DNA from: Skermanella rosea
Lineage (GTDB): Bacteria > Pseudomonadota > Alphaproteobacteria > Azospirillales > Azospirillaceae
Length of the DNA: 64,000 nt
Direction: 5' to 3'
Assembly (NCBI RefSeq): GCF_016806835.2
Contig: NZ_CP086111.1
Coordinates: 179,501 to 243,500 of the forward strand
This document shows, in pieces, positions 1-64,000 of this stretch. Under the pieces are notes generated by a model. It was not told where the DNA came from. It saw only the letters and a list, made by a program, of their open reading frames with translations, and ran no database searches. Both the position numbers and the translations under genes were made by a program. Positions within the stretch are counted from its first letter, which is position 1. The number at the start of each line of letters is the position of its first letter.

Positions 1-333
1 TTCCAGGCCGACGTGCATGCCGCCAAGGTCGGCCGCTACGCCATGGAACCGGCGTCGCTGAACCGCCTGATCGGCGAGATGCTGCCGCGCGCCGTCCTCC
101 AGGGCGAACCGCAGATCCGCAAGAACGGCTACGGGCTCTACGGGTACGTCTCGGCGGACTATCCGGGGCAGGCGAAATGCGTCCTGGCCTGGCAGGTGCT
201 CGACGGCGCCGACCTGCGCCAGGTCGGCGGCGGGGCGCCGCGCCGCGCCGGCATCCAGATGCGGGTGTGCGACGCCCGGGCCCAGCCGGCCGAACTGATC
301 GCGGCCTTCGATTCCCTTCGCCTCGACCTGTGA
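1..333 (+). CDS. bcsN: BcsN-like cellulose biosynthesis protein, C-terminal part
   Basis: The reading frame is open from the first base, so the 5' part lies outside the window; about 110 C-terminal residues are visible. They contain a conserved-looking segment around CVLAWQ and a Cys near the end. The gene stops 15 bp before bcsA. In many alphaproteobacterial cellulose operons the gene directly upstream of bcsA is bcsN, a protein of unclear function that is predicted to be exported. The assignment rests mainly on this position and on modest sequence resemblance, so another bcsA-linked small protein cannot be excluded. Confidence 0.5.
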   Translation, partial: FQADVHAAKVGRYAMEPASLNRLIGEMLPRAVLQGEPQIRKNGYGLYGYVSADYPGQAKCVLAWQVLDGADLRQVGGGAPRRAGIQMRVCDARAQPAELIAAFDSLRLDL

Positions 334-348
334 GCCGGGACACCTGAC

Positions 349-2640
349 ATGAACCATCTCATCTCCACCGCGGCGGCAGCCAAGAAGACAAGGCCCGCCG
401 GAGCCGGCGCGGTCCGCCGGGCACCCGCGCCGCACCGGCGCACGCCGCTGGCCCTGACCTTGCTGTGGACCGTCCACGCCGCGGCCCTGGTCTGGTTCGC
501 CGCCCAGGACGTCGGGCTCGAAGGCCAGTACCTGCTCGGCGCCGCGGCGCTGGCCGGGCTCGCCGTGCTGCATCTGTTCAAGCCGGTCGGCGCGGTCCGC
601 GTCCTGCTGGTCCTCCTGGTCGCCTTCGTGTCGATCCGGTACTTCACCTGGCGCACGCTCTACACCATCCCGCCGGTCGACAGCTCCGGCTTCGTCGCCG
701 GCCTGCTGCTGTACCTGGCCGAATTGCAGGGCATGGTCGTCTACATGCTCGGCCTGTTCGTCAATATCCGGCCGCTGAACCGGGCCGACGCGCCGCTGCC
801 GCAGGACCCGGACCGGCTGCCGACCGTCGATATCCTGGTGCCGAGCTACAACGAGGAGCCGGAGCTGCTGCGCGTCACCCTGATGGCGGCGACCCAAGTG
901 GCCTATCCGGCGGAAAAGCTGGCGATCCACCTGCTGGACGACGGCGGCACCGTGCAGAAGCGCTCCGACGCGGACCCACGCAAGGCGGCCGAAGCGCTGG
1001 ACCGCCACGAGACCCTAAAGGCCCTGTGCGACGAGCTGGGCGTCAACTACCTGACCCGGGAGCGCAACAACTCGGCCAAGGCCGGAAACATCAACGCGGC
1101 GCTGGCCCATACGTCGGGCGACCTGATCCTGATCCTGGACGCCGACCACGTGCCGACCCAGGACATCCTACAGCGCACGGTCGGGCATTTCCTGAAGGAC
1201 CCGGACCTGTTCCTGGTGCAGACGCCGCACTTCTTCATCAATCCCGACCCGGTCGAGCACAATCTCGGCACCTTCGGTTCCGAGCCCGGCGAGAACGAGA
1301 TGTTCTACGGCGTGATCCAGAAGGGCCTGGACAGCTGGAACGCCTCCTTCTTCTGCGGTTCGGCCGCCGTGCTGCGCCGGTCGCACCTGATGTCGGTCGG
1401 CGGCATCGCCGGCACCTCGATCACCGAGGACGCGGAGACGGCGCTGGACCTGCACGCGAGGGGCTACAAGAGCATCTATGTCGACCGCCCGATGGTGGCC
1501 GGCCTGTCGCCCGAGACCTTCTCGTCCTTCGTCGTGCAGCGGACCCGCTGGGCCCAGGGCATGTTCCAGATCCTGCTGCTCAAGAACCCGGCCTTCAAGC
1601 GGGGCCTGACGCTGGCCCAGCGCCTGTGCTACCTCAGCAGCTCGACCTTCTGGCTGTTCCCGTTCGCCCGGCTGGTCTTCCTGGTGGCGCCGCTGTTCTA
1701 CCTGGTCTTCGGCCTGAAGGTGTTCGAGGCGAACCTGGAGGAATTCTACGCCTTCGCGGTCTTCCACGTGGTCTGCTCGCTGACCATGAGCAACTACCTG
1801 TTCGGCAGGCACCGCCGGCCCTTCGTCTCCGACCTCTACGAACTGCTCCAGGCGGTGTTCACCTTCGGCGCCCTGCTCTCGGTCCTGGTCAATCCGCGGA
1901 AGCCGACCTTCAAGGTGACGCCCAAGGCCGAGACGGTGGACCAGGACTTCGTCTCCCAGCTGGCCAAGCCCTTCGCCGTGATCCTCGCGATCCTGCTCGG
2001 CACCACCGCGATCGGCGTCTACCGCTGGATCCACTTCCCGCTGGAGCGGGAGCACCTGATGATCGTCATGGTCTGGCACCTGGTCAACATCGTGCTGGCG
2101 ACCGGCGCCTTCGGCGTCATGTACGAGCGGGCCCGCCACCAGGTGGCCGGCGCCATCCCCCGGTCCAAGCCGCTGAACCTGATCACCCCCGAGGGCGCGG
2201 TCCGGGCGACCCTGGTCGAGACCACGATCGAGACCGGCCGCATCCTGGTCGAGGGCATCCAGGCCCAGGCCCTGGCGCTCGCCGGCGGCAAGGCGGCGGT
2301 ACAGCTGGTCGTGCCGGGCCGCGACGAGCTGAGCAGCATCCCCGTGATGGTCGTGGGCAGCGCGCCGGCCGCGGGGCACGGCCTGGTCCTGGACGTCCGC
2401 TACATGCCGCGCGACGCCGAGGACGACGGCGACCTGGTCCGCCTGTGCTATGGCGACAGCGCGGTCTGGGTCGCGTTCCAGGAGGGCCGCCGGAAGAGGG
2501 TCCCGATCCTGGTGGGCGTGCTGCGCCTGTTCCTGCGCGGTCTCAAGCGGTCGCTGGCGATGGCGGGTGCCGCCCGGCCCTCCTCCCGCCGGGCCCAGGC
2601 CCTGGGCGCCGCTTCCTTCGAACAGCAGGCCGGTCGCTGA
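349..2640 (+). CDS. bcsA: Cellulose synthase catalytic subunit (UDP-forming)
   Basis: This 763-residue inner-membrane GT2 glycosyltransferase polymerises UDP-glucose into beta-1,4-glucan and moves the chain across the membrane. All processive-synthase motifs are present: DDGG at residues 197-200, DAD at 264-266, TED at 359-361 and the QRTRW motif at 397-401. Hydrophobic segments lie near residues 35-130 and 430-590. The C-terminal region from about residue 600 sits where the c-di-GMP-binding PilZ domain normally is, but neither the RxxxR motif nor DxSxxG is recognisable (ETTIETG at 624-630 is the nearest match). It is followed by bcsB after a 59-bp gap. No strong Shine-Dalgarno precedes the ATG. 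Confidence 0.95.
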   Translation: MNHLISTAAAAKKTRPAGAGAVRRAPAPHRRTPLALTLLWTVHAAALVWFAAQDVGLEGQYLLGAAALAGLAVLHLFKPVGAVRVLLVLLVAFVSIRYFTWRTLYTIPPVDSSGFVAGLLLYLAELQGMVVYMLGLFVNIRPLNRADAPLPQDPDRLPTVDILVPSYNEEPELLRVTLMAATQVAYPAEKLAIHLLDDGGTVQKRSDADPRKAAEALDRHETLKALCDELGVNYLTRERNNSAKAGNINAALAHTSGDLILILDADHVPTQDILQRTVGHFLKDPDLFLVQTPHFFINPDPVEHNLGTFGSEPGENEMFYGVIQKGLDSWNASFFCGSAAVLRRSHLMSVGGIAGTSITEDAETALDLHARGYKSIYVDRPMVAGLSPETFSSFVVQRTRWAQGMFQILLLKNPAFKRGLTLAQRLCYLSSSTFWLFPFARLVFLVAPLFYLVFGLKVFEANLEEFYAFAVFHVVCSLTMSNYLFGRHRRPFVSDLYELLQAVFTFGALLSVLVNPRKPTFKVTPKAETVDQDFVSQLAKPFAVILAILLGTTAIGVYRWIHFPLEREHLMIVMVWHLVNIVLATGAFGVMYERARHQVAGAIPRSKPLNLITPEGAVRATLVETTIETGRILVEGIQAQALALAGGKAAVQLVVPGRDELSSIPVMVVGSAPAAGHGLVLDVRYMPRDAEDDGDLVRLCYGDSAVWVAFQEGRRKRVPILVGVLRLFLRGLKRSLAMAGAARPSSRRAQALGAASFEQQAGR

Positions 2641-2699
2641 CCAGCCGAATACTCCCGGGGCCGAAGGCTCCGGGGAAGTATCTCCAGAGGAATGAGATC

Positions 2700-5093
2700 A
2701 TGGTGAACAGACTGTACACCGCCAAGATGGCCCTGATGATCGGTCTGGGCGCCGTCCTGTATCCGAGCGCCGCCGGGGCCGCCGCCACCGCCGCCAACGC
2801 ACCCGCCGCCGTCACCGAACCGGCCGCAGCCGGTACCGACCTGAGGGTGATCCCGCTGCGGGCGGTGGACAACCAGGGCGGCCAGCTCGAACTGCGCGGC
2901 CAGGCCGGTCAGCTCCAGTTCCGCGTGCCGGTCGAGGCCGGTGTCGACGTGCGCGACGCCCGGCTGCGGCTGGTCTACCAGACCGCCGACGCCGTCGTGT
3001 CCGAACGTTCCAGGATGTGGGTCTACCTGAACCAACAGGGCATCGCCCAGCTGCCGCTGACCGGCGGCGACGACGCGCTGCGGGCCGACATCGTCCTGCC
3101 GCCTGAGCTCCTGGTGCCCGGGCAGAACCAGCTGTCCCTGTGGGTCCAGCAGGAGAACAGCCGGGGGTGCGACGCCGACAGCTCGGCGGCGCTGTGGACC
3201 CGGCTCGATCCGGCCAACTCCTACATCGCGCTGGAGACGCTCCATGACGGACGCGACCGCACCCTTGCCGGGCTGACCGACCCGGCCTCCTTCTTCGGGG
3301 CCGGCGCCGAGCGGATCGAACTGCTGACCCCCGCCGGACGGACCGGGGCCACGCTGAAGGCCGGCGCCCTGGTCGCCCAGGGTTTCTCCCTGCGGATGCC
3401 GGACAGCGGCATCGCGGTGCGCCACCGGACGGCGGAAGCCGGAACGCTGGCCGGCCGCGACGGCAAGGTGCTGATCGGCACCGTCGAGGCGCTGCGCGGC
3501 CTTATGGCCGCCTTCGGCGACCTGGAGATGGCCGGCATCGGCGACCTGGACATGGTCGCCGGGCCCCATGTCGCCCTGCGCGGCATGCCGGGAGCCGGTC
3601 CGCTGCTGATCGTCACCGGGCGGAACGATGCCGAGGTCCTGGCGGCGGCAAGCGCGTTCGCCGACCCGTCGGCGGTCCTGCCCGCCGCGGCGGACTGGGA
3701 AGCCGCGGCGGTCCGGCAGCCCGAGCGGCGCGCCCGCCCGCTGCAGGAGCCCGGCCGCAGCTACCGCTTCCGGGAACTGCAGACGGTTTCCGGCGGGATC
3801 AGCAACGGCACCGAGGCGCGCACCGGCCTGGAGCTGAACCTGCCGGCCGACACGCTGCCGGCCGGCGGCCGGAAGATCCTGCTGGAGCTGGACTACACCT
3901 ACGCGCCGAACCTGTCGCCCAATTCCGTCGTGAACGTGCTGGTCAACGGCCGTTACGCCTCCATGGTCGCCCTGAACGATCCGCACGGCGCGACCGTCAC
4001 GAAGCAGCGGGTCCTGCTGCCCATCGACCGGCTGCGGCCGGGCACCAACACGATCGCCTTCGAGCCGATGATCGGCAGCGACGGGTCCTCCGGGTGCCTG
4101 GTCCGCCCGGGCGCCGGAAGGAGCGTCGCGATCTCCGGCGAGTCGGTGGTCACGATCCCGGACATGCCGCGGGTGGCCTCGCTGCCGGACCTGCAGCTCT
4201 TCGCGTCGGGCGGCTTTCCCTATACCGGGGTCTCGGATGCCCGTTCCGGCCCCCGCCGGGAGTTCGACGTGGTGCTGACCGCCGAAGACGACGCCACCAT
4301 CGGCGGCGCCTGGACGCTGCTGGCCAAGCTGGCGCGGACGGCGGGCCATCCGATCGACAATTTCGCCATCGGGTCGACCTCCCGGTACGCGGGCGACGTG
4401 CTGATGGTCGGCCCGGCCGGCGCCCTGGACGGCCGGATCGCGTCGGGCCTGCCGGCGGCCGCCGGCACGGTCCGCGACGCCCTGCTCCCGGCGCTCTCGC
4501 CGTTCGAACCGGCGTCGCCGTTCCTCACGGGGCTTTCCTCCGGCCCGGGCGGCGTCCCGGTCACCGCCTCCCCCGGGGCGTCCCGGGGAACCATGACCGC
4601 TTCCATGGCGGATTTCCGGGTGGTGGAGCAGGCGATCGACTGGACCGCCGAGATGTCCCGGGAGTTCCGCGAGGCCCTGTGGCCGGATCGCTACGGACGG
4701 ACCGCGTCGAGCCTGTCGGCGATCGACGAGGGCAGCGCGCTGATGACCGCCTTCGAGAACCCGCTACGGCCGGAGGGCACCGTGACCCTGGTCACCGCGG
4801 CGTCCGGCGCGGCGGTGGAGGAGGGTATCGCGGCCCTGGTCCGGCCGGCCCTGTGGGACCGGCTGTCGGGCGGCACCGTCGCCTGGAACCCCGGCACCCT
4901 GGCGATGCAGTCCTGGGCGGCCGAGGAGAGCTATCGCGTCGGCACCCTCCCGGACAGCTGGGGCCAGCGCATCCTGTTCGTCAACGCCCTGTTCGCCCGC
5001 AACCCGGTGGCCTGGACCTTCCTGGCGCTGGCCGGCCTGCTGGTGATGACGGTCCTGACCCAGGCCGCGCTCAGCCGGCGGCAGGACTCCTGA
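2700..5093 (+). CDS. bcsB: Cellulose synthase periplasmic subunit BcsB
   Basis: BcsB is the periplasmic, membrane-anchored partner of BcsA that guides the nascent glucan. The 797-residue protein starts with a signal peptide (hydrophobic stretch, then SAAGA near residue 26), has the long alternating jelly-roll/flavodoxin-like body typical of the family, and ends with one transmembrane helix at about residues 770-791 followed by RRQDS. The ATG at 2700 is preceded by AGAGG at a good distance. The frame is open far upstream through bcsA, but that is a high-GC artefact and the signal peptide fixes the start. Only 3 bp separate it from bcsZ. Confidence 0.93.
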   Translation: MVNRLYTAKMALMIGLGAVLYPSAAGAAATAANAPAAVTEPAAAGTDLRVIPLRAVDNQGGQLELRGQAGQLQFRVPVEAGVDVRDARLRLVYQTADAVVSERSRMWVYLNQQGIAQLPLTGGDDALRADIVLPPELLVPGQNQLSLWVQQENSRGCDADSSAALWTRLDPANSYIALETLHDGRDRTLAGLTDPASFFGAGAERIELLTPAGRTGATLKAGALVAQGFSLRMPDSGIAVRHRTAEAGTLAGRDGKVLIGTVEALRGLMAAFGDLEMAGIGDLDMVAGPHVALRGMPGAGPLLIVTGRNDAEVLAAASAFADPSAVLPAAADWEAAAVRQPERRARPLQEPGRSYRFRELQTVSGGISNGTEARTGLELNLPADTLPAGGRKILLELDYTYAPNLSPNSVVNVLVNGRYASMVALNDPHGATVTKQRVLLPIDRLRPGTNTIAFEPMIGSDGSSGCLVRPGAGRSVAISGESVVTIPDMPRVASLPDLQLFASGGFPYTGVSDARSGPRREFDVVLTAEDDATIGGAWTLLAKLARTAGHPIDNFAIGSTSRYAGDVLMVGPAGALDGRIASGLPAAAGTVRDALLPALSPFEPASPFLTGLSSGPGGVPVTASPGASRGTMTASMADFRVVEQAIDWTAEMSREFREALWPDRYGRTASSLSAIDEGSALMTAFENPLRPEGTVTLVTAASGAAVEEGIAALVRPALWDRLSGGTVAWNPGTLAMQSWAAEESYRVGTLPDSWGQRILFVNALFARNPVAWTFLALAGLLVMTVLTQAALSRRQDS

Positions 5094-5096
5094 GCC

Positions 5097-6128
5097 ATGC
5101 GGAAGATCCTCCTCATCCTGGCGCTGCTGGGCGCCACCCTCGGGGGCGCCGGCGCCGCATCGGCCGGCTCTCCCCTCCACCGGTCCGAGTGGCAGGCCTT
5201 CGCGACCCGCTTCGTCCTGCCGGAAGGGCGGGTGGCCGATACCGGCAACAAGGGCATCAGCCACAGCGAGGGCCAGGGCTACGGCATGATCATGGCCACC
5301 GCCTATGGCGACCGGGAGACCTTCGAGCGGCTGTGGCGGTGGACGGCGGCGAACCTGCAGGTCCGCGGCGACCACCTGTTCGCCTGGAAATGGGAGACGG
5401 GACCGGCCAGGGCGACCGACCTGAACAGTGCGTCCGACGGCGACATCCTGATCGCCTGGGGCCTGCTGCGGGCGGCCGACCTGTGGCAGGACGAAGGCTA
5501 CGGCGCGGCGGCGCTGGCGATCCTGGACGACGTCCGGGACCGGCTGGTGGTCGAGACCTCCCTCGGCAAGGTCCTGCTGCCCGGCCCGGAGGGCTTCGTC
5601 CGGGACGGGTCGGTGGTGCTCAACCCGTCCTACTGGGTTTTCCCGGCGCTGGACGCGTTCGCCCGCCGCCATGACCGGGACCTGTGGCGCGCCGTGTCGG
5701 ACAGCGGCCGGGCCCTGGTCGCTCGGGCCCGGTTCGGCGAGGCCGGGCTGCCGCCCGACTGGGTCGAGCTGGCTGGCACCGAGCTGCGGCTTCCGTCTGG
5801 GTTCGAGACCGTCTTCGGCTTCAACGCGATCCGCGTGCCGCTCTACGCGATCTGGGGCGGCCTGGACGACGCCGACGCGCTGAACCGGCCCGTCGTCTCC
5901 TGGTGGAGCGGCCATGACGGCGCCCCCTTCATCCCGGCGACGGTCGACCTCGCCACCGGTGCCAAGGCGCCCTACGGCCTGTCCGGCGGCGGCCGGGCGG
6001 TGAGCGTGCTGACCCGGTTCGGCGGCGAGGCGCTGCCCATGCTGCCGAGCGTCGGCGATACCGACGACTATTACTCCGCCACCCTCATTCTGCTCACGAA
6101 AATCGCTTTCTCCGAAAGGTTCATGTGA
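5097..6128 (+). CDS. bcsZ: Cellulose-operon endoglucanase, GH8 family
   Basis: BcsZ is a periplasmic endo-beta-1,4-glucanase that trims cellulose during synthesis. The 343-residue protein has a signal peptide (MRKILLILALL to ASAGS). The GH8 catalytic acid lies in SHSEGQGYG (Glu58) and the second acidic motif is ASDGDILIAWGL (Asp114/Asp116). The start ATG follows the bcsB stop by 3 bp and the stop overlaps the next start, so translation is probably coupled. The length fits the family. Confidence 0.95.
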   Translation: MRKILLILALLGATLGGAGAASAGSPLHRSEWQAFATRFVLPEGRVADTGNKGISHSEGQGYGMIMATAYGDRETFERLWRWTAANLQVRGDHLFAWKWETGPARATDLNSASDGDILIAWGLLRAADLWQDEGYGAAALAILDDVRDRLVVETSLGKVLLPGPEGFVRDGSVVLNPSYWVFPALDAFARRHDRDLWRAVSDSGRALVARARFGEAGLPPDWVELAGTELRLPSGFETVFGFNAIRVPLYAIWGGLDDADALNRPVVSWWSGHDGAPFIPATVDLATGAKAPYGLSGGGRAVSVLTRFGGEALPMLPSVGDTDDYYSATLILLTKIAFSERFM

Positions 6129-7894
6129 TGAGCTCCCTCGCTCCGCGGACCGCGTCCGCCCTGGCGGCCCTGCTGCTGGCCGCCGCCCCCGCCGTCTTCC
6201 CCGCCTCGGCCGAGGCCCAGCTGGACAACCGCTACCGCGCCATGCGCCAGGGCGTGACCGTCGACCTGACGGTCGAGCGCGCCGGTCCCGCGGACGGGGC
6301 GCTCCAGGGGCAGGAGGCCGGCGCCGACGTGGATGTCTCGCTGCTGCGGGCCTACGCCACGCGCTTCGATTACCAGCGGGTGGACGACGAGATCCGCCGC
6401 CTGAAGGCGCTGCATCCGGGCTGGTCGCCGCCCACCGACCTGTTCGCCCCGAAGGCGGCGGCGGTGGACGAGCGCGGGCTGTGGGCCAGCTGGGAGCGCG
6501 GCGACCTGGCGGCGGTGGACCGCGAGACCGCGATCCTGCGCAGCCTCAATCCCGGCTGGACGCCGCCGGCCCGCCTGACCGAGCTGGTGGACGCCCGGCG
6601 CACCCGCGACGCGGTCGCGGCCGCAAGCGGCGCCGGCGACTGGGGCGCCATCGTGGAGCTGGCCGCCGGCAAGCCCGAGCTGTTCACCTGCCGCCACGTC
6701 GAGAACCTGTGGGACCTGGCGGAGGCCCAGTTCAAGGCCGGCGACGCCAAGGCGGCCTATGTCACCTACGGCGGCGCCCTGGCGACGTGCCCGACCGCCG
6801 ACCTGCGCCTGTCCACCCTTCAGAAGGCGCTCGCCAACCGGGACACGGCGGCCTTGAAGGCGCTGATCGAGCAGGAGGCGGAACTGCCGAAATCGGCCGA
6901 GCAGCAGGTCCGCTTCGCCGCCATCCAGAAGGATTTCGGCGGGGCCGGCAATGCGGGCGGTGCCGGCGCCCGGACGGCGGCGGCGCAGGACAGGCTGGGC
7001 GAGGCGCTGGGCCGGCTGGCCAAGGGGCGCTCGGACGCGGCCGAACTGGACTGGATCGGCCGGACCGCCCGCGACCGGCGCGATGCGCGCGCCGCCCAGG
7101 CGATCGGCTGGCATCACTTCAACGCGAAGAGATGGGACGAGGCCGGAACCTGGTTCAAGACGGCGCTGGACTGGAAACCTTCGGGCAAGGACGGGGCAAA
7201 GGCGGCGGAAGGGCTGGTCTATACCTACCAGAAGCTCGGCCGCGCCGAGGAGGCCCGGACGCTCGCCGCGGCCTGGGCCGGCAAGGCGCCGAAGCTGAAG
7301 CAGGTCCTGGAGGGCGGAGGCGTTTCCGGCGCCGCGGCGGCCTTCAAGGCGGGCGACTACGCGACCGTGCTGAGCCTGACCGAACCCGGCCGCGGCCCGG
7401 AGGCAGCGACCGGCCAGAGCCTGCGCGGCTGGACCCTGATGAAGCTTGACCGGCATGCCGAGGCGGCCCGCGCCTTCGAGGCCGCCCTGAAGCAGGCCGG
7501 CTCCGATCCGGCCCGGGCGTCCGACGCGGCCCAGGGACTGGCGCTGGCGAAGAACGCCCAGGGCCTGTCGCGCGAGGCCCGCGCGGTGGTCGAGGCCCAT
7601 GCGGTGGCGCCGGAGAAGTCCGCCCGGATCGAGGCCGGCATCGTGAGCCAGGACGCCCTGGCGGCGTTCAACCGGGGACAGTATGGCGAGACGCTGCGGC
7701 TGGTCGCGCAGGTGAAGCGCCTCGCCCCCGAGGACCGGTCGCTCGCCATGATAGAGGCGTGGAGCCTCTATAAGAGCAACCGCTTCGCCGAGGCCGAGAC
7801 CGCCTTCCGCCGCCTTGCCGACGTCTACGGCAGCGCCGAGGCGAAGGAGGGGTTGCGGCTGGCGACCGCGCAGGTCAACCGGCGCTGGGATTGA
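6128..7894 (+). CDS. bcsK: TPR-repeat cellulose biosynthesis protein (BcsK/BcsC N-terminal type)
   Basis: Exported 588-residue protein with a signal peptide ending near SAEAQ at about residue 30, then helical repeats of TPR type (for example FKAGDAKAAYVTYGGAL, RWDEAGTWFKTALDWKP, DRHAEAARAFEAALKQ, NRFAEAETAFRRLADVY). It resembles the periplasmic TPR half of BcsC but has no outer-membrane beta-barrel domain, which BcsC would have. This matches BcsK of type III cellulose operons. The ATG overlaps the bcsZ stop (TGATG); a GTG one codon upstream is an alternative. It is the last gene of the operon, so glucan export through the outer membrane must rely on a protein encoded elsewhere. Confidence 0.72.
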   Translation: MSSLAPRTASALAALLLAAAPAVFPASAEAQLDNRYRAMRQGVTVDLTVERAGPADGALQGQEAGADVDVSLLRAYATRFDYQRVDDEIRRLKALHPGWSPPTDLFAPKAAAVDERGLWASWERGDLAAVDRETAILRSLNPGWTPPARLTELVDARRTRDAVAAASGAGDWGAIVELAAGKPELFTCRHVENLWDLAEAQFKAGDAKAAYVTYGGALATCPTADLRLSTLQKALANRDTAALKALIEQEAELPKSAEQQVRFAAIQKDFGGAGNAGGAGARTAAAQDRLGEALGRLAKGRSDAAELDWIGRTARDRRDARAAQAIGWHHFNAKRWDEAGTWFKTALDWKPSGKDGAKAAEGLVYTYQKLGRAEEARTLAAAWAGKAPKLKQVLEGGGVSGAAAAFKAGDYATVLSLTEPGRGPEAATGQSLRGWTLMKLDRHAEAARAFEAALKQAGSDPARASDAAQGLALAKNAQGLSREARAVVEAHAVAPEKSARIEAGIVSQDALAAFNRGQYGETLRLVAQVKRLAPEDRSLAMIEAWSLYKSNRFAEAETAFRRLADVYGSAEAKEGLRLATAQVNRRWD

Positions 7895-7910
7895 ACGGAG
7901 GGAGGGCGGA

Positions 7911-8117
7911 TCAGGCGGGCTCGGCGTACTCGACCTGATCCGCATCGACGGCGTGGACCTGCCCGGACGGGTCCTCGACCAGGGCCCATCCTTCGAACAG
8001 TTCGACCAGGACGACGGGAGTGGGGACGTTCGGCACCCACACGAGCTTCCGGTCGGACGCGCCGGCCGTGGAGGCGGTGGTCGAAGGGCCGGGTTTCTTC
8101 ATAAGCGTAGCATACAT
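7911..8117 (-). CDS. Small hypothetical protein, possible SH3-like fold
   Basis: 68 residues or fewer, not recognised. A later ATG at 8102 (MKKPGP) would give 63 residues. The C-terminal half alternates hydrophobic and polar residues with a WVPNV...LVELFEGWALVEDPSG pattern and an acidic end (DADQVEYAEPA), which would suit a small beta-barrel. It is convergent with bcsK, whose stop lies 16 bp away. A perfect ACATTC-G-GAATGT palindrome (8114-8126) overlaps the upstream ATG, which favours the ATG at 8102 as the start and the palindrome as a regulatory site. Confidence 0.5.
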   Translation of the reverse strand: MYATLMKKPGPSTTASTAGASDRKLVWVPNVPTPVVLVELFEGWALVEDPSGQVHAVDADQVEYAEPA

Positions 8118-8286
8118 TCGGAATGTGCCTGAAAAATGTGCCGCAGCCCCTTCCTAACAAACTCATTCGGGGAACGTTCACCCTTTCAGATATGTTCAGC
8201 CTACCGACTTGTTTTTGTCACATAGCCATCAGGATACCCGGCCCTATGGCGAAGGTGCATCCCGCCTGTCCCGATGCGCCGGTGCA

Positions 8287-8379
8287 TGGCGGAGGCGGAT
8301 GGGAATCGAACCCACCGCACGCTTGGGGCGTGCCGCTGGTTTTGAAGACCAGGAGGGCCACCAGACCCTTGTCGCCTCC
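8287..8379 (-). tRNA. selC: tRNA-Sec (anticodon UCA)
   Basis: On the - strand this 93-nt sequence folds as a selenocysteine tRNA. The acceptor GGAGGCG pairs with CGCCTCC, followed by discriminator G and an encoded CCA. There is a short D stem (AGGG/CCCT), an anticodon stem CTGGT/ACCAG around the loop CTTCAAA (anticodon TCA), and the long variable arm of this class (GCACGC/GCGTGC around CCCAA). The T loop TTCGATT is normal. The organism must therefore decode UGA as Sec somewhere, although no selA, selB, selD or visible Sec-containing gene lies in the window. A stem-loop with 7-bp arms (8386-8407) sits just upstream. Confidence 0.94.
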
Positions 8380-8534
8380 GGTGTGGCATGTGCCAATCAG
8401 CACATGCGAACCGGTTCAACGATTTCAAGGGTTTGTTGGTTCGACGTCATATCGCCGGTTAGTGAACAGGATGATGTCCCCGTTGGGCGGACGCCTGTAC
8501 GGGGCATGCCGCTGGCGAAAGCGGATGGCCCTCG

Positions 8535-9149
8535 CTACTCGGATACCAGCCTGAAAACGAACTGGTCCATGAGATGGACCAGATTGTGAGGACCAAAAGC
8601 CTTGTAGCGCATGTCGCGGATCAGGGTCTGGAGCACGGACTTGCCATCCGATCCGAGCCTCTGGTTCAGGTACCTGTCGACCGCGGCGTCGAACCTGGCT
8701 CTGTCGTAGACGTACGGCCTGTCCATGCCCTGCGAGGCATCGTAGACGAAGATCGACTTGCCTTGTGCGAAATCCGCTAGGCACTCGAACGCGAGAAGGA
8801 TGGCTACGCGCTCGTTTATATCGACGATTTCTTTGGAAGAGGGTACCGCGTGCCCAGACGACCGCGCTGCTCTTATGTCGGCTTCCCGGTAGGCTGCGGA
8901 CACCGGCTTGACCTTCCTGATCCAGAACATCAGGTAGGCGATCAGACGGGCCGGACGAACACCCTTGGTTTCGTCCAGCTTGATCCGGTCAAAGTCCCGA
9001 AACCAGTTCACGGCGATGTCGAGGAAGAGTTGCCTGGACAGATCGGCCCGAATGTCCATGCGCTCTCTAAGCAGTTTGCCCGTGGCGCGCTGGAGATTTA
9101 TCGCGAGATCCATGGCTTTCGCCGGGTCCGAGCAGAGCGGAGACGTCAT
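8535..9149 (-). CDS. Hypothetical protein (orphan pair, second gene)
   Basis: 204 residues, not recognised. It is mostly predicted helical, without signal peptide or clear membrane segment. A charged N-terminal half (LLRERMDIRADLSRQLFLDIAVNWFRDF) is followed by a WIRKVKP segment and a C-terminal helix ending in MDQFVFRLVSE. It starts 13 bp after the stop of the upstream 142-residue gene, so the two form an operon reading towards selC. Base composition across both genes is visibly lower in GC than the flanks, which suggests acquisition by transfer. Confidence 0.62.
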   Translation of the reverse strand: MTSPLCSDPAKAMDLAINLQRATGKLLRERMDIRADLSRQLFLDIAVNWFRDFDRIKLDETKGVRPARLIAYLMFWIRKVKPVSAAYREADIRAARSSGHAVPSSKEIVDINERVAILLAFECLADFAQGKSIFVYDASQGMDRPYVYDRARFDAAVDRYLNQRLGSDGKSVLQTLIRDMRYKAFGPHNLVHLMDQFVFRLVSE

Positions 9150-9162
9150 TCCGGCAAACCGA

Positions 9163-9591
9163 TCAGTCGAGCAGGCTGTTTATTTTTTCTGCGACGGTGA
9201 GGTTTCCCGCAGCGACACGCCTGGTGACATCGACGATGCTATCGACCGCCACGCCAGCGTTCTCGTTGCTGTTCTGGGAGGTGGCGTTGAGTTCCATCAC
9301 CCGGATGCACTCGTCACGCTCGGCCTGATCGGGATCCCATGGCTCCATACCATTATCGATCAAAGCGAAATCCCTGCTGCCGGGCTTGTCCACGACTGGC
9401 ACGGTCATTCCACCACCTTCATCCCGTTCGAGCGTACTTGGAAGCGTGTCTCTTTCGGGAATATCAATATTGACGTGCATGAGGACGGGTTCCCGTTCGG
9501 AGCCTGTCGCACAAGATGCCGGATACTGCTTACCACCGCGGGCATTTGCAAGACAATCTTTGATAAAAAAGAGCGATCCTGTCGTCGACAT
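9163..9591 (-). CDS. Hypothetical protein (orphan pair, first gene)
   Basis: 142 residues, not recognised. The N-terminus (MSTTGSLFFIKDCLANARG) is mildly amphipathic, the middle is acidic and probably disordered (ERDTLPSTLERDEGG, DNGMEPWDPDQAERDE), and the C-terminus (VDVTRRVAAGNLTVAEKI) looks helical. It is the promoter-proximal member of a two-gene unit with the 204-residue gene that follows it 13 bp downstream. Lower GC than the surroundings. An interacting pair such as toxin-antitoxin or defence is possible, but nothing seen proves it. Confidence 0.58.
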   Translation of the reverse strand: MSTTGSLFFIKDCLANARGGKQYPASCATGSEREPVLMHVNIDIPERDTLPSTLERDEGGGMTVPVVDKPGSRDFALIDNGMEPWDPDQAERDECIRVMELNATSQNSNENAGVAVDSIVDVTRRVAAGNLTVAEKINSLLD

Positions 9592-9674
9592 GCGCCCTGA
9601 TGCTTATCCGGTGGACTCGTGAGAATCGGGTTGTCCGCGCAGGTTCGATGATCAAGACAAGCGAGGGTGGTCCT

Positions 9675-9697
9675 GCGGCCGGGGAAATCCCGGCCGC
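9675..9697 (-). terminator. GC-rich stem-loop after pepN
   Basis: Perfect 9-bp inverted repeat GCGGCCGGG/CCCGGCCGC with a 5-nt loop, 4 bp beyond the pepN stop. It is well placed for transcript termination or 3'-end protection, but no T-run follows on the - strand, so intrinsic termination would be weak. Confidence 0.4.
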
Positions 9698-9701
9698 CGG
9701 G

Positions 9702-12356
9702 TCAGGAGGCTTCCAGGCTCTTGGACGCGATCTCGAACACGTCGCGGGACAGGCCGGGGGTGCCGACGATGCGTTCCAGCTCGGCGCGCATCAGGGCTTG
9801 GCACTGGGGGTCGTACTTGCGCCAGCGGGCGAACATCTTGACCATGCGCGACGCCACCTGCGGGTTGAGACGGTTCAGCGCCAGGACTTGGTCGGCCAGG
9901 AACCGGTAGCCGCCGCCGCCCGCGTCGTGGAAGCGCACCGGGTTGCCGCCGGCGAAGCCGCCGATCAGGGCGTAGACCTTGTTCGGGTTGCGGATCTCGA
10001 AGGCGGGGTGGGCGAGCAGGGCCGTGACCTCGTCCAGCGTCTCCGGCCGTTCCGACATGGCCTGGATCGAGAACCATTTGTCCACCACCAGCGGCTCGTC
10101 CTTCCACAGGTCGTAGAAGCGCCGGAGCGCCGCCTCCCGCTGAGGCAGGCGGGTGTCCGCCAGCAGGCCCAGCGCCGCGATCACGTCGGTCATGGCCTGG
10201 GCGTTGTGGAACTGGCCGACGCAGAGCTCGACCGCTTCGGCGTCCTCAAGCGCCATCAGGTATCCCAGTGCCAGGTTCTTCAAGGCGCGCCGGCCGATCG
10301 CGGCGGCGTCGATCGAGAAGGGCTCGTTGCCGCCCATCGCGCGGTACGTGGCGAGCAGGTCGTCGCGCAGCCGCCCGGCGATGGCGCGCCTGGCGAAGGT
10401 CCGCACCTCGTGGATGCCGTCGACGTCGATCACCGGCATCTGCTGGCCGAGATATCCCTCGGACGGCAGGGTCAGGGCCTGCGCCGCGAAGGCGGGGTCG
10501 AGGTCCGGGTCCCTGATGATCCGGGAGAAGGCGTCGATGAAGCCGGGCGACAGCTCCAGCGGCCGGTTCTCCGCCCGGTCGGCGACCAGGTCGAGCAGCA
10601 GCCGGGTCGCCAGGGTCTGGCCCGCCTCCCAGCGGTTGAAGGCGTCGCCGTCATGCGCCATCAGAAAGGTCAGGTCGTCGTCGGTATAGGGGGCGCGCAG
10701 CTTGACCGGGGCGGAGAATCCCCGCAGCAGCGACGGCACCGGCTGCCGCGGCACGTCGACGAATTCGAACACCTGCTCGGGCTCGGTCACGTCGAGCACG
10801 CGCGAGGTGCCGGCGGGTCCCGGCTCGCCCGCGAGGCGGAGGGGGATGTCGGCGCCCGACGGATCGAGCAGGCCGAGGGCCAGCGGGATATGGAACGGCA
10901 GCTTGGTCGGCTGGCCCGGCGTGGGCGGGCAGGACTGCCGCACCGTCAGGCGGTAGGTGCGCGCGGCGGCGTCGTACTCCCCGGTCACGGCAAGCTCCGG
11001 CGTCCCGGCCTGCGAGTACCAGCGGCGGAACTGCCCCAGGTCCTTGCCGGTTGCGTCCTCCATCGCGGCGACGAAGTCGTCGCAGGTGACGGCCTGCCCG
11101 TCGTGGCGCTGGAAATAGAGGTCCATGCCCTTGCGGAAGCCATCGGCCCCCAGCAGCGTGTGGATCATGCGCACGACCTCGGCGCCCTTCTCGTAGACCG
11201 TGGTCGTGTAGAAATTGTTGATCTCGATATAGCTGTCGGGGCGCACCGGGTGCGCCATGGGGCCGCTGTCCTCGGGGAACTGGGCGGCGCGCAGGCGCTG
11301 CACGTCGGCGATCCGCTTGACCGGGCGGGAATGCATGTCGGACGAGAATTCCTGGTCCCGGAACACGGTCAGCCCTTCCTTGAGGCTGAGCTGGAACCAG
11401 TCGCGGCAGGTCACCCGGTTGCCGGTCCAATTGTGGAAATACTCGTGCGCCACCACCGCCTCGACGCCCAGGAAGTCGGTATCGGTCGCGGTCTCCGGCT
11501 TGGCCAGCACGTACTTGGTGTTGAAGACGTTGAGGCCCTTGTTCTCCATGGCCCCCATGTTGAAGTCGCCGACCGCGACGATCATGAAGATGTCCAGGTC
11601 GTATTCCAGCCCGAACACCTCCTCGTCCCAGGCCATCGACTTCTTCAGCGAGGCCATGGCGTGGCCGCACTTGTCCTGGTTGCCCGGCTCGACATAGATC
11701 CGCAGGGTCACGGTCCGGCCGGAGCGGGTGACGTAGGTGTCCTCCACATGGACCAGCACGCCGGCGACCAGGGCGAACAGGTAGGAAGGCTTGGCGAAGG
11801 GGTCCTCCCAGGTGACGGTGTGCCGCCCGTCCCCTTCCATCTTCGAGGAGGCCACCAGGTTGCCGTTGGACAGCATCACCGGATACTTCAGCGCGTCGGC
11901 GGTGATGGTGGTGCGGTAGCGCGCCATCACGTCGGGACGGTCGAGGAAATAGGTTATCTTGCGGAAGCCCTCGGCCTCGCACTGGGTGCAGAAATTGCCG
12001 CTGGTCCGGTACAGGCCGGACAGGGAGGTGTTCTCCTGCGGCTTGAGCTCGGTCACCACTTCGAGGGAGAAGGCTTCCGGCGGGCCGGGGATGGTCAGGC
12101 TCTCCGGTCCGACCGAGTATTCCGGCGGGTCCAGCGTCCGCCCGTCGAGCGCCACCGAGACCAGCCGCATGTCCTGGCCGTCCAGCACCAGCGTGCCGGC
12201 GGGGGAGGCGGCATTGGGATTGGCCCGTATCGCCAGCCTGGAACGGACCCGGGTCACCTCCTCGCCGAGGTCGAAGGCGAGATCGACGGTATCGATCAGG
12301 TAGGGCGGCGGGGCGTAGTCCTTCAGGTGGATGGCCTGGGGAGTGCTCTTGTCCAT
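9702..12356 (-). CDS. pepN: Aminopeptidase N (M1 zinc metallopeptidase)
   Basis: Cytosolic M1 aminopeptidase that removes N-terminal residues from peptides. The 884-residue length matches the bacterial PepN family (about 870). The exopeptidase motif GAMEN is at 268-272, and the zinc site HEYFH at 304-308 is completed by Glu327, 19 residues after the second His, so both motifs are intact. The N-terminal beta domain and a long helical C-terminal domain are present. It is a single gene, divergent from the hypothetical gene at 12542. Confidence 0.97.
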   Translation of the reverse strand: MDKSTPQAIHLKDYAPPPYLIDTVDLAFDLGEEVTRVRSRLAIRANPNAASPAGTLVLDGQDMRLVSVALDGRTLDPPEYSVGPESLTIPGPPEAFSLEVVTELKPQENTSLSGLYRTSGNFCTQCEAEGFRKITYFLDRPDVMARYRTTITADALKYPVMLSNGNLVASSKMEGDGRHTVTWEDPFAKPSYLFALVAGVLVHVEDTYVTRSGRTVTLRIYVEPGNQDKCGHAMASLKKSMAWDEEVFGLEYDLDIFMIVAVGDFNMGAMENKGLNVFNTKYVLAKPETATDTDFLGVEAVVAHEYFHNWTGNRVTCRDWFQLSLKEGLTVFRDQEFSSDMHSRPVKRIADVQRLRAAQFPEDSGPMAHPVRPDSYIEINNFYTTTVYEKGAEVVRMIHTLLGADGFRKGMDLYFQRHDGQAVTCDDFVAAMEDATGKDLGQFRRWYSQAGTPELAVTGEYDAAARTYRLTVRQSCPPTPGQPTKLPFHIPLALGLLDPSGADIPLRLAGEPGPAGTSRVLDVTEPEQVFEFVDVPRQPVPSLLRGFSAPVKLRAPYTDDDLTFLMAHDGDAFNRWEAGQTLATRLLLDLVADRAENRPLELSPGFIDAFSRIIRDPDLDPAFAAQALTLPSEGYLGQQMPVIDVDGIHEVRTFARRAIAGRLRDDLLATYRAMGGNEPFSIDAAAIGRRALKNLALGYLMALEDAEAVELCVGQFHNAQAMTDVIAALGLLADTRLPQREAALRRFYDLWKDEPLVVDKWFSIQAMSERPETLDEVTALLAHPAFEIRNPNKVYALIGGFAGGNPVRFHDAGGGGYRFLADQVLALNRLNPQVASRMVKMFARWRKYDPQCQALMRAELERIVGTPGLSRDVFEIASKSLEAS

Positions 12357-12541
12357 GGGGGTCTCGCGCTTGCTTCCGGTACGGCGGGCCGTAGGGGCAT
12401 CCTAACAGGGCGGACGGCCTATTGTCGCATGCCGACTGGGCGAAGGGCCGCGCTATCCCGAAAGCCGTGCTTTCCGTAACCGCGCCGGCGATGTATAAAC
12501 GGGGTTGTGGTTACCACCATCGGATGGAAGATTTTCGGGCC

Positions 12542-13549
12542 ATGACCGCGGCTGACCAGCTTTCGCAGGCGACCGGCACGACGCCGGCGGCGGACCCTGA
12601 TTCCGATGATCGAAGCCAGACCTTCCAGTTCGAGCACAAGGTATTCTCGATGGACGGGGGGTATTTCTCCTATGTCAAGAACACCCAGGAGGCGGCGTTC
12701 CACATCCCGCTCGGCGACCTCAAGGGGTCGATCGCGATCCCGGTGCTGCGGTCGGAGTTCGACCTGAACGCGGACACCAAGGACGGCAAGCTGCTGGGCA
12801 TCGTCGAGAAGGCGCTGCGCTACGTGCGCGAGATCCGGCCGAACGACTCGATCCCGCACGAACTGCTGGACGGCACCGCCTCCTGGACGGTCGAGGAGAA
12901 GCACCGGACCATCGCGCGCAACCGGCTGACCATGCAGCTGGTGTCGTGGCTGAGCGGCGGCGAGACGCAGGTGGTCGACCTGACCCAGTTGGAGCAGCTG
13001 TCCGAGGACCCGCAGACCAAGGCCCGCGTGCAGGAGGCCTTCTCCCGCGCGGCCGAGAAGTTGGGCATCGGCACCGACCGCAAGCAGGAAGTCGTCGACA
13101 TGATCGACAAGCTGGCCCGCGAGCTGTCCTACATCGAGGCGCTGCGCGACCGGTACACCCGGGTGCAGTATATCGGCGCGCAGCTGGGCATCCTGTCGAA
13201 GCTCTACAAGCGCGAACCCGGCGTGCGGAACGAGATCTTCCGCATGCAGGTGCTGATCCGGGCGCCGCTGGCCGATTTCGACAGCATGTTCACCCAGGCC
13301 GACGCGCAGACCGGCGAGATCCTGGCCGTGCTGCGCAACATCGGCGCCCAGACCAAGTTCATCCGCGAGATGCGCGACGAACTGCATCACCGGCTGATGC
13401 TGTGGGACGAGATGATCAATCCGTGGGCCGCCGTGACGGTCGAGCGGTCTCCCGAGATCGAGGCGCTGCTGAAGGACACCTACCGGTTCCTGGCGCGCAA
13501 CTTCTCGATCAGCAACGACTGGCCGCTGGCCGGGCGGCGGGGCCGCTGA
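12542..13549 (+). CDS. Conserved hypothetical protein, helix-rich
   Basis: 335 residues, not assignable to a family with known function. A low-complexity start (MTAADQLSQATGTTPAADPDSDD) precedes a folded body with the segments FSMDGGYFSYVKNTQEAAFHIPLGDLKGSIAIPVLRSEF (split here only by eye), LSYIEALRDRY and LHHRLMLWDEMINPW. No signal peptide or membrane span, so probably cytosolic. Upstream in-frame ATGs at 12524 and 12491 are alternatives; I chose 12542 because the conserved-looking sequence begins soon after it. It is divergent from pepN. Strong codon bias like its neighbours supports a real gene. Confidence 0.75.
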   Translation: MTAADQLSQATGTTPAADPDSDDRSQTFQFEHKVFSMDGGYFSYVKNTQEAAFHIPLGDLKGSIAIPVLRSEFDLNADTKDGKLLGIVEKALRYVREIRPNDSIPHELLDGTASWTVEEKHRTIARNRLTMQLVSWLSGGETQVVDLTQLEQLSEDPQTKARVQEAFSRAAEKLGIGTDRKQEVVDMIDKLARELSYIEALRDRYTRVQYIGAQLGILSKLYKREPGVRNEIFRMQVLIRAPLADFDSMFTQADAQTGEILAVLRNIGAQTKFIREMRDELHHRLMLWDEMINPWAAVTVERSPEIEALLKDTYRFLARNFSISNDWPLAGRRGR

Positions 13550-13596
13550 CGGACCCTTCCGTCCGCAAAAAGGTGTTATACGGCCCGGAAGCGGGC

Positions 13597-13626
13597 TTGA
13601 TATGCGGCCCGGATCGGCGCATTATA
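13597..13626 (+). promoter_or_regulatory. Possible sigma70-type promoter
   Basis: TTGATA (13597-13602) and ATTATA (13621-13626) are spaced by 18 bp, about 55 bp before the 140-residue gene. The region also carries a near-direct repeat, TATACGGCCCGGA and TATGCGGCCCGGA, beginning near 13578 and 13601. Consensus match only; no other support. Confidence 0.28.
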
Positions 13627-13681
13627 CTGCCCATGTTCGGACCGCATAGGACGGCCCGCCCGGTTCGAGAGTTCCGCCAGC

Positions 13682-14104
13682 ATGCAGTTCCGCGAGCGCC
13701 GCCGCGTCATCCAGGTCATCCGCACCACCTATGACCCCGCCGTCAAGCGCGGCCGGTCCGAGGTGGTCGGCAAGATCGACAAGGACGCCCCGGTCATCCC
13801 GGAGAAACTGCGCAAGGCCTGTACCCAGGCCGAAGTGGCGGAAATCGAAACCTGGCTTGCCGAACGGGAAACCGCCTTGCGGACCGAAACGATCCGGGAC
13901 GACACCGGCACCCTCGCGGAGCGGATGCGCCGAGCGGCCGACTACTTCCGGCATCACGCCACCGGTTCCGAGGGCGATGAGCAGGCCGCCGTCCATGCGG
14001 CGGACATCTGGCTCGCCTGGGAGGACCTGAAGAAAGCCATGCGCAAAGCGGGATACACAGAATCCAGGCTGGCGGAAGAACAAAAAGAACGGAGTTCGCC
14101 ATGA
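13682..14104 (+). CDS. Hypothetical protein, coupled to a small membrane protein
   Basis: 140 residues, function unknown. It begins MQFRERRRVIQVIRTTYDP, then a basic linker (KRGRSEVVGKIDKD), and two amphipathic helical regions (KACTQAEVAEIETWLAERE and a stretch around WLAWEDLKKAMRKAG). It is rich in charged residues and soluble. Its stop codon overlaps the start of a 47-residue membrane protein (ATGA), so the two products are probably made together. Confidence 0.68.
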   Translation: MQFRERRRVIQVIRTTYDPAVKRGRSEVVGKIDKDAPVIPEKLRKACTQAEVAEIETWLAERETALRTETIRDDTGTLAERMRRAADYFRHHATGSEGDEQAAVHAADIWLAWEDLKKAMRKAGYTESRLAEEQKERSSP

Positions 14105-14244
14105 CCACCCAGCAATTCGCATCCGAGGTTCTCACTTCCGTGCGCGACTGCCGCCGCGGCTTCGGCCGGGTGGAACTCGGCCTCGAGATCGCCCTGGCGC
14201 TGAGCGCCGGCCTGCTGCTCCTGGTGCTGTTCGCGGGGGCGTGA
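14101..14244 (+). CDS. Small single-span membrane protein
   Basis: 47 residues: a short polar N-terminus (MTTQQFASEVLTSVRDCRR) followed by one hydrophobic helix (EIALALSAGLLLLVLFAGA) reaching the C-terminus. The start ATG overlaps the stop of the upstream gene (ATGA), which argues for translational coupling and so for a genuine gene despite the size. Unknown function; it may anchor the 140-residue partner at the membrane. Confidence 0.6.
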   Translation: MTTQQFASEVLTSVRDCRRGFGRVELGLEIALALSAGLLLLVLFAGA

Positions 14245-14274
14245 CGGGAACCGGCCGTTCCCGGCGCGGATTCC

Positions 14275-15522
14275 TTACGGGTCCGTGTCCGGGACGAGCC
14301 GGTCGAGATGCTGCCGGATATGGGCCGCTTCCGCCGCGGTGTTGGCCAGCGCGATCGCCCGGTCCAGGGCGCAGCGGGCATCGTCGGCGCGGCCGAGCTG
14401 CATCAGGAGCGCGCCCTTGACCCCGAAGAAATGGAAATAGCCGGATAGGCGGGATTCCAGCGGCTCGATCAGAGCGAGGGCAACCTCCGGCCCCCGGGTC
14501 TTGGCGACCGCGACGGCCCGGTTGAGCGTCACGACCGGCGACGGCTGGAGCCGCTCGAGCGTGGCGTAGAGCCGGTCGATCTGCGCCCAATCCGTTTCCT
14601 CCGGCCGGGACGCCCGGGCATGGAGCGCCGCGACGGCGGCCTGGACCTGGTAAGGGCCGGTCCGCCGGTGGCGCATCGCCTTGTCGATCAGGGCCAGCCC
14701 CTCGGCGATCATCTCCCGGTTCCAGAGCGCGCGATCCTGGTCCTCCAGCAGCACGACGGCGCCCGCGGCGTCGAAGCGCGCGGGGGTGCGGGCATGCTGG
14801 AGCAGCAGCAGGGCGGTCAGCCCCATGATCTCGGGCTCGGCGGGAAACAGCCGCAGCAGCAGCCGGGCGAGCCGGATCGCCTCGTCGCACAGGGGCGCCC
14901 GCCGGGGCGTTTCGCCGGCGGCGGAATACCCTTCGTTGAACACCAGGTAGATCATGGCGGAGACGGCGGCGAGCCGTTCCGCGCGCTCGACCGGACCCGG
15001 CGCCTCGAAGGGCACGTCGGCGCCGGCGATGCGGGCCTTGGCCCGGGTGATCCGCTGCTCCATGGCGCTCTCGCCGACCAGGAAGGCTCGGGCGATCCGC
15101 CTGACCGGCAGGCCGGAAACGATGCGGAGCGCCAGCGCGATCTGCTGGGTGGCGGGCAGGCCGGGATGGCAGCAGATGAACAGGAGCCTGAGGATGTCGT
15201 CGCGGTAGTGCGAGCCGTCCAGGCGCTCGGCCATGGCGGCTTCGGAGTCCTCCAGGTCCGATATCAGCTCGTCGGGCGGCAGCGGCTGCTGCCTCGCCCG
15301 GTGGCGCACCTGGTCGATCGCGGCGTTCCGCCCGACGAGGATCAGCCAGGCCGCGGGGTCGCGCGGCGGACCTTTGCGCGGCCAGTTCCCCAGCGCGCGC
15401 AGGCAGGCTTCCTGGAAAGCCTCCTCGGCGGCGTCGAGGTCGCGGAAATAGCGGAGCAGCGCCCCGAGCGCCTGGGGGCGCGCCGCGGTCAGCGCCGCGT
15501 CGATCCAGGCGAGGTCCGTCAC
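14275..15522 (-). CDS. ECF-type sigma factor with C-terminal TPR-like extension (ECF42 group)
   Basis: 415 residues. The N-terminal third carries sigma region 2 (ALLRYFRDLDAAEEAFQEA ... RNAAIDQVRHRARQQ) and region 4 (LPVRRIARAFLVGESAMEQRI). The remainder is a long helical domain (IYLVFNEGYSAAGE ... LCDEAIRLARLL) typical of the ECF42 group. Such sigma factors lack a classical anti-sigma and are regulated through the C-terminal extension together with a YCII/DGPF protein encoded next door. The GTG start overlaps the YCII stop (GTGA), giving a coupled two-gene operon. Target genes are unknown. Confidence 0.88.
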   Translation of the reverse strand: MTDLAWIDAALTAARPQALGALLRYFRDLDAAEEAFQEACLRALGNWPRKGPPRDPAAWLILVGRNAAIDQVRHRARQQPLPPDELISDLEDSEAAMAERLDGSHYRDDILRLLFICCHPGLPATQQIALALRIVSGLPVRRIARAFLVGESAMEQRITRAKARIAGADVPFEAPGPVERAERLAAVSAMIYLVFNEGYSAAGETPRRAPLCDEAIRLARLLLRLFPAEPEIMGLTALLLLQHARTPARFDAAGAVVLLEDQDRALWNREMIAEGLALIDKAMRHRRTGPYQVQAAVAALHARASRPEETDWAQIDRLYATLERLQPSPVVTLNRAVAVAKTRGPEVALALIEPLESRLSGYFHFFGVKGALLMQLGRADDARCALDRAIALANTAAEAAHIRQHLDRLVPDTDP

Positions 15523-15890
15523 GCCCCGAGGTCTCCCGGCCGGAAGACGGCGAGCGGGCGGAGCTCGTAGGCGCCGGACGAGCTGCTGGCGCGCGCCAGG
15601 TCGCCGGCGGTCTCGATCGCCTGGTCCAGCGTCTCGCATTCGACGATGTAGAAGCCCAGGAGCTGTTCCTTGGTCTCGGCGAAGGGGCCGTCGATCACGA
15701 GGGGTTCGGCGCCCTTGCGGACGGTCGTCGCCGCCGTCGTGGGCAGCAGGCGCGCGACCGGCCCCAGCCGCCCCTCGGCTGCGAGCTTCCGCTGGACCGC
15801 TCCGAGCCGGGCCATGGCGGCGTCGTCCTGCTCCTTCGTCCAGGAACAGACGACGTCTTCGGAATCGTAGCAAAGGATGGCGTAGAGCAT
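15519..15890 (-). CDS. YCII/DGPF-domain protein, partner of ECF sigma factor
   Basis: 123 residues with the family hallmark DGPFAETKEQLLGFYIVE and a dimeric alpha/beta fold pattern starting MLYAILCYDSED. The ATG at 15890 is preceded by AAAGGA at proper spacing; the frame extends further upstream but without family similarity. DGPF proteins are regularly encoded directly upstream of ECF42 sigma factors and are thought to act in signalling to them. The stop overlaps the sigma factor start by 4 bp. Confidence 0.88.
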   Translation of the reverse strand: MLYAILCYDSEDVVCSWTKEQDDAAMARLGAVQRKLAAEGRLGPVARLLPTTAATTVRKGAEPLVIDGPFAETKEQLLGFYIVECETLDQAIETAGDLARASSSSGAYELRPLAVFRPGDLGA

Positions 15891-16118
15891 CTCGGGTCCT
15901 TTCATGGTCCTGCAACCGAGGACGGACGAGTATGCCCTCGGCCGACAGGGAGCGGCGAAAAAACGCACGACCCTGCTTTATCGGCCAATACGCGAGCAGT
16001 GGTAGGTACACGGTGGCTTGAGGTTGCATTTAGTGCCGGGATAATGCCGGGAATCACGCATCTGTGTGGACCTGATCGGCGGTCGCGTGTAAAATAACGA
16101 CGAATCTTGGAGTTGAAG

Positions 16119-16538
16119 ATGAGCGACGGCGATAGGGTCACACGTCTGGCTGTCAGCACCTTAAGCCTCGGGCAGAAGGTCGACATGATTTTGGACGTCC
16201 AGGCGGAGCACACCAGGAAGCTGGACGACCACACCACAAAGCTGGATGAGCACAGCAGGAAGCTGGACGACCACGGCAGAAAGCTGGATGAGCACACCAG
16301 GATATTGGATGAGCATACCAGGATATTGGATGAGCACACGAGAACCTTGAACGAGCACACCAGGATCCTGGGGGAGCACACCAGGACCCTGGGAGAGCAT
16401 GGCGAGATGCTGGCGACCCATACCAGGCAACTGACCAATCTCGAGAACGGGCAGGCCACGCTGATCGACAACCAGTTCCAGATGAACCGGAGCCTCGATG
16501 CGATCCTGGCCCATCTCGGCATACCGAAGCCGGCTTGA
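16119..16538 (+). CDS. Coiled-coil protein with eleven HTRxL heptads
   Basis: 139 residues. After a short N-terminus (MSDGDRVTRLAVSTLSLGQK) residues 29-105 are eleven successive heptads of the form xEHTRxL, then a tail with LENGQATLIDNQFQMNRSLDAILAHLG (shown as separate recognisable blocks). A Leu and a His recur every seven residues, so a parallel coiled coil with a partly polar core is expected. The ATG at 16119 follows TTGGAG; a TTG at 16107 is an alternative. No membrane span. The function is unknown; similar proteins are sometimes annotated as hypothetical or tropomyosin-like. Confidence 0.72.
   Translation: MSDGDRVTRLAVSTLSLGQKVDMILDVQAEHTRKLDDHTTKLDEHSRKLDDHGRKLDEHTRILDEHTRILDEHTRTLNEHTRILGEHTRTLGEHGEMLATHTRQLTNLENGQATLIDNQFQMNRSLDAILAHLGIPKPA
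16203..16433 (+). repeat. Eleven tandem 21-bp coding repeats
   Basis: The heptad region of the coiled-coil gene is built from imperfect 21-bp units, several nearly identical (for example GAGCACACCAGGATCCTGGG and GAGCATACCAGGATATTGGA). The pattern fits growth by tandem duplication, so copy number may differ among strains. Unit length keeps the reading frame. Confidence 0.85.
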
Positions 16539-16573
16539 AATCCCCCTGAAGCCCCGGAGCCGTCCGGTCGCCT

Positions 16574-16969
16574 TCAACCGCTTCGGGTGAAGCCGTCGAC
16601 CGACCGCTCGATGTCCTGGATCGTGTAGGGCTTCCGGATCCGTGGATAGTCCGCCAGATGGGCCGGAACGCTGAGGCCTCGGTCATATCCGGAGGCGAAG
16701 ACCAGGGCAATGCCCCGGGCGTCCAGGATCTCCGCGATGGGATAGACCAGTTCGCCGGCCACGTTGATGTCGAGGATGGCGCCGTCCAGCGGCTCCTCGC
16801 GGGCCAGGGTCAGGCCGCGGGCGACCTTGGCGACCGGGCCGACCACTTCGCAGCCGATCGACATCAGCATATCCTCGAGATCCATGGCCACCAGGGTCTC
16901 GTCCTCCACCACGAGGATGCGGCGCGCGGCTTTCGGGGCGTGGGGCGGTGTCGTCGCGGAGATCGGCAT
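16574..16969 (-). CDS. Single-domain response regulator (REC only)
   Basis: 131 residues consisting of one receiver domain: acidic pair Glu22-Asp23, phosphoacceptor Asp67 (AILDINVAG), Ser93 (FASGYD) and Lys113 (RKPY). There is no output domain, so it would act through protein contact or as a phosphate relay. It lies 54 bp downstream of the histidine kinase on the same strand and is probably co-transcribed with it. REC proteins of this CheY-like class are common in alphaproteobacteria. Confidence 0.9.
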   Translation of the reverse strand: MPISATTPPHAPKAARRILVVEDETLVAMDLEDMLMSIGCEVVGPVAKVARGLTLAREEPLDGAILDINVAGELVYPIAEILDARGIALVFASGYDRGLSVPAHLADYPRIRKPYTIQDIERSVDGFTRSG

Positions 16970-17023
16970 GGCCCGGGTTGATGAGGGTGCTGAACACTCA
17001 CATAACCTTAGCCTACCGTGAGG

Positions 17024-18511
17024 TCAGGGGAAAGGGAGCACCCGCTCCGCCGGAAGGCGGACTGTCACCCGCGTGCCGGCATCCAGGTGACTGTCGACCG
17101 ACAGGAGGCCGCCGTGCAGGTCGACCAGGGTTCGCACGATCGACAGCCCCAGCCCGGACCCGCTCTCGCCCGTCCTGCCCGCGTTGCTCGCCTGGCTGAA
17201 CGGTTCCAGGACGGTGGCCAGTTCCGCCGACGGGATGCCGATACCGGTGTCGGCGACCACGAGCGCCAGCCCGCCGAACCCGTCGGGGGCGGCCGACAGC
17301 TCGACGCACCCGCCCGGGGGCGTGTACTTGACCGCGTTGCCCAGCAGGTTGACCAGGACCTGGGTCAGCGCCATCTCGTCGCCCCGGACCCGCATGTGCC
17401 GGTCCATCCTGACGGTCAGGGAAATGCCTTTCCTGGACGGCCGGTCGCCGAGCAGCTGGACGGCACCGCTCGCCAGGGCCGGCAGGTCGATCTCCTTCTC
17501 GGTGAGCACGTAGCGGCCGGTCTCGGTCTTGGCGAACTCGAGGATGCCGTCGATCAGGCTGAGCAGGTGACGTCCGCTGGTTTCGATGTCGCGGCAATAA
17601 TCATGGTAGCGGGGCGAGCCCAAGGGGCCGAAATACTCCGCCCGCATCACGTCGGCGAAGCCGATCACGGCTGTCAGCGGGGTGCGCAGCTCGTGGCTGA
17701 CCAGGGCGAGGAAATCGGACTTCGCGCGGCTCGCCGCTTCCGCTTCGGCGCGGGCGTGTTCCAGCGCGTCGCGGGCTTCGGCAAGCTCCCGCTCCCGCGC
17801 GCGGCGCGCGGTCACGTCGACGCCGATCCCCCAGCCGCCGGGATAGTCGGCGATGGGAAAATCACGCGCGATGCAGGAGATCGCGATGGTGCGCACCTGC
17901 CCGTCCTTGCAGGTGATCTGCCGCTCCCAGTCGCGGCAGCACAGGTCGGCGCGGCGGAAGGTGGCCGCCGTCGCCCGGCGGTAGTCGGGATCGGGCAGCA
18001 GCTGCGACAGGAGCTGGGGGTTGCCGATCGCCTCCGCGGCGCTGTAGCCGGTGATCCGCTCCGCCTCCCGGTTCCAGAGGGCGAGCCGTCCCTCCTCGTC
18101 CAAGGCTGCCACCAGCACCGGCATGTTCTCCAGCATGACCAGGAGACGCGCCTGATCCTGGCGCAGGACGACTTCGGCGCGCGCGGCGGACCCGATATGC
18201 CGGATCAGCGCGTGGAGCAGCAGCGACGTGATCAGGATGAAGGTCAGGCCCTTGACGGTCTGCGACAGGGACAGGACCAGGGACGCGGCGTTCCCGAACA
18301 ACAGGTTCAGCAGGGCGTCGGACAGCAGGATCCAGAAGGCGGCGGCGAGCGCGTAGGCGATGGTCACCTTGAGCGCCCGGCGCCGTCCGGCCCGTTCAAG
18401 CGCCGGGCCATCCATCCGGTCGCAGGCGGGATCGCCGAGACCGCCGCGGGGACGGGTGGAAGCGAAAAGGGAACGACTTACGCTGATCATATCCCGGTAT
18501 GCATACCCCAT
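17024..18511 (-). CDS. PAS-domain sensor histidine kinase, membrane-bound
   Basis: 495 residues: two transmembrane helices (about 48-72 and 84-104), a PAS domain (about 122-240, with LALWNREAERITGYSAAEAIG), a coiled-coil linker, HisKA with SHELRTPL (His273) and a HATPase domain with NAVKYTPPGG, DTGIGIP and GSGLGLSI. The start at 18511 is chosen because AGAAGG lies 4 nt upstream; 18490 is an alternative. It probably phosphorylates the response regulator encoded just downstream. The signal is unknown; there is no large periplasmic loop, so sensing is likely within the membrane or by PAS. Confidence 0.92.
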   Translation of the reverse strand: MGYAYRDMISVSRSLFASTRPRGGLGDPACDRMDGPALERAGRRRALKVTIAYALAAAFWILLSDALLNLLFGNAASLVLSLSQTVKGLTFILITSLLLHALIRHIGSAARAEVVLRQDQARLLVMLENMPVLVAALDEEGRLALWNREAERITGYSAAEAIGNPQLLSQLLPDPDYRRATAATFRRADLCCRDWERQITCKDGQVRTIAISCIARDFPIADYPGGWGIGVDVTARRARERELAEARDALEHARAEAEAASRAKSDFLALVSHELRTPLTAVIGFADVMRAEYFGPLGSPRYHDYCRDIETSGRHLLSLIDGILEFAKTETGRYVLTEKEIDLPALASGAVQLLGDRPSRKGISLTVRMDRHMRVRGDEMALTQVLVNLLGNAVKYTPPGGCVELSAAPDGFGGLALVVADTGIGIPSAELATVLEPFSQASNAGRTGESGSGLGLSIVRTLVDLHGGLLSVDSHLDAGTRVTVRLPAERVLPFP

Positions 18512-18610
18512 GACCTTCTGGTAATAGGATAATACATATACTTTAGGGCATAGACACCATCGAGGAACTCCTTCGCTTCGGGCCGGCATCGGACGACGGC
18601 ATCCGCGCAT

Positions 18611-18640
18611 GAAAAAACCCGGGCTCGAAAGCCCGGGTTT
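18611..18640 (-). terminator. Intrinsic terminator of the Bax-inhibitor-like gene
   Basis: Perfect 10-bp hairpin AAACCCGGGC/GCCCGGGTTT with a 6-nt loop. On the - strand it is followed by a run of six T (including part of the stem), 43 bp after the stop of the gene at 18683. It also separates that gene from the kinase gene downstream. Confidence 0.88.
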
Positions 18641-18682
18641 CCTCAACAACCGTCGGCGTCGGGGACGCCCGATGCGGCTTGT

Positions 18683-19414
18683 TTATTCGCGGTTGCCGAA
18701 GAGCGACAGCAGCATCGTGAAGAGGTTGATGAAGTTCAGGTACAGCGACAGGGCGCCCATCAGGGCCATCTTGCCGAGCGACTCGGAGCCGTAGCCTTCG
18801 CTGTACTCTTCCTTGATGCGCTGCGTGTCATAGGCGGTCAGGCCGGTGAAGACCAGGACGCCGATGACCGACACGGCGAACTGCAGGGCGGTCGAACCGA
18901 TGAAGATGTTGACCACGCTGGCGATGATGATGCCGATCAGGCCCATCATCAGGAACGAGCCCATGCCCGACAGGTCGCGCTTGGTCGTGTAGCCCCACAG
19001 GCTCATGCCGCCGAAGGTCGCCGCCGTGATGAAGAACACCCGCGCGATGCTGGCGCCGGTGAACACCAGGAAGATCGACGAGAGCGACAGGCCCATGACC
19101 GCGGCGAAGGCCCAGAAGGTCATCTGCGCCGTCGACATCGACATGGAGTGGATCTTCGCCGACAGGAAGAACACGAAGCCGAGCGGGGCCAGCATGACCA
19201 CCCACTTCAGCGGCGAGCCGTAGAGCGCCTGCGCGAAGGCCGGGTTGGAGGCAGCCAGCATGGCCGTCGCGAAGGCCACCACGCCGGTCACGCCGAGGCC
19301 AACCATCATATAGTTGTACACGCTCAGCATGTGCTGACGCAGGCCTTCGTCGTACTGGGCCTGATCGACCGCGCGGCCGGGGGTCGCGTACCGATTGAAC
19401 ATGCCGTTTGCCAT
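18683..19414 (-). CDS. Bax inhibitor-1/YccA family membrane protein
   Basis: 243-residue inner-membrane protein with seven hydrophobic helices and the family C-terminus (TAYDTQRIKEEY followed by LGKMALMGALSLYLNFINLF). The family has homologues of YccA/YbhL; in E. coli YccA interacts with FtsH, and others conduct Ca2+. ATG 19414 is preceded by GAGGATCAC; the frame extends upstream without family similarity. A strong terminator follows. It is a single gene. Confidence 0.93.
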   Translation of the reverse strand: MANGMFNRYATPGRAVDQAQYDEGLRQHMLSVYNYMMVGLGVTGVVAFATAMLAASNPAFAQALYGSPLKWVVMLAPLGFVFFLSAKIHSMSMSTAQMTFWAFAAVMGLSLSSIFLVFTGASIARVFFITAATFGGMSLWGYTTKRDLSGMGSFLMMGLIGIIIASVVNIFIGSTALQFAVSVIGVLVFTGLTAYDTQRIKEEYSEGYGSESLGKMALMGALSLYLNFINLFTMLLSLFGNRE

Positions 19415-19620
19415 GTGATCCTCAATCCGAAAGGTAGATGTCACTTGAGCAAGGATATTGGGGAGCGGCCCGCTCAATTCAACAAAAATCGGATTCTTCG
19501 AAAGTTCCTGCCCGAGCGTGCAACCCTTTGACCTGCATCGCTTAAACTGGCTCGGCCTGCGCTACGCGCGAGCCGTTTCTTTAATCCCGGAATTTTTACG
19601 GGGACGCGCGTTTTCCGCCG

Positions 19621-22161
19621 TCAATCGTTCCGCAGCAGCGGTGCGGCCGGCTGGCCGAGCGCGCGCCAGGTGCCGACGAAGCCGAAGGCCAGCGTGATCG
19701 CGGTGCAGAGCGCCGCCGTGACCAGCACGGCCGACGGCAGGAAGGTCCATTCCCAGTCCATCACCTGGGTCAGCACCGCCCAGGCGGTGACGGTCCCGAT
19801 GGCGCCCGCGATCGCCGCGGTGATCAGGCCCAGCAGGCCGTACTCGACCAGGAAGGCCTTCAGCACGTCGGCGCGGGTAGCCCCCAGCACCTTCAGCACG
19901 ACCGAGTCGTAGACCCGGCGCCGGTGCCCTGCGGCCACGGCGCCGGCGAGCACCAGGGTGCCGGCCAGCAGGGTGATCGCGGCGGTGACCCGGACGGCGG
20001 TGCCGATGTTGCCGAGCAGCTCGTTGACCGTGTCGAGCGCGTCCTTGACCCGGACCGACGTGATGTTGGCGAAGCGATCGGTCACCGCCCGCTGGATCAG
20101 CGGCTCCGCCTGCGGCGTGGCGCGGACGGTGGCCAGGAAGGTCTGGGGGGCGCCGTCCAGGATGCCGGGGGAGAAGATCATCGTGAAATTGATGTTCATG
20201 GTGGAGAAGTCGATCGCCCGGATGCTTGCGACTTCCGCCGTCAGGTCGCGGCCCAGCACGTTGACGGTGATCGTGTCGCCGAGCTTGAGGCCGAACGCCT
20301 CGGCGATGTCGGAATAGATCGAGATCAGCGGCTTGCCCCGGTAATCCTCCGGCCACCATTGGCCGGCGATGATTTCCGCGTCGACCGGCGGGCGCGCCGA
20401 GTAGGTGATGCCGCGGTCGCCGCGCAGCACCCAGGAATGCTCCGGGTTGACGATCGCCTGCTCGGCGTCCACGCCCTTGGCCTTGGTGATCCGGCCGCGC
20501 AGCATCGGCACTTCCCGCAGGTCGGTGGCGCCGGGCACGCCCAGCACGGTCGCGTTGAACGCTTCCCGCTGGTTCGGCTGGATGTCGATGAAGAAGTAGG
20601 CCGGGGCGTCCTTCGGGATGCTCTCGTTCACGCGGGCGGAGAAGTTGCCTTCGATCAGGGCGATGGCGACCAGGACGGTCAGCCCCAGGCCCAGCGACAG
20701 CACGACGCTGCCGGTCGGGTTGCCCGGCCGGTGCAGGTTGGCGAGCGCCAGCCGGAAACCCGGATGGCGCGGCCGGCCGGCCCGCGCCGCCGCCCAGGTG
20801 ACGCCCTGGGCCGCCGCCCGGAACGCCAGCAGGGTCACGAAGGCACCGCCGACGAACCAGGCGGCGAACAGCTTCTCCTGCGCGGTCAGGATCGCGAGCG
20901 CCGCCAGCGCCAGCCCGGACAGCACGCCGGCCACCAGGTAGGCCCCGCGCGGACGTCCGCCCGCGGGAGAGACCACGTCGCGGAACAGCGCGCCGGCCGG
21001 CACCTCGCGCGCCCGGCCCAGCGGCCATAGGGAGAAGGTCAGGGCGGTCAGGAAGCCGAAGGCGGCGGCGATGGCGAGGCCGCCGGGATAGACCCCGATG
21101 CGGGCGGTGATCGGCAGCACGTCGGCCAGCACGGCCGCCGCGACCAGGGGCGCCACGGCGCCGATGACCAGGCCGAGCGCGATCCCGAGCGAGGCGAGGA
21201 CCAGGATCTGGAGCAGGTAGGCCTGGAACACCAGCGGTCCCGGCGCGCCGACGCATTTCAGCGTCGCGATGGTCGCGACCTTGCCGTCGAGATAGCTGCG
21301 CACGGCGTTGCCGACGCCGACGCCGCCGACCAGCAATGCCGTCAGCCCGACCAGCGTCAGGAACAGCGTCAGGCGGGTGATGAAGCGCTCGATCTGCGGG
21401 GCCGCGTTGGTGAAGTCGCGCACCCGCCAGCTCTGCTCGGGGAAACGGGCCTGGAGGTCCGCCTGCCATGCCTGGAGGTCGGTGCCGGGGGCCAAGCCGA
21501 TCCGGTAATGCCAGTAGATCATGCTGCCCGGCTGGATCAGGCCGGTGCTCTCCAGCGCGTCCAGATCGATCAGCAGGCGCGGGCCCAGGGTGAAGCCTCC
21601 TCCGCCGGCCCGGTCGGGCTCCCGCAGGATGGTGCCGCGGATCCGGAAGGATGTCTCGCCGACCCGCACCGTGTCGCCGACGGCGACGTCCAGGCGCTGG
21701 CTCACGGTCTCCTCGACCACGGCGCCCCAGACGCCGTCCCGCCGGCCGATCGCGTCCGGCAGGCTGCCGCCTTCGCGCAAGGTGAAGTCGCCGTAGAGCG
21801 GATAGGTGTCGTCCACCGCCTTCAGCTCCACCAGGGTGGAGCGGGCGCCGTCCTCGCGGCGCGCCATGGCCCGGGCTTCGGCCGAGGCCGAGACGCGGCC
21901 CTGGCCGTCCAGGTAGGACCGCTCGGCCTCGCCGATGGGGGTGTAGAGGACGCGCAGCGCCACGTCGCCGCCGAGGATCGCCCTGCCGTCGGCGCGCAGC
22001 CCCTCGATGATGCCGCCGGACAGCGACTGGACGGTCGCGATGGCCGCGACGCCCAGGGTCAGGCAGGCCAGGAAGATCCGGAAGCCCTTCAGCCCGCCGC
22101 GCAGTTCCCGCCGCGCGATGGTCCAGGCGACGGACAGGGAAGACAGGGACATGGCGTTCAT
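19621..22161 (-). CDS. FtsX-like ABC transporter permease (YbbP type)
   Basis: 846-residue inner-membrane permease with an N-terminal helix (GFRIFLACLTLGVAAIATVQ), a large periplasmic domain and several helix groups, including a duplicated FtsX/MacB core (LTLFLTLVGLTALLVGGVGVGNA and RVTAAITLLAGTLVLAGAVAAG). Size and order match YbbP, which with the ATPase YbbA forms a transporter of uncertain substrate, possibly lipids or envelope stress related. It lies 48 bp downstream of the ATPase gene and is probably in one operon with it. A start at 22152 is an alternative. Confidence 0.9.
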   Translation of the reverse strand: MNAMSLSSLSVAWTIARRELRGGLKGFRIFLACLTLGVAAIATVQSLSGGIIEGLRADGRAILGGDVALRVLYTPIGEAERSYLDGQGRVSASAEARAMARREDGARSTLVELKAVDDTYPLYGDFTLREGGSLPDAIGRRDGVWGAVVEETVSQRLDVAVGDTVRVGETSFRIRGTILREPDRAGGGGFTLGPRLLIDLDALESTGLIQPGSMIYWHYRIGLAPGTDLQAWQADLQARFPEQSWRVRDFTNAAPQIERFITRLTLFLTLVGLTALLVGGVGVGNAVRSYLDGKVATIATLKCVGAPGPLVFQAYLLQILVLASLGIALGLVIGAVAPLVAAAVLADVLPITARIGVYPGGLAIAAAFGFLTALTFSLWPLGRAREVPAGALFRDVVSPAGGRPRGAYLVAGVLSGLALAALAILTAQEKLFAAWFVGGAFVTLLAFRAAAQGVTWAAARAGRPRHPGFRLALANLHRPGNPTGSVVLSLGLGLTVLVAIALIEGNFSARVNESIPKDAPAYFFIDIQPNQREAFNATVLGVPGATDLREVPMLRGRITKAKGVDAEQAIVNPEHSWVLRGDRGITYSARPPVDAEIIAGQWWPEDYRGKPLISIYSDIAEAFGLKLGDTITVNVLGRDLTAEVASIRAIDFSTMNINFTMIFSPGILDGAPQTFLATVRATPQAEPLIQRAVTDRFANITSVRVKDALDTVNELLGNIGTAVRVTAAITLLAGTLVLAGAVAAGHRRRVYDSVVLKVLGATRADVLKAFLVEYGLLGLITAAIAGAIGTVTAWAVLTQVMDWEWTFLPSAVLVTAALCTAITLAFGFVGTWRALGQPAAPLLRND

Positions 22162-22209
22162 CTCGGGTGCCGGGGCGGGTGTCGGGGGCGGATAGGCGGG
22201 CGCCGGGGG

Positions 22210-22953
22210 TCAGATGCCCGAGGCGCGGACGGGGCGGAGCTCGGCCTTGGCGTCGCCGGCGCTCTCGATCCTGCCGTCGGCGACCCGGATCGCCCGGTCG
22301 CAGCGGGCGGCGAGGCCGGTGTCGTGGGTGATCAGCACCAGGGTGGCGCCCCGGTTGGCGGCGAGGTCGAACATCAGCCTGATGACCTGGGCGCCGGTCT
22401 CGCCGTCCAGGTTGCCGGTCGGCTCGTCCGCCAGCAGCAGCGACGGTTCGGCGGCGAAGGCGCGGGCGAGCGCCACGCGCTGCTGCTCGCCGCCGGAAAG
22501 CTGGCCGGGATAATGGGTCACGCGGTGCTTCAGGCCCACCGATTCCAGCCCGGCGCGGGCCCGGTCGAAGGCGTCGGACATCCCGGCGAACTCCAGCGGG
22601 ATCGCCACGTTCTCCAGCGCGGTCATGGTCGGGATCAGGTGGAACGCCTGGAAGACGATGCCGACATGGTCGCGCCGGAAGCGGGCCAGCCTGTCCTCGT
22701 CCAGGGTCCCGAGGTCGTTCCCGGCGACCCTGACCAGGCCGCTGGTCGGCCGCTCCAGCCCCGCCATGATCATCATCATGGTCGACTTGCCCGAGCCCGA
22801 AGGACCCACGACGCTGACCGTCTCGCCGCGCCTGACGGTAACATCTATGCCTCGCAGGATGTTGACGGGACCGGCGGCACTGTCCAGCTTTAGGTGGACG
22901 TCGGCCAGCTCGACGATCAGGTCATCCCGAGAAGCAGCATCGGACTTCGCCAT
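22210..22953 (-). CDS. ABC transporter ATPase (YbbA/LolD-like)
   Basis: 247-residue cytoplasmic ATPase: Walker [10 protein letters not shown] at 50-58, Q-loop FQAFHLIP, signature LSGGEQQR, Walker B LLLADEPTGNLD and H-loop THD. The MacB/LolD subclass is shown by the LDG/AGLERPTSG pattern and by pairing with an FtsX-like permease. ATG 22953 follows GGAAG. The gene is divergent from tesA, the same arrangement as ybbA-ybbP beside tesA in E. coli, so this is old conserved synteny. Confidence 0.92.
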   Translation of the reverse strand: MAKSDAASRDDLIVELADVHLKLDSAAGPVNILRGIDVTVRRGETVSVVGPSGSGKSTMMMIMAGLERPTSGLVRVAGNDLGTLDEDRLARFRRDHVGIVFQAFHLIPTMTALENVAIPLEFAGMSDAFDRARAGLESVGLKHRVTHYPGQLSGGEQQRVALARAFAAEPSLLLADEPTGNLDGETGAQVIRLMFDLAANRGATLVLITHDTGLAARCDRAIRVADGRIESAGDAKAELRPVRASGI

Positions 22954-22993
22954 GGGTCTTCCAGACATTCGTGACAGCTCAAGCGGATATGGC

Positions 22994-23674
22994 ATGCGCC
23001 ACCGGCTTTTCAACGCAGGTGCGAAAGCCGCCGCCGCGGCGGGACTGGCGCTGCTGGCCCTGGTCGCGGTGCCGGAGGGGCGCCTTGCGGCGGCCGCGGA
23101 GCCGGTCAGGATCCTGGCGCTGGGCGACAGCCTGACCGCCGGCTACGGTCTTCCCGAGCAGGACGGCTTCACCGCGCGGCTCCAGCGGGCGCTGCGCGAC
23201 AAGGGTTACCAAGCGGACGTCATCAATGCCGGGGTGTCGGGCGACACGACGGCCGGCGGACGGGCGCGGCTGGAATGGGCCCTGGCCGACCAGCCCCAGG
23301 CCGTGGTGGTGGCGCTGGGCGCCAACGACGGGCTGCGCGGCATTGATCCGGCCTCCACCCGCGAGAACCTGGACGCCATCCTGGCCACCCTGAAGGAGCG
23401 CGAGGTCCCGACCCTGCTCGCCGGGATGTACGCGCCGCCCAACCTGGGGCGCGACTATGGCGAGCGATTCAACGCGATTTACCCGGAGCTCGCGGCGAAA
23501 TACGATGTTCCCCTCTATCCTTTCTTCCTGGAAGGGGTGGCGCTCGACCGGAAGCTGAATCAGGAGGACGGCATGCATCCCAATGCCCAGGGCGTGGCGA
23601 TCATGGTGGACGGCATCCTGCCCCATCTGACCGGGCTGCTCGACGATCTCCCGCGGCGGGACGTGAAGGGATGA
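22994..23674 (+). CDS. tesA: Periplasmic GDSL esterase / acyl-CoA thioesterase I (TesA)
   Basis: 226 residues with a signal peptide (to about residue 36, AAAAE). SGNH hydrolase catalytic set: Ser46 in GDSLTAGYG, Gly80, Asn111 in GAND, and Asp192/His195 in DGMHPN. It hydrolyses acyl-thioesters or arylesters in the periplasm; the exact substrate range cannot be told from sequence. It is divergent from ybbA and its stop overlaps the next start (ATGA). Confidence 0.93.
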   Translation: MRHRLFNAGAKAAAAAGLALLALVAVPEGRLAAAAEPVRILALGDSLTAGYGLPEQDGFTARLQRALRDKGYQADVINAGVSGDTTAGGRARLEWALADQPQAVVVALGANDGLRGIDPASTRENLDAILATLKEREVPTLLAGMYAPPNLGRDYGERFNAIYPELAAKYDVPLYPFFLEGVALDRKLNQEDGMHPNAQGVAIMVDGILPHLTGLLDDLPRRDVKG

Positions 23675-24822
23675 GCGGGATGGAAGCCCCCACGGGGGCG
23701 CGTTTCGCCGCGGCCTCCGCCACCGGCGAGGATTGGCGCACGACGGTCAAGGCCTGCCTGGACAAGCTGGGGCCGGTCGAAGGCTGCAATCTGGGCTTCC
23801 TGTACATATCGGACGCGCTGGCGGCCGACGCGGTCAGCATCGTGACGCTGATGCGCGGCGTCACCGGCATCAAGGACTGGGTCGGCACGGTCGGGATCGG
23901 CGTCTGCGCCACGGGCGAGGAGCTGTTCGACCGGCCGGCCATCGCGGTGATGACGGCCCAGCTTCCGCCCGGCAGCTTCCACCTGCCGGCGCCGATCACC
24001 GAGAGCATAGAGGGGTTCGAGCCCGAGACGGCGGAGTGGCTGAAGACCCACGCCCCGGTCCTGGGGCTGGTCCACGGCGACCCGCGCAATCCGCAGACCC
24101 ACGAGATCATCCCCGAGCTGTCCGACGCGCTGGGAGGGTTCCTGGTCGGCGGGCTGACCTCGTCGCGGACCAACTACGGCCAGTTCGGCGGCCGGCCCGG
24201 CACGGCGCCGGTGATCGAGGGGGGCGTGTCGGGCGTGCTGTTCTCCGACCAGGTGCCGGTGGCGACCGGCCTGACCCAGGGCTGCACGCCGATCGGGCCG
24301 ATCCGCAAGATCACCCGCGCCCAGAACAATATCATCGTCGAGATCGACGGAAGGCCCGCGCTGGAGGTCTTCAAGGAGGACATCGGCGAGCTGCTGGCGC
24401 GCGACCTGCGCCGCGTCGCCGGCTACATCTTCGCGGCCCTGCCGATCACCGGGTCCGACACCGGCGACTACCTGGTGCGCAACCTGGTCGGCATCGACCC
24501 CAACCACGGGCTGATCGCGATCGGCGACATGGTCGAGCCGGGCCGAAGCATCATGTTCGCGCGGCGCGACCGGGCGAGCGCCGAGGCCGACCTGGAGCGC
24601 ATGCTGACGATGCTGAAGAAGCGGCTGAAGGGGCCGCCGCGCGGCGGCATCTACGTGTCGTGCCTGGCGCGCGGGCCGGCGCTGTTCGGCGAGGACAGCG
24701 AGGAGCTGAAGGCGATCCGGGACCAGCTGGGCGATTTCCCGCTGGTGGGATTTTTCGCCAATGGGGAGATTTCCCACAACAGGCTCTACGGCTATACCGG
24801 CGTGCTCACGCTCTTCCTCTGA
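23671..24822 (+). CDS. FIST-domain protein
   Basis: 383-residue soluble protein with FIST_N (about 40-210; LGFLYISDALAADAVSIVTLMRG ... VGTVGIGVCATG) and FIST_C (about 230-360; GGIYVSCLARGPALFGEDSEE, GFFANGEI) domains. FIST modules are predicted small-ligand sensor domains, often attached to signalling outputs; this copy stands alone, so it may hand a signal to an unknown partner. It is translationally coupled to tesA (4-bp overlap), which suggests a shared role. Confidence 0.88.
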   Translation: MSGMEAPTGARFAAASATGEDWRTTVKACLDKLGPVEGCNLGFLYISDALAADAVSIVTLMRGVTGIKDWVGTVGIGVCATGEELFDRPAIAVMTAQLPPGSFHLPAPITESIEGFEPETAEWLKTHAPVLGLVHGDPRNPQTHEIIPELSDALGGFLVGGLTSSRTNYGQFGGRPGTAPVIEGGVSGVLFSDQVPVATGLTQGCTPIGPIRKITRAQNNIIVEIDGRPALEVFKEDIGELLARDLRRVAGYIFAALPITGSDTGDYLVRNLVGIDPNHGLIAIGDMVEPGRSIMFARRDRASAEADLERMLTMLKKRLKGPPRGGIYVSCLARGPALFGEDSEELKAIRDQLGDFPLVGFFANGEISHNRLYGYTGVLTLFL

Positions 24823-24885
24823 GACGTCCCGCCGGGGCCGCGAACCTTCAAGTCCGGAAATCAAGGCCGGAAGCCAAGGATAGAC

Positions 24886-25929
24886 ATGGAATACCGTCGT
24901 TTGGGCCGCACCGACGTGCAGGTCAGCGCGATCTGCCTGGGCACGATGACCTGGGGCCGCCAGAACACCGAGGCCGAGGGCCACGCCCAGATGGACTACG
25001 CGCTGGAGCGCGGCGTCAATTTCTGGGACACGGCGGAGATGTACGCGATCCCGCCGATCGAGGAAAGCTACGGCTCGACCGAGCGGATCATCGGTTCCTG
25101 GTTCGCCAGCCGGGGCGGGCGCGACAAGGTGGTGCTGGCGAGCAAGGCGATCGGCCGCTCGCCCGGCGGCTTCGCCTGGGTCCGCGGCGGCAAGGCCCGG
25201 CTGGACCGGGAGAACCTGGTGCGCGCGGTCGAGGACAGCCTGACCCGGCTGCGCACCGACTATATCGACCTGTACCAGCTCCACTGGCCCGACCGGACCA
25301 CCGCCCGCTTCGGCGCCCGCGGCTGGAAAGGCGGCGCCAACGAGGGTGCCACGCCCATCGAGGAGACCTTGCGGGCGCTGGACGAACTGGTCCGTTCGGG
25401 CAAGATCCGGCATGTCGGCCTGTCCAACGAGACGCCCTGGGGCACCATGGCCTTCCTGCGGCTGGCCGACGAGCTGGGGCTGCCGCGGGTGGTCAGTGTC
25501 CAGAACGCCTATAACCTGCTGAACCGGACCTACGAGGACGGGCTGGCCGAGGTGTCGATCCGCGAACAGTGCGGGCTGCTGGCCTATTCGCCGCTGGCGG
25601 CGGCGACGCTGACCGGCAAGTACCTGGACGGCCGGATCCCGCCGGGGACCCGGCGCGCGCTGGACCACCGCAAGTCGCGCTACGACACGGTCAACGCCGA
25701 CGCGGCGGTGCGGGCCTATCTGGACGTGGCGAAGCGCCACGGGCTGGACCCGGCGCAGATGGCGCTGGCCTTCGTCACCCGGCAGCCCTTCGTGACGTCG
25801 AACATCATCGGCGCGACGTCGATGGAGCACCTGAAGACGAACATCGATTCGATCGGGATCACGCTGGACGAAGAGGTGTTGAAGGATATCGAGGAGGTCA
25901 ACGCCCGATTCCCGAACCCCTGTCCCTGA
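24886..25929 (+). CDS. Aldo/keto reductase (Tas-like)
   Basis: 347-residue NADPH-dependent oxidoreductase with the AKR tetrad Asp48, Tyr53, Lys87 and His133 in a TIM barrel. The pattern LGTMTWGRQNTEAE and YQLHWPDR is typical of the Tas/YajO branch, whose physiological carbonyl substrate is uncertain. It follows the FIST gene by 63 bp and is probably in the same transcription unit as thpR downstream. Confidence 0.92.
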   Translation: MEYRRLGRTDVQVSAICLGTMTWGRQNTEAEGHAQMDYALERGVNFWDTAEMYAIPPIEESYGSTERIIGSWFASRGGRDKVVLASKAIGRSPGGFAWVRGGKARLDRENLVRAVEDSLTRLRTDYIDLYQLHWPDRTTARFGARGWKGGANEGATPIEETLRALDELVRSGKIRHVGLSNETPWGTMAFLRLADELGLPRVVSVQNAYNLLNRTYEDGLAEVSIREQCGLLAYSPLAAATLTGKYLDGRIPPGTRRALDHRKSRYDTVNADAAVRAYLDVAKRHGLDPAQMALAFVTRQPFVTSNIIGATSMEHLKTNIDSIGITLDEEVLKDIEEVNARFPNPCP

Positions 25930-25950
25930 TCCCGGTACCCAAGACGCCTT

Positions 25951-26020
25951 GCCATGATCCGTCTGCCATGATCCGTCTGCCATGATCCGTCTGCCATGAT
26001 CCGTCTGCCATGATCCGCCT
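25951..26020 (+). repeat. Five tandem 14-bp repeats carrying the thpR start codon
   Basis: Five head-to-tail copies of GCCATGATCCGTCT; the last has C for T near its end. Each copy contains an ATG. The first four encode the same mini-ORF ATG ATC CGT CTG CCA TGA, and the stop of each overlaps the next ATG (ATGA). The fifth ATG, 26010, is the thpR start. Because 14 is not a multiple of three, the copies fall into successive frames. Confidence 0.95.
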
Positions 26021-26546
26021 GTTCGTCGCCCTTGAACTGCCCGAAGCCGTCCGCGAGCGATTGGCCGGCCTGGGCGGCGGCGTGCCCGGCGCCCGCTGGA
26101 CCGAGCCGGAGAACCTGCACCTGACCGTCCGCTTCATCGGCGAGGTGGAGAACGGCCTGCTGCCCGACATCGACGCGGCCCTGGGAAGCGTCTCGGCGCC
26201 GGCCTTCGACCTCGTCCTGGACGGGGTCGGGCAGTTCGGCAGCGGCAGCCGGTCGCGCGTGCTGTGGGCCGGGGTGGAGCGCAACGACGCGCTGGTCCAC
26301 CTGAACCAGAAGGTCGAATCGGCGCTGGTCCGGGCCGGGCTGCCGCGCGAGGAGCGGCGCTACAGCCCGCACGTGACCCTGGCCCGCCTGCGCGACGCGC
26401 CCCAGGAGCGGGTCGGACGCTTCATCCAGGACCGCGGGCTGTTCCGCGCCGGTCCGATCCGGGTGGAGCACTTCACCCTGTTCGAGAGCCGTCCGGGCAG
26501 CGGCGGACCGGTCTATGACCCGTTGAGGGAGTACCCGCTGGGGTGA
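26010..26546 (+). CDS. thpR: RNA 2',3'-cyclic phosphodiesterase (2H family)
   Basis: 178-residue 2H phosphoesterase with both HxTx motifs: HLTV (His37, Thr39) and HVTL (His121, Thr123). The family opens 2',3'-cyclic phosphates and was first described as a 2'-5' RNA ligase. Start at 26010 follows from MIRLFVALELP, the usual family N-terminus. It is preceded by the tandem mini-ORF chain, so ribosomes may reach it by re-initiation. Confidence 0.93.
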   Translation: MIRLFVALELPEAVRERLAGLGGGVPGARWTEPENLHLTVRFIGEVENGLLPDIDAALGSVSAPAFDLVLDGVGQFGSGSRSRVLWAGVERNDALVHLNQKVESALVRAGLPREERRYSPHVTLARLRDAPQERVGRFIQDRGLFRAGPIRVEHFTLFESRPGSGGPVYDPLREYPLG

Positions 26547-26706
26547 GGCGAAAGGGACGCTTTACAAAATGCGGGAGCCTTGGTAACAGACCGGTCATGA
26601 ACCGTTCGCGCGCCATCAAGACTACCATCTCCAAAACGACCCGCTGCGGCGGGCCGTCGGTCGGTGGTATGCGTTTGATCGGTTAGAGACGCTTCATCCA
26701 CCACGA

Positions 26707-26733
26707 AGGCCCCGCCGGACACGGACGGGGCCT
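26707..26733. other. Stem-loop in thpR-asd intergenic region
   Basis: AGGCCCCG and CGGGGCCT pair with an 11-nt loop that can pair further (CCG/CGG). It lies 63 bp before asd. No T-run on either strand, so it is not a clear terminator; it could be a leader structure of asd or a 3' end of thpR. The remaining 250 bp between the genes hold nothing else I recognise. Confidence 0.4.
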
Positions 26734-26795
26734 CGTCGTATCGGGGGTTCGTCCTGCGCTCAGTACGGGCATGCAACAGGACGGAACTTGATCCC

Positions 26796-27812
<1,017 letters not shown>

Positions 27813-27841
27813 GCGGACGGCGGCGGAACATGGAGTGAGCG

Positions 27842-27873
27842 AGGCGGGTGGCCGGGAGGTCACCCGCCTTCTT
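27842..27873 (+). terminator. Terminator after asd
   Basis: Hairpin AGGCGGGTG/CACCCGCCT with a 10-nt loop followed by TCTT, about 30 bp after the asd stop. A GC-rich stem with a short T-rich tail fits an intrinsic terminator. Confidence 0.7.
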
Positions 27874-28034
27874 CATGACCGGGCCATGCGGAACCTCGTC
27901 CCCGGGGATCGCTCCCGGACCGGAAATGCCAGCGGCGGAATGCCGCAGTCTGCTGCTGTGCCCCGAAAGCCCCACAAATGCGGTGGGTCTTTCGCGAACA
28001 CGCTGAAAGGCCTATGATAAGGCCACCTTCCGCC

Positions 28035-28081
28035 TTGACTTTCGGACCGCGCTCCTCACTTAATCAGTACCAGATTGGTAC
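28035..28081 (+). promoter_or_regulatory. Promoter and palindromic operator of the SUF operon
   Basis: TTGACT (28035-28040) and CTTAAT (28059-28064), spaced 18 bp, form a sigma70-type promoter. The perfect palindrome GTACC-AGATT-GGTAC (28067-28081) covers the expected transcription start and ends 16 bp before the regulator ATG. It is the natural candidate for autoregulatory binding by the Rrf2 protein encoded next. Binding is inferred. Confidence 0.55.
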
Positions 28082-28097
28082 GGATTGGGGCGCCGAT

Positions 28098-28590
28098 ATG
28101 ATCAAGCTCAGCAAGATGACGGACTACGCGGTGGTCGTGATGGCGCGGATGGCGCGCGACGGCGCCTGCGTCCAGACCGTCCCGCAACTTGCCGAGCGCA
28201 CAGGCGTACCGGCTCCCACCGTCGCCAAGCTCATGAAACTTCTCGCCCCCGCCGGCCTGATGGAATCCCATCGCGGGGCCGCCGGCGGCTACCGGCTGAC
28301 CCGTGCTGCCGAGGGAATCTCGATCGCCGAGATCATCAGCGCGGTGGACGGTCCGATCGCCCTGACCGCCTGCGTCGACGGCGCGGAGGGGCATTGCGAC
28401 GTCGAGAGCCTGTGCCCCATGCGCGGCAACTGGGACAAGGTCAACCGCGCGGTACGCCGCGCGCTGGAAGAGGTTTCGCTGGCGGACATGACGGCGGTGC
28501 CGACATTCCTGCCGCTCCCCGAGGTGGGGCCTGACATGACAATGAATAACCGTCGGACCGGACGGACTATGAGGGAAATAGGAGAGAAGC

Positions 28591-28607
<17 letters not shown>
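28098..28607 (+). CDS. Rrf2-family SUF operon regulator (IscR-like)
   Basis: 169-residue winged-helix regulator. The N-terminus is [19 protein letters not shown], the recognition helix is around [12 protein letters not shown], and three Cys in the C-terminal region ([19 protein letters not shown]) would bind an Fe-S cluster. It leads the SUF operon and presumably adjusts it to cluster supply. ATG 28098 matches the family start; the frame is open upstream without homology. The 3' end overlaps sufB by 17 bp. Confidence 0.9.
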
Positions 28608-30072
<1,465 letters not shown>

Positions 30073-30078
30073 CCGGCC

Positions 30079-30567
30079 ATGACAGGGCAGCCCGCATCCA
30101 AGCCCGAAACCAAGTATGAGACGGACTATGTGGCGTGGACGCGCGAGCAGGCCGAAATGCTCCGCTCCCGCCGCTGGGACAGCCTCGATCTTGACCATCT
30201 GATCGAGGAGATCGAAGACTTGGGCGGAAGCGATCTGGCCGCGGTGGAAAGCCATCTCGTGCGGGTGGTCGAACACCTGCTGAAGCTGGAGCATTCGCCG
30301 GCCCGGAACCCGCGCGACGGTTGGGAAGACAGCGTCGATACCCACCGCGCGCTGACGGAACGGCGGATCGCCCGGAGCAAGTCCCTGGTCCGGCGGATCG
30401 ATCTGGACGGCATCTATCGTACCGCCCGCCGGCTGGCGGCGAAGAGCCTCCAGCGCCACGACGGCATCGATCCGGCCGTCCTGCCGATGGAGTCCCCCTA
30501 CACGCTCGACCAGATCCTCGACCCGGACTGGCTGCCCGAGAATACCGCCTTCCCCGAGCGCGCCTGA
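30079..30567 (+). CDS. DUF29 domain protein inside the SUF operon
   Basis: 162 residues with the DUF29 signature YETDYVAWTREQAEMLRSRR followed by LDLDHLIEEIEDLGGSD. DUF29 proteins are all-helical, of unknown function, and common in cyanobacteria and Rhodospirillales. This copy sits between sufB (6 bp upstream) and sufC (40 bp downstream) on the same strand, so it is co-transcribed with the Fe-S assembly genes. Whether it helps assembly or is a passenger cannot be decided from sequence. Confidence 0.85.
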   Translation: MTGQPASKPETKYETDYVAWTREQAEMLRSRRWDSLDLDHLIEEIEDLGGSDLAAVESHLVRVVEHLLKLEHSPARNPRDGWEDSVDTHRALTERRIARSKSLVRRIDLDGIYRTARRLAAKSLQRHDGIDPAVLPMESPYTLDQILDPDWLPENTAFPERA

Positions 30568-30607
30568 CGGCGCCGCCACCAACCCAATCCGATACGGAAC
30601 CGCAACG

Positions 30608-31360
30608 ATGCTCGAAATCAAGAATCTCCACGTCAACGTCGCCGACAAGCCGATCCTGAAGGGCCTGGACCTGACCATCGGCGCCGGCGAGGTCCATGCC
30701 ATCATGGGGCCGAACGGCGCCGGCAAGAGCACGCTGGGCTACGCGCTGGCGGGCCGCGACGGCTATGAGGTCACCGAGGGCAGCGTGACCTACAAGGGGC
30801 GGGACCTGCTGGAGATGGAGCCGGACGAGCGCGCCGCCTCGGGCGTGTTCCTGGCCTTCCAGTACCCGGTCGAGATCCCCGGCGTGTCCAACACCACCTT
30901 CCTGAAGTCGGCGGTCAACTCCATCCGCAAGGCGCGCGGGGAGAAGGAGCTGGACGCCATGGAGTTCCTGAAGCTGATCAGGGCCAAGACCAAGCAGCTC
31001 GGCATGACCGACGAGATGCTGAAGCGCGCGGTCAACGTGGGCTTCTCCGGCGGCGAGAAGAAGCGCAACGAGGTGCTTCAGATGGCCGTGCTGGACCCGG
31101 CGTTCTGCGTGCTGGACGAGACCGACAGCGGGCTCGACATCGACGCGCTGCGCATCGTGGCCGACGGCGTCAACGCGCTGCGCGGCCCGGAGCGCGGCAT
31201 CCTGGTGATCACCCACTATCAGCGCCTGCTGGACTACATCGTTCCGGACAAGGTCCACGTGCTGGCCAACGGCCGCATCGTGCGCACCGGCGACAAGAGC
31301 CTGGCGCTGGAGCTGGAAGAGAAGGGCTACGCCGAGTTCGGCGTGGACGAGGCCGCCTGA
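30608..31360 (+). CDS. sufC: Fe-S assembly ATPase SufC
   Basis: 250-residue ABC-type ATPase of the SufBC2D complex, not a transporter. Walker A GPNGAGKST at 34-42, signature FSGGEKKRNE, and the SufC-typical Walker B CVLDETDSGLDIDAL. The stop overlaps the sufD start (TGATG). Confidence 0.97.
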   Translation: MLEIKNLHVNVADKPILKGLDLTIGAGEVHAIMGPNGAGKSTLGYALAGRDGYEVTEGSVTYKGRDLLEMEPDERAASGVFLAFQYPVEIPGVSNTTFLKSAVNSIRKARGEKELDAMEFLKLIRAKTKQLGMTDEMLKRAVNVGFSGGEKKRNEVLQMAVLDPAFCVLDETDSGLDIDALRIVADGVNALRGPERGILVITHYQRLLDYIVPDKVHVLANGRIVRTGDKSLALELEEKGYAEFGVDEAA

Positions 31361-32715
31361 TGGCGAAGAATTCGATGACGACCGATACCAACACGATCCA
31401 GCCCTATCTGGACCACCATGGCCGGGTGGCGGCCGCCCTTCCCGGCGGCGAGCTGCCGTGGCTGGCCGGGCTGCGCGAGACAGGCCTCGCCCGGTTCAGC
31501 CGGCAGGGTTTCCCGACCGCCCGGGTCGAGGCGTGGCGCTACACCAGCCTGCGCCCGCTGGAAAAGGTCGCGTTCGAGCCGGCGTCCGCCGCGGGAGGTG
31601 CCTTGTCGATCGACGTGCTGCCGACCGTCATGCCGGCCGGGCAGGCGTCGCACCGGCTGGTGTTCGTGGACGGCGCGTTCCGCGCGGACCTCTCCTCCGT
31701 CGGCGCGTTGCCGGAGGGGGCCGTCGTGACCTCCCTGAGGCAGGCGCTGACCGGGCATGCCGCCTTGCTGGAGCGCTACCTGGGCCATGTCGGCGTGACC
31801 GACGCCAACCCGTTCCAGGCGCTGAACACCGCGTTCCTGGCCGATGGGCTGGTCGTCCACCTGCCCAAGGGCGTCGCGGTGAGCGAGCCGATCGAGGCCG
31901 TGTTCGTCGGCAGCGGCGGCGGTGCGGGAACCGGCAAGCCGACCATGCATCATCCGCGCATCCTGGTGGTGGCCGAGGCCAACGCCGAGGCGACGCTGGT
32001 CGAGCACCATGTCGGGCAGGGGGACGGCGTCTATTTCGCCAACCTCGTGACCGAGATCGTGGCCGGCGAGGGCGCCCGGCTGCATCATTACAAGGTGCAG
32101 CGGGAAAGCCGCGAAGCTTTCCACATGGCGACGGTCACCGCCGACCTGGCCAAGGACGCCAGCTACGACAATTTCGTGCTGACCATGGGCGGACGGCTGT
32201 CACGCAATGAAATCAAGCCTGTGTTGAACGGCACGGGCGTCGAATGCCGGCTGTCGGGTTCCTACATGGTGAACGGTCAGCAGCACTGTGACACCACCAC
32301 GGTGATCGACCACGCCCAGCCCCACTGCACCAGCCGCGAAGTCTACAAGGGCGTCATCGACGGCAATGCCAAGGCGGTGTTCCAGGGCAAGATCATCGTG
32401 CGACCGGACGCGCAGAAGACCGACGGCTACCAGCTGAACCGGGCGCTGCTGCTGTCCGACACGGCCGAGATCGACAGCAAGCCCGAACTGGAGATCTATG
32501 CCGACGACGTGAAGTGCAGCCACGGCGCCACCGCCGGCGAACTGGACGACGATCAGCTGTTCTATCTGCGCGCCCGCGGCATCGACCTCGAGAGCGCCCG
32601 GAACCTGCTGATCTCCGCCTTCCTGGCGGACGCGATCGAGGAGGTCCGGATCGACACGGTGCGCGAGGCATTCCAGGGCATGGTTACCGGCTGGCTGAAG
32701 ACCCAGCGAGTCTGA
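31360..32715 (+). CDS. sufD: Fe-S scaffold complex subunit SufD
   Basis: 451-residue SufB paralogue forming the SufBC2D scaffold. It has a variable N-terminal helical domain (GLARFSRQGFPTARVEAWRYTS) and the beta-helix core with VYKGVIDGNAKAVFQGKI and KCSHGATAGELDDDQLFYLRARG (read as blocks). The start overlaps the sufC stop by one base; ATG 31375 is an alternative. Confidence 0.95.
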   Translation: MAKNSMTTDTNTIQPYLDHHGRVAAALPGGELPWLAGLRETGLARFSRQGFPTARVEAWRYTSLRPLEKVAFEPASAAGGALSIDVLPTVMPAGQASHRLVFVDGAFRADLSSVGALPEGAVVTSLRQALTGHAALLERYLGHVGVTDANPFQALNTAFLADGLVVHLPKGVAVSEPIEAVFVGSGGGAGTGKPTMHHPRILVVAEANAEATLVEHHVGQGDGVYFANLVTEIVAGEGARLHHYKVQRESREAFHMATVTADLAKDASYDNFVLTMGGRLSRNEIKPVLNGTGVECRLSGSYMVNGQQHCDTTTVIDHAQPHCTSREVYKGVIDGNAKAVFQGKIIVRPDAQKTDGYQLNRALLLSDTAEIDSKPELEIYADDVKCSHGATAGELDDDQLFYLRARGIDLESARNLLISAFLADAIEEVRIDTVREAFQGMVTGWLKTQRV

Positions 32716-32739
32716 GGCTTCCAGGGATCAGGAAACGAC

Positions 32740-34008
32740 ATGAACGAGATCACCAAGGTGCGGCAGGGTTTCGATAGCGGAACGGCGACGGGATACGATG
32801 TGGAGGAGGTCCGCAAGGACTTCCCCATCCTGTCGCGCACCATCTACGACAAGCCGCTGGTCTATCTGGACAGTGCCGCCAGCGCCCAGAAACCGCGCCG
32901 GGTGATCGACGCCATGGTTTCCTGCATGACGGAGGAATACTCCAACGTGCACCGGGGCGTCCACTGGCTGAGCGCCACCGCGACCACGCGGTTCGAGGCG
33001 GCCCGGAAGACCGTGCAGCGTTTCATCAACGCCCGCGAGGACCGCGAGGTGGTCTTCACCCGCAGCGCCACCGAGGCGATCAACCTGGTGGCGTCGAGCT
33101 GGGGGCGGACCAACCTGCGGGAAGGCGACGAGGTCGTCATTTCGCAGATGGAACATCACGCCAACATCGTGCCGTGGCAGATGCTCCGGACCGAGAAGGG
33201 CATCGTCCTGAAGATCGTGCCGATCGACGAGGCCGGCACCCTGCTGATGGACGAGTACGAGAAGCTGCTGGGGCCGAAGACGAAGCTGGTCGCCATCAGC
33301 CACATGTCCAACGCGCTCGGCACCATCAACCCGGTCAAGGACATCGTCCGGATCGCCCATGGCAAGGGCATCCCGGTGCTGGTCGACGGCTGCCAGGGCA
33401 TCACCCACCTGGGCGTGGACGTCCAGGACCTGGACGCCGACTTCTACGTCTTCTCCGGCCACAAGCTGTACGGGCCGACCGGGATCGGCGTGCTCTACGG
33501 CAAGGCGGAGATGCTGGAAGCCATGCCGCCCTACCAGGGCGGCGGCGACATGATCGCCCGCGTCACCTTCGAGGAGACGACCTTCAAGGGCATCCCGCAC
33601 CGTTTCGAAGCCGGAACGCCGGCGATCGTCGAGGTGATCGGGCTGGGCGCCGCGCTGGAGTACCTGATGGAGCTGGGGCTGGACAGGATCGCCGCGCACG
33701 AGCGCGACCTGCTGGCCTACGCGACGGCGCAGCTGTCGGAGATCCCGGGGCTGCGGATCTACGGCACCTCGCCCGACAAGGCGAGCATCCTGTCCTTCAC
33801 GCTGGGCGACGCCCATCCGCACGACATCGGAACGATCGTCGACCGGGCCGGCGTCGCGGTCCGGGCGGGGCACCATTGCGCCCAGCCGCTGATGGATTTC
33901 TACAATGTGCCGGCGACGGCGCGGGCTTCCTTCGCGCTCTATAACACCTTCGACGAGGTGGACGCGCTGGCGGCGTCGCTCCGCCGGGTCCAGGAGATCT
34001 TCGGGTGA
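32740..34008 (+). CDS. sufS: Cysteine desulfurase SufS
   Basis: 422-residue PLP enzyme that takes sulfur from cysteine as a persulfide for Fe-S assembly. PLP Lys242 lies in VFSGHKLYGPTG and the persulfide Cys380 in RAGHHCAQPLM, both family hallmarks of group II desulfurases. CAGGA upstream of ATG 32740 is a suitable ribosome site. The sulfur acceptor is probably the SufU encoded next, since no sufE is present. Confidence 0.97.
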   Translation: MNEITKVRQGFDSGTATGYDVEEVRKDFPILSRTIYDKPLVYLDSAASAQKPRRVIDAMVSCMTEEYSNVHRGVHWLSATATTRFEAARKTVQRFINAREDREVVFTRSATEAINLVASSWGRTNLREGDEVVISQMEHHANIVPWQMLRTEKGIVLKIVPIDEAGTLLMDEYEKLLGPKTKLVAISHMSNALGTINPVKDIVRIAHGKGIPVLVDGCQGITHLGVDVQDLDADFYVFSGHKLYGPTGIGVLYGKAEMLEAMPPYQGGGDMIARVTFEETTFKGIPHRFEAGTPAIVEVIGLGAALEYLMELGLDRIAAHERDLLAYATAQLSEIPGLRIYGTSPDKASILSFTLGDAHPHDIGTIVDRAGVAVRAGHHCAQPLMDFYNVPATARASFALYNTFDEVDALAASLRRVQEIFG

Positions 34009-34022
34009 TGACGGGAGCGACG

Positions 34023-34490
34023 ATGGACGACCTGCGGGACCTGTACCAGGAAGTCATCCTGGACCACGGCAAGAACCCCCGGAACTTCCGCCACCCGGAG
34101 GACAGCAACCGGGAGGCGCGCGGCGACAACCCGATGTGCGGCGACAAGGTCACCGTCTACCTGAAGGTCACCCCCGACGGCATCGTCGAGGACGCGGCCT
34201 TCGAGGGGCGGGGCTGCGCCATCTCCACCGCCTCGGCCTCGATGATGACCGAGCTGGTCGCCGGCCGGACCGAGGCGGAGGTGAAGGCCCTGTTCGAGCG
34301 CTTCCACGAGATGTGCACCAAGGACGACCACGAGCACGTCCATGGCGGCGGCGTGGACGGGGAGGCCCTGGAGCGGCTCCAGGTGCTGGCGGGGGTCCGC
34401 CAGTTCCCGATGCGGGTCAAGTGCGCCACCCTGGCGTGGCACACCCTGGACGCGGCCCTGGCGGGCGGCGCCAAGGCTTCTACTGAATGA
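34023..34490 (+). CDS. sufU: SufU-type sulfur acceptor / scaffold protein
   Basis: 155 residues, IscU/NifU_N fold. Conserved Cys39, Asp41, Cys65 and Cys134 are in place. An insertion (CTKDDHEHVHGGGVDGEA) between the second and third Cys is of the kind that distinguishes SufU from IscU. SufU usually accepts sulfur from SufS. ATG 34023 follows GGGAG; ATG 34008, overlapping the sufS stop, is an alternative. The stop overlaps an ATG at 34487. Confidence 0.92.
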   Translation: MDDLRDLYQEVILDHGKNPRNFRHPEDSNREARGDNPMCGDKVTVYLKVTPDGIVEDAAFEGRGCAISTASASMMTELVAGRTEAEVKALFERFHEMCTKDDHEHVHGGGVDGEALERLQVLAGVRQFPMRVKCATLAWHTLDAALAGGAKASTE

Positions 34491-34519
34491 ACGGGCGGCA
34501 GGTTCGAGGAGGCGATGAA

Positions 34520-34876
34520 ATGCCAGACGATGTGAGCGGCCAGGTGCTGGAGCAGACCGGCGTGGTGGACAACGAGACCCTGATGGACCAGGTGATCGAC
34601 GCGATCAAGACCGTCTACGACCCGGAGATCCCGGTGAACATCTGGGAACTGGGGCTGGTCTACCGGGTCAACGTGGACGCGGAGAAGAATGTCGAGGTCG
34701 ACATGACCCTGACGGCGCCGTCCTGCCCGGTGGCCGGCGAGATGCCGATGCAGGTGCAGCAGGTCATCGAGAATCTCGACGCCGTGAAGTCATGCCGCGT
34801 CGAACTGGTCTGGGAACCGTCCTGGCATCCCGGCATGATGTCGGAAGAGGCCAAGGTGGCCCTGGATATGTTCTGA
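34520..34876 (+). CDS. sufT: SufT, MIP18/DUF59 Fe-S maturation protein
   Basis: 118 residues of the MIP18 family: DAIKTVYDPEIPVNIWELGLVY and the hyper-reactive Cys in TAPSCPVAGEMP. SufT helps mature Fe-S proteins. GAGGAGG (34506-34512) lies 7 nt upstream of ATG 34520 and decides the start; an ATG at 34487 overlaps the sufU stop. Confidence 0.93.
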   Translation: MPDDVSGQVLEQTGVVDNETLMDQVIDAIKTVYDPEIPVNIWELGLVYRVNVDAEKNVEVDMTLTAPSCPVAGEMPMQVQQVIENLDAVKSCRVELVWEPSWHPGMMSEEAKVALDMF

Positions 34877-34938
34877 TGCCGCGGATCGGCACTGGAATCG
34901 GCACCGGACAGAGCATGCAGAAGTCGGAGTAGAACGAG

Positions 34939-35277
34939 ATGGCACTTCCCAAGGCAATGACGATCACCGACGCCGCCGCCGAGCGGGTCAAGCAGATCAT
35001 GGCGAAGTCGGACAAGCCGGCCCTGGGGCTGCGCGTCGGCGTCAAGTCGCGCGGCTGCTCCGGACTCAGCTACACCGTCGAATACGCCGAGGAGATCAAG
35101 AAGTTCGAGGAGGTCGTCGAGGACAAGGGCGTCAAGATCCTGATCGATCCGGCCGCCACCATGTTCCTGATCGGCACCGAGATGGACTATGTGGACGACA
35201 AGATCCAGTCGGGCTTCGTCTTCAAGAACCCCAACGAGAAGGCCCGCTGCGGCTGCGGCGAGAGCTTCAGCGTCTGA
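34939..35277 (+). CDS. sufA: A-type Fe-S carrier SufA/ErpA-like
   Basis: 112-residue HesB/IscA-family carrier with the three cluster ligands Cys40, Cys104 and Cys106 (RCGCGESF). It delivers clusters from the SUF scaffold to apoproteins. It is the last gene of the operon, convergent with the XRE-cupin gene 12 bp away. Confidence 0.95.
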   Translation: MALPKAMTITDAAAERVKQIMAKSDKPALGLRVGVKSRGCSGLSYTVEYAEEIKKFEEVVEDKGVKILIDPAATMFLIGTEMDYVDDKIQSGFVFKNPNEKARCGCGESFSV

Positions 35278-35289
35278 CCGGTCCGATGA

Positions 35290-35973
35290 TCAGAAGGTCG
35301 GCGGCGTGTTGACCCATAGCACCCGGGTGGTCGTATCCCCCGGGTTGCGGTAGCCGTGGCTGAGGTCGGACCGGAACACGAACGAGTCGCCGGCCGACAG
35401 GCTGTGGACCTGCCCGCCGACGGTCAGCTCCAGCGCGCCTTCCAGGACATACCCGACTTCCTCGCCGTCGTGCTCGATCTCGCCGTCGCTGCCGCTGCCC
35501 GGATCGATGATGTGGATGTTCGCCTGGAGCAGGTGGCCCTCCGCATAGGGTATCAGCCGTTCCAGGCGGATGCCGGGGGCGTTGCGGAGCGGGTCGGTGG
35601 TGATGACCGGGCGCTCGCCGGCCCGCGCCACCGGGCCGGCGGAGTCGCCCGCATCGGCGAACAGATAGGCCACGTTGGTCTCCAACGCGGCCACCAGCTT
35701 GTGGAGCATGACGAAGGACGGCTTCGCCTTGTCATGCTCCAGCTTCGAGATCAGGCTTTCCGAGCAGCCGACCCGCCGCGCCACGTCGCTCATCCGCAAG
35801 CCCCTGACGAGGCGGGCATGGCGCAGCTTGACCCCGATCCGGATGTCGGGAGAGTCGGTTCCGGAGGCATGTTTGGCACCGGTCAAGATCGTGTCGCCTT
35901 CGGCAGCGGGAACAGCGTCCTCTCTACACCGTCTCAGCCCGGAAGGTTGAGAGGTTTCGACACGGGACGCCAC
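35290..35973 (-). CDS. XRE-family regulator with C-terminal cupin
   Basis: 227 residues: a variable N-terminus, helix-turn-helix at about 47-100 (LRHARLVRGLRMSDVARRVGCSESLISKLE, read in parts) and a cupin_2 domain (about 150-225, HDGEEVGYVLEGALELTVGG). Such HTH-cupin regulators (PuuR/SutR-like) often control polyamine, amino-acid or nitrogen-compound genes by sensing a small ligand. GTG start, 6 bp after the DUF1989 stop, so it is the last gene of the transporter operon. A shorter start cannot be excluded. Confidence 0.88.
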   Translation of the reverse strand: MASRVETSQPSGLRRCREDAVPAAEGDTILTGAKHASGTDSPDIRIGVKLRHARLVRGLRMSDVARRVGCSESLISKLEHDKAKPSFVMLHKLVAALETNVAYLFADAGDSAGPVARAGERPVITTDPLRNAPGIRLERLIPYAEGHLLQANIHIIDPGSGSDGEIEHDGEEVGYVLEGALELTVGGQVHSLSAGDSFVFRSDLSHGYRNPGDTTTRVLWVNTPPTF

Positions 35974-35978
35974 GCCGC

Positions 35979-36590
35979 TCAGGCGTCGTACACGGCGAAA
36001 TGCGCGTCGGTCGGCGAGCAGGCGGTGCCGTTGATCGGCAGGATGTCTTGCGGGCAGGCCGAGAACGCGATCACCAGGTCCATCTCGGCACGCAGCACCA
36101 CGTAGCCGCCCTTGACCGGAGCGGGCGGCGCCTGGAACGACAGGGTGTCGTCGGCGGCCACGGGGATGTTCATGAACAGGTTCAGCGGACTCGGCGTCTC
36201 CGGCGGGGTCAGGCCCAGTTCGGACAGGCCCGACGCGAGATTGTCGGTGCAGTTGTCGTGATGGCCCTCGCAGCCCAGCATCTCGTACCGGTAGCGGTCG
36301 CAGGCGGCGATCAGCATGTCGTGGATGCCGCCGGAGGTATCCTCCACCAGCGTCAGGATCGGCCGCCGCCGGTTGGTCAGCAGCGCGTCGCCGACCTTGG
36401 GGATGATCTTCAGCATATGGGCGCGGGTATGCTCGTTCGACATGAACTCCGACATGTCGTCGCGCCGGAACGCCCAGGTGTCGACGACCTGCTCGCCGTG
36501 GGTGTTGACGACCTTGACCAGCTGCCCCTTGGCGACGAAGGCGGCCTTGCCCTTGCGGGCGGGAATGGTCACGAGCTGTTCAGCGGGCAT
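35979..36590 (-). CDS. DUF1989 protein, urea carboxylase-associated family
   Basis: 203 residues of the DUF1989 family, the same family as the two carboxyguanidine-deiminase subunits at 55-56.5 kb, but a separate branch: shorter, with [13 protein letters not shown] and a C-terminal [14 protein letters not shown] segment. The stand-alone form sits with an amino-acid ABC importer and an XRE-cupin regulator and not with a carboxylase. Its start overlaps the ATPase stop by 11 bp. Hydrolysis or deimination of a guanidino/amidine substrate is a reasonable guess only. Confidence 0.85.
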
Positions 36591-37440
36591 TGATCTGGTT
36601 TCCTTCTCGAAGATGTTGGTCCGCCGCGCCCGACATGAGCGTGGCGAAGCCGGCGTTGCGCTGCCTCCAGGTCTCCAGGAACTGGCGAAGCCGGGGATGG
36701 GAGGGGGCTCCGAACAGGGACGAGGGCGGCCCCTGCTCGACGATGCGGCCGGCGTCCATGAACACGACCCGGTCGGCCACCTCGGCGGCGAAGCCCATCT
36801 CGTGGGTCACGACCACCATGGTCATGCCCTCCGCCGCGAGGCCGCGCATGACCTGGAGCACTTCGCCGACCAGTTCCGGGTCGAGCGCCGAGGTCGGCTC
36901 GTCGAACAGCATGATGGAGGGCTGCATCGCCAGCGCGCGGGCGATCGCGACCCGCTGCTGCTGCCCGCCGGACAGGCGGGCGGGATACTGCCCGGCCTTG
37001 TCGGACAGGCCGACCTTGGCCAGCATCTCCGCCCCGAGCGCGTCGGCCGCGGCTTTCGGCATCTGCTTGACCAGGCGCAGCGCGGCGGTGACGTTCTCCA
37101 GCGCGGTCATGTGGGGCCACAGGTTGAAGTGCTGGAACACCATGCCGACGCCGCGCCGGGTCTCGTCCACGACCACGTCGCGGTCGCGCACGCGCTTTCC
37201 CCCGGCGTCCTGCGAATAGCCCAGCAGTCGCCCGTTGATGACCACCTCGCCGCCGTCATACTCCTCCAGGAAGTTCATGCAGCGGAGCAGGGTGCTCTTG
37301 CCCGATCCGGACGGGCCGATGATGCAGATCACCTCGGAACGGTGGACGTCCAGGTCGATCCCGTCGATCACGGTATGGTCGCCGAAGCTCTTGCGCACGC
37401 CGCGCAGGCCGAGCACGGCGGCGCCCTGCGTCCTGGTCAT
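36580..37440 (-). CDS. Polar amino-acid ABC transporter ATPase
   Basis: 286 residues; Walker [10 protein letters not shown] at 42-50, signature LSGGQQQR, Walker [20 protein letters not shown], as in GlnQ/HisP ATPases. It starts within the preceding permease stop (4-bp overlap) and powers the two adjacent permeases. It overlaps the DUF1989 gene start by 11 bp. The C-terminal tail after residue 260 is longer than usual and probably not functional. Confidence 0.95.
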
Positions 37441-38114
37441 GGGGTCAGGCCCTTGGTGGTTGTCAGGTGGCGGCCGGCGGCGCGTTCCAGCCACCGGCCG
37501 CCGCGGGCCGTCGCCTCGACCAGCAGCCAGTAGAGCAGCGCCAGCAGCAGATAGGGCTCGGCGAAATTGAAGGTCTCCGAGACGACCCGGGTGGCGACGG
37601 TGGTCAGTTCCGGCACGGTGATCACGGACAGCACGGCCGATTCCTTGATCAGGATGATGCACTGGTTGACCGATGGCGGAAGGATCAGGGCCGCCATCTG
37701 CGGCAGTTCCACGTTGCGGAGGATCTGCCCCCGGTCGAACCCCAGCATCCGGGCGGCCTCGACCTGGCCGCGCGGCACGGCCTCGAAGCCGGCGCGGAAG
37801 ATCTCGGCGAAATAGGCGCTGCCATAGACGCTCAGCCCGATCAGCGCGGTCGTCGTGGCGGACAGCCGGATGCCCAGGCCGGGGCCGCCGTAGTACAGCA
37901 GGAACACCTGGATCAGGAACGGCGTGCCCCGCAGCAGCCCGACATAGCCGTCGTAGAACCAGCGGGCCGGCGCGAAGGGCAGGCGGCGCACCAGGAACAG
38001 CGCCAGCCCCAGCGCCACGGCGGCGCAGATGGAGACGCCGCAGATCCACGCCGTGGTCAGGAAGCCGTCGAGGAACCGTTCCGCGTAGCGCAGGGTGACC
38101 GACTGGTCGGGCAT
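37437..38114 (-). CDS. Polar amino-acid ABC transporter permease
   Basis: 225-residue HisM/GlnP-type permease with about five helices and the EAA-like loop [23 protein letters not shown] 38114 follows AGGTG; a GTG at 38123 overlapping the upstream stop (GTGA) is an alternative. It forms a heterodimer with the next permease upstream in the operon. Confidence 0.93.
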
Positions 38115-38119
38115 GGGCG

Positions 38120-38773
38120 TCACCTGGACAGGCTGAGCCGCCGGCCGGCATGGCGTCCGGCATAGGCGATGAGGGAGACCAGCAGCAGATACATCAGCGC
38201 CGTCGCCGCGTAGGCCTCCAGCGGGTGGTACGTGGCGGCGGCGACCTGCCGGCCGCGCCGCAGCAGCTCGGACACGGCGATGACCGACACCAGGGAGGAG
38301 CTTTTCAGGATGTCGATCGCCTCGTTGGTCAGGGCCGGAAGCGTGACGCGCAGCATCTGCGGCACCAGCACCCGGCGGCGGACCTGGCCGTGGGTGAAGC
38401 CCAGCATCCGCGCGGCCTCGACCTGTCCGCGCGGGATCGCCTGGAGGCCGCCGCGGAAGATCTCCGCCTGGAACGCCGTGGTGTTCATGGTCAGCACCGC
38501 GACGGCCGTCAGGTAGGCCGGCAGCTCAAGTCCGTAGGCCGGCGGGATGTAGAAGAAGACCAGGAGCTGCACCAGCAGCGGCGTGCCCCGGAAGAAGCTG
38601 ATATAGACGGCGGCCGCCGTCGCCGCCGCCCGTCCCCGGCTCTGCCGCAGGAAGCACAAGGCCAGCCCGCAGGGGATGCCGAGCAGGATCGCCAGGATCG
38701 ATACCGCGAAGGTGATTCCAGCGCCCTCGATCAGGGTCGGCAGGTACGGGACGATGACGGCGGGATCGAACAT
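38120..38773 (-). CDS. Polar amino-acid ABC transporter permease
   Basis: 217 residues, HisM/GlnP family, with [14 protein letters not shown] and the cytoplasmic loop [20 protein letters not shown]. Second half of the permease pair, located between the binding protein (31 bp away) and the other permease (coupled). Confidence 0.93.
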
Positions 38774-38804
38774 CAGGGGTTCCCCGGGTGCGCGCGGCGC
38801 CTGA

Positions 38805-39659
38805 TCACATCGTCGGCTCGGGCACCGCGTCGGCCGGCACGTCCATGGTGAAGCCGAACCACTTCATCTGAAGCTCCGCCATCTTGCCGGAAGCGTTGGC
38901 CTTGGCGATGCCGTCGCTGAACAGCTTCACCAGGGAGGCGCTGGCCGGGTCCTTGCGGCCGGCCCAGGCATAATAGGTCTTGGGGCCGATGGTCGGCCCG
39001 ACGATCTCGAACATGTCGCCGCGCGCCTTGACCAGCGGGGCCAGGTTGGACAGCGCCTGCGACACGGCGTCGATCCGGCCGGCGGCGAGGTCGGCATAGG
39101 CCTCGTCGAAGCTGACATATTCCGTGATCGCGTCCACCCCCGCGCCGGTGCCGCGGAGCTTCTCGTCGAACGCCTGGAGCGCCTTCAGCTGGGCTGACGC
39201 GGTCTGGGAGCCGACGGCCTTGCCGGCGATGTCCTCCGGCTTGGTGATGGAGGCGTCGCCCTTGCGCTTGACCAGGGCGACCGTGGCCTCGGCGATCGGC
39301 ACGGTGAAGGCGTACTGCTCGGCCCGCTCCCTGGTCACGGTCACGGAGGTGACCACGAAGTCGAACTTGCCGGCGCTGAGGCCCGGCAGGATCGCCGGCC
39401 ACGGCACGTCCAGCTGGTTCAGCCTGACGCCCGGCAGGTCGGCCGCGACCAGTTGCAGGAGGTCGCTGGCGTAGCCGACGATCTTGCCGTCCTCCAGGTA
39501 TTCGAAGGGCGGGAACTGCGCCTCGGTCCCGATGACGATCTCCTGCTTTTTCCGGATGTCGTCGAGTTGGTCGGCGAAGGCGGGGGAGGAAGCGGCGCCG
39601 GCGGCGGCGAACACCACGGCCGCGGTCTTGATCAGGCGGGCGAACTGGGAAAGGGGCAC
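38805..39659 (-). CDS. Polar amino-acid ABC transporter substrate-binding protein
   Basis: 284 residues, SBP_bac_3 family, with a signal peptide ending near SSPAFAD. The binding-fold blocks QEIVIGTEAQFPPFEYLEDG and GKFDFVVTSVTVTRERAEQYAF (read in parts) are typical of lysine/arginine/ornithine or opine binders. The start is taken as GTG 39659 because AGGAG sits 6 nt upstream; ATG 39686 would lengthen the signal region. The ligand cannot be told from sequence, but the gene context suggests a guanidino or amino compound. Confidence 0.92.
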   Translation of the reverse strand: MPLSQFARLIKTAAVVFAAAGAASSPAFADQLDDIRKKQEIVIGTEAQFPPFEYLEDGKIVGYASDLLQLVAADLPGVRLNQLDVPWPAILPGLSAGKFDFVVTSVTVTRERAEQYAFTVPIAEATVALVKRKGDASITKPEDIAGKAVGSQTASAQLKALQAFDEKLRGTGAGVDAITEYVSFDEAYADLAAGRIDAVSQALSNLAPLVKARGDMFEIVGPTIGPKTYYAWAGRKDPASASLVKLFSDGIAKANASGKMAELQMKWFGFTMDVPADAVPEPTM

Positions 39660-39732
39660 GGCACTCTCCTGTGCGGGATAGGGCATGACGCCTGGACCGG
39701 CGCTCCGGGTGTCTCCAGCAACTTGCATGCCA

Positions 39733-39747
39733 TTCAAGTGACTTGAA
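39733..39747. promoter_or_regulatory. Perfect palindrome upstream of amino-acid ABC operon
   Basis: TTCAAGT-G-ACTTGAA, 7-bp arms around one base, 74 bp before the binding-protein start. Candidate operator for the XRE-cupin regulator encoded at the end of the same operon. Inferred from symmetry and position. Confidence 0.45.
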
Positions 39748-39830
39748 CCATGATCCCGGTGCATTCACGCCGGCCGGCGCCCCCGGCGGCAGGGGCCGAT
39801 GAAGTGCCGGCAGGCGGAAGGCGTTTCGAT

Positions 39831-39845
39831 GCCTAATCTTTAGGC
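39831..39845. promoter_or_regulatory. Second palindrome upstream of amino-acid ABC operon
   Basis: GCCTAA-TCT-TTAGGC, perfect 6-bp arms, 7 bp from the stop of the ureohydrolase gene. Too short for an effective terminator and lacking a T-run, so an operator is more likely; its sequence differs from the palindrome at 39733. Confidence 0.35.
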
Positions 39846-39852
39846 GCCGCTT

Positions 39853-40812
39853 CTACGACTGCACGGTTTTTCGGCTCATGCCCTCGGCCATCACGCAGAG
39901 CAGCTCGAACATCAGGGTCGCGGCGGTCAGCGCCGTGGCGCCCGAGGGGTCGAAGGGCGGCGAAACCTCGACCAGGTCGGCCCCGACGATGTCCAGCCCG
40001 CGCAGCAGCCGGATCATGGCCTGGGCCTCGCGCGACGTGATGCCGCCGATCTCCGGGGTGCCGGTGCCGGGCGCAATGGACGGATCGAGGATGTCGATGT
40101 CGAACGACACGTATGTCGGCCGGTCGCCGACGATCGCCCGCGCCTCGGCCATGACCTCCTTCGGGCCGCGCTCGTCGAACTCCTCGATGAAGATCAGGCG
40201 GATGCCGTTGGCCTTGGCGAAGTCGTAGTTGGCGGCGTCCGAGATCGCCCCGCGCAGCCCGATCTGCACCATGCGCTTCGGATCGAGCAGCCCTTCCTCC
40301 ACCGCGCGCCGGAATGGGGTGCCGTGGTTGTAGCGATTGCCGAAGAAGCTGTCGTAGGTGTCGGAATGGGCGTCGAAATGGATCAGCCCGACCGGACCCT
40401 GGTCGATCAGCCCGCGCAGCACCGGCAGCGTGATCAGGTGGTCGCCGCCGACCGTCAGCGGCACGGCGCCCGCCCGGCGCACCCCGGCGAAGTAGCCGGA
40501 GATCAGGTCTATGCTTTCCATCAGGTCGAGCGGGTTGACCGGCGCATCGCCGCAGTCGCCGACGCGCACCAGGTCGAACGGGCAGATGCCGGTCGCGTGG
40601 TGGACCCGGCGGACCAGGCTGGACTGGTTTCGGACCTCGCGCGGGCCGTGGCGGGGCCCCGGCCGGTTCGTCGTGCCGCCGTCGAACGGGACGCCGACCA
40701 GGGCCACGTCCACCTCCTCCGGCGAGGCCACGGGCAGCCGCATGAAGGTCGGCAGCCCGGCGAACCGGGGCACCGCGGCGGAATCGAGGGGCTGGAACCG
40801 CTTGTCGCTCAT
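39853..40812 (-). CDS. Ureohydrolase (agmatinase/guanidino-acid hydrolase family)
   Basis: 319 residues with the complete binuclear Mn site of ureohydrolases: His125 (GGDHLITLP), Asp147/His149/Asp151 (HFDAHSDT) and Asp238/Asp240 (SFDIDILDP). The enzyme releases urea from a guanidino compound. It is generally annotated agmatinase (speB), but no polyamine genes are near; a creatininase-family gene precedes it by 7 bp, so a guanidino acid such as guanidinobutyrate or guanidinopropionate, or a related compound, fits better. The N-terminal extension before 40812 is not conserved-looking. Confidence 0.9.
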   Translation of the reverse strand: MSDKRFQPLDSAAVPRFAGLPTFMRLPVASPEEVDVALVGVPFDGGTTNRPGPRHGPREVRNQSSLVRRVHHATGICPFDLVRVGDCGDAPVNPLDLMESIDLISGYFAGVRRAGAVPLTVGGDHLITLPVLRGLIDQGPVGLIHFDAHSDTYDSFFGNRYNHGTPFRRAVEEGLLDPKRMVQIGLRGAISDAANYDFAKANGIRLIFIEEFDERGPKEVMAEARAIVGDRPTYVSFDIDILDPSIAPGTGTPEIGGITSREAQAMIRLLRGLDIVGADLVEVSPPFDPSGATALTAATLMFELLCVMAEGMSRKTVQS

Positions 40813-40819
40813 TGTCTGC

Positions 40820-41593
40820 TCAAACTCCGAATTCGGCTCGGACGGCCCGGGTGATCCGCTCGACATGGTCGTCCATCAGGAGCTGCCCCTTCTCGGCCGA
40901 GGCCCCCTGGGCGCGGGCCAGGACGCCGGAGGCCGGGACGAACCCCTCCGGCACGGGATGGCGGTCGTATGTGGGGAACTTGGCCGGCCCGTCGGACGGC
41001 ACCTTGTCCATGTCGACCAGGTCGGGCCGCAGCAGCAGCATCAGCGACGTCTCCAGCAGGCTGGCATGCTCCAGCTCGGTGCCGGGGAACCCCTCGGGGA
41101 AGAGCCGGTCCAGCGTGTCGCGGCCGATGAAGTCCCAGTATTCCAGCCGCATCACCTGCATGTCGGGGATCCCGTCGCGGCGGAGCTCGCGCAGGCCCAG
41201 GTCGACGCCCTCGACCGCCGGCCAGCAGTTCTCGAAATGCCCGTTCACCACCACCAGCCGGCGCACGCCGTCGGTGCCGAGGCTGCGGATCACGTCGCGC
41301 ACGACCAGCGAGAAGGTGTTGGCGTCCAGGCTGGTGGTGCCGGGGAACGCCTCGCCGCCGCCCGAGCGGGGCTGCGACTTGTAGCCATAGGGGATCGTCG
41401 GGGCGACGATGCCGCCGACGTTGCGCGCCACCCGCTCGCACACGGCGGTGGGCAGCACCACGTCCACGTTCATCGCCATGTGGGGGCCGTGCTGCTCGGT
41501 GGTGCCCAGGGGCAGGAAGACGGTGACGCCCTCCGCCACCTTGGCGGCGAACTCCGGCCAAGTCAGTTCGGCCATGAAGACGCTTTGGACCAT
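40820..41593 (-). CDS. Creatininase-family amidohydrolase
   Basis: 257 residues, close to the length of Pseudomonas creatininase. The two-metal site is complete: Glu33, His35 and Asp44 in GTTEQHGPHMAMNVDVV, His119 and Glu121 in VVNGHFEN. YWDFIGRD and the segment PEGFPGTELEHASLLETSLML (two adjacent blocks) also resemble creatininase, but the second Trp expected near residue 173 is Thr. It may open creatinine or another cyclic amide. ATG 41593 follows GAGGA. It lies between an SDR gene and the ureohydrolase in one operon. Confidence 0.88.
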   Translation of the reverse strand: MVQSVFMAELTWPEFAAKVAEGVTVFLPLGTTEQHGPHMAMNVDVVLPTAVCERVARNVGGIVAPTIPYGYKSQPRSGGGEAFPGTTSLDANTFSLVVRDVIRSLGTDGVRRLVVVNGHFENCWPAVEGVDLGLRELRRDGIPDMQVMRLEYWDFIGRDTLDRLFPEGFPGTELEHASLLETSLMLLLRPDLVDMDKVPSDGPAKFPTYDRHPVPEGFVPASGVLARAQGASAEKGQLLMDDHVERITRAVRAEFGV

Positions 41594-41606
41594 GGTTCTT
41601 TTCCTC

Positions 41607-42314
41607 TCAGTGCATCGCCGCGCCGCCGTCGACGCTGATGCATTGTCCCGTGATGAAGCTGGCGGCGGGGGACGCCAGGAAGAGGATCGCGGCGGCGACC
41701 TCCTCCGGGCGGCCGATGCGGCCAAGGGGGTTGGCGCTCTCCAGCGCCTTCTGGGCGTCGGTCATGCGCTCGAAGCCCAGCAACGGGGTGTCGGTCGGGC
41801 CGGGGGCCACGGCGTTGACCAGGATTCCGGGCGCCAGCTCCCGTGCCCAGGACCGCGTCAGCGACAGCATCGCCCCCTTGGTGGCGCAGTAGCCCGAAGC
41901 GCCCTGGCGGCCGAGATACGCGAGTTCCGACGCGATATTGACGATGCGGGCACCCGCTTCCATGGCCTTCAGGGCCTCCCGCGTCACCAGGATCGGACCG
42001 CGCAGGTTGACCGCGTACATGCGGTCCATGTCGGCGATGTCGATCGCGCGGAGCGGCGCCTCGATCTCGATGCCGGCGCAATTCACCAGCAGGTCGAGGC
42101 CGCCCAGGCGCGCGGCGGCCAGGGCGACCGCCTCGATCACCTGGCCCTCGTCGGTCACGTCGGCGACCACCCGGCCGGCGTCGTCGGCCGGGGCCGGCGC
42201 GCGGTCCAGCCCGACCACCCGGGCGCCGGCGCCGCGCAGGGCCTCGCAGGCGGCGAGGCCGATCCCGCTCGCGGCGCCGGTCACCAGCGCCCTGAGCCCG
42301 TTCAAACCTGTCAC
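41607..42314 (-). CDS. Short-chain dehydrogenase/reductase
   Basis: 235 residues, classical SDR: TGAASGIG at 12-19, NCAG at 78-81, catalytic Ser129, Tyr142 and Lys146 (YCATK). GTG start overlaps the stop of the upstream SDR gene (GTGA). Substrate unknown; with the second SDR it may oxidise an alcohol or hydroxy-acid group of the compound handled by this operon. Confidence 0.9.
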   Translation of the reverse strand: MTGLNGLRALVTGAASGIGLAACEALRGAGARVVGLDRAPAPADDAGRVVADVTDEGQVIEAVALAAARLGGLDLLVNCAGIEIEAPLRAIDIADMDRMYAVNLRGPILVTREALKAMEAGARIVNIASELAYLGRQGASGYCATKGAMLSLTRSWARELAPGILVNAVAPGPTDTPLLGFERMTDAQKALESANPLGRIGRPEEVAAAILFLASPAASFITGQCISVDGGAAMH

Positions 42315-43069
42315 CACGGCACTTCCCCCCGGTCGGCTCCGAGGCTCTGGCCGGTGACGTTGGCCGCGAGGTCGGAGGCAAGGAACAGATAGGGACCCGC
42401 CATGTCCGGCGGCTCCATGAGGCCGGGCAGCGCCTGCCCGGCGATGATGTCGTCCAGAAGATCCGCTTCCCCGCGGCCCGCCCGTTCCGCCATCCGGCCG
42501 AGCGAGCGCATGGAGGCTTCCGTCCTCACCCAGCCGGGGCACACAGCGTTGACCCGGATGCCGCTGGGCCCCAGCTCCTTGGCCCAGGTCTTGGTCAGCC
42601 CGATCACCGCGTGCTTCGACGCGACATAGGCGGAGAACAGCGGCTCCGCGACGCGGCCCCAGACCGAGGCCGTGTTGACGATGGCGCCGCCCGCGCGCAT
42701 GCCCGGCACCACGGCCCGGGTCACCAGGAAGGTGCCCAGGATGTTGATCTCGATGATGCGCCGGAAGGCCGCCTCGTTCTCCGCGCCGGCGTCGTCCAGC
42801 GGGGTCATGAGCTCCAGGCCGGCATTGTTGACCAGCACGTCCACGGCGCCGATGCGGGCCGCCATGGCGGCCACCTCGTCGCCCCGGGTCACGTCGGCCC
42901 GGTGCGCCATGGCGCCCAGCGCCTCCGCCGCGGCGTGGATCGCGTCGTTCTCCGCCGCGACGTGCAGGTCCGCCCCGGCGGTGGCGAAGGCCTGGGCGAT
43001 GCCGAAGCCGATGCCGCGGCTGGCGCCGGTGACCAGCACCGTGCGGCCGTCGAAACGGGGCAGGGTCAT
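42311..43069 (-). CDS. Short-chain dehydrogenase/reductase
   Basis: 252 residues, classical SDR: TGASRGIG at 14-21, NNAG at 81-84, Ser135, Tyr148 and Lys152 (YVASK). C-terminus ends DRGEVPW. Overlaps the ABC ATPase stop by 4 bp. It is distinct from the neighbouring SDR and not a recent duplicate. Substrate unknown. Confidence 0.9.
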   Translation of the reverse strand: MTLPRFDGRTVLVTGASRGIGFGIAQAFATAGADLHVAAENDAIHAAAEALGAMAHRADVTRGDEVAAMAARIGAVDVLVNNAGLELMTPLDDAGAENEAAFRRIIEINILGTFLVTRAVVPGMRAGGAIVNTASVWGRVAEPLFSAYVASKHAVIGLTKTWAKELGPSGIRVNAVCPGWVRTEASMRSLGRMAERAGRGEADLLDDIIAGQALPGLMEPPDMAGPYLFLASDLAANVTGQSLGADRGEVPW

Positions 43070-43854
43070 TCCTCGTCTCCCGCGGCTTCGCGCAGCAGTT
43101 TCAGGACTTCGCTCCGAAGCCGGAAGAATTCCGGGCTGTCCCGCAGCTCCAGCGGGCGGTCGGGGCCGAGGCGCCCGGTGATGTCGATGTCCGCCATGAC
43201 CCGCGCGGGCCGCTTGGAGAACACGATGACCCGGTCGGCCAGGAACACCGCCTCCTCCACGTCGTGGGTCACGAAGACGATGGTCTTGGCGTCGCGCCGC
43301 TGGATGCTCCGCAGCTCGACCTGGAGCCGTTCCCGGCGCTGCGCGTCCAGGGCACCGAACGGCTCGTCCATCAGCATCACGTCCGATCCGGCCGCCAGCG
43401 TGCGGGCGATCGCCACGCGCTGGCGCATGCCGCCGGACACCTTGTTCGGATAGGCGTCGGAGAACTCGTAGAGCCCGACCAGTTCCAGGTAATGGTCGCG
43501 GCGGGCCAGTTTCTGCCGCTCCGTCAGGTCGCGGCGATAGCGCATGCCGAAATGGACGTTCTCGGCGACGGTCAGCCACGGGAAGGACGAGTAGGACTGG
43601 AAGACCATGCCGCGCCGGTGGTCGGGGCCGCCGACCGGCGCGCCTTCGAGGCGGATCGTCCCGGTGGACGGCGTGTCCAGCCCGCCGATCATGCGCATCA
43701 GCGTGGTCTTGCCGCAGCCGGACGGCCCCAGGAAGACGACGAACTCGTTGCGGGCGATGGTGGCTTCGAAGGGTTGGGCGACCACGTCGAGGTCGCCGAA
43801 CCGCTTGGTGACGCCGTCGAAAGCGAGATAGGGCTGTGTCATGAACTGTGTCAT
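43066..43854 (-). CDS. NitT/TauT-type ABC transporter ATPase
   Basis: 262 residues; Walker A GPSGCGKTT at 43-51, signature VSGGMRQR, Walker B VMLMDEPFGALDAQ, and the TauB/SsuB-like segment FLADRVIVFSKRPARV. ATG 43854; a second in-frame ATG is at 43842. It starts 11 bp after the permease stop and overlaps the next SDR gene. Confidence 0.94.
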   Translation of the reverse strand: MTQFMTQPYLAFDGVTKRFGDLDVVAQPFEATIARNEFVVFLGPSGCGKTTLMRMIGGLDTPSTGTIRLEGAPVGGPDHRRGMVFQSYSSFPWLTVAENVHFGMRYRRDLTERQKLARRDHYLELVGLYEFSDAYPNKVSGGMRQRVAIARTLAAGSDVMLMDEPFGALDAQRRERLQVELRSIQRRDAKTIVFVTHDVEEAVFLADRVIVFSKRPARVMADIDITGRLGPDRPLELRDSPEFFRLRSEVLKLLREAAGDEE

Positions 43855-43865
43855 GGGGGGCCTGC

Positions 43866-44690
43866 TCACAGGTAGCGGAAGGCGCGGCGGTGGGCCGCCC
43901 GGAGAAGCTGGTCGGTGACCAGCCCGATCACGCCGATCACCACCACGCCGGCCATGACCTCGGGCGTCTTCATGTAGCGGCGGGCCGTCCAGATGACGAA
44001 GCCGATGCCGCTGTCGGCGGCGACGATCTCGGCGATGATCAGGTAGGTCCAGCACCAGCCCAGCGTGATCCGCAGATTGTCCACCAGTCCCGGCAGCATC
44101 GCCCGGAACGCCACGTCGCGCAGCATCTGCCGGGTGTTGGCCCCGAGGGTATGGGCGATCTCGATATATTCCTGCGGCACGCGGCGCATGTCGTCGGCGA
44201 CCAGCAGGACCAGCTGGAAGAAGGTGCCGAGCCACAGCAGGTACAGCTTTGTGCTTTCGCCGACGCCGAACCAGATGATCGAGAGCGGCACCAATGCCGG
44301 CACCGGCAGGTAGCGGATGAAGTCGATGATCGGCTCCAGCGCCGCGCCCACGACGCGGTAGCTGCTCATCAGGATGCCGATCGGGATCGCCATCGCCGCC
44401 GCCAGCGCGAAGGCGGCCCAGACCCGCAGGGTCGAGACGCCGGCATGCCACAGCAGGTCCTGCTTCTGGACCATGACCAGCATGGCGCCCAGAACCGTGC
44501 TGGGCGCGGGCAGGAAAAGGCTGTTCACCAGCCCCAACCGGGCGACCGCCTCCCACGCCAGCAGCAGGCCGACGCTGGCCGCCACGCCGATCCCGACCTG
44601 GGCCGGGCGCGACAGGGTTCCGCGGAAGGCCCAGAGGGACGAGCGCCGGGGAGGCGGCGCCGTCCTGGCGGCCCTCGTTGCGGTGTCCAT
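43866..44690 (-). CDS. NitT/TauT-type ABC transporter permease
   Basis: 274 residues, about six helices, with the cytoplasmic EAA loop EIAHTLGANTRQMLRDVAFRA. The N-terminal 25 residues are basic and cytoplasmic. Partner of the ATPase and of the binding protein encoded 44 bp upstream. Confidence 0.94.
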   Translation of the reverse strand: MDTATRAARTAPPPRRSSLWAFRGTLSRPAQVGIGVAASVGLLLAWEAVARLGLVNSLFLPAPSTVLGAMLVMVQKQDLLWHAGVSTLRVWAAFALAAAMAIPIGILMSSYRVVGAALEPIIDFIRYLPVPALVPLSIIWFGVGESTKLYLLWLGTFFQLVLLVADDMRRVPQEYIEIAHTLGANTRQMLRDVAFRAMLPGLVDNLRITLGWCWTYLIIAEIVAADSGIGFVIWTARRYMKTPEVMAGVVVIGVIGLVTDQLLRAAHRRAFRYL

Positions 44691-44734
44691 GGCCTGGAGG
44701 TCCGAACCGCGAAGCGCCGTCGTCTGCCCCGGGG

Positions 44735-45721
44735 TCACGGGGAAACCTGGGAGATCACGGAGGCGTCGATCTGGCTGGCGGCGGTCAGCTTGGTGTCGGC
44801 GGCGCCGTTCTCGATGTTCAGCTGCATGACGGTGTCGAAGATCCCGTGCAGGCGGCCGGGCCGGTCCGGAGTGCCGATCAGGTCCTTGGCCTCGGCCAGC
44901 GGCGTGTAGGCCAGGCTGGTGTCGATGATCTCCTTCACCTCGTCCTCGCCGAGGTTGTAGTGCGGAGCCGCCAGCTCGATGAACTCCTCCGGGTTCGTCC
45001 TGTAGAGATCGATCGCCCGGTAGATGCCGGCCAGGAAGTTCCGGTACTTCGTCGGGTTCTTCTTCAGGTCGTCCTGGCGGGCGGTGATCACGTCGATGAT
45101 GATCTCGCTGTCCACCGACGACAGCAGGACCTTGCCCTTGCGGTCCGGCAGGGCGGTGATGGCCTGGGACTGGAACGGCTGGTATGTCCCGACCGCCGCG
45201 ATCGAGCTGTCGGCGAAGACGGCGATCGTGTCGGCGGTCGCGATCTCCACGATCGACAGGTCGTCCAGGCTCATCCCTTCCTTCTTCAGGGCGAGTTGGA
45301 GCAGCAGGCGGGCCGGGATGTTGGGTTCGACCGCGATCTTCTTGCCGCGCAGGTCGGCCACCCCGCCGATCGACCCGTCCGCGATGACCCCGTCGCCGCC
45401 GACCGACTTGTCGATCGTGCCGATGATGACGCCCGGCGTGGTCTCGTCGCGCGGGCGGCCCTGGTGCTCGCCGACGGTGCGCATGTCGACCTCGATGTCG
45501 CCGCGCATCATGGCCGCCATGACGTTGGCCCGGTCGTCCTCGAACTTCATGTCGACCGTCAGCCCGAGTTCCTTGAAGTAACCCTTGTCGGCGGCCACGA
45601 ACACGGGCGCGAAGCCGGGCCAGGTGGGCGACAGCACCCGGATCGTATCGGCTGCCCAGGCCGGTACCGAGACGGTCGCGAGGAGCAGGGCGGCGGCTGC
45701 AAGTCGGCTTGTGCGGAGCAT
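44735..45721 (-). CDS. NitT/TauT-type ABC substrate-binding protein
   Basis: 328 residues with a signal peptide cleaved near AWAAD (residue 23). NMT1/SsuA-like fold: TWPGFAPVFVAADKGYFKELGLTVDM and NVMAAMMRGDIEVDMRTVGE in parts. This class binds small anions, sulfonates, thiamine precursors or small nitrogen compounds. First gene of a seven-gene operon with SDRs, creatininase and ureohydrolase, divergent from lysR. Confidence 0.93.
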   Translation of the reverse strand: MLRTSRLAAAALLLATVSVPAWAADTIRVLSPTWPGFAPVFVAADKGYFKELGLTVDMKFEDDRANVMAAMMRGDIEVDMRTVGEHQGRPRDETTPGVIIGTIDKSVGGDGVIADGSIGGVADLRGKKIAVEPNIPARLLLQLALKKEGMSLDDLSIVEIATADTIAVFADSSIAAVGTYQPFQSQAITALPDRKGKVLLSSVDSEIIIDVITARQDDLKKNPTKYRNFLAGIYRAIDLYRTNPEEFIELAAPHYNLGEDEVKEIIDTSLAYTPLAEAKDLIGTPDRPGRLHGIFDTVMQLNIENGAADTKLTAASQIDASVISQVSP

Positions 45722-45773
45722 CGGTGACCCTCATCGCTGGACTGGTTCGCGGGGATCATCGCCCAGGTTTACA

Positions 45774-45797
45774 TCTATAAAAATCAGGTTTAATAGA
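45774..45797. promoter_or_regulatory. Inverted repeat between the NitT operon and lysR
   Basis: TCTAT-N14-ATAGA in an AT-rich stretch of the 119-bp divergent intergenic region. LysR-type regulators usually bind such interrupted dyads between their own gene and the target operon. Candidate site only. Confidence 0.45.
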
Positions 45798-45840
45798 CGG
45801 ATATATTGAAAATCATCGATGTGAAATTGGCACCGGGACC

Positions 45841-46770
45841 ATGAGACGCCTCGACAACATCGACCTGCGCCTGCTGCGCGTGTTCGTCACCCTGGCGGAT
45901 TCCGGCGGCTTCGCCGATGCCCAGATCGTGCTCAACCTGTCGCAATCGACGCTCAGCACCCATCTGGCGGCGCTGGAACGGAAGCTGGGGGCGCCCCTGT
46001 GCGAGCGCGGGCGCCGCGGCTTCCGCCTGACCGAATTCGGCGAGGCGACCTACGACGCGGCCAAGCGGCTGTTCGTGGAGATCGACGCCTTCCAGTCGCG
46101 CATCGGCCGCGACCGGGGCAAGCTGATGGGCCAGCTGCGCGTCGGCATCGTGGACGGCGTGGTGACCTCGCCGGAACTGGGCATCCAGACGGCGCTGAGC
46201 CGCTACTGCGAGTACGCGCCCGACGTCTTCGTGGACCTGCTGCTGGGTACGCCGACGGAGCTGGAAGCCGCGGTCGCCGACGGCTCGCGCGACGTGGTGG
46301 TCGGCCCCATGTCGCAGAAGGTCCCCGGCCTGACCTACCAGCCCATCTACCGCGAGCCCCACTCCCTCTATTGCGGCAGCGGGCATCGACTCTACGGCAT
46401 GCCGGACGACAGGATCGACCGTACGGCGATCGAGGAGGCGCCTTTCGCGGTGCGCGGCTACCTGCATTTCGACGACCTCTACCGCGCCAACCACCCGCGT
46501 CCCTGCGGGACGGTCATGCATATGGAGGCGCAGGTCATGATGATCCTGTCCGGCCGGTTCATCGGCTTCCTGCCCTGCCATATCGGCGAGGACTGGATGC
46601 GCCGCGGCCTGATGCGTCCCCTGAAGCCGAAGACCTACAACTTCGCCTCGACCCACTTCGTCGCGACCCGCAGCGCCGATGCCGGACGCGCCCTGGTGCA
46701 GAGCTTCGTGCGGGAGATCAAGCGGCAGGCGGCGTCATCGGAACCGGGACGGATCGCCAGCCCGGCGTGA
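45841..46770 (+). CDS. LysR-family transcriptional regulator
   Basis: 309 residues: N-terminal winged helix (IDLRLLRVFVTLADSGGFADAQIVLNLSQSTLSTHLAALE, in parts) and the periplasmic-binding-like effector domain from about residue 92. It is divergent from the NitT-type importer/creatininase operon and very likely activates it in response to the imported compound or a breakdown product. It is convergent with the guanidine operon, 167 bp away. Confidence 0.92.
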   Translation: MRRLDNIDLRLLRVFVTLADSGGFADAQIVLNLSQSTLSTHLAALERKLGAPLCERGRRGFRLTEFGEATYDAAKRLFVEIDAFQSRIGRDRGKLMGQLRVGIVDGVVTSPELGIQTALSRYCEYAPDVFVDLLLGTPTELEAAVADGSRDVVVGPMSQKVPGLTYQPIYREPHSLYCGSGHRLYGMPDDRIDRTAIEEAPFAVRGYLHFDDLYRANHPRPCGTVMHMEAQVMMILSGRFIGFLPCHIGEDWMRRGLMRPLKPKTYNFASTHFVATRSADAGRALVQSFVREIKRQAASSEPGRIASPA

Positions 46771-46937
46771 TGGAACGGTATTTGCAAGAGCTTCCAGCCT
46801 GTACCTCGGCAGGAGAACAGGTTTGGCTTACCTACGGCATCCCAACGTGGATTGGGGGAAATCCCGGCTCCGATCGCTCGCCGCGGCCTTGCACCGGCTG
46901 CTGAGCGCCCGTGCCCAGGCGATGCATCCGGCACTGT

Positions 46938-47744
46938 TCAAGTCACCGGGACCAGTGAAACGGCCGGGGAAGGCTCGCTGACCGGTTCCGGGGCGTGGAG
47001 GGCCGCCTCCCGCCTCGCGGCGATCTTGGCCTCCAGGGGTAGGTCGTAGGTCACGGTCGCCCCATAGGCGCCCGGTTCCTGGGGATCGACGCGGACCTTG
47101 TCGAAGGCGAGCACGCGGGTCGCCAGGGTGAATCCTTCCTTCAGGTCGTGGGTGACCATGAAGATGCTCATCTTGTGCTTGTCCCACAATCCCAGCAGCA
47201 GCTCGTACATCTGGGCCTTGGTGCCGGCGTCCAGCGCGCCGAACGGCTCGTCCAGCAGCAGCACCTTGGGCTTCCGGATCAGCGCCTGGGAGATCGCCAG
47301 CCGCTGCTGCATGCCGCCGGACAGCTCGGCGGGGTACTTGTCCCGGTGGGCGGACAGGCCGACCGTTTCCAGGATCCCGGAAGCCTCCTGCTCGGCGGCG
47401 CGCCGCTCCCGGCCGAACAGTTTTCCCAGGAACCTCGAGCGCTCGAACTCGCGCCCGATGATCACGTTCTGGAGCACCGTCAGGTGCGGGAACACCGAGT
47501 AGCGCTGGAACACCACGCCCCGGTCCGGGCCGGGCTCGGCGACCAGCGGCTTGCCGTCCAGCTCGATGGTGCCGCGGGTCGGGCTCTCCTCGCCCAGCAG
47601 CATGCGCAGGAAGGTGGTCTTGCCGCAGCCCGACGGGCCGACCAGGGCGCAGAACTCGCCCGACGCGATCTCCAGCGATACCCGCTCCAGCACCACTTGG
47701 CCGGGATATTCCTTCCACAGGTTCGTGACAGATATCCGGCTCAT
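46938..47744 (-). CDS. NitT/TauT-type ABC ATPase of the guanidine operon
   Basis: 268 residues; Walker A GPSGCGKTT at 36-44, signature LSGGMQQR, Walker B LLLDEPFGALDAGT. Insertion SRFLGKLFGRERRAAE in the helical domain is typical of ATPases linked to urea-carboxylase clusters. The ATG overlaps the permease stop (ATGA). It is last in the riboswitch-controlled operon and should energise guanidine uptake. The C-terminal 40 residues are low-complexity. Confidence 0.93.
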   Translation of the reverse strand: MSRISVTNLWKEYPGQVVLERVSLEIASGEFCALVGPSGCGKTTFLRMLLGEESPTRGTIELDGKPLVAEPGPDRGVVFQRYSVFPHLTVLQNVIIGREFERSRFLGKLFGRERRAAEQEASGILETVGLSAHRDKYPAELSGGMQQRLAISQALIRKPKVLLLDEPFGALDAGTKAQMYELLLGLWDKHKMSIFMVTHDLKEGFTLATRVLAFDKVRVDPQEPGAYGATVTYDLPLEAKIAARREAALHAPEPVSEPSPAVSLVPVT

Positions 47745-48565
47745 GACTGCCCCTTTCCGGCCTTCAGCCACGGGAAGAAGCGGGCGTTGACCCAGCGCAG
47801 CCCGGCGTCCGACAGGAAGGCCAGCAGCGTGATCCAGGCGACGTAGGGCAGGATGACGTCCATCGCCATGTAGCGGCGCACCAGGAATATCCTGTAGCCC
47901 AGCCCCTCCGTCGCGGCGATCGCCTCGGCCGAGATCAGGAACAGCCAGGCCGGCCCCAGGGACAGACGCACCGCGTCGATCAGCCGGGGCAGCATCTGGG
48001 GCAGCACCACGCGGACCACGATCTGCCAGGTGGAGGCCCCCAGCGTCTGCGCCTTGATCAATTGCTCGCGCGGCAGGTCGCCGACCTTCAGCGCCAGGTC
48101 GCGCACCAGGAACGGCGCCACGCCGAACACGATCAGCACCACCTTGGACAGCTCGTCCAGGCCGAAGACGATGAACAGGACCGGCAGCACCGCCATCGGC
48201 GGGATCATGGAGACCACGCCGACGAAGGGCGACAGGCCCGCCCGCACATAGGGAATCAACCCGATCGCCAGACCAAGGACCAGCGCCAGGGCGGTCGCAA
48301 CGCCCAACCCCATCCCCAGCCGCTGAAGGCTGGCCAGCGTGTCCACCCACATCAGATAGTCGCCGGTCCGCGCATCGGGATTGAGCGCCAGCCGGCCGAT
48401 GGCCGCCGCGAAGCTTTCCAGCTGCGGCAGCAGCTTGTCGTTCGGGTTGGCCGCCAGCCGGGCGGACGAGGCCAGGGCGTAGGCGACGCCGGCCGCCAGG
48501 AACGGCAGCGCCCCCCACAGCACGATGCCGCCCCGGCCGGGACGCAGGTTGATGATCCGGCGCAT
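47741..48565 (-). CDS. NitT/TauT-type ABC permease of the guanidine operon
   Basis: 274 residues, around six helices, with the EAA loop KAQTLGASTWQIVVRVVLPQ. It lies 3 bp downstream of the binding-protein stop and overlaps the ATPase start, so expression is tightly coupled. The substrate is inferred to be guanidine from the operon. Confidence 0.93.
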   Translation of the reverse strand: MRRIINLRPGRGGIVLWGALPFLAAGVAYALASSARLAANPNDKLLPQLESFAAAIGRLALNPDARTGDYLMWVDTLASLQRLGMGLGVATALALVLGLAIGLIPYVRAGLSPFVGVVSMIPPMAVLPVLFIVFGLDELSKVVLIVFGVAPFLVRDLALKVGDLPREQLIKAQTLGASTWQIVVRVVLPQMLPRLIDAVRLSLGPAWLFLISAEAIAATEGLGYRIFLVRRYMAMDVILPYVAWITLLAFLSDAGLRWVNARFFPWLKAGKGQS

Positions 48566-48568
48566 GGG

Positions 48569-49648
48569 TCAGAGCTTCCCTTCCTGGGCCATCCTCATGT
48601 GATCGGCATCGAAGCGCAGCTTGACGTTGCCGGCGTCGCCCAGCACCGTGCCGCCGGGAAAGGCGATCCCGACCGCGTCCACCGTCCGGGCGCCTTCGCC
48701 CAGCAGCCCGTGGTCGAACGAGAAGGTGCGGACCAGGTCCATGCCCTTGACCAGCTCGGGGCTTGACGCGAACGCCACCGCCTCGGCCGGGGTGTAGAAC
48801 ATCTTCGTGGTGGCGAGCTGCGCCTTGTAGCCTTCCAGGTCGGTGCCGGCCGCGGTCGCCATGGCGGTCAGTGCCTCCGTGCCCTTCGGCCCGGCGTCCC
48901 GCATCAGCGCCAGCGTCTCGTACCAAGCGCCGACCAGAGCCTTGCCCAGCGACGGGTTGTCCTTCAGCGTCTCCGTGTTGACGACCATCAGGTCGATGAT
49001 CTCGCCGGGGACCTTGCTGCTGTCGAACACCATCGCGGCGCCTTCGGCCTTGCGCACCTCGCTGAGCTGCGGGTTCCAGGTCACGACCGCGGTCACGTCG
49101 GGCGACGCGAAGGCGGAGACGATGTCGGCGTCGGCCGTGTTGACCACGCGGACGTCCCGTTCCGACAGTCCGACGCTGTCCAGCGCCCGGGCGAGCAGGT
49201 AGTGGGAGACCGACAGCTCCACCAGGTTGACGTCCCGGCCCTTGATCTCGGCGAGGCTGCCGCCGCCCTTCAGCACCACCCCGTCGTTGCCGTCGGAATA
49301 GTCGCCGGAGATCAGCGCGGTGGAGTCGACGCCGCCGGCCGCCGGGATGGTCAGCGCGTCCATGTTGGTCATGACGCAGCCGTCGAACGCCCCGGCGGTG
49401 TACTGGTTGATCGATTCCACGTAGTCGTTGATCTGGACGATCTCGACCGAGATGCCGTACTTGTCGGCCCACTTCTTCATGATGCCGCTGTCGGCGGCGT
49501 AGCCCCACGGCATCCAGCCCGCATAGATCGACCAGGCGATCCTGAAGGATTGTTTCTCCGCCGCGAGCGCCGGCGACTGCGCCGCGGTCGTGACGAGGGT
49601 CAGGGCGAGGCCCAGGGCGACGAGTGCCGATTTGAACAGGGTCCGCAT
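48569..49648 (-). CDS. ABC substrate-binding protein of the guanidine operon
   Basis: 359 residues with a signal peptide (to about residue 29, PALAA). NMT1/TauA-like: RIAWSIYAGWMPWGYAAD, QINDYVESINQYTAGAFDGCVMTN (in parts). It is larger than the usual 320. GGAG precedes the ATG. This subfamily is regularly found with urea-carboxylase-type operons; because a guanidine riboswitch controls this one, the ligand is probably free guanidinium. Confidence 0.92.
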   Translation of the reverse strand: MRTLFKSALVALGLALTLVTTAAQSPALAAEKQSFRIAWSIYAGWMPWGYAADSGIMKKWADKYGISVEIVQINDYVESINQYTAGAFDGCVMTNMDALTIPAAGGVDSTALISGDYSDGNDGVVLKGGGSLAEIKGRDVNLVELSVSHYLLARALDSVGLSERDVRVVNTADADIVSAFASPDVTAVVTWNPQLSEVRKAEGAAMVFDSSKVPGEIIDLMVVNTETLKDNPSLGKALVGAWYETLALMRDAGPKGTEALTAMATAAGTDLEGYKAQLATTKMFYTPAEAVAFASSPELVKGMDLVRTFSFDHGLLGEGARTVDAVGIAFPGGTVLGDAGNVKLRFDADHMRMAQEGKL

Positions 49649-49670
49649 GGGAAGGCTCCTCCGGGGTTGG

Positions 49671-51494
49671 TCAGCGGGCGGCCAGCCAGTTCCTCCAGCC
49701 GCCGTGGTTGGTGATATCCTGCGCTCCGGCGGTCGCGTGGGCCTCGCACAGGAAACCCTGCACGCGGGCGCCGCCGGCCAGTTCCAGCGTGCCGATGGCG
49801 AGGGGAGGGGGCACCTCGGCGACGAAGCCGCCGAAGCCGGCGGCGTCCAGCTCCCAGACCTCGACCTCGATCCCGCCGGGAGCGCCGGGGTCGCGCAGCA
49901 GGCCGGGCTTGGCGGGCGTTGTGCCGGGCAGGGCGAACAGCCTGTAGCCGGCCGCCGTGCGGTCCGTCCGCACCAGCCGCGCGCCGCGCCCGGTAAGCTG
50001 GTGGTTGAGCGGCAGTCCGGAGAGGTGGGCGCCGACGACGGCCAGCCGGACCATTCCCGACTCCGCCGCCTCCAGCGCCGGGCCGGCGACGGCATGCCCG
50101 GTGGCGCCGATCGTGGGGGCCTGCGCCCGGTGGAACCGGTCGGCCAGCAGCGCCAGCCTGCCGTCCTCGAAGCTGCGCCCGATCAGCGTCACGCCGAAGG
50201 GCAGCCCGGTGGAGCGGAACCCGGCGGGCACGGCGATGGCCGACAGGTCCATCAGGTTCACGAAGTTGGTGTAATGGCCCAGTCGGCTGTTCAGCCGGAT
50301 CGGGTCGGCCAGCATGTCCTCGATGGTGAAGGTGGTGCCGGTCGTGGGAAGCAGCATCACGTCCATGCGCTCCCACCAAGCCTCCGCCCGCCGGGTCAGC
50401 TCGGCCAGCCTGTACTGCGCCTCGAAGGCATCGACCGCGCTGTAGCGGCCGGCCCCCAGGATGATCCCGCGGACCACGGGATGGATCGACTCGGGCTTCG
50501 TTTCCGCGAAGTCGCGGATCGCGGCCAGCCGCTCGGCCACCCACGGGCCGGCATAGAGCAGCTTCGCCGCTTCGACGAAGGGGGCGTAGTCGAACTCCAC
50601 GCGGGTGCCGCCCAACTCCTCCAGCCGGGCGGCGGACGCGGCGAACAGCTCGGCGGCGCCCGCGTCGCCGAAGAACTCCAGTCCCCCGGCCGACGGCACG
50701 CCGAAGCGGAACCCCGGAGGCACCGAGGCCGGCAGCGTCGCCCCCGCCGGCGCCCGCCGGGAGAACGGATCGGCCGGATCGAACCCCGCCGCCGCCCGGA
50801 GGACCGCCAGGGCGTCCCCGCTGGAGCCGGCGAAGATCGACACGCAATCCTGGGTCCGGCAGGCCGGCAGCACGCCCGCGGTGCTGACCAGCCCCTTGGT
50901 CGGCTTCAGCCCCACGACATTGTTGAACGCGGCAGGCACCCGGCCCGACCCGGCCGTGTCGGTCCCCAGCGCGAAGCTGACCAGCCCCGCCCCGACCGCG
51001 ACGCCCGACCCGGAACTCGACCCGCCCGACACATGGGCCGGGTCGAACACGGACGAGCAGATGCCGTAGGGCGACCGGGTTCCGACCAGCCCGGTGGCGA
51101 ACTGGTCCAGGTTGGTCTTGCCGATCAGGATGGCGCCCGCGGCCTCCAGCCGCTCCACCACGGTGGCGGAGCGGTCGGGTACGAAGGCGAAGTCGGGACA
51201 GCCGGCGGTGGTCGGCACGCCGGCCACGTCGATGTTGTCCTTGACCGCGAAGGGGATGCCGAACAGGGGCAGGTCCTCTCCCGCTTCCTTCCTGGCCCGC
51301 GCCCGGCCGAGCCGGGCCAGCGCGTCCGCCTTGTCGAGCAGGGTGATCCAGACGGGGCGGAGCCCCATCGCGCCGATCCGGGCATGGACGCCGTCCAGCA
51401 CGGCCTCCGGCGTCAGGCTGCCGTCCGCGTAGGCTCGGGCAAGGACGGCGATTTCCAGGCTTCGATCAGTCATGTCGGGTGCTTCGATCATCAT
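49671..51494 (-). CDS. atzF: Allophanate hydrolase
   Basis: 607 residues. Amidase-signature domain with Lys85 (FAVKDNID), the cis-Ser in GGSSSGSG (157-164) and nucleophile Ser183 ([11 protein letters not shown]), then the family-specific C-terminal domain from about residue 470 that decarboxylates the intermediate. It converts allophanate to two ammonia and two CO2. The ATG overlaps the carboxylase stop (ATGA). In the guanidine route it acts last, after carboxyguanidine has been deiminated to allophanate. Confidence 0.96.
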
Positions 51495-54400
51495 GCTGCG
51501 GGGAGGAAGACGGCGAGCGGCTGGCCCAGCGAGACGGCCTGCCCCTCGGCGCACCGGATCTCGACCAGGGTGCCGTCGGCGGGGGCGGCGACCGTGATCT
51601 CCATTTTCATGGATTCGACGATGACCAGGACGTCGCCGGCCTTGACGGCCGTCCCGGCCGCTCCGGCCACCTTCCAGATGCTTCCCGACACCGGGCTGGC
51701 TATGGCCTCGCCCCCGTCGGGCATGTCGGCGTGCCCGGGGAGGGGGCCGGGGTCGGCCACCTCCGCCGCGACGGTCTGGCCCGAGGCCTCCCACCGCGTG
51801 CGCTCCTCCTCGAAGGCGGCCTGCTGGCGGGCCTTGAAGGCCTCGATCGAGTCCCGGTTCTCCTCCAGGAAGCGCCGGTAGTCGCGCAGGCGGAAGGTCT
51901 CCTCGGTGATCCTGAGCGACGCCCGCCCCTGGAGGAAATCGGCCCGGAAGGCCATCAGTTCGTCGTGGGTGACGGGGTGGAAGCGGATCTGGTCGAAGTG
52001 GCGCAGCAGCCAGGACTTGCCCGGCGGGAACTCGGCCGTGGTCCGGTAGGTGTTCCACATCTGGCAGGTCCGGCCGACGAACTGGTAGCCGCCCGGCCCC
52101 TCCATCCCGTAGACGCAGAGATAGGCGCCGCCGATGCCGACCGCGTTCTCCGGCGTCCAGGTGCGGGCGGGGTTGTACTTGGTGGTGACCAGCCGGTGGC
52201 GCGGATCGACCGGGGTCGCGACGGGCGCTCCCAGATAGACGTCGCCCAGCCCCATGACCAGGTAGCTGGCGCCGAACAGGATCTCCTTGACCGCCTCGAC
52301 ACCGTCCAGCCCGTTGATCCGGCGGATGAACTCGATGTTGCTCGGGCACCAGGGTGCGTCGGCCCGGACCGACTGCATGTATTTGGAGATGGCGAGCCGG
52401 GTCGCCTCGTCGTCCCACGACAGCGGCAGGTGGACGATCCGGGTCGGAACCTCCAGGTCGTCGATCGCGGGAAGCTCCCGCTCCGCCGCGACCAGCCGGT
52501 CCAGCAGGTCGTCGAGCGCCAGCACCCGGCTGTCGTAGTGGACCTGGAGCGAGCGGATGCCCGGCGTCAGGTCCAGGATGCCGGCCAGCCCGAGGCCTTC
52601 CAGATGCCGCTGGAGCGCATGGACCCGGAACCGCAGGGTCAGGTCGAGCACAAGCGGTCCGTACTCCACCAGCAGGTAGCGGTCGCCCGAGCGCCGGTAG
52701 ACCACGTCCTCCCCGCCCGGAACGGCGGCAAGCCGGTGCAGCACCGCCTCGTCCGGCCCGGTTCCCCGCCGCGGCGGCAGGGCGGCCCGGTCCACCGGCC
52801 GGAGCGTCGCGACCGCGGCGTCCTGCGCGTCCTCCAGGGCGGCCGCCTCGGCGGCGGTCAGCCGGCGGAAGCGGACCTTGTCGCCCGGCCGGAGCTGGCC
52901 GATCTTCCACAGCTCGGCCTGGACGATGGTGGCCGGGCAGACGAAGCCGCCCAGGCTCGGCCCGTCCGGCCCCAGGATCACCGGCATGTCGCCGGTGAAA
53001 TCGACGGTGCCGACAGCATAGGCGTTGTCGTGGATGTTGGAGGGGTGAAGACCCGCCTCCCCGCCGTCCTTCCGCGCCCAGTCCGGCTTGGGGCCGATCA
53101 GGCGCACGCCGGTGCGGCTGGAGTTGTAATGGACCTCCCAGTCCGCGGCGAAGAAGGTGGCGATGTCGTTTTCGGTGAAGAAGTCCGGCGCCCCGTGGGG
53201 GCCGTACAGCACGCCGATTTCCCAGGCATGGCCGTAGTCCGGCACCAGGGCCGGATCGATCGCCCCGGTTTCCCCAAGCCTCTCGTCCCCGACATGGAGC
53301 ACGTCGCCGGGCATCAGCGCCCGCCCGCCATGGCCGCCGAACCTGCCCAGCGTGAAGGTGGAGCGGCTGCCCAGATATTCGGGAACGTCGATGCCGCCCC
53401 GGACCAGCAGATAGGCCCGGCATCCCGCGCCGGTCGCCGCCCCGATGCGGAGCGTCGAGCCGGCCGGTACGGCGACCGGCTGCCAGAACGGCACGGCGGC
53501 GCCGTCGAGGGTCGTCGGCATGGCGGCCCCGGCCAGGCAGACCAGCGCGTCCGTGTTGAACTTCAGCGTCGGCCCGGAAACCGTCAATTCCAGCCCGGCC
53601 GCCCCCTCCGGGTTGCCCAGCAGCCGGTTGCCCAGCCGGAAGGCCAAGGGGTCCATGGGGCCGGACGGTGGCACGCCGACTTCCCAGTAGCCGACGCGGC
53701 CGGGATGGTCCTGGACGCTGGTCAGCGTGCCGGGCGCCACCACCTCGATGGAGCGCGCCCGGTAGGCCACGGTCTCCAGGTACCGGGTGGTGAAGCCTCC
53801 TTCCGCGAAGGCCGGGTCGGCGGCGATCTGGCGCAGATAGCCCAAGTTGGTCTCGATCCCGTCGAGCCGGCAGGCGTCGAGCGCCGTCCGTAGCTTCGCG
53901 ATGGTGTCGGCGCGGTCGGTGCCGCGCACGATGATCTTGGCCAGCAGCGGATCGTAGAACGGCGTCACCTCGGTGCCGCGCTCGACCCAGGTCTCCACCC
54001 GGGCATCCCCGGGGAACTCCGCCCGGGTCAGGATGCCGGCCGACGGGCGGAAGGCGCGGCCGGGGTCCTCGGCATAGACCCGCACCTGGATGGAGGTGCC
54101 CTCGGCCCGCCGGGCGTGCGCGGCCAGCGGGAGCGTCTCCCCGGCCGCCTGGCGGATCATCCATTCCACCAGGTCGACGCCGGTCACCTCCTCCGTCACG
54201 CCGTGCTCGACCTGGAGCCGGGTGTTCACCTCCAGGAAATAGAACTCCCCGGCCGCCGCGTCGTGGATGAATTCCACGGTCCCGGCGGACCGGTAGCCGA
54301 CCGCCGCGCCCAGCCGCTCCGCCGCGTCGAACAGGGCTTGGCGCTGCGCGTCGGACAGATGGGGCGCCGGCGTCTCCTCGATCACCTTCTGGTTCCGCCG

Positions 54401-55093
54401 CTGGGCCGAGCAGTCCCGCTCGCCCAGGGCCACCACGGTGCCCTGCCCGTCGCCGAAGATCTGCACCTCGATATGGCGCGCGTGCTCGACGAACTTCTCC
54501 AGGTAGACGCCGGATTCCTTGAAGTTGTTGCGCGACAGCCGCGACACCGCCTCGAACATCCCGGCCAGTTGCGCCGGCTCGCGGCAGAGCTGCATGCCGA
54601 TGCCGCCACCGCCGGCCGTGCTCTTGATCATCACGGGATAGCCGATGCGCGATGCCGCCTCCAGCGCCTCCCCGGCGCCGGCCAGCAGCCCGCTGCCGGG
54701 CGACAGCGGAACGCCGCTCTCCGCCGCCAGCCGGCGGGCGGTGTGCTTCAGGCCGAAGGCCCGCATCTGGTCCGGCGTCGGGCCGATGAAGACGATGCCG
54801 GCCTCGGCGCAGGCCTCGGCGAATGCCGGGTTCTCCGACAGGAAGCCGTAGCCGGGATGGATCGCTTGCGCGCCGGTCGCCCGGGCCGCCTCCAGGATGC
54901 GGCCGGCGTCGAGATAGCTTTCCGACACCGCGGCCGGGCCGATGCAGACCGCCTCGCCGGCCATGGCCACGTGCAGGGAGTGGGCGTCGGCCTCTGAATG
55001 GACGGCGACCGGGGCGATGCCCATCCGGTCGAGCGTGCGGATGATGCGGCAGGCGATCTCGCCGCGGTTGGCGATCAGGACTTTGCTGAACAT
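51491..55093 (-). CDS. Biotin-dependent carboxylase, annotated urea carboxylase, probably guanidine carboxylase
   Basis: 1200 residues in the order biotin carboxylase/ATP-grasp (1-450, with [12 protein letters not shown]), KipA-like (about 455-770) and KipI-like (about 780-1000) carboxyltransferase halves, and biotinyl domain with VESMKMEI (biotin Lys1163). It uses ATP and bicarbonate to carboxylate urea or guanidine. The enzymes found under guanidine-I riboswitches next to UAAP proteins have been shown to prefer guanidine, giving carboxyguanidine; I infer the same here. It needs biotin, and a biotin importer is encoded divergently 2 kb upstream. Confidence 0.93.
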
Positions 55094-55119
55094 GATGATT
55101 ATCCGTGCCAGGGCCGCCG

Positions 55120-55767
55120 TTATGCCGCCGCGTCCCAGACCACCACTTCGATCGGCGTCGGGTCATAGGCGTTGCAGGGATTGTTGAGCTGCGGGCAGTT
55201 GGAGATCAGGACGATCACGTCCATGCAGGCCCGCATCTCCACATACTGGCCCGGCCCGCTGAGGCCGTCGGCGAAGGTCAGCCCGCCCTCGGGCGTGACC
55301 GGCACGTTCATGAAGAAGTTGATGTTGTGGGTGATGTCCCGCTTGGTCAGCCCGAACTCCTCGTGCTCGGCCACCGCCAGCAGGTAGCTGTCGCGGCAGG
55401 CATGCATGCACTTCTTCTCCAGCGCGTAGCGGACGGTGTTGGACTCGGTCGAGCAGGCTCCGCCCAGCGTGTCATGGCGGCCGACCGTGTCGGCGACGAT
55501 CTCAAGCATGGCATTGCCGGCCGTGGACATCAGCCGGGTGCCGACGCCGAGATAGACGTTGCGCTGCTCCCGGATGGTATCGATCGCGCTGTAGCGCTCG
55601 GCCGGGTCGGCGGCGTTGTAGAAGAGGGTGTCGGCCGCCTGGTTGCCCTCCAGGTCGACGATGCGGAAGACTTGGCCGGCCTTGACCACGTGGATCCAGT
55701 AGTCGCCGGCGGGGACGGTCTTGCGGTAGACGGCGGTATCGGGGGAGAGGGTGCTCTGTCTCGTCAT
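55120..55767 (-). CDS. Carboxyguanidine deiminase subunit, UAAP2-type DUF1989 protein
   Basis: 215 residues, DUF1989. Features are [36 protein letters not shown] and [14 protein letters not shown]. Formerly 'urea amidolyase-associated protein 2'. With UAAP1 it forms the heteromeric carboxyguanidine deiminase (CgdAB), producing allophanate and ammonia. I leave the A/B letter open. It lies 21 bp after UAAP1 and 26 bp before the carboxylase. Confidence 0.9.
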
Positions 55768-55788
55768 TGTTCCAGGTCCCGGTTCCGG

Positions 55789-56517
55789 TCAGCCGCACAG
55801 GTGGTAGAGGTGGTTGTTCGCGAAGCCGCGTCCGTTCTCGGGGCGGCTGGTGCGGCAGGGATCGTTCTCCGCCGCCGGATCGCCGCGATGGAGTTCGTAG
55901 GAGACGGGCTTGCGCGGATATTCCGCCGCAGGGTTCATGGGGTGCGGGCAGGTGTGGAACAGCACCAGCGTGTCCATGTCGAACCGCAGGTCCACGTGGG
56001 CTCCCGCGCGGGCACCCTCGGGATCGAAGACCAGAGTGCCGTCCTGCTCGGTGCGGACCTTGCTGAACCAGTTGACGTTGGCCGCCAGGTCGCGCCGGCC
56101 CAGGCCGTACTTGGCGGCCTCGACCAGGAAGCTGTCATGGCCGTTCTGGGTCCAGTCGTTGCGGTATTCCTGGTAGCTCCTGCGGCCCCAGCGCTCCGCC
56201 ACCATGGATTTCGTGGAATTGCCGCAGACGGTGTCGTGCCAGCCGGCGGTGTCGTCGACGATGGAGCAGAAGACCCGTCCCATGTCGGAATAGAGGCAAT
56301 GCCCGGCGGTCAGCTTGAAGGTGTACTGGCACTTCAGCGTGTCGGGCGCGTTGTAGCGCTCCAGCAGGTTGGCGGGATTGTAGAACAGCATGCCGACATT
56401 GGCGCCGCCCTCGCGGTCGATCAGGCGCAGGACCGTGCCGCGCCGGAGCGTGAACGACCAGTGTTTGCCGCCATCGATTTCGTCTTGATACAACAGGTCG
56501 GAGCGAACGGTCGCCAT
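55789..56517 (-). CDS. Carboxyguanidine deiminase subunit, UAAP1-type DUF1989 protein
   Basis: 242 residues, DUF1989 with the UAAP1 pattern GGKHWSFTLRRGTVLRLIDREGGANVGMLFYN (in parts), SDMGRVFCSIVDDTAGWHD and LFHTCPHPMNP. First structural gene of the guanidine operon and partner of the UAAP2 gene downstream. ATG 56517 has GAGG 7 nt upstream; a GTG at 56523 is an alternative. A 12-codon leader frame ends 9 nt before the ATG. Confidence 0.91.
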   Translation of the reverse strand: MATVRSDLLYQDEIDGGKHWSFTLRRGTVLRLIDREGGANVGMLFYNPANLLERYNAPDTLKCQYTFKLTAGHCLYSDMGRVFCSIVDDTAGWHDTVCGNSTKSMVAERWGRRSYQEYRNDWTQNGHDSFLVEAAKYGLGRRDLAANVNWFSKVRTEQDGTLVFDPEGARAGAHVDLRFDMDTLVLFHTCPHPMNPAAEYPRKPVSYELHRGDPAAENDPCRTSRPENGRGFANNHLYHLCG

Positions 56518-56526
56518 GGCCACACC

Positions 56527-56565
56527 TCAGGCATAGGAGGAGTGCCGGGCAATGGGACGTCCCAT
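56527..56565 (-). other. Possible 12-codon leader ORF after the riboswitch
   Basis: ATG with GGAGG about 11 nt upstream encodes MGRPIARHSSYA and stops 9 nt before the UAAP1 start, overlapping its ribosome site. A TGGGACGTCCCA palindrome covers its start, and CTCCTCC inside it could pair with the upstream GGAGGA. It may couple or mask translation initiation. There is no proof that it is translated. Confidence 0.3.
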
Positions 56566-56589
56566 CGGAGCAACATCCTCCGTGTTTGA

Positions 56590-56720
56590 GACCTCCCGGG
56601 CTTTTGTCCCGCCGTGTGCCCGTCCGCTGTTCACCGGACGGGTCGCTGCTCTCGGACCAGTAACACCGGAGGGGATTTGAACCCGTTCCGGCCGGAACCC
56701 TAGCTGCTGGGACCATGGAG
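56590..56720 (-). promoter_or_regulatory. Guanidine-I (ykkC) riboswitch
   Basis: On the - strand the class signatures occur in order: CTAGGGTTCCGG (5' conserved block), CTGGTCCGAGAG (56649-56660), a perfect 8-bp stem CCCGTCCG/CGGACGGG, then ACACGGCGGGAC, AAAAGCCCGGGAGG. This matches the guanidine-I aptamer, which switches genes on when guanidinium binds. It lies 73 bp upstream of the UAAP1 start. No clear T-run terminator follows; GGAGGA and TCCTCC further down could pair, so control of translation is possible. Confidence 0.92.
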
Positions 56721-56938
56721 TTCGCAAGCGGCGTGCCAAGCGCCGAACACCCGGAAATGCGGGAGCCGCGCGGCGGCCCGTGCCGGGCAGGGGCGGGATT
56801 CTGCACATACGGGCACCAGGGCTGGCGAAGTTTTGGGCAATCGCTCTTCGGGGCATCCGAAGTCGCTTGATTCCACGGGATTCCCCGTGGCAGTAGCGGC
56901 CCAAAGAATCGGCTTCCCCAGAATCGGACGTTTCTCCC
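56721..56938. other. Divergent intergenic region, guanidine operon / bioMNY
   Basis: This stretch must hold the promoters for the riboswitch transcript (- strand) and for bioMNY (+ strand). I see no good -35/-10 pair and no TTAT-type BioR palindrome. A GGGATTCCCCG-like dyad near 56878 (GATTCCACGGGATTCCCCGT) is the only symmetric element I noted. Confidence 0.4.
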
Positions 56939-57613
56939 GTGATCGAACTTCGACAGGTCAGCCACCGGTTCGGCGACCATCAGGTCCTGCGCGACGTGTC
57001 GCTGACCCTGACGGAACGGCGGGTCGCCGTGGTCGGCGCGAACGGGTCGGGCAAGAGCACCTTCGCCCGCCTGCTGAACGGTCTGGTGGTGCCGGACGAG
57101 GGGACGGTTCTGGTCGACGGCCTGGACACCGGGAAGGACGGCAAGGCCGTCCGACGCAAGGTGGGGTTCGTGTTCCAGGACCCGGACACCCAGATCGTCT
57201 ATCCCACGGTCGAGGAGGACATCGCCTTCGGCCTGAAGAACCTGAAGCTGGACCGCGCCGAGATCGCCCGACGGGTTGACGACGTGCTCGACCGCTACGG
57301 CTTGGCCGAACACCGGAGCCGCCCCGCGCACCTGCTGAGCGGCGGGCAGAAGCAGCTGCTGGCGATCTGCTCCGTCCTGGTGATGGAGCCGGCCTATGTC
57401 GTGTTCGACGAGCCGACGACGCTGCTCGACCTGCGCAACAAGCGCATGATCATGGAGATCGTGGCAGGATTGCCCCAGACCGCCGTCTTCATCTCCCACG
57501 ACCTGGACCTGCTCGGCGCGTTCGACCGGGTGCTTGTGTTCGACGGCGGCCGGATCGTCGCCGACGACCGCCCCTCCGCCGCCATTTCCCGCTATGTCGA
57601 GCTGATGGCCTGA
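56939..57613 (+). CDS. bioM: Biotin ECF transporter ATPase BioM
   Basis: 224 residues, energy-coupling-factor ATPase: Walker [10 protein letters not shown] at 33-41, Q-loop [20 protein letters not shown] (characteristic of ECF ATPases), signature LSGGQKQL, Walker [16 protein letters not shown] start without a strong ribosome site. It energises BioN/BioY; the stop overlaps bioN (TGATG). Confidence 0.93.
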
Positions 57614-58212
57614 TGCTGGGCCTCTACATCCGGCGCGAGTCGCCGATCCACGCCCTGGCGCCGGGCGCCAAGATGCTGGCGCTGATGCTGGCGGCGGTCG
57701 GCCTGATCCAGGTGACCGATCCCCGCATCCTCGCCATCGTCCAGGCCGCTGCCCTGGGACTGTTCGCCCTGGCGCGCCTGCCACCGCGGGAGGTCGCGGC
57801 CCAGCTTCGCCCGGTGCTGCTGCTGGGGCTGTTCTTCTTCGCGGTCCACGCGCTGCTGGTGGACTGGGGGAGCGGGCTGGTCACGGTCCTGCGCTTCACC
57901 GTCCTGGTCTCGCTGGCGGTGCTGATCACCCTGACGACCCGGGTCTCGGACATGGTCGAGGCCCTGGAAGGGGGGCTTCGGCCCCTTCGCCGGGTGGGCG
58001 TCAATCCCGCAAAGGTCGGCCTGATGATCTCGCTCGCGATCCGGTTCGTGCCGCTGCTGATCGATCTGGTCCGCGAGATCCAGGCGGCCCAGCGGTCGCG
58101 CGGCCTGGAACGGAGCGTCACCGCCGTGGCGGTGCCGCTGATCGTGAAGACCCTGCGCATGGCCAGCGTGCTGACCGACGCGATCGAGGCCCGCGGCTAC
58201 GATCCCGATTGA
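57613..58212 (+). CDS. bioN: Biotin ECF transporter T component BioN
   Basis: 199 residues, four or five helices, with the coupling-helix motif EIQAAQRSRGLE of ECF T components. It links BioM to the substrate-binding S component BioY. Coupled to bioM by a one-base overlap. Confidence 0.92.
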   Translation: MLGLYIRRESPIHALAPGAKMLALMLAAVGLIQVTDPRILAIVQAAALGLFALARLPPREVAAQLRPVLLLGLFFFAVHALLVDWGSGLVTVLRFTVLVSLAVLITLTTRVSDMVEALEGGLRPLRRVGVNPAKVGLMISLAIRFVPLLIDLVREIQAAQRSRGLERSVTAVAVPLIVKTLRMASVLTDAIEARGYDPD

Positions 58213-58294
58213 GTTTCCCGCGCCGGCGCGCCATGTCTCCGCGCCTCGGCAAGAAACCTTCCAGATTTTCCACAAAGTACCGGACTAGACCGAC

Positions 58295-58840
58295 ATGCTG
58301 ACCACCCGCGACATGGTCCATATCGCCCTGTTCGCCGCCATCATGGCGGCCCTGGGCCTGATGCCGCCGATCCCGGTCGGGTTCATCCCCGTGCCGATCA
58401 CCGCCCAGTCCATGGGCGTCATGCTCGCCGGCTCCATCCTGGGGGCCAGGCGCGGCGGTTTCGCGATCCTGCTGTTCCTGGCGCTGGTGGCGGTGGGCCT
58501 GCCGCTGCTGTCGGGAGGGCGTGGCGGCCTCGGCGTGTTCTTCGGCCCGACCGCCGGCTTCCTGCTATCCTGGCCGGTCGGCGCCTTCGTGGTCGGCTGG
58601 CTGACCGAACGCTTCCGCAGCCGCCTGACCTTCGCCCGCCTGCTGATCGCCTGCGCCGTGGGCGGCATCTTCGTGGTCTATGCGATCGGCATCGTCGGCG
58701 TGAGCCTGGTCGCCGGCCTGCCGCTGTTCCAGGCCGCCGCCGGCTCCATGGCCTTCATCCCCGGCGACCTGGTCAAGGCCGTCGTCGCCGCCTTCGTCGC
58801 CCACACGGTCAACCGGAGCTACCCCGTCATCCGGGGCTGA
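58295..58840 (+). CDS. bioY: Biotin ECF transporter S component BioY
   Basis: 181 residues, six helices, with BioY signatures PPIPVGFIPVPITAQSMGVMLAG and SGGRGGLGVFFGPTAGFLLSWP (in parts). It binds biotin with high affinity. It ends the bioMNY operon and is convergent with the GntR gene 4 bp away. With the biotin-dependent carboxylase divergent to this operon, a supply role is plausible. Confidence 0.94.
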   Translation: MLTTRDMVHIALFAAIMAALGLMPPIPVGFIPVPITAQSMGVMLAGSILGARRGGFAILLFLALVAVGLPLLSGGRGGLGVFFGPTAGFLLSWPVGAFVVGWLTERFRSRLTFARLLIACAVGGIFVVYAIGIVGVSLVAGLPLFQAAAGSMAFIPGDLVKAVVAAFVAHTVNRSYPVIRG

Positions 58841-58844
58841 AACC

Positions 58845-59564
58845 TCAGGCGGCGCAGGTGGGCCGTGCCGCCGGCGCCGCGGCGCCATCGAACAGGTCGG
58901 GGAAGCGCTGCTCCAGCTCGGGCAGGGAGGTCAGGATCTCCCGCAGGTGGCGGCGCATCGCGGCCTCCGCCCCGTCGGGATCGCGGGCCTCGATCGCGTC
59001 GACGATCGCCTCGTGCTGGTGGATCAGCCGGTCGAGCGGCGTCGCGCGGGGCAGGCTGAGATAACGCACGCGGTCCATCTGGGCCTTGGTCTCCTCGACC
59101 ACGCGCCACGCGTATTCGCAGCCGATTCCCAGCGCGATGGTCCGGTGAAACGCCTCGTCCAGGTCGAGGAAGCGTTCGGGCGTGCTGTCCTCGGCGGCGG
59201 CGCGCTGGGCGCGCAGGTTGTCGCGCAGGTCGCGGAGGGCGGCGGCCGGCAGATCCTCGCCGGCCTTGCGGGCGACCGCCACCTCGACCGCTTCGCGGAC
59301 GAAACGCGCGTCGATCACCTGCTTGACCGAGATCTTGACCACGAAGGTGCCGCGCTGCGGGCGGATGGTCACCAGGCCCGACTCGCCCAGCTTGATGAAG
59401 GCTTCGCGGACCGGCTGGCGGCTGACGCCCAGTTGGGTGGCGACCTCCTGCTCCGACAGCGGCTGGCCGGGGCTGAATTGCATCGTGACGATGGCCTGGC
59501 GCAGGGCCTGGAAGACGCGCTTCGCCACCGGCTCGGCCGAGTCCGTTTCGATCCTGCTGAGCAT
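58845..59564 (-). CDS. GntR/FCD-family regulator of hexuronate genes
   Basis: 239 residues: wHTH (about 13-75, PLSEQEVATQLGVSRQPVREAFIKL, in parts) and an FCD effector domain with metal-site candidates (DLDEAFHRTI, LIHQHEAIVDAI, MRRHLREI). FCD regulators commonly sense sugar acids. It is divergent from the TRAP-uxaC operon and likely represses it until a uronate is present (UxuR/ExuR-like role). AAGGA precedes ATG 59564. Confidence 0.9.
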   Translation of the reverse strand: MLSRIETDSAEPVAKRVFQALRQAIVTMQFSPGQPLSEQEVATQLGVSRQPVREAFIKLGESGLVTIRPQRGTFVVKISVKQVIDARFVREAVEVAVARKAGEDLPAAALRDLRDNLRAQRAAAEDSTPERFLDLDEAFHRTIALGIGCEYAWRVVEETKAQMDRVRYLSLPRATPLDRLIHQHEAIVDAIEARDPDGAEAAMRRHLREILTSLPELEQRFPDLFDGAAAPAARPTCAA

Positions 59565-59644
59565 TGCCGTCCTTCCGTCCCTTTCCCGACCATCCCCACG
59601 GGGCGAATGGTGCTGCCCATTCTGCGCCGTCGCAAGGGCATTGC

Positions 59645-59674
59645 CAATACCATTCTTGTATACTACCATACCAG
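59645..59674. promoter_or_regulatory. Candidate GntR operator with repeated ATACCA
   Basis: Between gntR and dctP lies AATACCATTCTTGTATACTA followed by CCATACCAG. It contains the FadR-subgroup-like half sites TTGT-AT-ACTA and two copies of ATACCA. It is about 55-80 bp upstream of the dctP start and in AT-rich sequence, where a promoter is expected. Confidence 0.45.
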
Positions 59675-59726
59675 TGAGCTTCAAGAACGCCTCTGTAACA
59701 CAGGCAAGCCCTCTAGGGAGGAGACA

Positions 59727-60710
59727 ATGAGCTTCATCACCCGCACGTGGCGCGCGGCCACGCTCGGCATGGCCCTGGCCACCATGGCCGGCAGCGCCTT
59801 CGCCGCCGACTACACCCTCAGTGTCAACACCGCCCTGGCGCAGCAGGACCCGCTGTACAAGGGCTTGGAGGAATTCAAGAAGAACGTCGAGCAGCGGACC
59901 GGCGGCAAGGTTTCCGTCCGCCTGTTCCCGGGGTCCCAGCTCGGCAAGGACGAGGACGTGCTGGAGCAGGCCCGGGCCGGGGCCGGCGTCGCCGTGGTGG
60001 TCGACGGCGGCCGCCTCGCCGTCTTCACCAAGGAGTTCGGCGTCCTCGGCGGGCCGTACCTGGCGCAGGGCTATGAAGGCGTGCGCAAGGTCGTCACCTC
60101 CCCGCTGTTCGAGCAGTGGGTCGAGAAGCTGCGCAAGGCTTCGGGGCACCAGGTCCTGTCGTTCAACTGGTGGCAGGGCGAGCGCCATGTGCTGACCAAC
60201 AAGCCGGTCGCCACGCCGGCGGACCTGAGCGGCGTCCGCATGCGCACGCCGGGCGCCCCGGTCTGGATGGAGACGATCCGCGCGATGGGCGCCACCCCGA
60301 CGCCGATGGGCTGGTCGGAGGTCTATACCGCCCTCCAGCAGAAGGTGATCGACGGGGTCGAGGCCCAGCACCCGGCCAGCTACGGCTCCCGGCTGTACGA
60401 GGTGACCAGCCACGTCACCAAGACCGGCCACATCAACCTGATCACCGGCATCGTCACCAGCGCCGCCTGGTTCGACAAGCTGCCGGCCGAGTACCGCCAG
60501 ATCCTGCGCGAGGAATCGACCAAGGCGGGCGACAACGCGTCCCGCGCGACCGAGGCGTCGCTGGCCGAGTACGAGAGGCAGATGAAGGAGCAGGGCATGA
60601 CGATCGCGGAGATCGACGTCGCCCCGTTCCGCGAGGCCACCAAGCCGGTCTACGACAAGCTGGGATATACCGAGCTCCACCAGGAGATCGAGAAGATCCT
60701 CCAGAACTGA
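59727..60710 (+). CDS. TRAP transporter substrate-binding protein DctP
   Basis: 327 residues with a signal peptide (to AFAAD, residue 26) and the DctP fold; the carboxylate-binding Arg lies in LSGVRMRTPGAP. AGGGAGGA precedes the ATG. With uxaC in the same operon it probably binds glucuronate or galacturonate. Confidence 0.94.
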   Translation: MSFITRTWRAATLGMALATMAGSAFAADYTLSVNTALAQQDPLYKGLEEFKKNVEQRTGGKVSVRLFPGSQLGKDEDVLEQARAGAGVAVVVDGGRLAVFTKEFGVLGGPYLAQGYEGVRKVVTSPLFEQWVEKLRKASGHQVLSFNWWQGERHVLTNKPVATPADLSGVRMRTPGAPVWMETIRAMGATPTPMGWSEVYTALQQKVIDGVEAQHPASYGSRLYEVTSHVTKTGHINLITGIVTSAAWFDKLPAEYRQILREESTKAGDNASRATEASLAEYERQMKEQGMTIAEIDVAPFREATKPVYDKLGYTELHQEIEKILQN

Positions 60711-60767
60711 CGCGCCTGCCCCCCGGCCCGCCGTCAAGAAGGCCCGCCGACAAGAAGGATTGCCGCC

Positions 60768-61283
60768 ATGACATCCTGGCTGATCAAGGGGGAGGGGCTG
60801 CTGGCGACGCTCCTCCTCGCCATCATCGTGCTTCTCGTCTTCGCCGCCGGTGTCATGCGCTGGTTCGGCTATCCCCTGGTCTGGTCGGTGGACCTGGCGC
60901 AGCTCCTGTTCGTCTGGGTCAGTTTCCTCGGCGCCGACATGGCGCTGAGGAAGCGCGCCCATATCGGCATCGACTATCTGGTCAAGCGCCTGCCGCCGAC
61001 CACGCGGGCGGTGGTCGACCTGGTCCTGGGCGCCGTGGTGCTGGTCTTCCTGCTGACCATGGTGGTCATGGGCTATCAGTTGACCATGCTGAACCTGGAA
61101 CGGCAGTTCGGCGACAGCGGGATCAGCTACGCCTTCGTGACGGGCGCGGTGCCGATCGGCTGCCTGCTGCTGGCCGTCACGCTGGCGGGCCAGATGGTCC
61201 GGACCGCGCGCGGCCTGCGCACCCGGCCTGAACCCGTCTTCGCCGCCCCATCCGCCATCCATGCCGAGGAGGTCGTCCCATGA
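60768..61283 (+). CDS. TRAP transporter small membrane subunit DctQ
   Basis: 171 residues, four helices, with the DctQ pattern VDLAQLLFVWVSFLGADMALRKRAHIGIDYL in parts. Accessory membrane subunit of the hexuronate TRAP importer. Its stop overlaps dctM (ATGA). Confidence 0.93.
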   Translation: MTSWLIKGEGLLATLLLAIIVLLVFAAGVMRWFGYPLVWSVDLAQLLFVWVSFLGADMALRKRAHIGIDYLVKRLPPTTRAVVDLVLGAVVLVFLLTMVVMGYQLTMLNLERQFGDSGISYAFVTGAVPIGCLLLAVTLAGQMVRTARGLRTRPEPVFAAPSAIHAEEVVP

Positions 61284-62557
61284 CCCTGCTCGCCGTCACC
61301 TTCTTCGTCCTCATGGGGCTCGGCCTGCCGATCGCCTTCGCCATCGGGATCGCCGGATTCTCGTTCTTCGCGACGAACGAGATCATGCCGATGTCGATCG
61401 GCGTGCAGCAGGTCGCGACCGCGTCCCAGAGCTTCCCGCTGCTGGCGGTGCCGTTCTTCGTGCTGGCCGGCCACATGATGAACCGGACCGGCATCACCAC
61501 CCGGCTGATCGCCTGCTCCAGCGTGCTGGTGTCGTGGATGTCGGGGGGACTGGCCCAGGTCTGCATCGTGCTGTCCACCCTGATGGGCGGCGTCTCCGGG
61601 TCGGCGGTGGCCGACGCGGCGATGGAGGCCCGCATCCTCGGCCCCAGCCTGATCGCGCGGGGCTATTCCAGGGGCTTCACCTGCGCCACGATCGCGGTGG
61701 GCTCGCTGATCACCGCGACCATCCCGCCGAGCCTGGGGCTGATCCTGTACGGCTTCGTCGGCAACGTGTCGGTCGGCAGGCTGTTCCTGGCCGGCGTCAT
61801 CCCCGGGCTGCTGATGATGGCCGGGCTGATGGTCACCGTGTGGCTGATCGCGCGCCGGCGCGGCTACCGCGCCGAACTGGCGGAGCGGCCGACCCTGCGG
61901 TCGGTCTGGGCGGCGGTCGCCGACGCCAAGTGGGCTCTGCTGTTCCCGGTCGCCTTGCTGGTCGCGATCCGCGGCGGGTTGTTCACCCCGTCGGAGGTCG
62001 GCGCCTTCGCGGTGATCTATGCCGCCGTCGTCGGGTTCCTGCTGCACCGGGAGCTGACCTGGGCCGGCGTGATGGAATCCCTGTACGAGGCCGTGGTGGA
62101 TACCGGGCTGATCATGCTGATCATCCTGTTCTCCGGCATGGTCGGCTACGCCATCATCTTCGAGCAGGCGCCGCAGAGCATCGCCGAAGCGATGACCGGG
62201 CTGACTCGCGAGCCGATCCTGGTGGTGGCGCTGGTGCTGTTCTTCCTGTTCGTCGCCGGGCTGTTCATCGAGAGCACGGTGCTGGTGCTGCTGCTGACGC
62301 CGATCTTCCTGCCGATCGTGACGCCGCTGGGCGTCGATCCCGTGCATTTCGGCATCCTGATGATGACCATCGTCACGCTGGGATCGATGACGCCGCCGGT
62401 GGGGGTCGCGATGTACACCGTGTGCAGCCTGCTGGACTGCCCGGTGGAGGAGTACGTGGTCGAATCGCTGCCCTTCATCTTCACGATCCTGCTGCTGGTC
62501 GCGGTCCTCGCCTTGTGGCCCGGACTGGTCCTGTTCCTGCCGAACGCCCTGATGTGA
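61280..62557 (+). CDS. TRAP transporter large permease DctM
   Basis: 425 residues, about 12 helices, with DctM blocks LMGGVSGSAVADAAMEARILGP and ITATIPPSLGLILYG. It performs Na+-driven transport of the ligand delivered by DctP. Coupled to dctQ, and 7 bp upstream of uxaC. Confidence 0.95.
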   Translation: MTLLAVTFFVLMGLGLPIAFAIGIAGFSFFATNEIMPMSIGVQQVATASQSFPLLAVPFFVLAGHMMNRTGITTRLIACSSVLVSWMSGGLAQVCIVLSTLMGGVSGSAVADAAMEARILGPSLIARGYSRGFTCATIAVGSLITATIPPSLGLILYGFVGNVSVGRLFLAGVIPGLLMMAGLMVTVWLIARRRGYRAELAERPTLRSVWAAVADAKWALLFPVALLVAIRGGLFTPSEVGAFAVIYAAVVGFLLHRELTWAGVMESLYEAVVDTGLIMLIILFSGMVGYAIIFEQAPQSIAEAMTGLTREPILVVALVLFFLFVAGLFIESTVLVLLLTPIFLPIVTPLGVDPVHFGILMMTIVTLGSMTPPVGVAMYTVCSLLDCPVEEYVVESLPFIFTILLLVAVLALWPGLVLFLPNALM

Positions 62558-62564
62558 GAGCGCC

Positions 62565-63977
62565 ATGCTGAACGAAGACCGACTGTTCCCGGCCGATCCC
62601 GGCACGCGGGCGATCGCCCGCCGGCTCCATGCCGAGGTCCGGGACCTGCCCATCGTCAGCCCGCACGGCCATACCGACCCGGCCTGGTTCGCCCTGGACG
62701 AGGCGTTCCCCGACCCCGCCACCCTGCTGGTGGTGCCGGACCATTACCTGCTGCGCATGCTGTACAGCCAGGGCATCCCGCTGGAGAGCCTGGGCGTGCG
62801 GCCTCGGGACGGGGCGGCCGGGGTCGGCCCGGTCGAGACGGATCCGCGGCGGATCTGGCGCACGGTGGCCGAGCACTGGCACCTGTACCGGGCGACGCCG
62901 ACCCGGCTGTGGTGGGAATATTCGCTGGAGCATGTGTTCGGCGTGACGGAGCGGCTGTCGGCGGCCACCGCCGACGCGATCTACGACCGGATCGCCGAGT
63001 GCCTGGCGAAACCGGAGTTCCGGCCGCGCGCCCTGTTCGAGCGGTTCAACATAGAGGTGCTGGCCACCACGGAATCCCCGCTCGACACGCTGGAGCACCA
63101 CAAGGCGCTCCAATCGTCGGGATGGCGGGGACGGGTGGTGACGACCTTCCGGCCCGATCCCGTGGTCGATCCGGACACCCCGGGCTTCCTCGCCAACCTG
63201 GAGGCGCTGGGCAGGATCACCGGCGAGGACACCCTGGGCTGGAAGGGCTATCTGTCGGCCCTGGCGCGGCGGCGGCGCGACTTCATGGCCTGCGGTGCCA
63301 CCGCGACCGACCACGGCCACCCGACGGCGTTCACCGCGGACCTGCCCCCGGACCAGGCGGCGGCCCTGTTCGAGACCATCGTGTCCGGCAGGGCGACTCC
63401 CGCCCAAGCCGAGCTGTTCCGCGGCCAGATGCTGACCGAGATGGCGCGCATGAGCTTGGAGGACGGGCTGGTCATGCAGATCCATGCCGGCGTCCACCGC
63501 GGCCACAATGACTGGATGCGCCGCACCTTCGGGCCGAACCTGGGCGACGACATCCCGGTCCGGGGCGAGTTCGTCACCGCGCTGAAGCCGCTGCTCGACC
63601 GGTTCGGCAACGAGCGGGACCTCACGGTCATCCTGTTCACGCTGGACGAGACGGTCTATGCGCGCGAACTGGCGCCGCTCGCGGGGCATTATCCCGTCCT
63701 GCGGCTCGGCCCGGCCTGGTGGTTCCACGACAGCCCGGAAGGCATGCGCCGCTACCGCGAGCAGACCACGGAGACGGCGGGCTTCTACAACACCGTGGGC
63801 TTCAACGACGACACAAGGGCCTTCCCGTCGATCCCGGCCCGGCACGACGTCGCCCGCCGGATCGATTGCGCCTATCTGGCCGGCCTGGTGGCCGACCACC
63901 GGCTGGACGAGGACGAGGCGCGGGAGGTGGCGGTCGATCTGGCCTATCGCCTGGCGAAGAAGGCCTACCGGCTGTGA
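62565..63977 (+). CDS. uxaC: Glucuronate isomerase
   Basis: 470-residue cytosolic isomerase converting D-glucuronate to fructuronate and galacturonate to tagaturonate. Metal-site HGH (His34, His36) in VSPHGHTDPAWF; family blocks RLWWEYSLEHVFG and QIHAGVHRGHNDWM. It is complete within the window and fits the family length. It links the TRAP importer to uronate catabolism. Confidence 0.97.
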   Translation: MLNEDRLFPADPGTRAIARRLHAEVRDLPIVSPHGHTDPAWFALDEAFPDPATLLVVPDHYLLRMLYSQGIPLESLGVRPRDGAAGVGPVETDPRRIWRTVAEHWHLYRATPTRLWWEYSLEHVFGVTERLSAATADAIYDRIAECLAKPEFRPRALFERFNIEVLATTESPLDTLEHHKALQSSGWRGRVVTTFRPDPVVDPDTPGFLANLEALGRITGEDTLGWKGYLSALARRRRDFMACGATATDHGHPTAFTADLPPDQAAALFETIVSGRATPAQAELFRGQMLTEMARMSLEDGLVMQIHAGVHRGHNDWMRRTFGPNLGDDIPVRGEFVTALKPLLDRFGNERDLTVILFTLDETVYARELAPLAGHYPVLRLGPAWWFHDSPEGMRRYREQTTETAGFYNTVGFNDDTRAFPSIPARHDVARRIDCAYLAGLVADHRLDEDEAREVAVDLAYRLAKKAYRL

Positions 63978-64000
63978 GGCTGGCCGGTCCCGGGAAGGGC

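Follow-up and report, generated by a model that had tools for sequence, protein, structure and literature searches.

Gene content of the locus

The window, meaning the whole 64,000-nucleotide stretch of Skermanella rosea DNA analysed here (contig NZ_CP086111.1, positions 179,501 to 243,500), carries on its minus strand a guanidine-I aptamer followed by genes for two DUF1989 proteins, a biotin-dependent carboxylase, an allophanate hydrolase and an ABC importer (Table 1). Our scan of the whole window with cmscan and Rfam 15 matched RF00442 with an E-value of 5.6e-11 over model positions 1-107 of 107, thus exceeding the curated threshold over the full model length, and the aptamer lies on the same strand and 5' of the guanidine-pathway genes, with 73 nt between its end at 56591 and the ATG of UAAP1 at 56517. 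The sequence-only reading had placed a guanidine-I riboswitch at 56590-56720(-), with the conserved aptamer blocks in the proper order and 73 bp ahead of the first DUF1989 gene, and had proposed a covariance-model search as a check; that search returned a significant match (72.6 bits against a gathering score of 63), and the block order and the distance were found as described. In the whole genome (7.76 Mb) this was the sole RF00442 match at E<=0.001, with 150 of the 277 first-look candidates scored. The cmscan alignment marks a mismatch in P1 of the window aptamer, which by eye is present in four congeners as well. The window also contains a selenocysteine tRNA (RF01852, 76 bits) at 8291-8379(-).

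Table 1. Features of the guanidine-I leader and of the operon behind it (window coordinates)
Feature	Position	Strand	Remarks
Guanidine-I (ykkC subtype 1) aptamer	56591..56714	-	RF00442, 72.6 bits vs gathering 63, full length
H1 5' strand GGGAGGTCTCA	56587..56597	-	Aptamer 3' end and next bases; common to aptamer and competing helix
A, predicted SD mimic (anti-anti-SD) GGAGGATGTTG	56571..56581	-	Pairs with B (H2)
H1 3' strand TGGGACGTCCC	56554..56564	-	Duplex with aptamer 3' end; invariant in 5 species of the genus including the window
B, predicted anti-SD CGGCACTCCTCC	56536..56547	-	Partner is A (H2) or the SD region (H3)
C, Shine-Dalgarno (SD) region of first gene GAGGTGTG	56521..56528	-	7 bases between GAGG and ATG
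UAAP1, DUF1989 protein (putative carboxyguanidine deiminase subunit)	55789..56517	-	TIGR03425, 338.8 bits vs 205.95 (scanned as 55789-56520); PF09347
UAAP2, DUF1989 protein (putative carboxyguanidine deiminase subunit)	55120..55767	-	TIGR03424, 342.9 bits vs 284.7; PF09347
Biotin-dependent carboxylase, annotated urea carboxylase, predicted guanidine carboxylase	51491..55093	-	TIGR02712, 1874.5 bits vs 1303.85; D698, D951
Allophanate hydrolase	49671..51473	-	TIGR02713, 815 bits vs 511.05
ABC importer substrate-binding protein, uca-linked family	48569..49648	-	TIGR03427, 560.7 bits vs 333.9
ABC importer permease	47741..48565	-	PF00528; 17 NCBIfam matches, none above cut-off
ABC importer ATPase	46938..47744	-	PF00005 (scanned as 46938-47741)

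Guanidine carboxylases are described as carrying Asp at the position of K. lactis residue 1584, with Asp at residue 1330 separating them from urea carboxylase (PMC11410670). The carboxylase of the window, a protein of 1200 aa, combines its TIGR02712 match with Asp at both positions: in the alignment with 5i8i, D698 falls on residue 1330, which is Asn in K. lactis, and D951, counted along the same alignment, stands opposite residue 1584. Carboxylases under riboswitch control that are annotated as urea carboxylases have been reported to favour guanidine as substrate (PMC12186494; PMC7266159). The enzyme of the window is the single carboxylase of the genome above the TIGR02712 cut-off, and a urease alpha match is present elsewhere in the genome, so that urea has another route. 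Both DUF1989 proteins match PF09347 together with the UAAP1 and UAAP2 models above cut-off, and from the literature about the pathway they are probably subunits of carboxyguanidine deiminase. Judged by its predicted proteins, the operon encodes the guanidine carboxylase pathway already known, and because the carboxylase has both guanidine-diagnostic aspartates, the label "urea degradation" is very likely a misannotation, in line with the sequence-only reading, which had drawn attention to a urea-annotated operon behind the riboswitch. A plasmid search revealed a similar operon on plasmid NC_013856.1 of Azospirillum sp. B510, and in others. The aptamer class and the pathway are settled knowledge, a known riboswitch standing before a known pathway, and we infer that the ligand at this locus is guanidine. 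What the locus chiefly confirms is that the urea annotation should read guanidine.

Divergent from the operon, 56939-58840(+) encodes an ECF ATPase, a CbiQ-type T component and BioY, that is, a BioMNY-like biotin importer beside an operon with a biotin-dependent carboxylase. No bioB match above cut-off was found in the genome (one weak match, 40 bits), so that biotin may have to be imported. The transporter was considered as a part of the system and set aside, being a neighbour in three of five species (the window, L092 and L094) and absent from the L093 and L095 stretches; no literature joining guanidine, biotin transporter, urea carboxylase and riboswitch was found. Directly downstream of the operon, the reading frames suggest a second ABC-transporter-like set at 43066-45721(-) and a LysR-like frame at 45841-46770(+).

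Predicted competing folds of the leader

The leader between the aptamer and the first gene contains three predicted helices that compete, namely H1, which joins the aptamer 3' end to a downstream strand, H2 (A:B) and H3 (B:C). The H1 duplex of the window leader reaches -18.6 kcal/mol (p 0.013 against 300 shuffles). Two states were compared by predicted folding, the "hidden" state being the leader folded without the aptamer 3' end, which mimics its retention by the ligand-bound aptamer. For the transcript to 72, hiding the 3' end gave pairing probabilities of 0.85 for A:B and 0.00 for B:C, and making it available gave 0.00 for A:B, 0.85 for B:C and 0.86 for H1. The transcript that includes 12 nt from the first AUG base was predicted to behave alike, with 0.71 (A:B) and 0.13 (B:C) in the hidden state and 0.00 and 0.81, respectively, in the available state. 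SD accessibility at the start codon rose by 0.289, a value reached by 21 of 1000 shuffled leaders with dinucleotides kept.

Several other tests failed for the window leader on its own. Its joint A-B-C complementarity gave p 0.168 and its anti-SD exposure p 0.31, and in the swap test its leader-SD match was worse than expected by +3.4 kcal/mol. Once 20 nt from the first AUG base were included, the equilibrium states of the window hardly separated (SD unpaired 0.47 vs 0.38), and in hand-picked cut transcripts the exposure of B rose only from 0.04 to 0.12. Five species of the genus, the window included, show no change in the 71 columns that run from the aptamer 3' end through B, whereas pairwise identity among them at third codon positions is 71.5-90% over the 600 nt that follow. 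Scans with consensus patterns of 56450-56950 found neither a sigma-70-like site nor a terminator-like site (0 found, shuffle mean 0.4), and the leader lacks the GC-rich hairpin with U run of an intrinsic terminator, which agrees with the absence of such a terminator noted in the sequence-only reading.

These elements suggest the following mechanism. Without guanidine, the aptamer 3' end GGGAGGUCUCA would pair with UGGGACGUCCC to form H1, which would trap the SD mimic A GGAGGAUGUUG and leave the anti-SD B CGGCACUCCUCC to cover the SD region C GAGGUGUG. Once guanidine is bound, the folded aptamer would retain its own 3' end, A would be free to take B, and the A:B helix would leave C exposed for translation of the first DUF1989 gene. 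We thus consider, with a probability of about 0.7, that the guanidine-I riboswitch controls a guanidine-assimilation operon as a translational ON switch. The aptamer family, the operon content, the diagnostic carboxylase residues and the three complementarities with their recurrence were computed here; that guanidine switches the operon on in the cell, and does so through translation, is what the model would predict. Translational control had earlier been guessed on the sole ground that no terminator is visible; the guess gains support from a three-helix arrangement that reaches the SD and recurs in relatives.

Survey of related leaders

Matches to Guanidine-I at E<=0.001 were present in 25 of the 82 genomes of the family, in 31 of 385 sampled from the class and in 43 of 398 sampled from the phylum; the class is probably Alphaproteobacteria, and the family probably includes Azospirillum. 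All 26 matches of the family genomes were read, the order-level sample consisting of the same 82 genomes. The class sample held 33 matches (30 with loci, three unread) and the phylum sample 58, 30 of them with loci, of which 29 were new. Of the other 28 phylum matches two were places read already (G000, G187) and 26 were left unread, so that the non-alphaproteobacterial sample leans to high-scoring matches. After removal of L052 (37.3 bits, odd aptamer end) from the 81 loci, 56 alphaproteobacterial and 24 other leaders were available, and dereplication at leader similarity >0.85 reduced them to 37 and 20. L050 and L051, which score below the family cut-off, were retained, the start codon of L041 is doubtful, and for 15 loci the start was assigned by hand.

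Among these dereplicated leaders, joint A-B-C complementarity at p<=0.05 was found in 14 of 37 from Alphaproteobacteria (Fisher 2.8e-11) and in none of the 20 others (Fisher 0.95), and H1 reached p<=0.05 in 9/37 (Fisher 4e-7) and 2/20 (Fisher 0.024), respectively. When SDs were swapped, the native combination of leader and SD proved the stronger one in Alphaproteobacteria (-2.0 kcal/mol, p 5e-5) and the weaker one in the non-alphaproteobacterial leaders (+1.4 kcal/mol, p 0.9998). When B was picked solely by its match to the SD and transcripts were cut at B, availability of the aptamer 3' end increased anti-SD exposure in Alphaproteobacteria by a mean of 0.182, where 60 shuffled sets gave no more than 0.019, with 12 of 37 leaders above 0.3 against at most four in the shuffles; the mean of the other leaders was -0.341. 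At the start codon, the mean gain in SD exposure was 0.049 (at most 0.027 in 60 shuffled sets; -0.053 in non-alphaproteobacterial leaders), with 4/37 alphaproteobacterial leaders above 0.3 against at most three in shuffles. Hand-picked cut transcripts had B freed in 35 of 37 loci; the B segments of that test were chosen by eye and its 37 loci differ from the dereplicated 37, and the later tests chose B or the SD window by rule.

The platform does not extend to the whole class, since 23 of the 37 alphaproteobacterial leaders fail p<=0.05 in the triad test. Equilibrium folds of the leader with 20 nt from the AUG show no general separation of the states (mean SD unpaired 0.29 vs 0.27 in Alphaproteobacteria; right direction in 20/37 of these and 6/20 of the others), which is why transcripts cut at B and at the start codon were used. 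The SD of L002 is covered in both states of the full-length fold, so a switch there would have to be set during transcription, under kinetic control.

Several variants of the leader were observed as well. The leaders of eight relatives, L008, L010-L013, L016, L017 and L020, are 155-160 nt long, with extra GC-rich sequence between anti-SD and SD as compared with the 111-nt leader of L018; such an insertion, present in several Azospirillum-type leaders, counts against the proposed platform. In L034, L040 and L045, which belong to one family of Alphaproteobacteria, the SD behind the riboswitch by eye starts a short frame (about 25 codons), and the frame after it resembles the permease and not the substrate-binding protein. 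Outside Alphaproteobacteria, 8 of 20 leaders have T-rich stretches, e.g., L054 and L060 with a hairpin and U run by eye, apparently a different output behind the same aptamer.

Compensatory changes in the helices

In an alignment of 17 alphaproteobacterial leaders of a second type, H1 and H3 together had two-sided changes in 6 of 15 pairs (as many in 20/500 shuffles), amounting to 18 two-sided cells against 6.8 in shuffles (0/500 as high), and H2 had them in 3 of 8 pairs (15/500), with six cells against 1.7 (0/500). The number of further pair types was not above shuffles in this alignment (176/500 as high for H1+H3 and 400/500 for H2). In alignment A1 the L002 and L005 types have strand A out of place, which makes their H2 counts partial. 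In example leaders, a change of B was accompanied by a joint change of A and C, as in the sets of B GCCAACCC, A GGGUUGGC and SD GGGGUUGG, of B GCCAAUCC, A GGAUUGGC and SD GGAGGAUUGG, and of B GCCAAUUCC, A GGAAUUGG and SD GGGGAGUUGG.

The Azospirillum-type set with the window comprised 15 distinct sequences. For H2, two of 11 pairs had changed on both sides (181/500 shuffles as many), with four cells (3/500 as many) and 94.4% of cells paired. The outer helix of H1 was paired in 96.3% of cells in this set, the genus of the window included, a figure for which the shuffle control is uninformative, and no H1 pair had changes on both sides. As related sequences may exceed such shuffles without structure, weight is put on the sum of the tests and not on any single one.

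Alternative explanations

Transcriptional control would let H1 act as a hairpin that resembles a terminator but lacks a U run, or let Rho stop on exposed untranslated RNA, with guanidine preventing H1 so that polymerase continues. It has precedent, as a 2025 review gives transcriptional ON switching as the usual mode of guanidine-I (PMC12186494) and a terminator is presumed for the class I switch of Vreelandella boliviensis (PMC12508155); H1 is moreover strong and placed where a terminator would be, and Rho-dependent loss of untranslated mRNA could go along with translational control. We nevertheless regard it as unlikely at this locus, given that the window has no U run or terminator-like site and that stretches of at least five T in 7 nt occur in 4/37 alphaproteobacterial leaders, the window not being one of these, against 8/20 of the others. 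A terminator also requires no complementarity between leader and SD, yet such complementarity is in excess in Alphaproteobacteria (p 5e-5) and in deficit elsewhere (p 0.9998). Control by a leader peptide MGRPIARHSSYA, encoded at 56527-56565 and acting via attenuation or coupling, we consider highly improbable. Its 12-codon frame has GGAGG upstream and ends shortly before the first gene, and by reading, a frame of that length with its stop is kept in four of five species of the genus; the DNA up to B is invariant there, however, so that conservation of the frame says little. The candidate was set aside since in L024 the frame is lost, entering the gene without a stop, and Azospirillum-type leaders show GTG and other codons in its place yet retain the RNA helices.

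Recognition of another ligand, such as methylguanidine, urea or the ligand of a ykkC subtype 2, gains its interest from near-identical ykkC variants that bind PRPP, ppGpp or nucleoside diphosphates (PMC7266159), and is very hard to reconcile with a full-length match above the Guanidine-I gathering score and with an operon for the guanidine carboxylase pathway rather than for purine or amino-acid biosynthesis. The end helix of the PRPP aptamer, missing from the guanidine aptamer according to PMC6031431, is by eye not conserved in the congeners, the class I switch of V. boliviensis is reported to select guanidine over methylguanidine (PMC12508155), and ykkC RNAs are reported to reject urea (PMC7266159). 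Scarcely credible, too, is an operon that serves urea as annotated with an incidental riboswitch: the matching models carry urea in their names, but the window has Asp where the K. lactis enzyme has Asn (rule of PMC11410670), urease is encoded at another site of the genome, and carboxylases of this kind are reported to favour guanidine (PMC12186494, PMC7266159).

Comparison with known systems and implications

Like other members of Guanidine-I (ykkC subtype 1, RF00442), the window combines a full-length match with guanidine-pathway genes downstream and a predicted ON switch; it differs in a predicted action on the SD through an SD mimic, without a terminator, and in the P1 mismatch of its genus. 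The V. boliviensis guanidine carboxylase operon (gca, cgdA/B, atzF and ABC importer; PMC12508155) has the same genes behind a class I riboswitch. It differs from the window by an internal Guanidine-II, only RF00442 and tRNA-Sec exceeding gathering scores in the window, and by mgdH and mgdL, which stand between its carboxylase and hydrolase genes; in the window the carboxylase and hydrolase genes abut (51491, 51473), with no mgdH or mgdL in between. A general translational design relies on anti-RBS and anti-anti-RBS stems that exclude each other (PMC7266159, Fig. 1 legend), and the predicted folds of the window leader follow it. The legend depicts an OFF switch, whereas the window has a predicted ON switch whose anti-anti-SD strand is itself similar to the SD region. 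Guanidine-II, a translational ON switch (PMC9561414, PMC10907184), is alike in that guanidine is predicted to free the SD, and unlike the window in its unrelated two-hairpin aptamer.

The less expected part is the expression platform, aptamer and operon being known biology. Among the matches listed for guanidine-I/ykkC literature on regulation and taxa, with subscription papers mostly outside the scope, the platform appears in no title or abstract start, and the consulted parts of PMC3766115, PMC2211319, PMC9561414, PMC10907184 and PMC6031431 do not describe it; guanidine in connection with translation refers there to guanidine-II.

We lean slightly towards the view that Alphaproteobacteria share a translational guanidine-I class, which would work by a three-way exchange among the true SD, an anti-SD and an SD mimic located in the loop of H1. 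Their sequences would have been replaced several times with the triple complementarity kept, which would mean a platform set by pairing alone; some lineages would switch only co-transcriptionally, and enterobacterial-type and other relatives would combine the same aptamer with a terminator or another design. Within a single phylum, the output of one well-studied aptamer appears to differ from class to class. With coordinates for A, B, C and H1, the alphaproteobacterial platform is defined well enough for reporter tests, and guanidine-inducible translation could be predicted from it in genera such as Azospirillum. At the locus described here, the riboswitch would govern guanidine assimilation as a whole, from import through carboxylation and deimination to allophanate hydrolysis.
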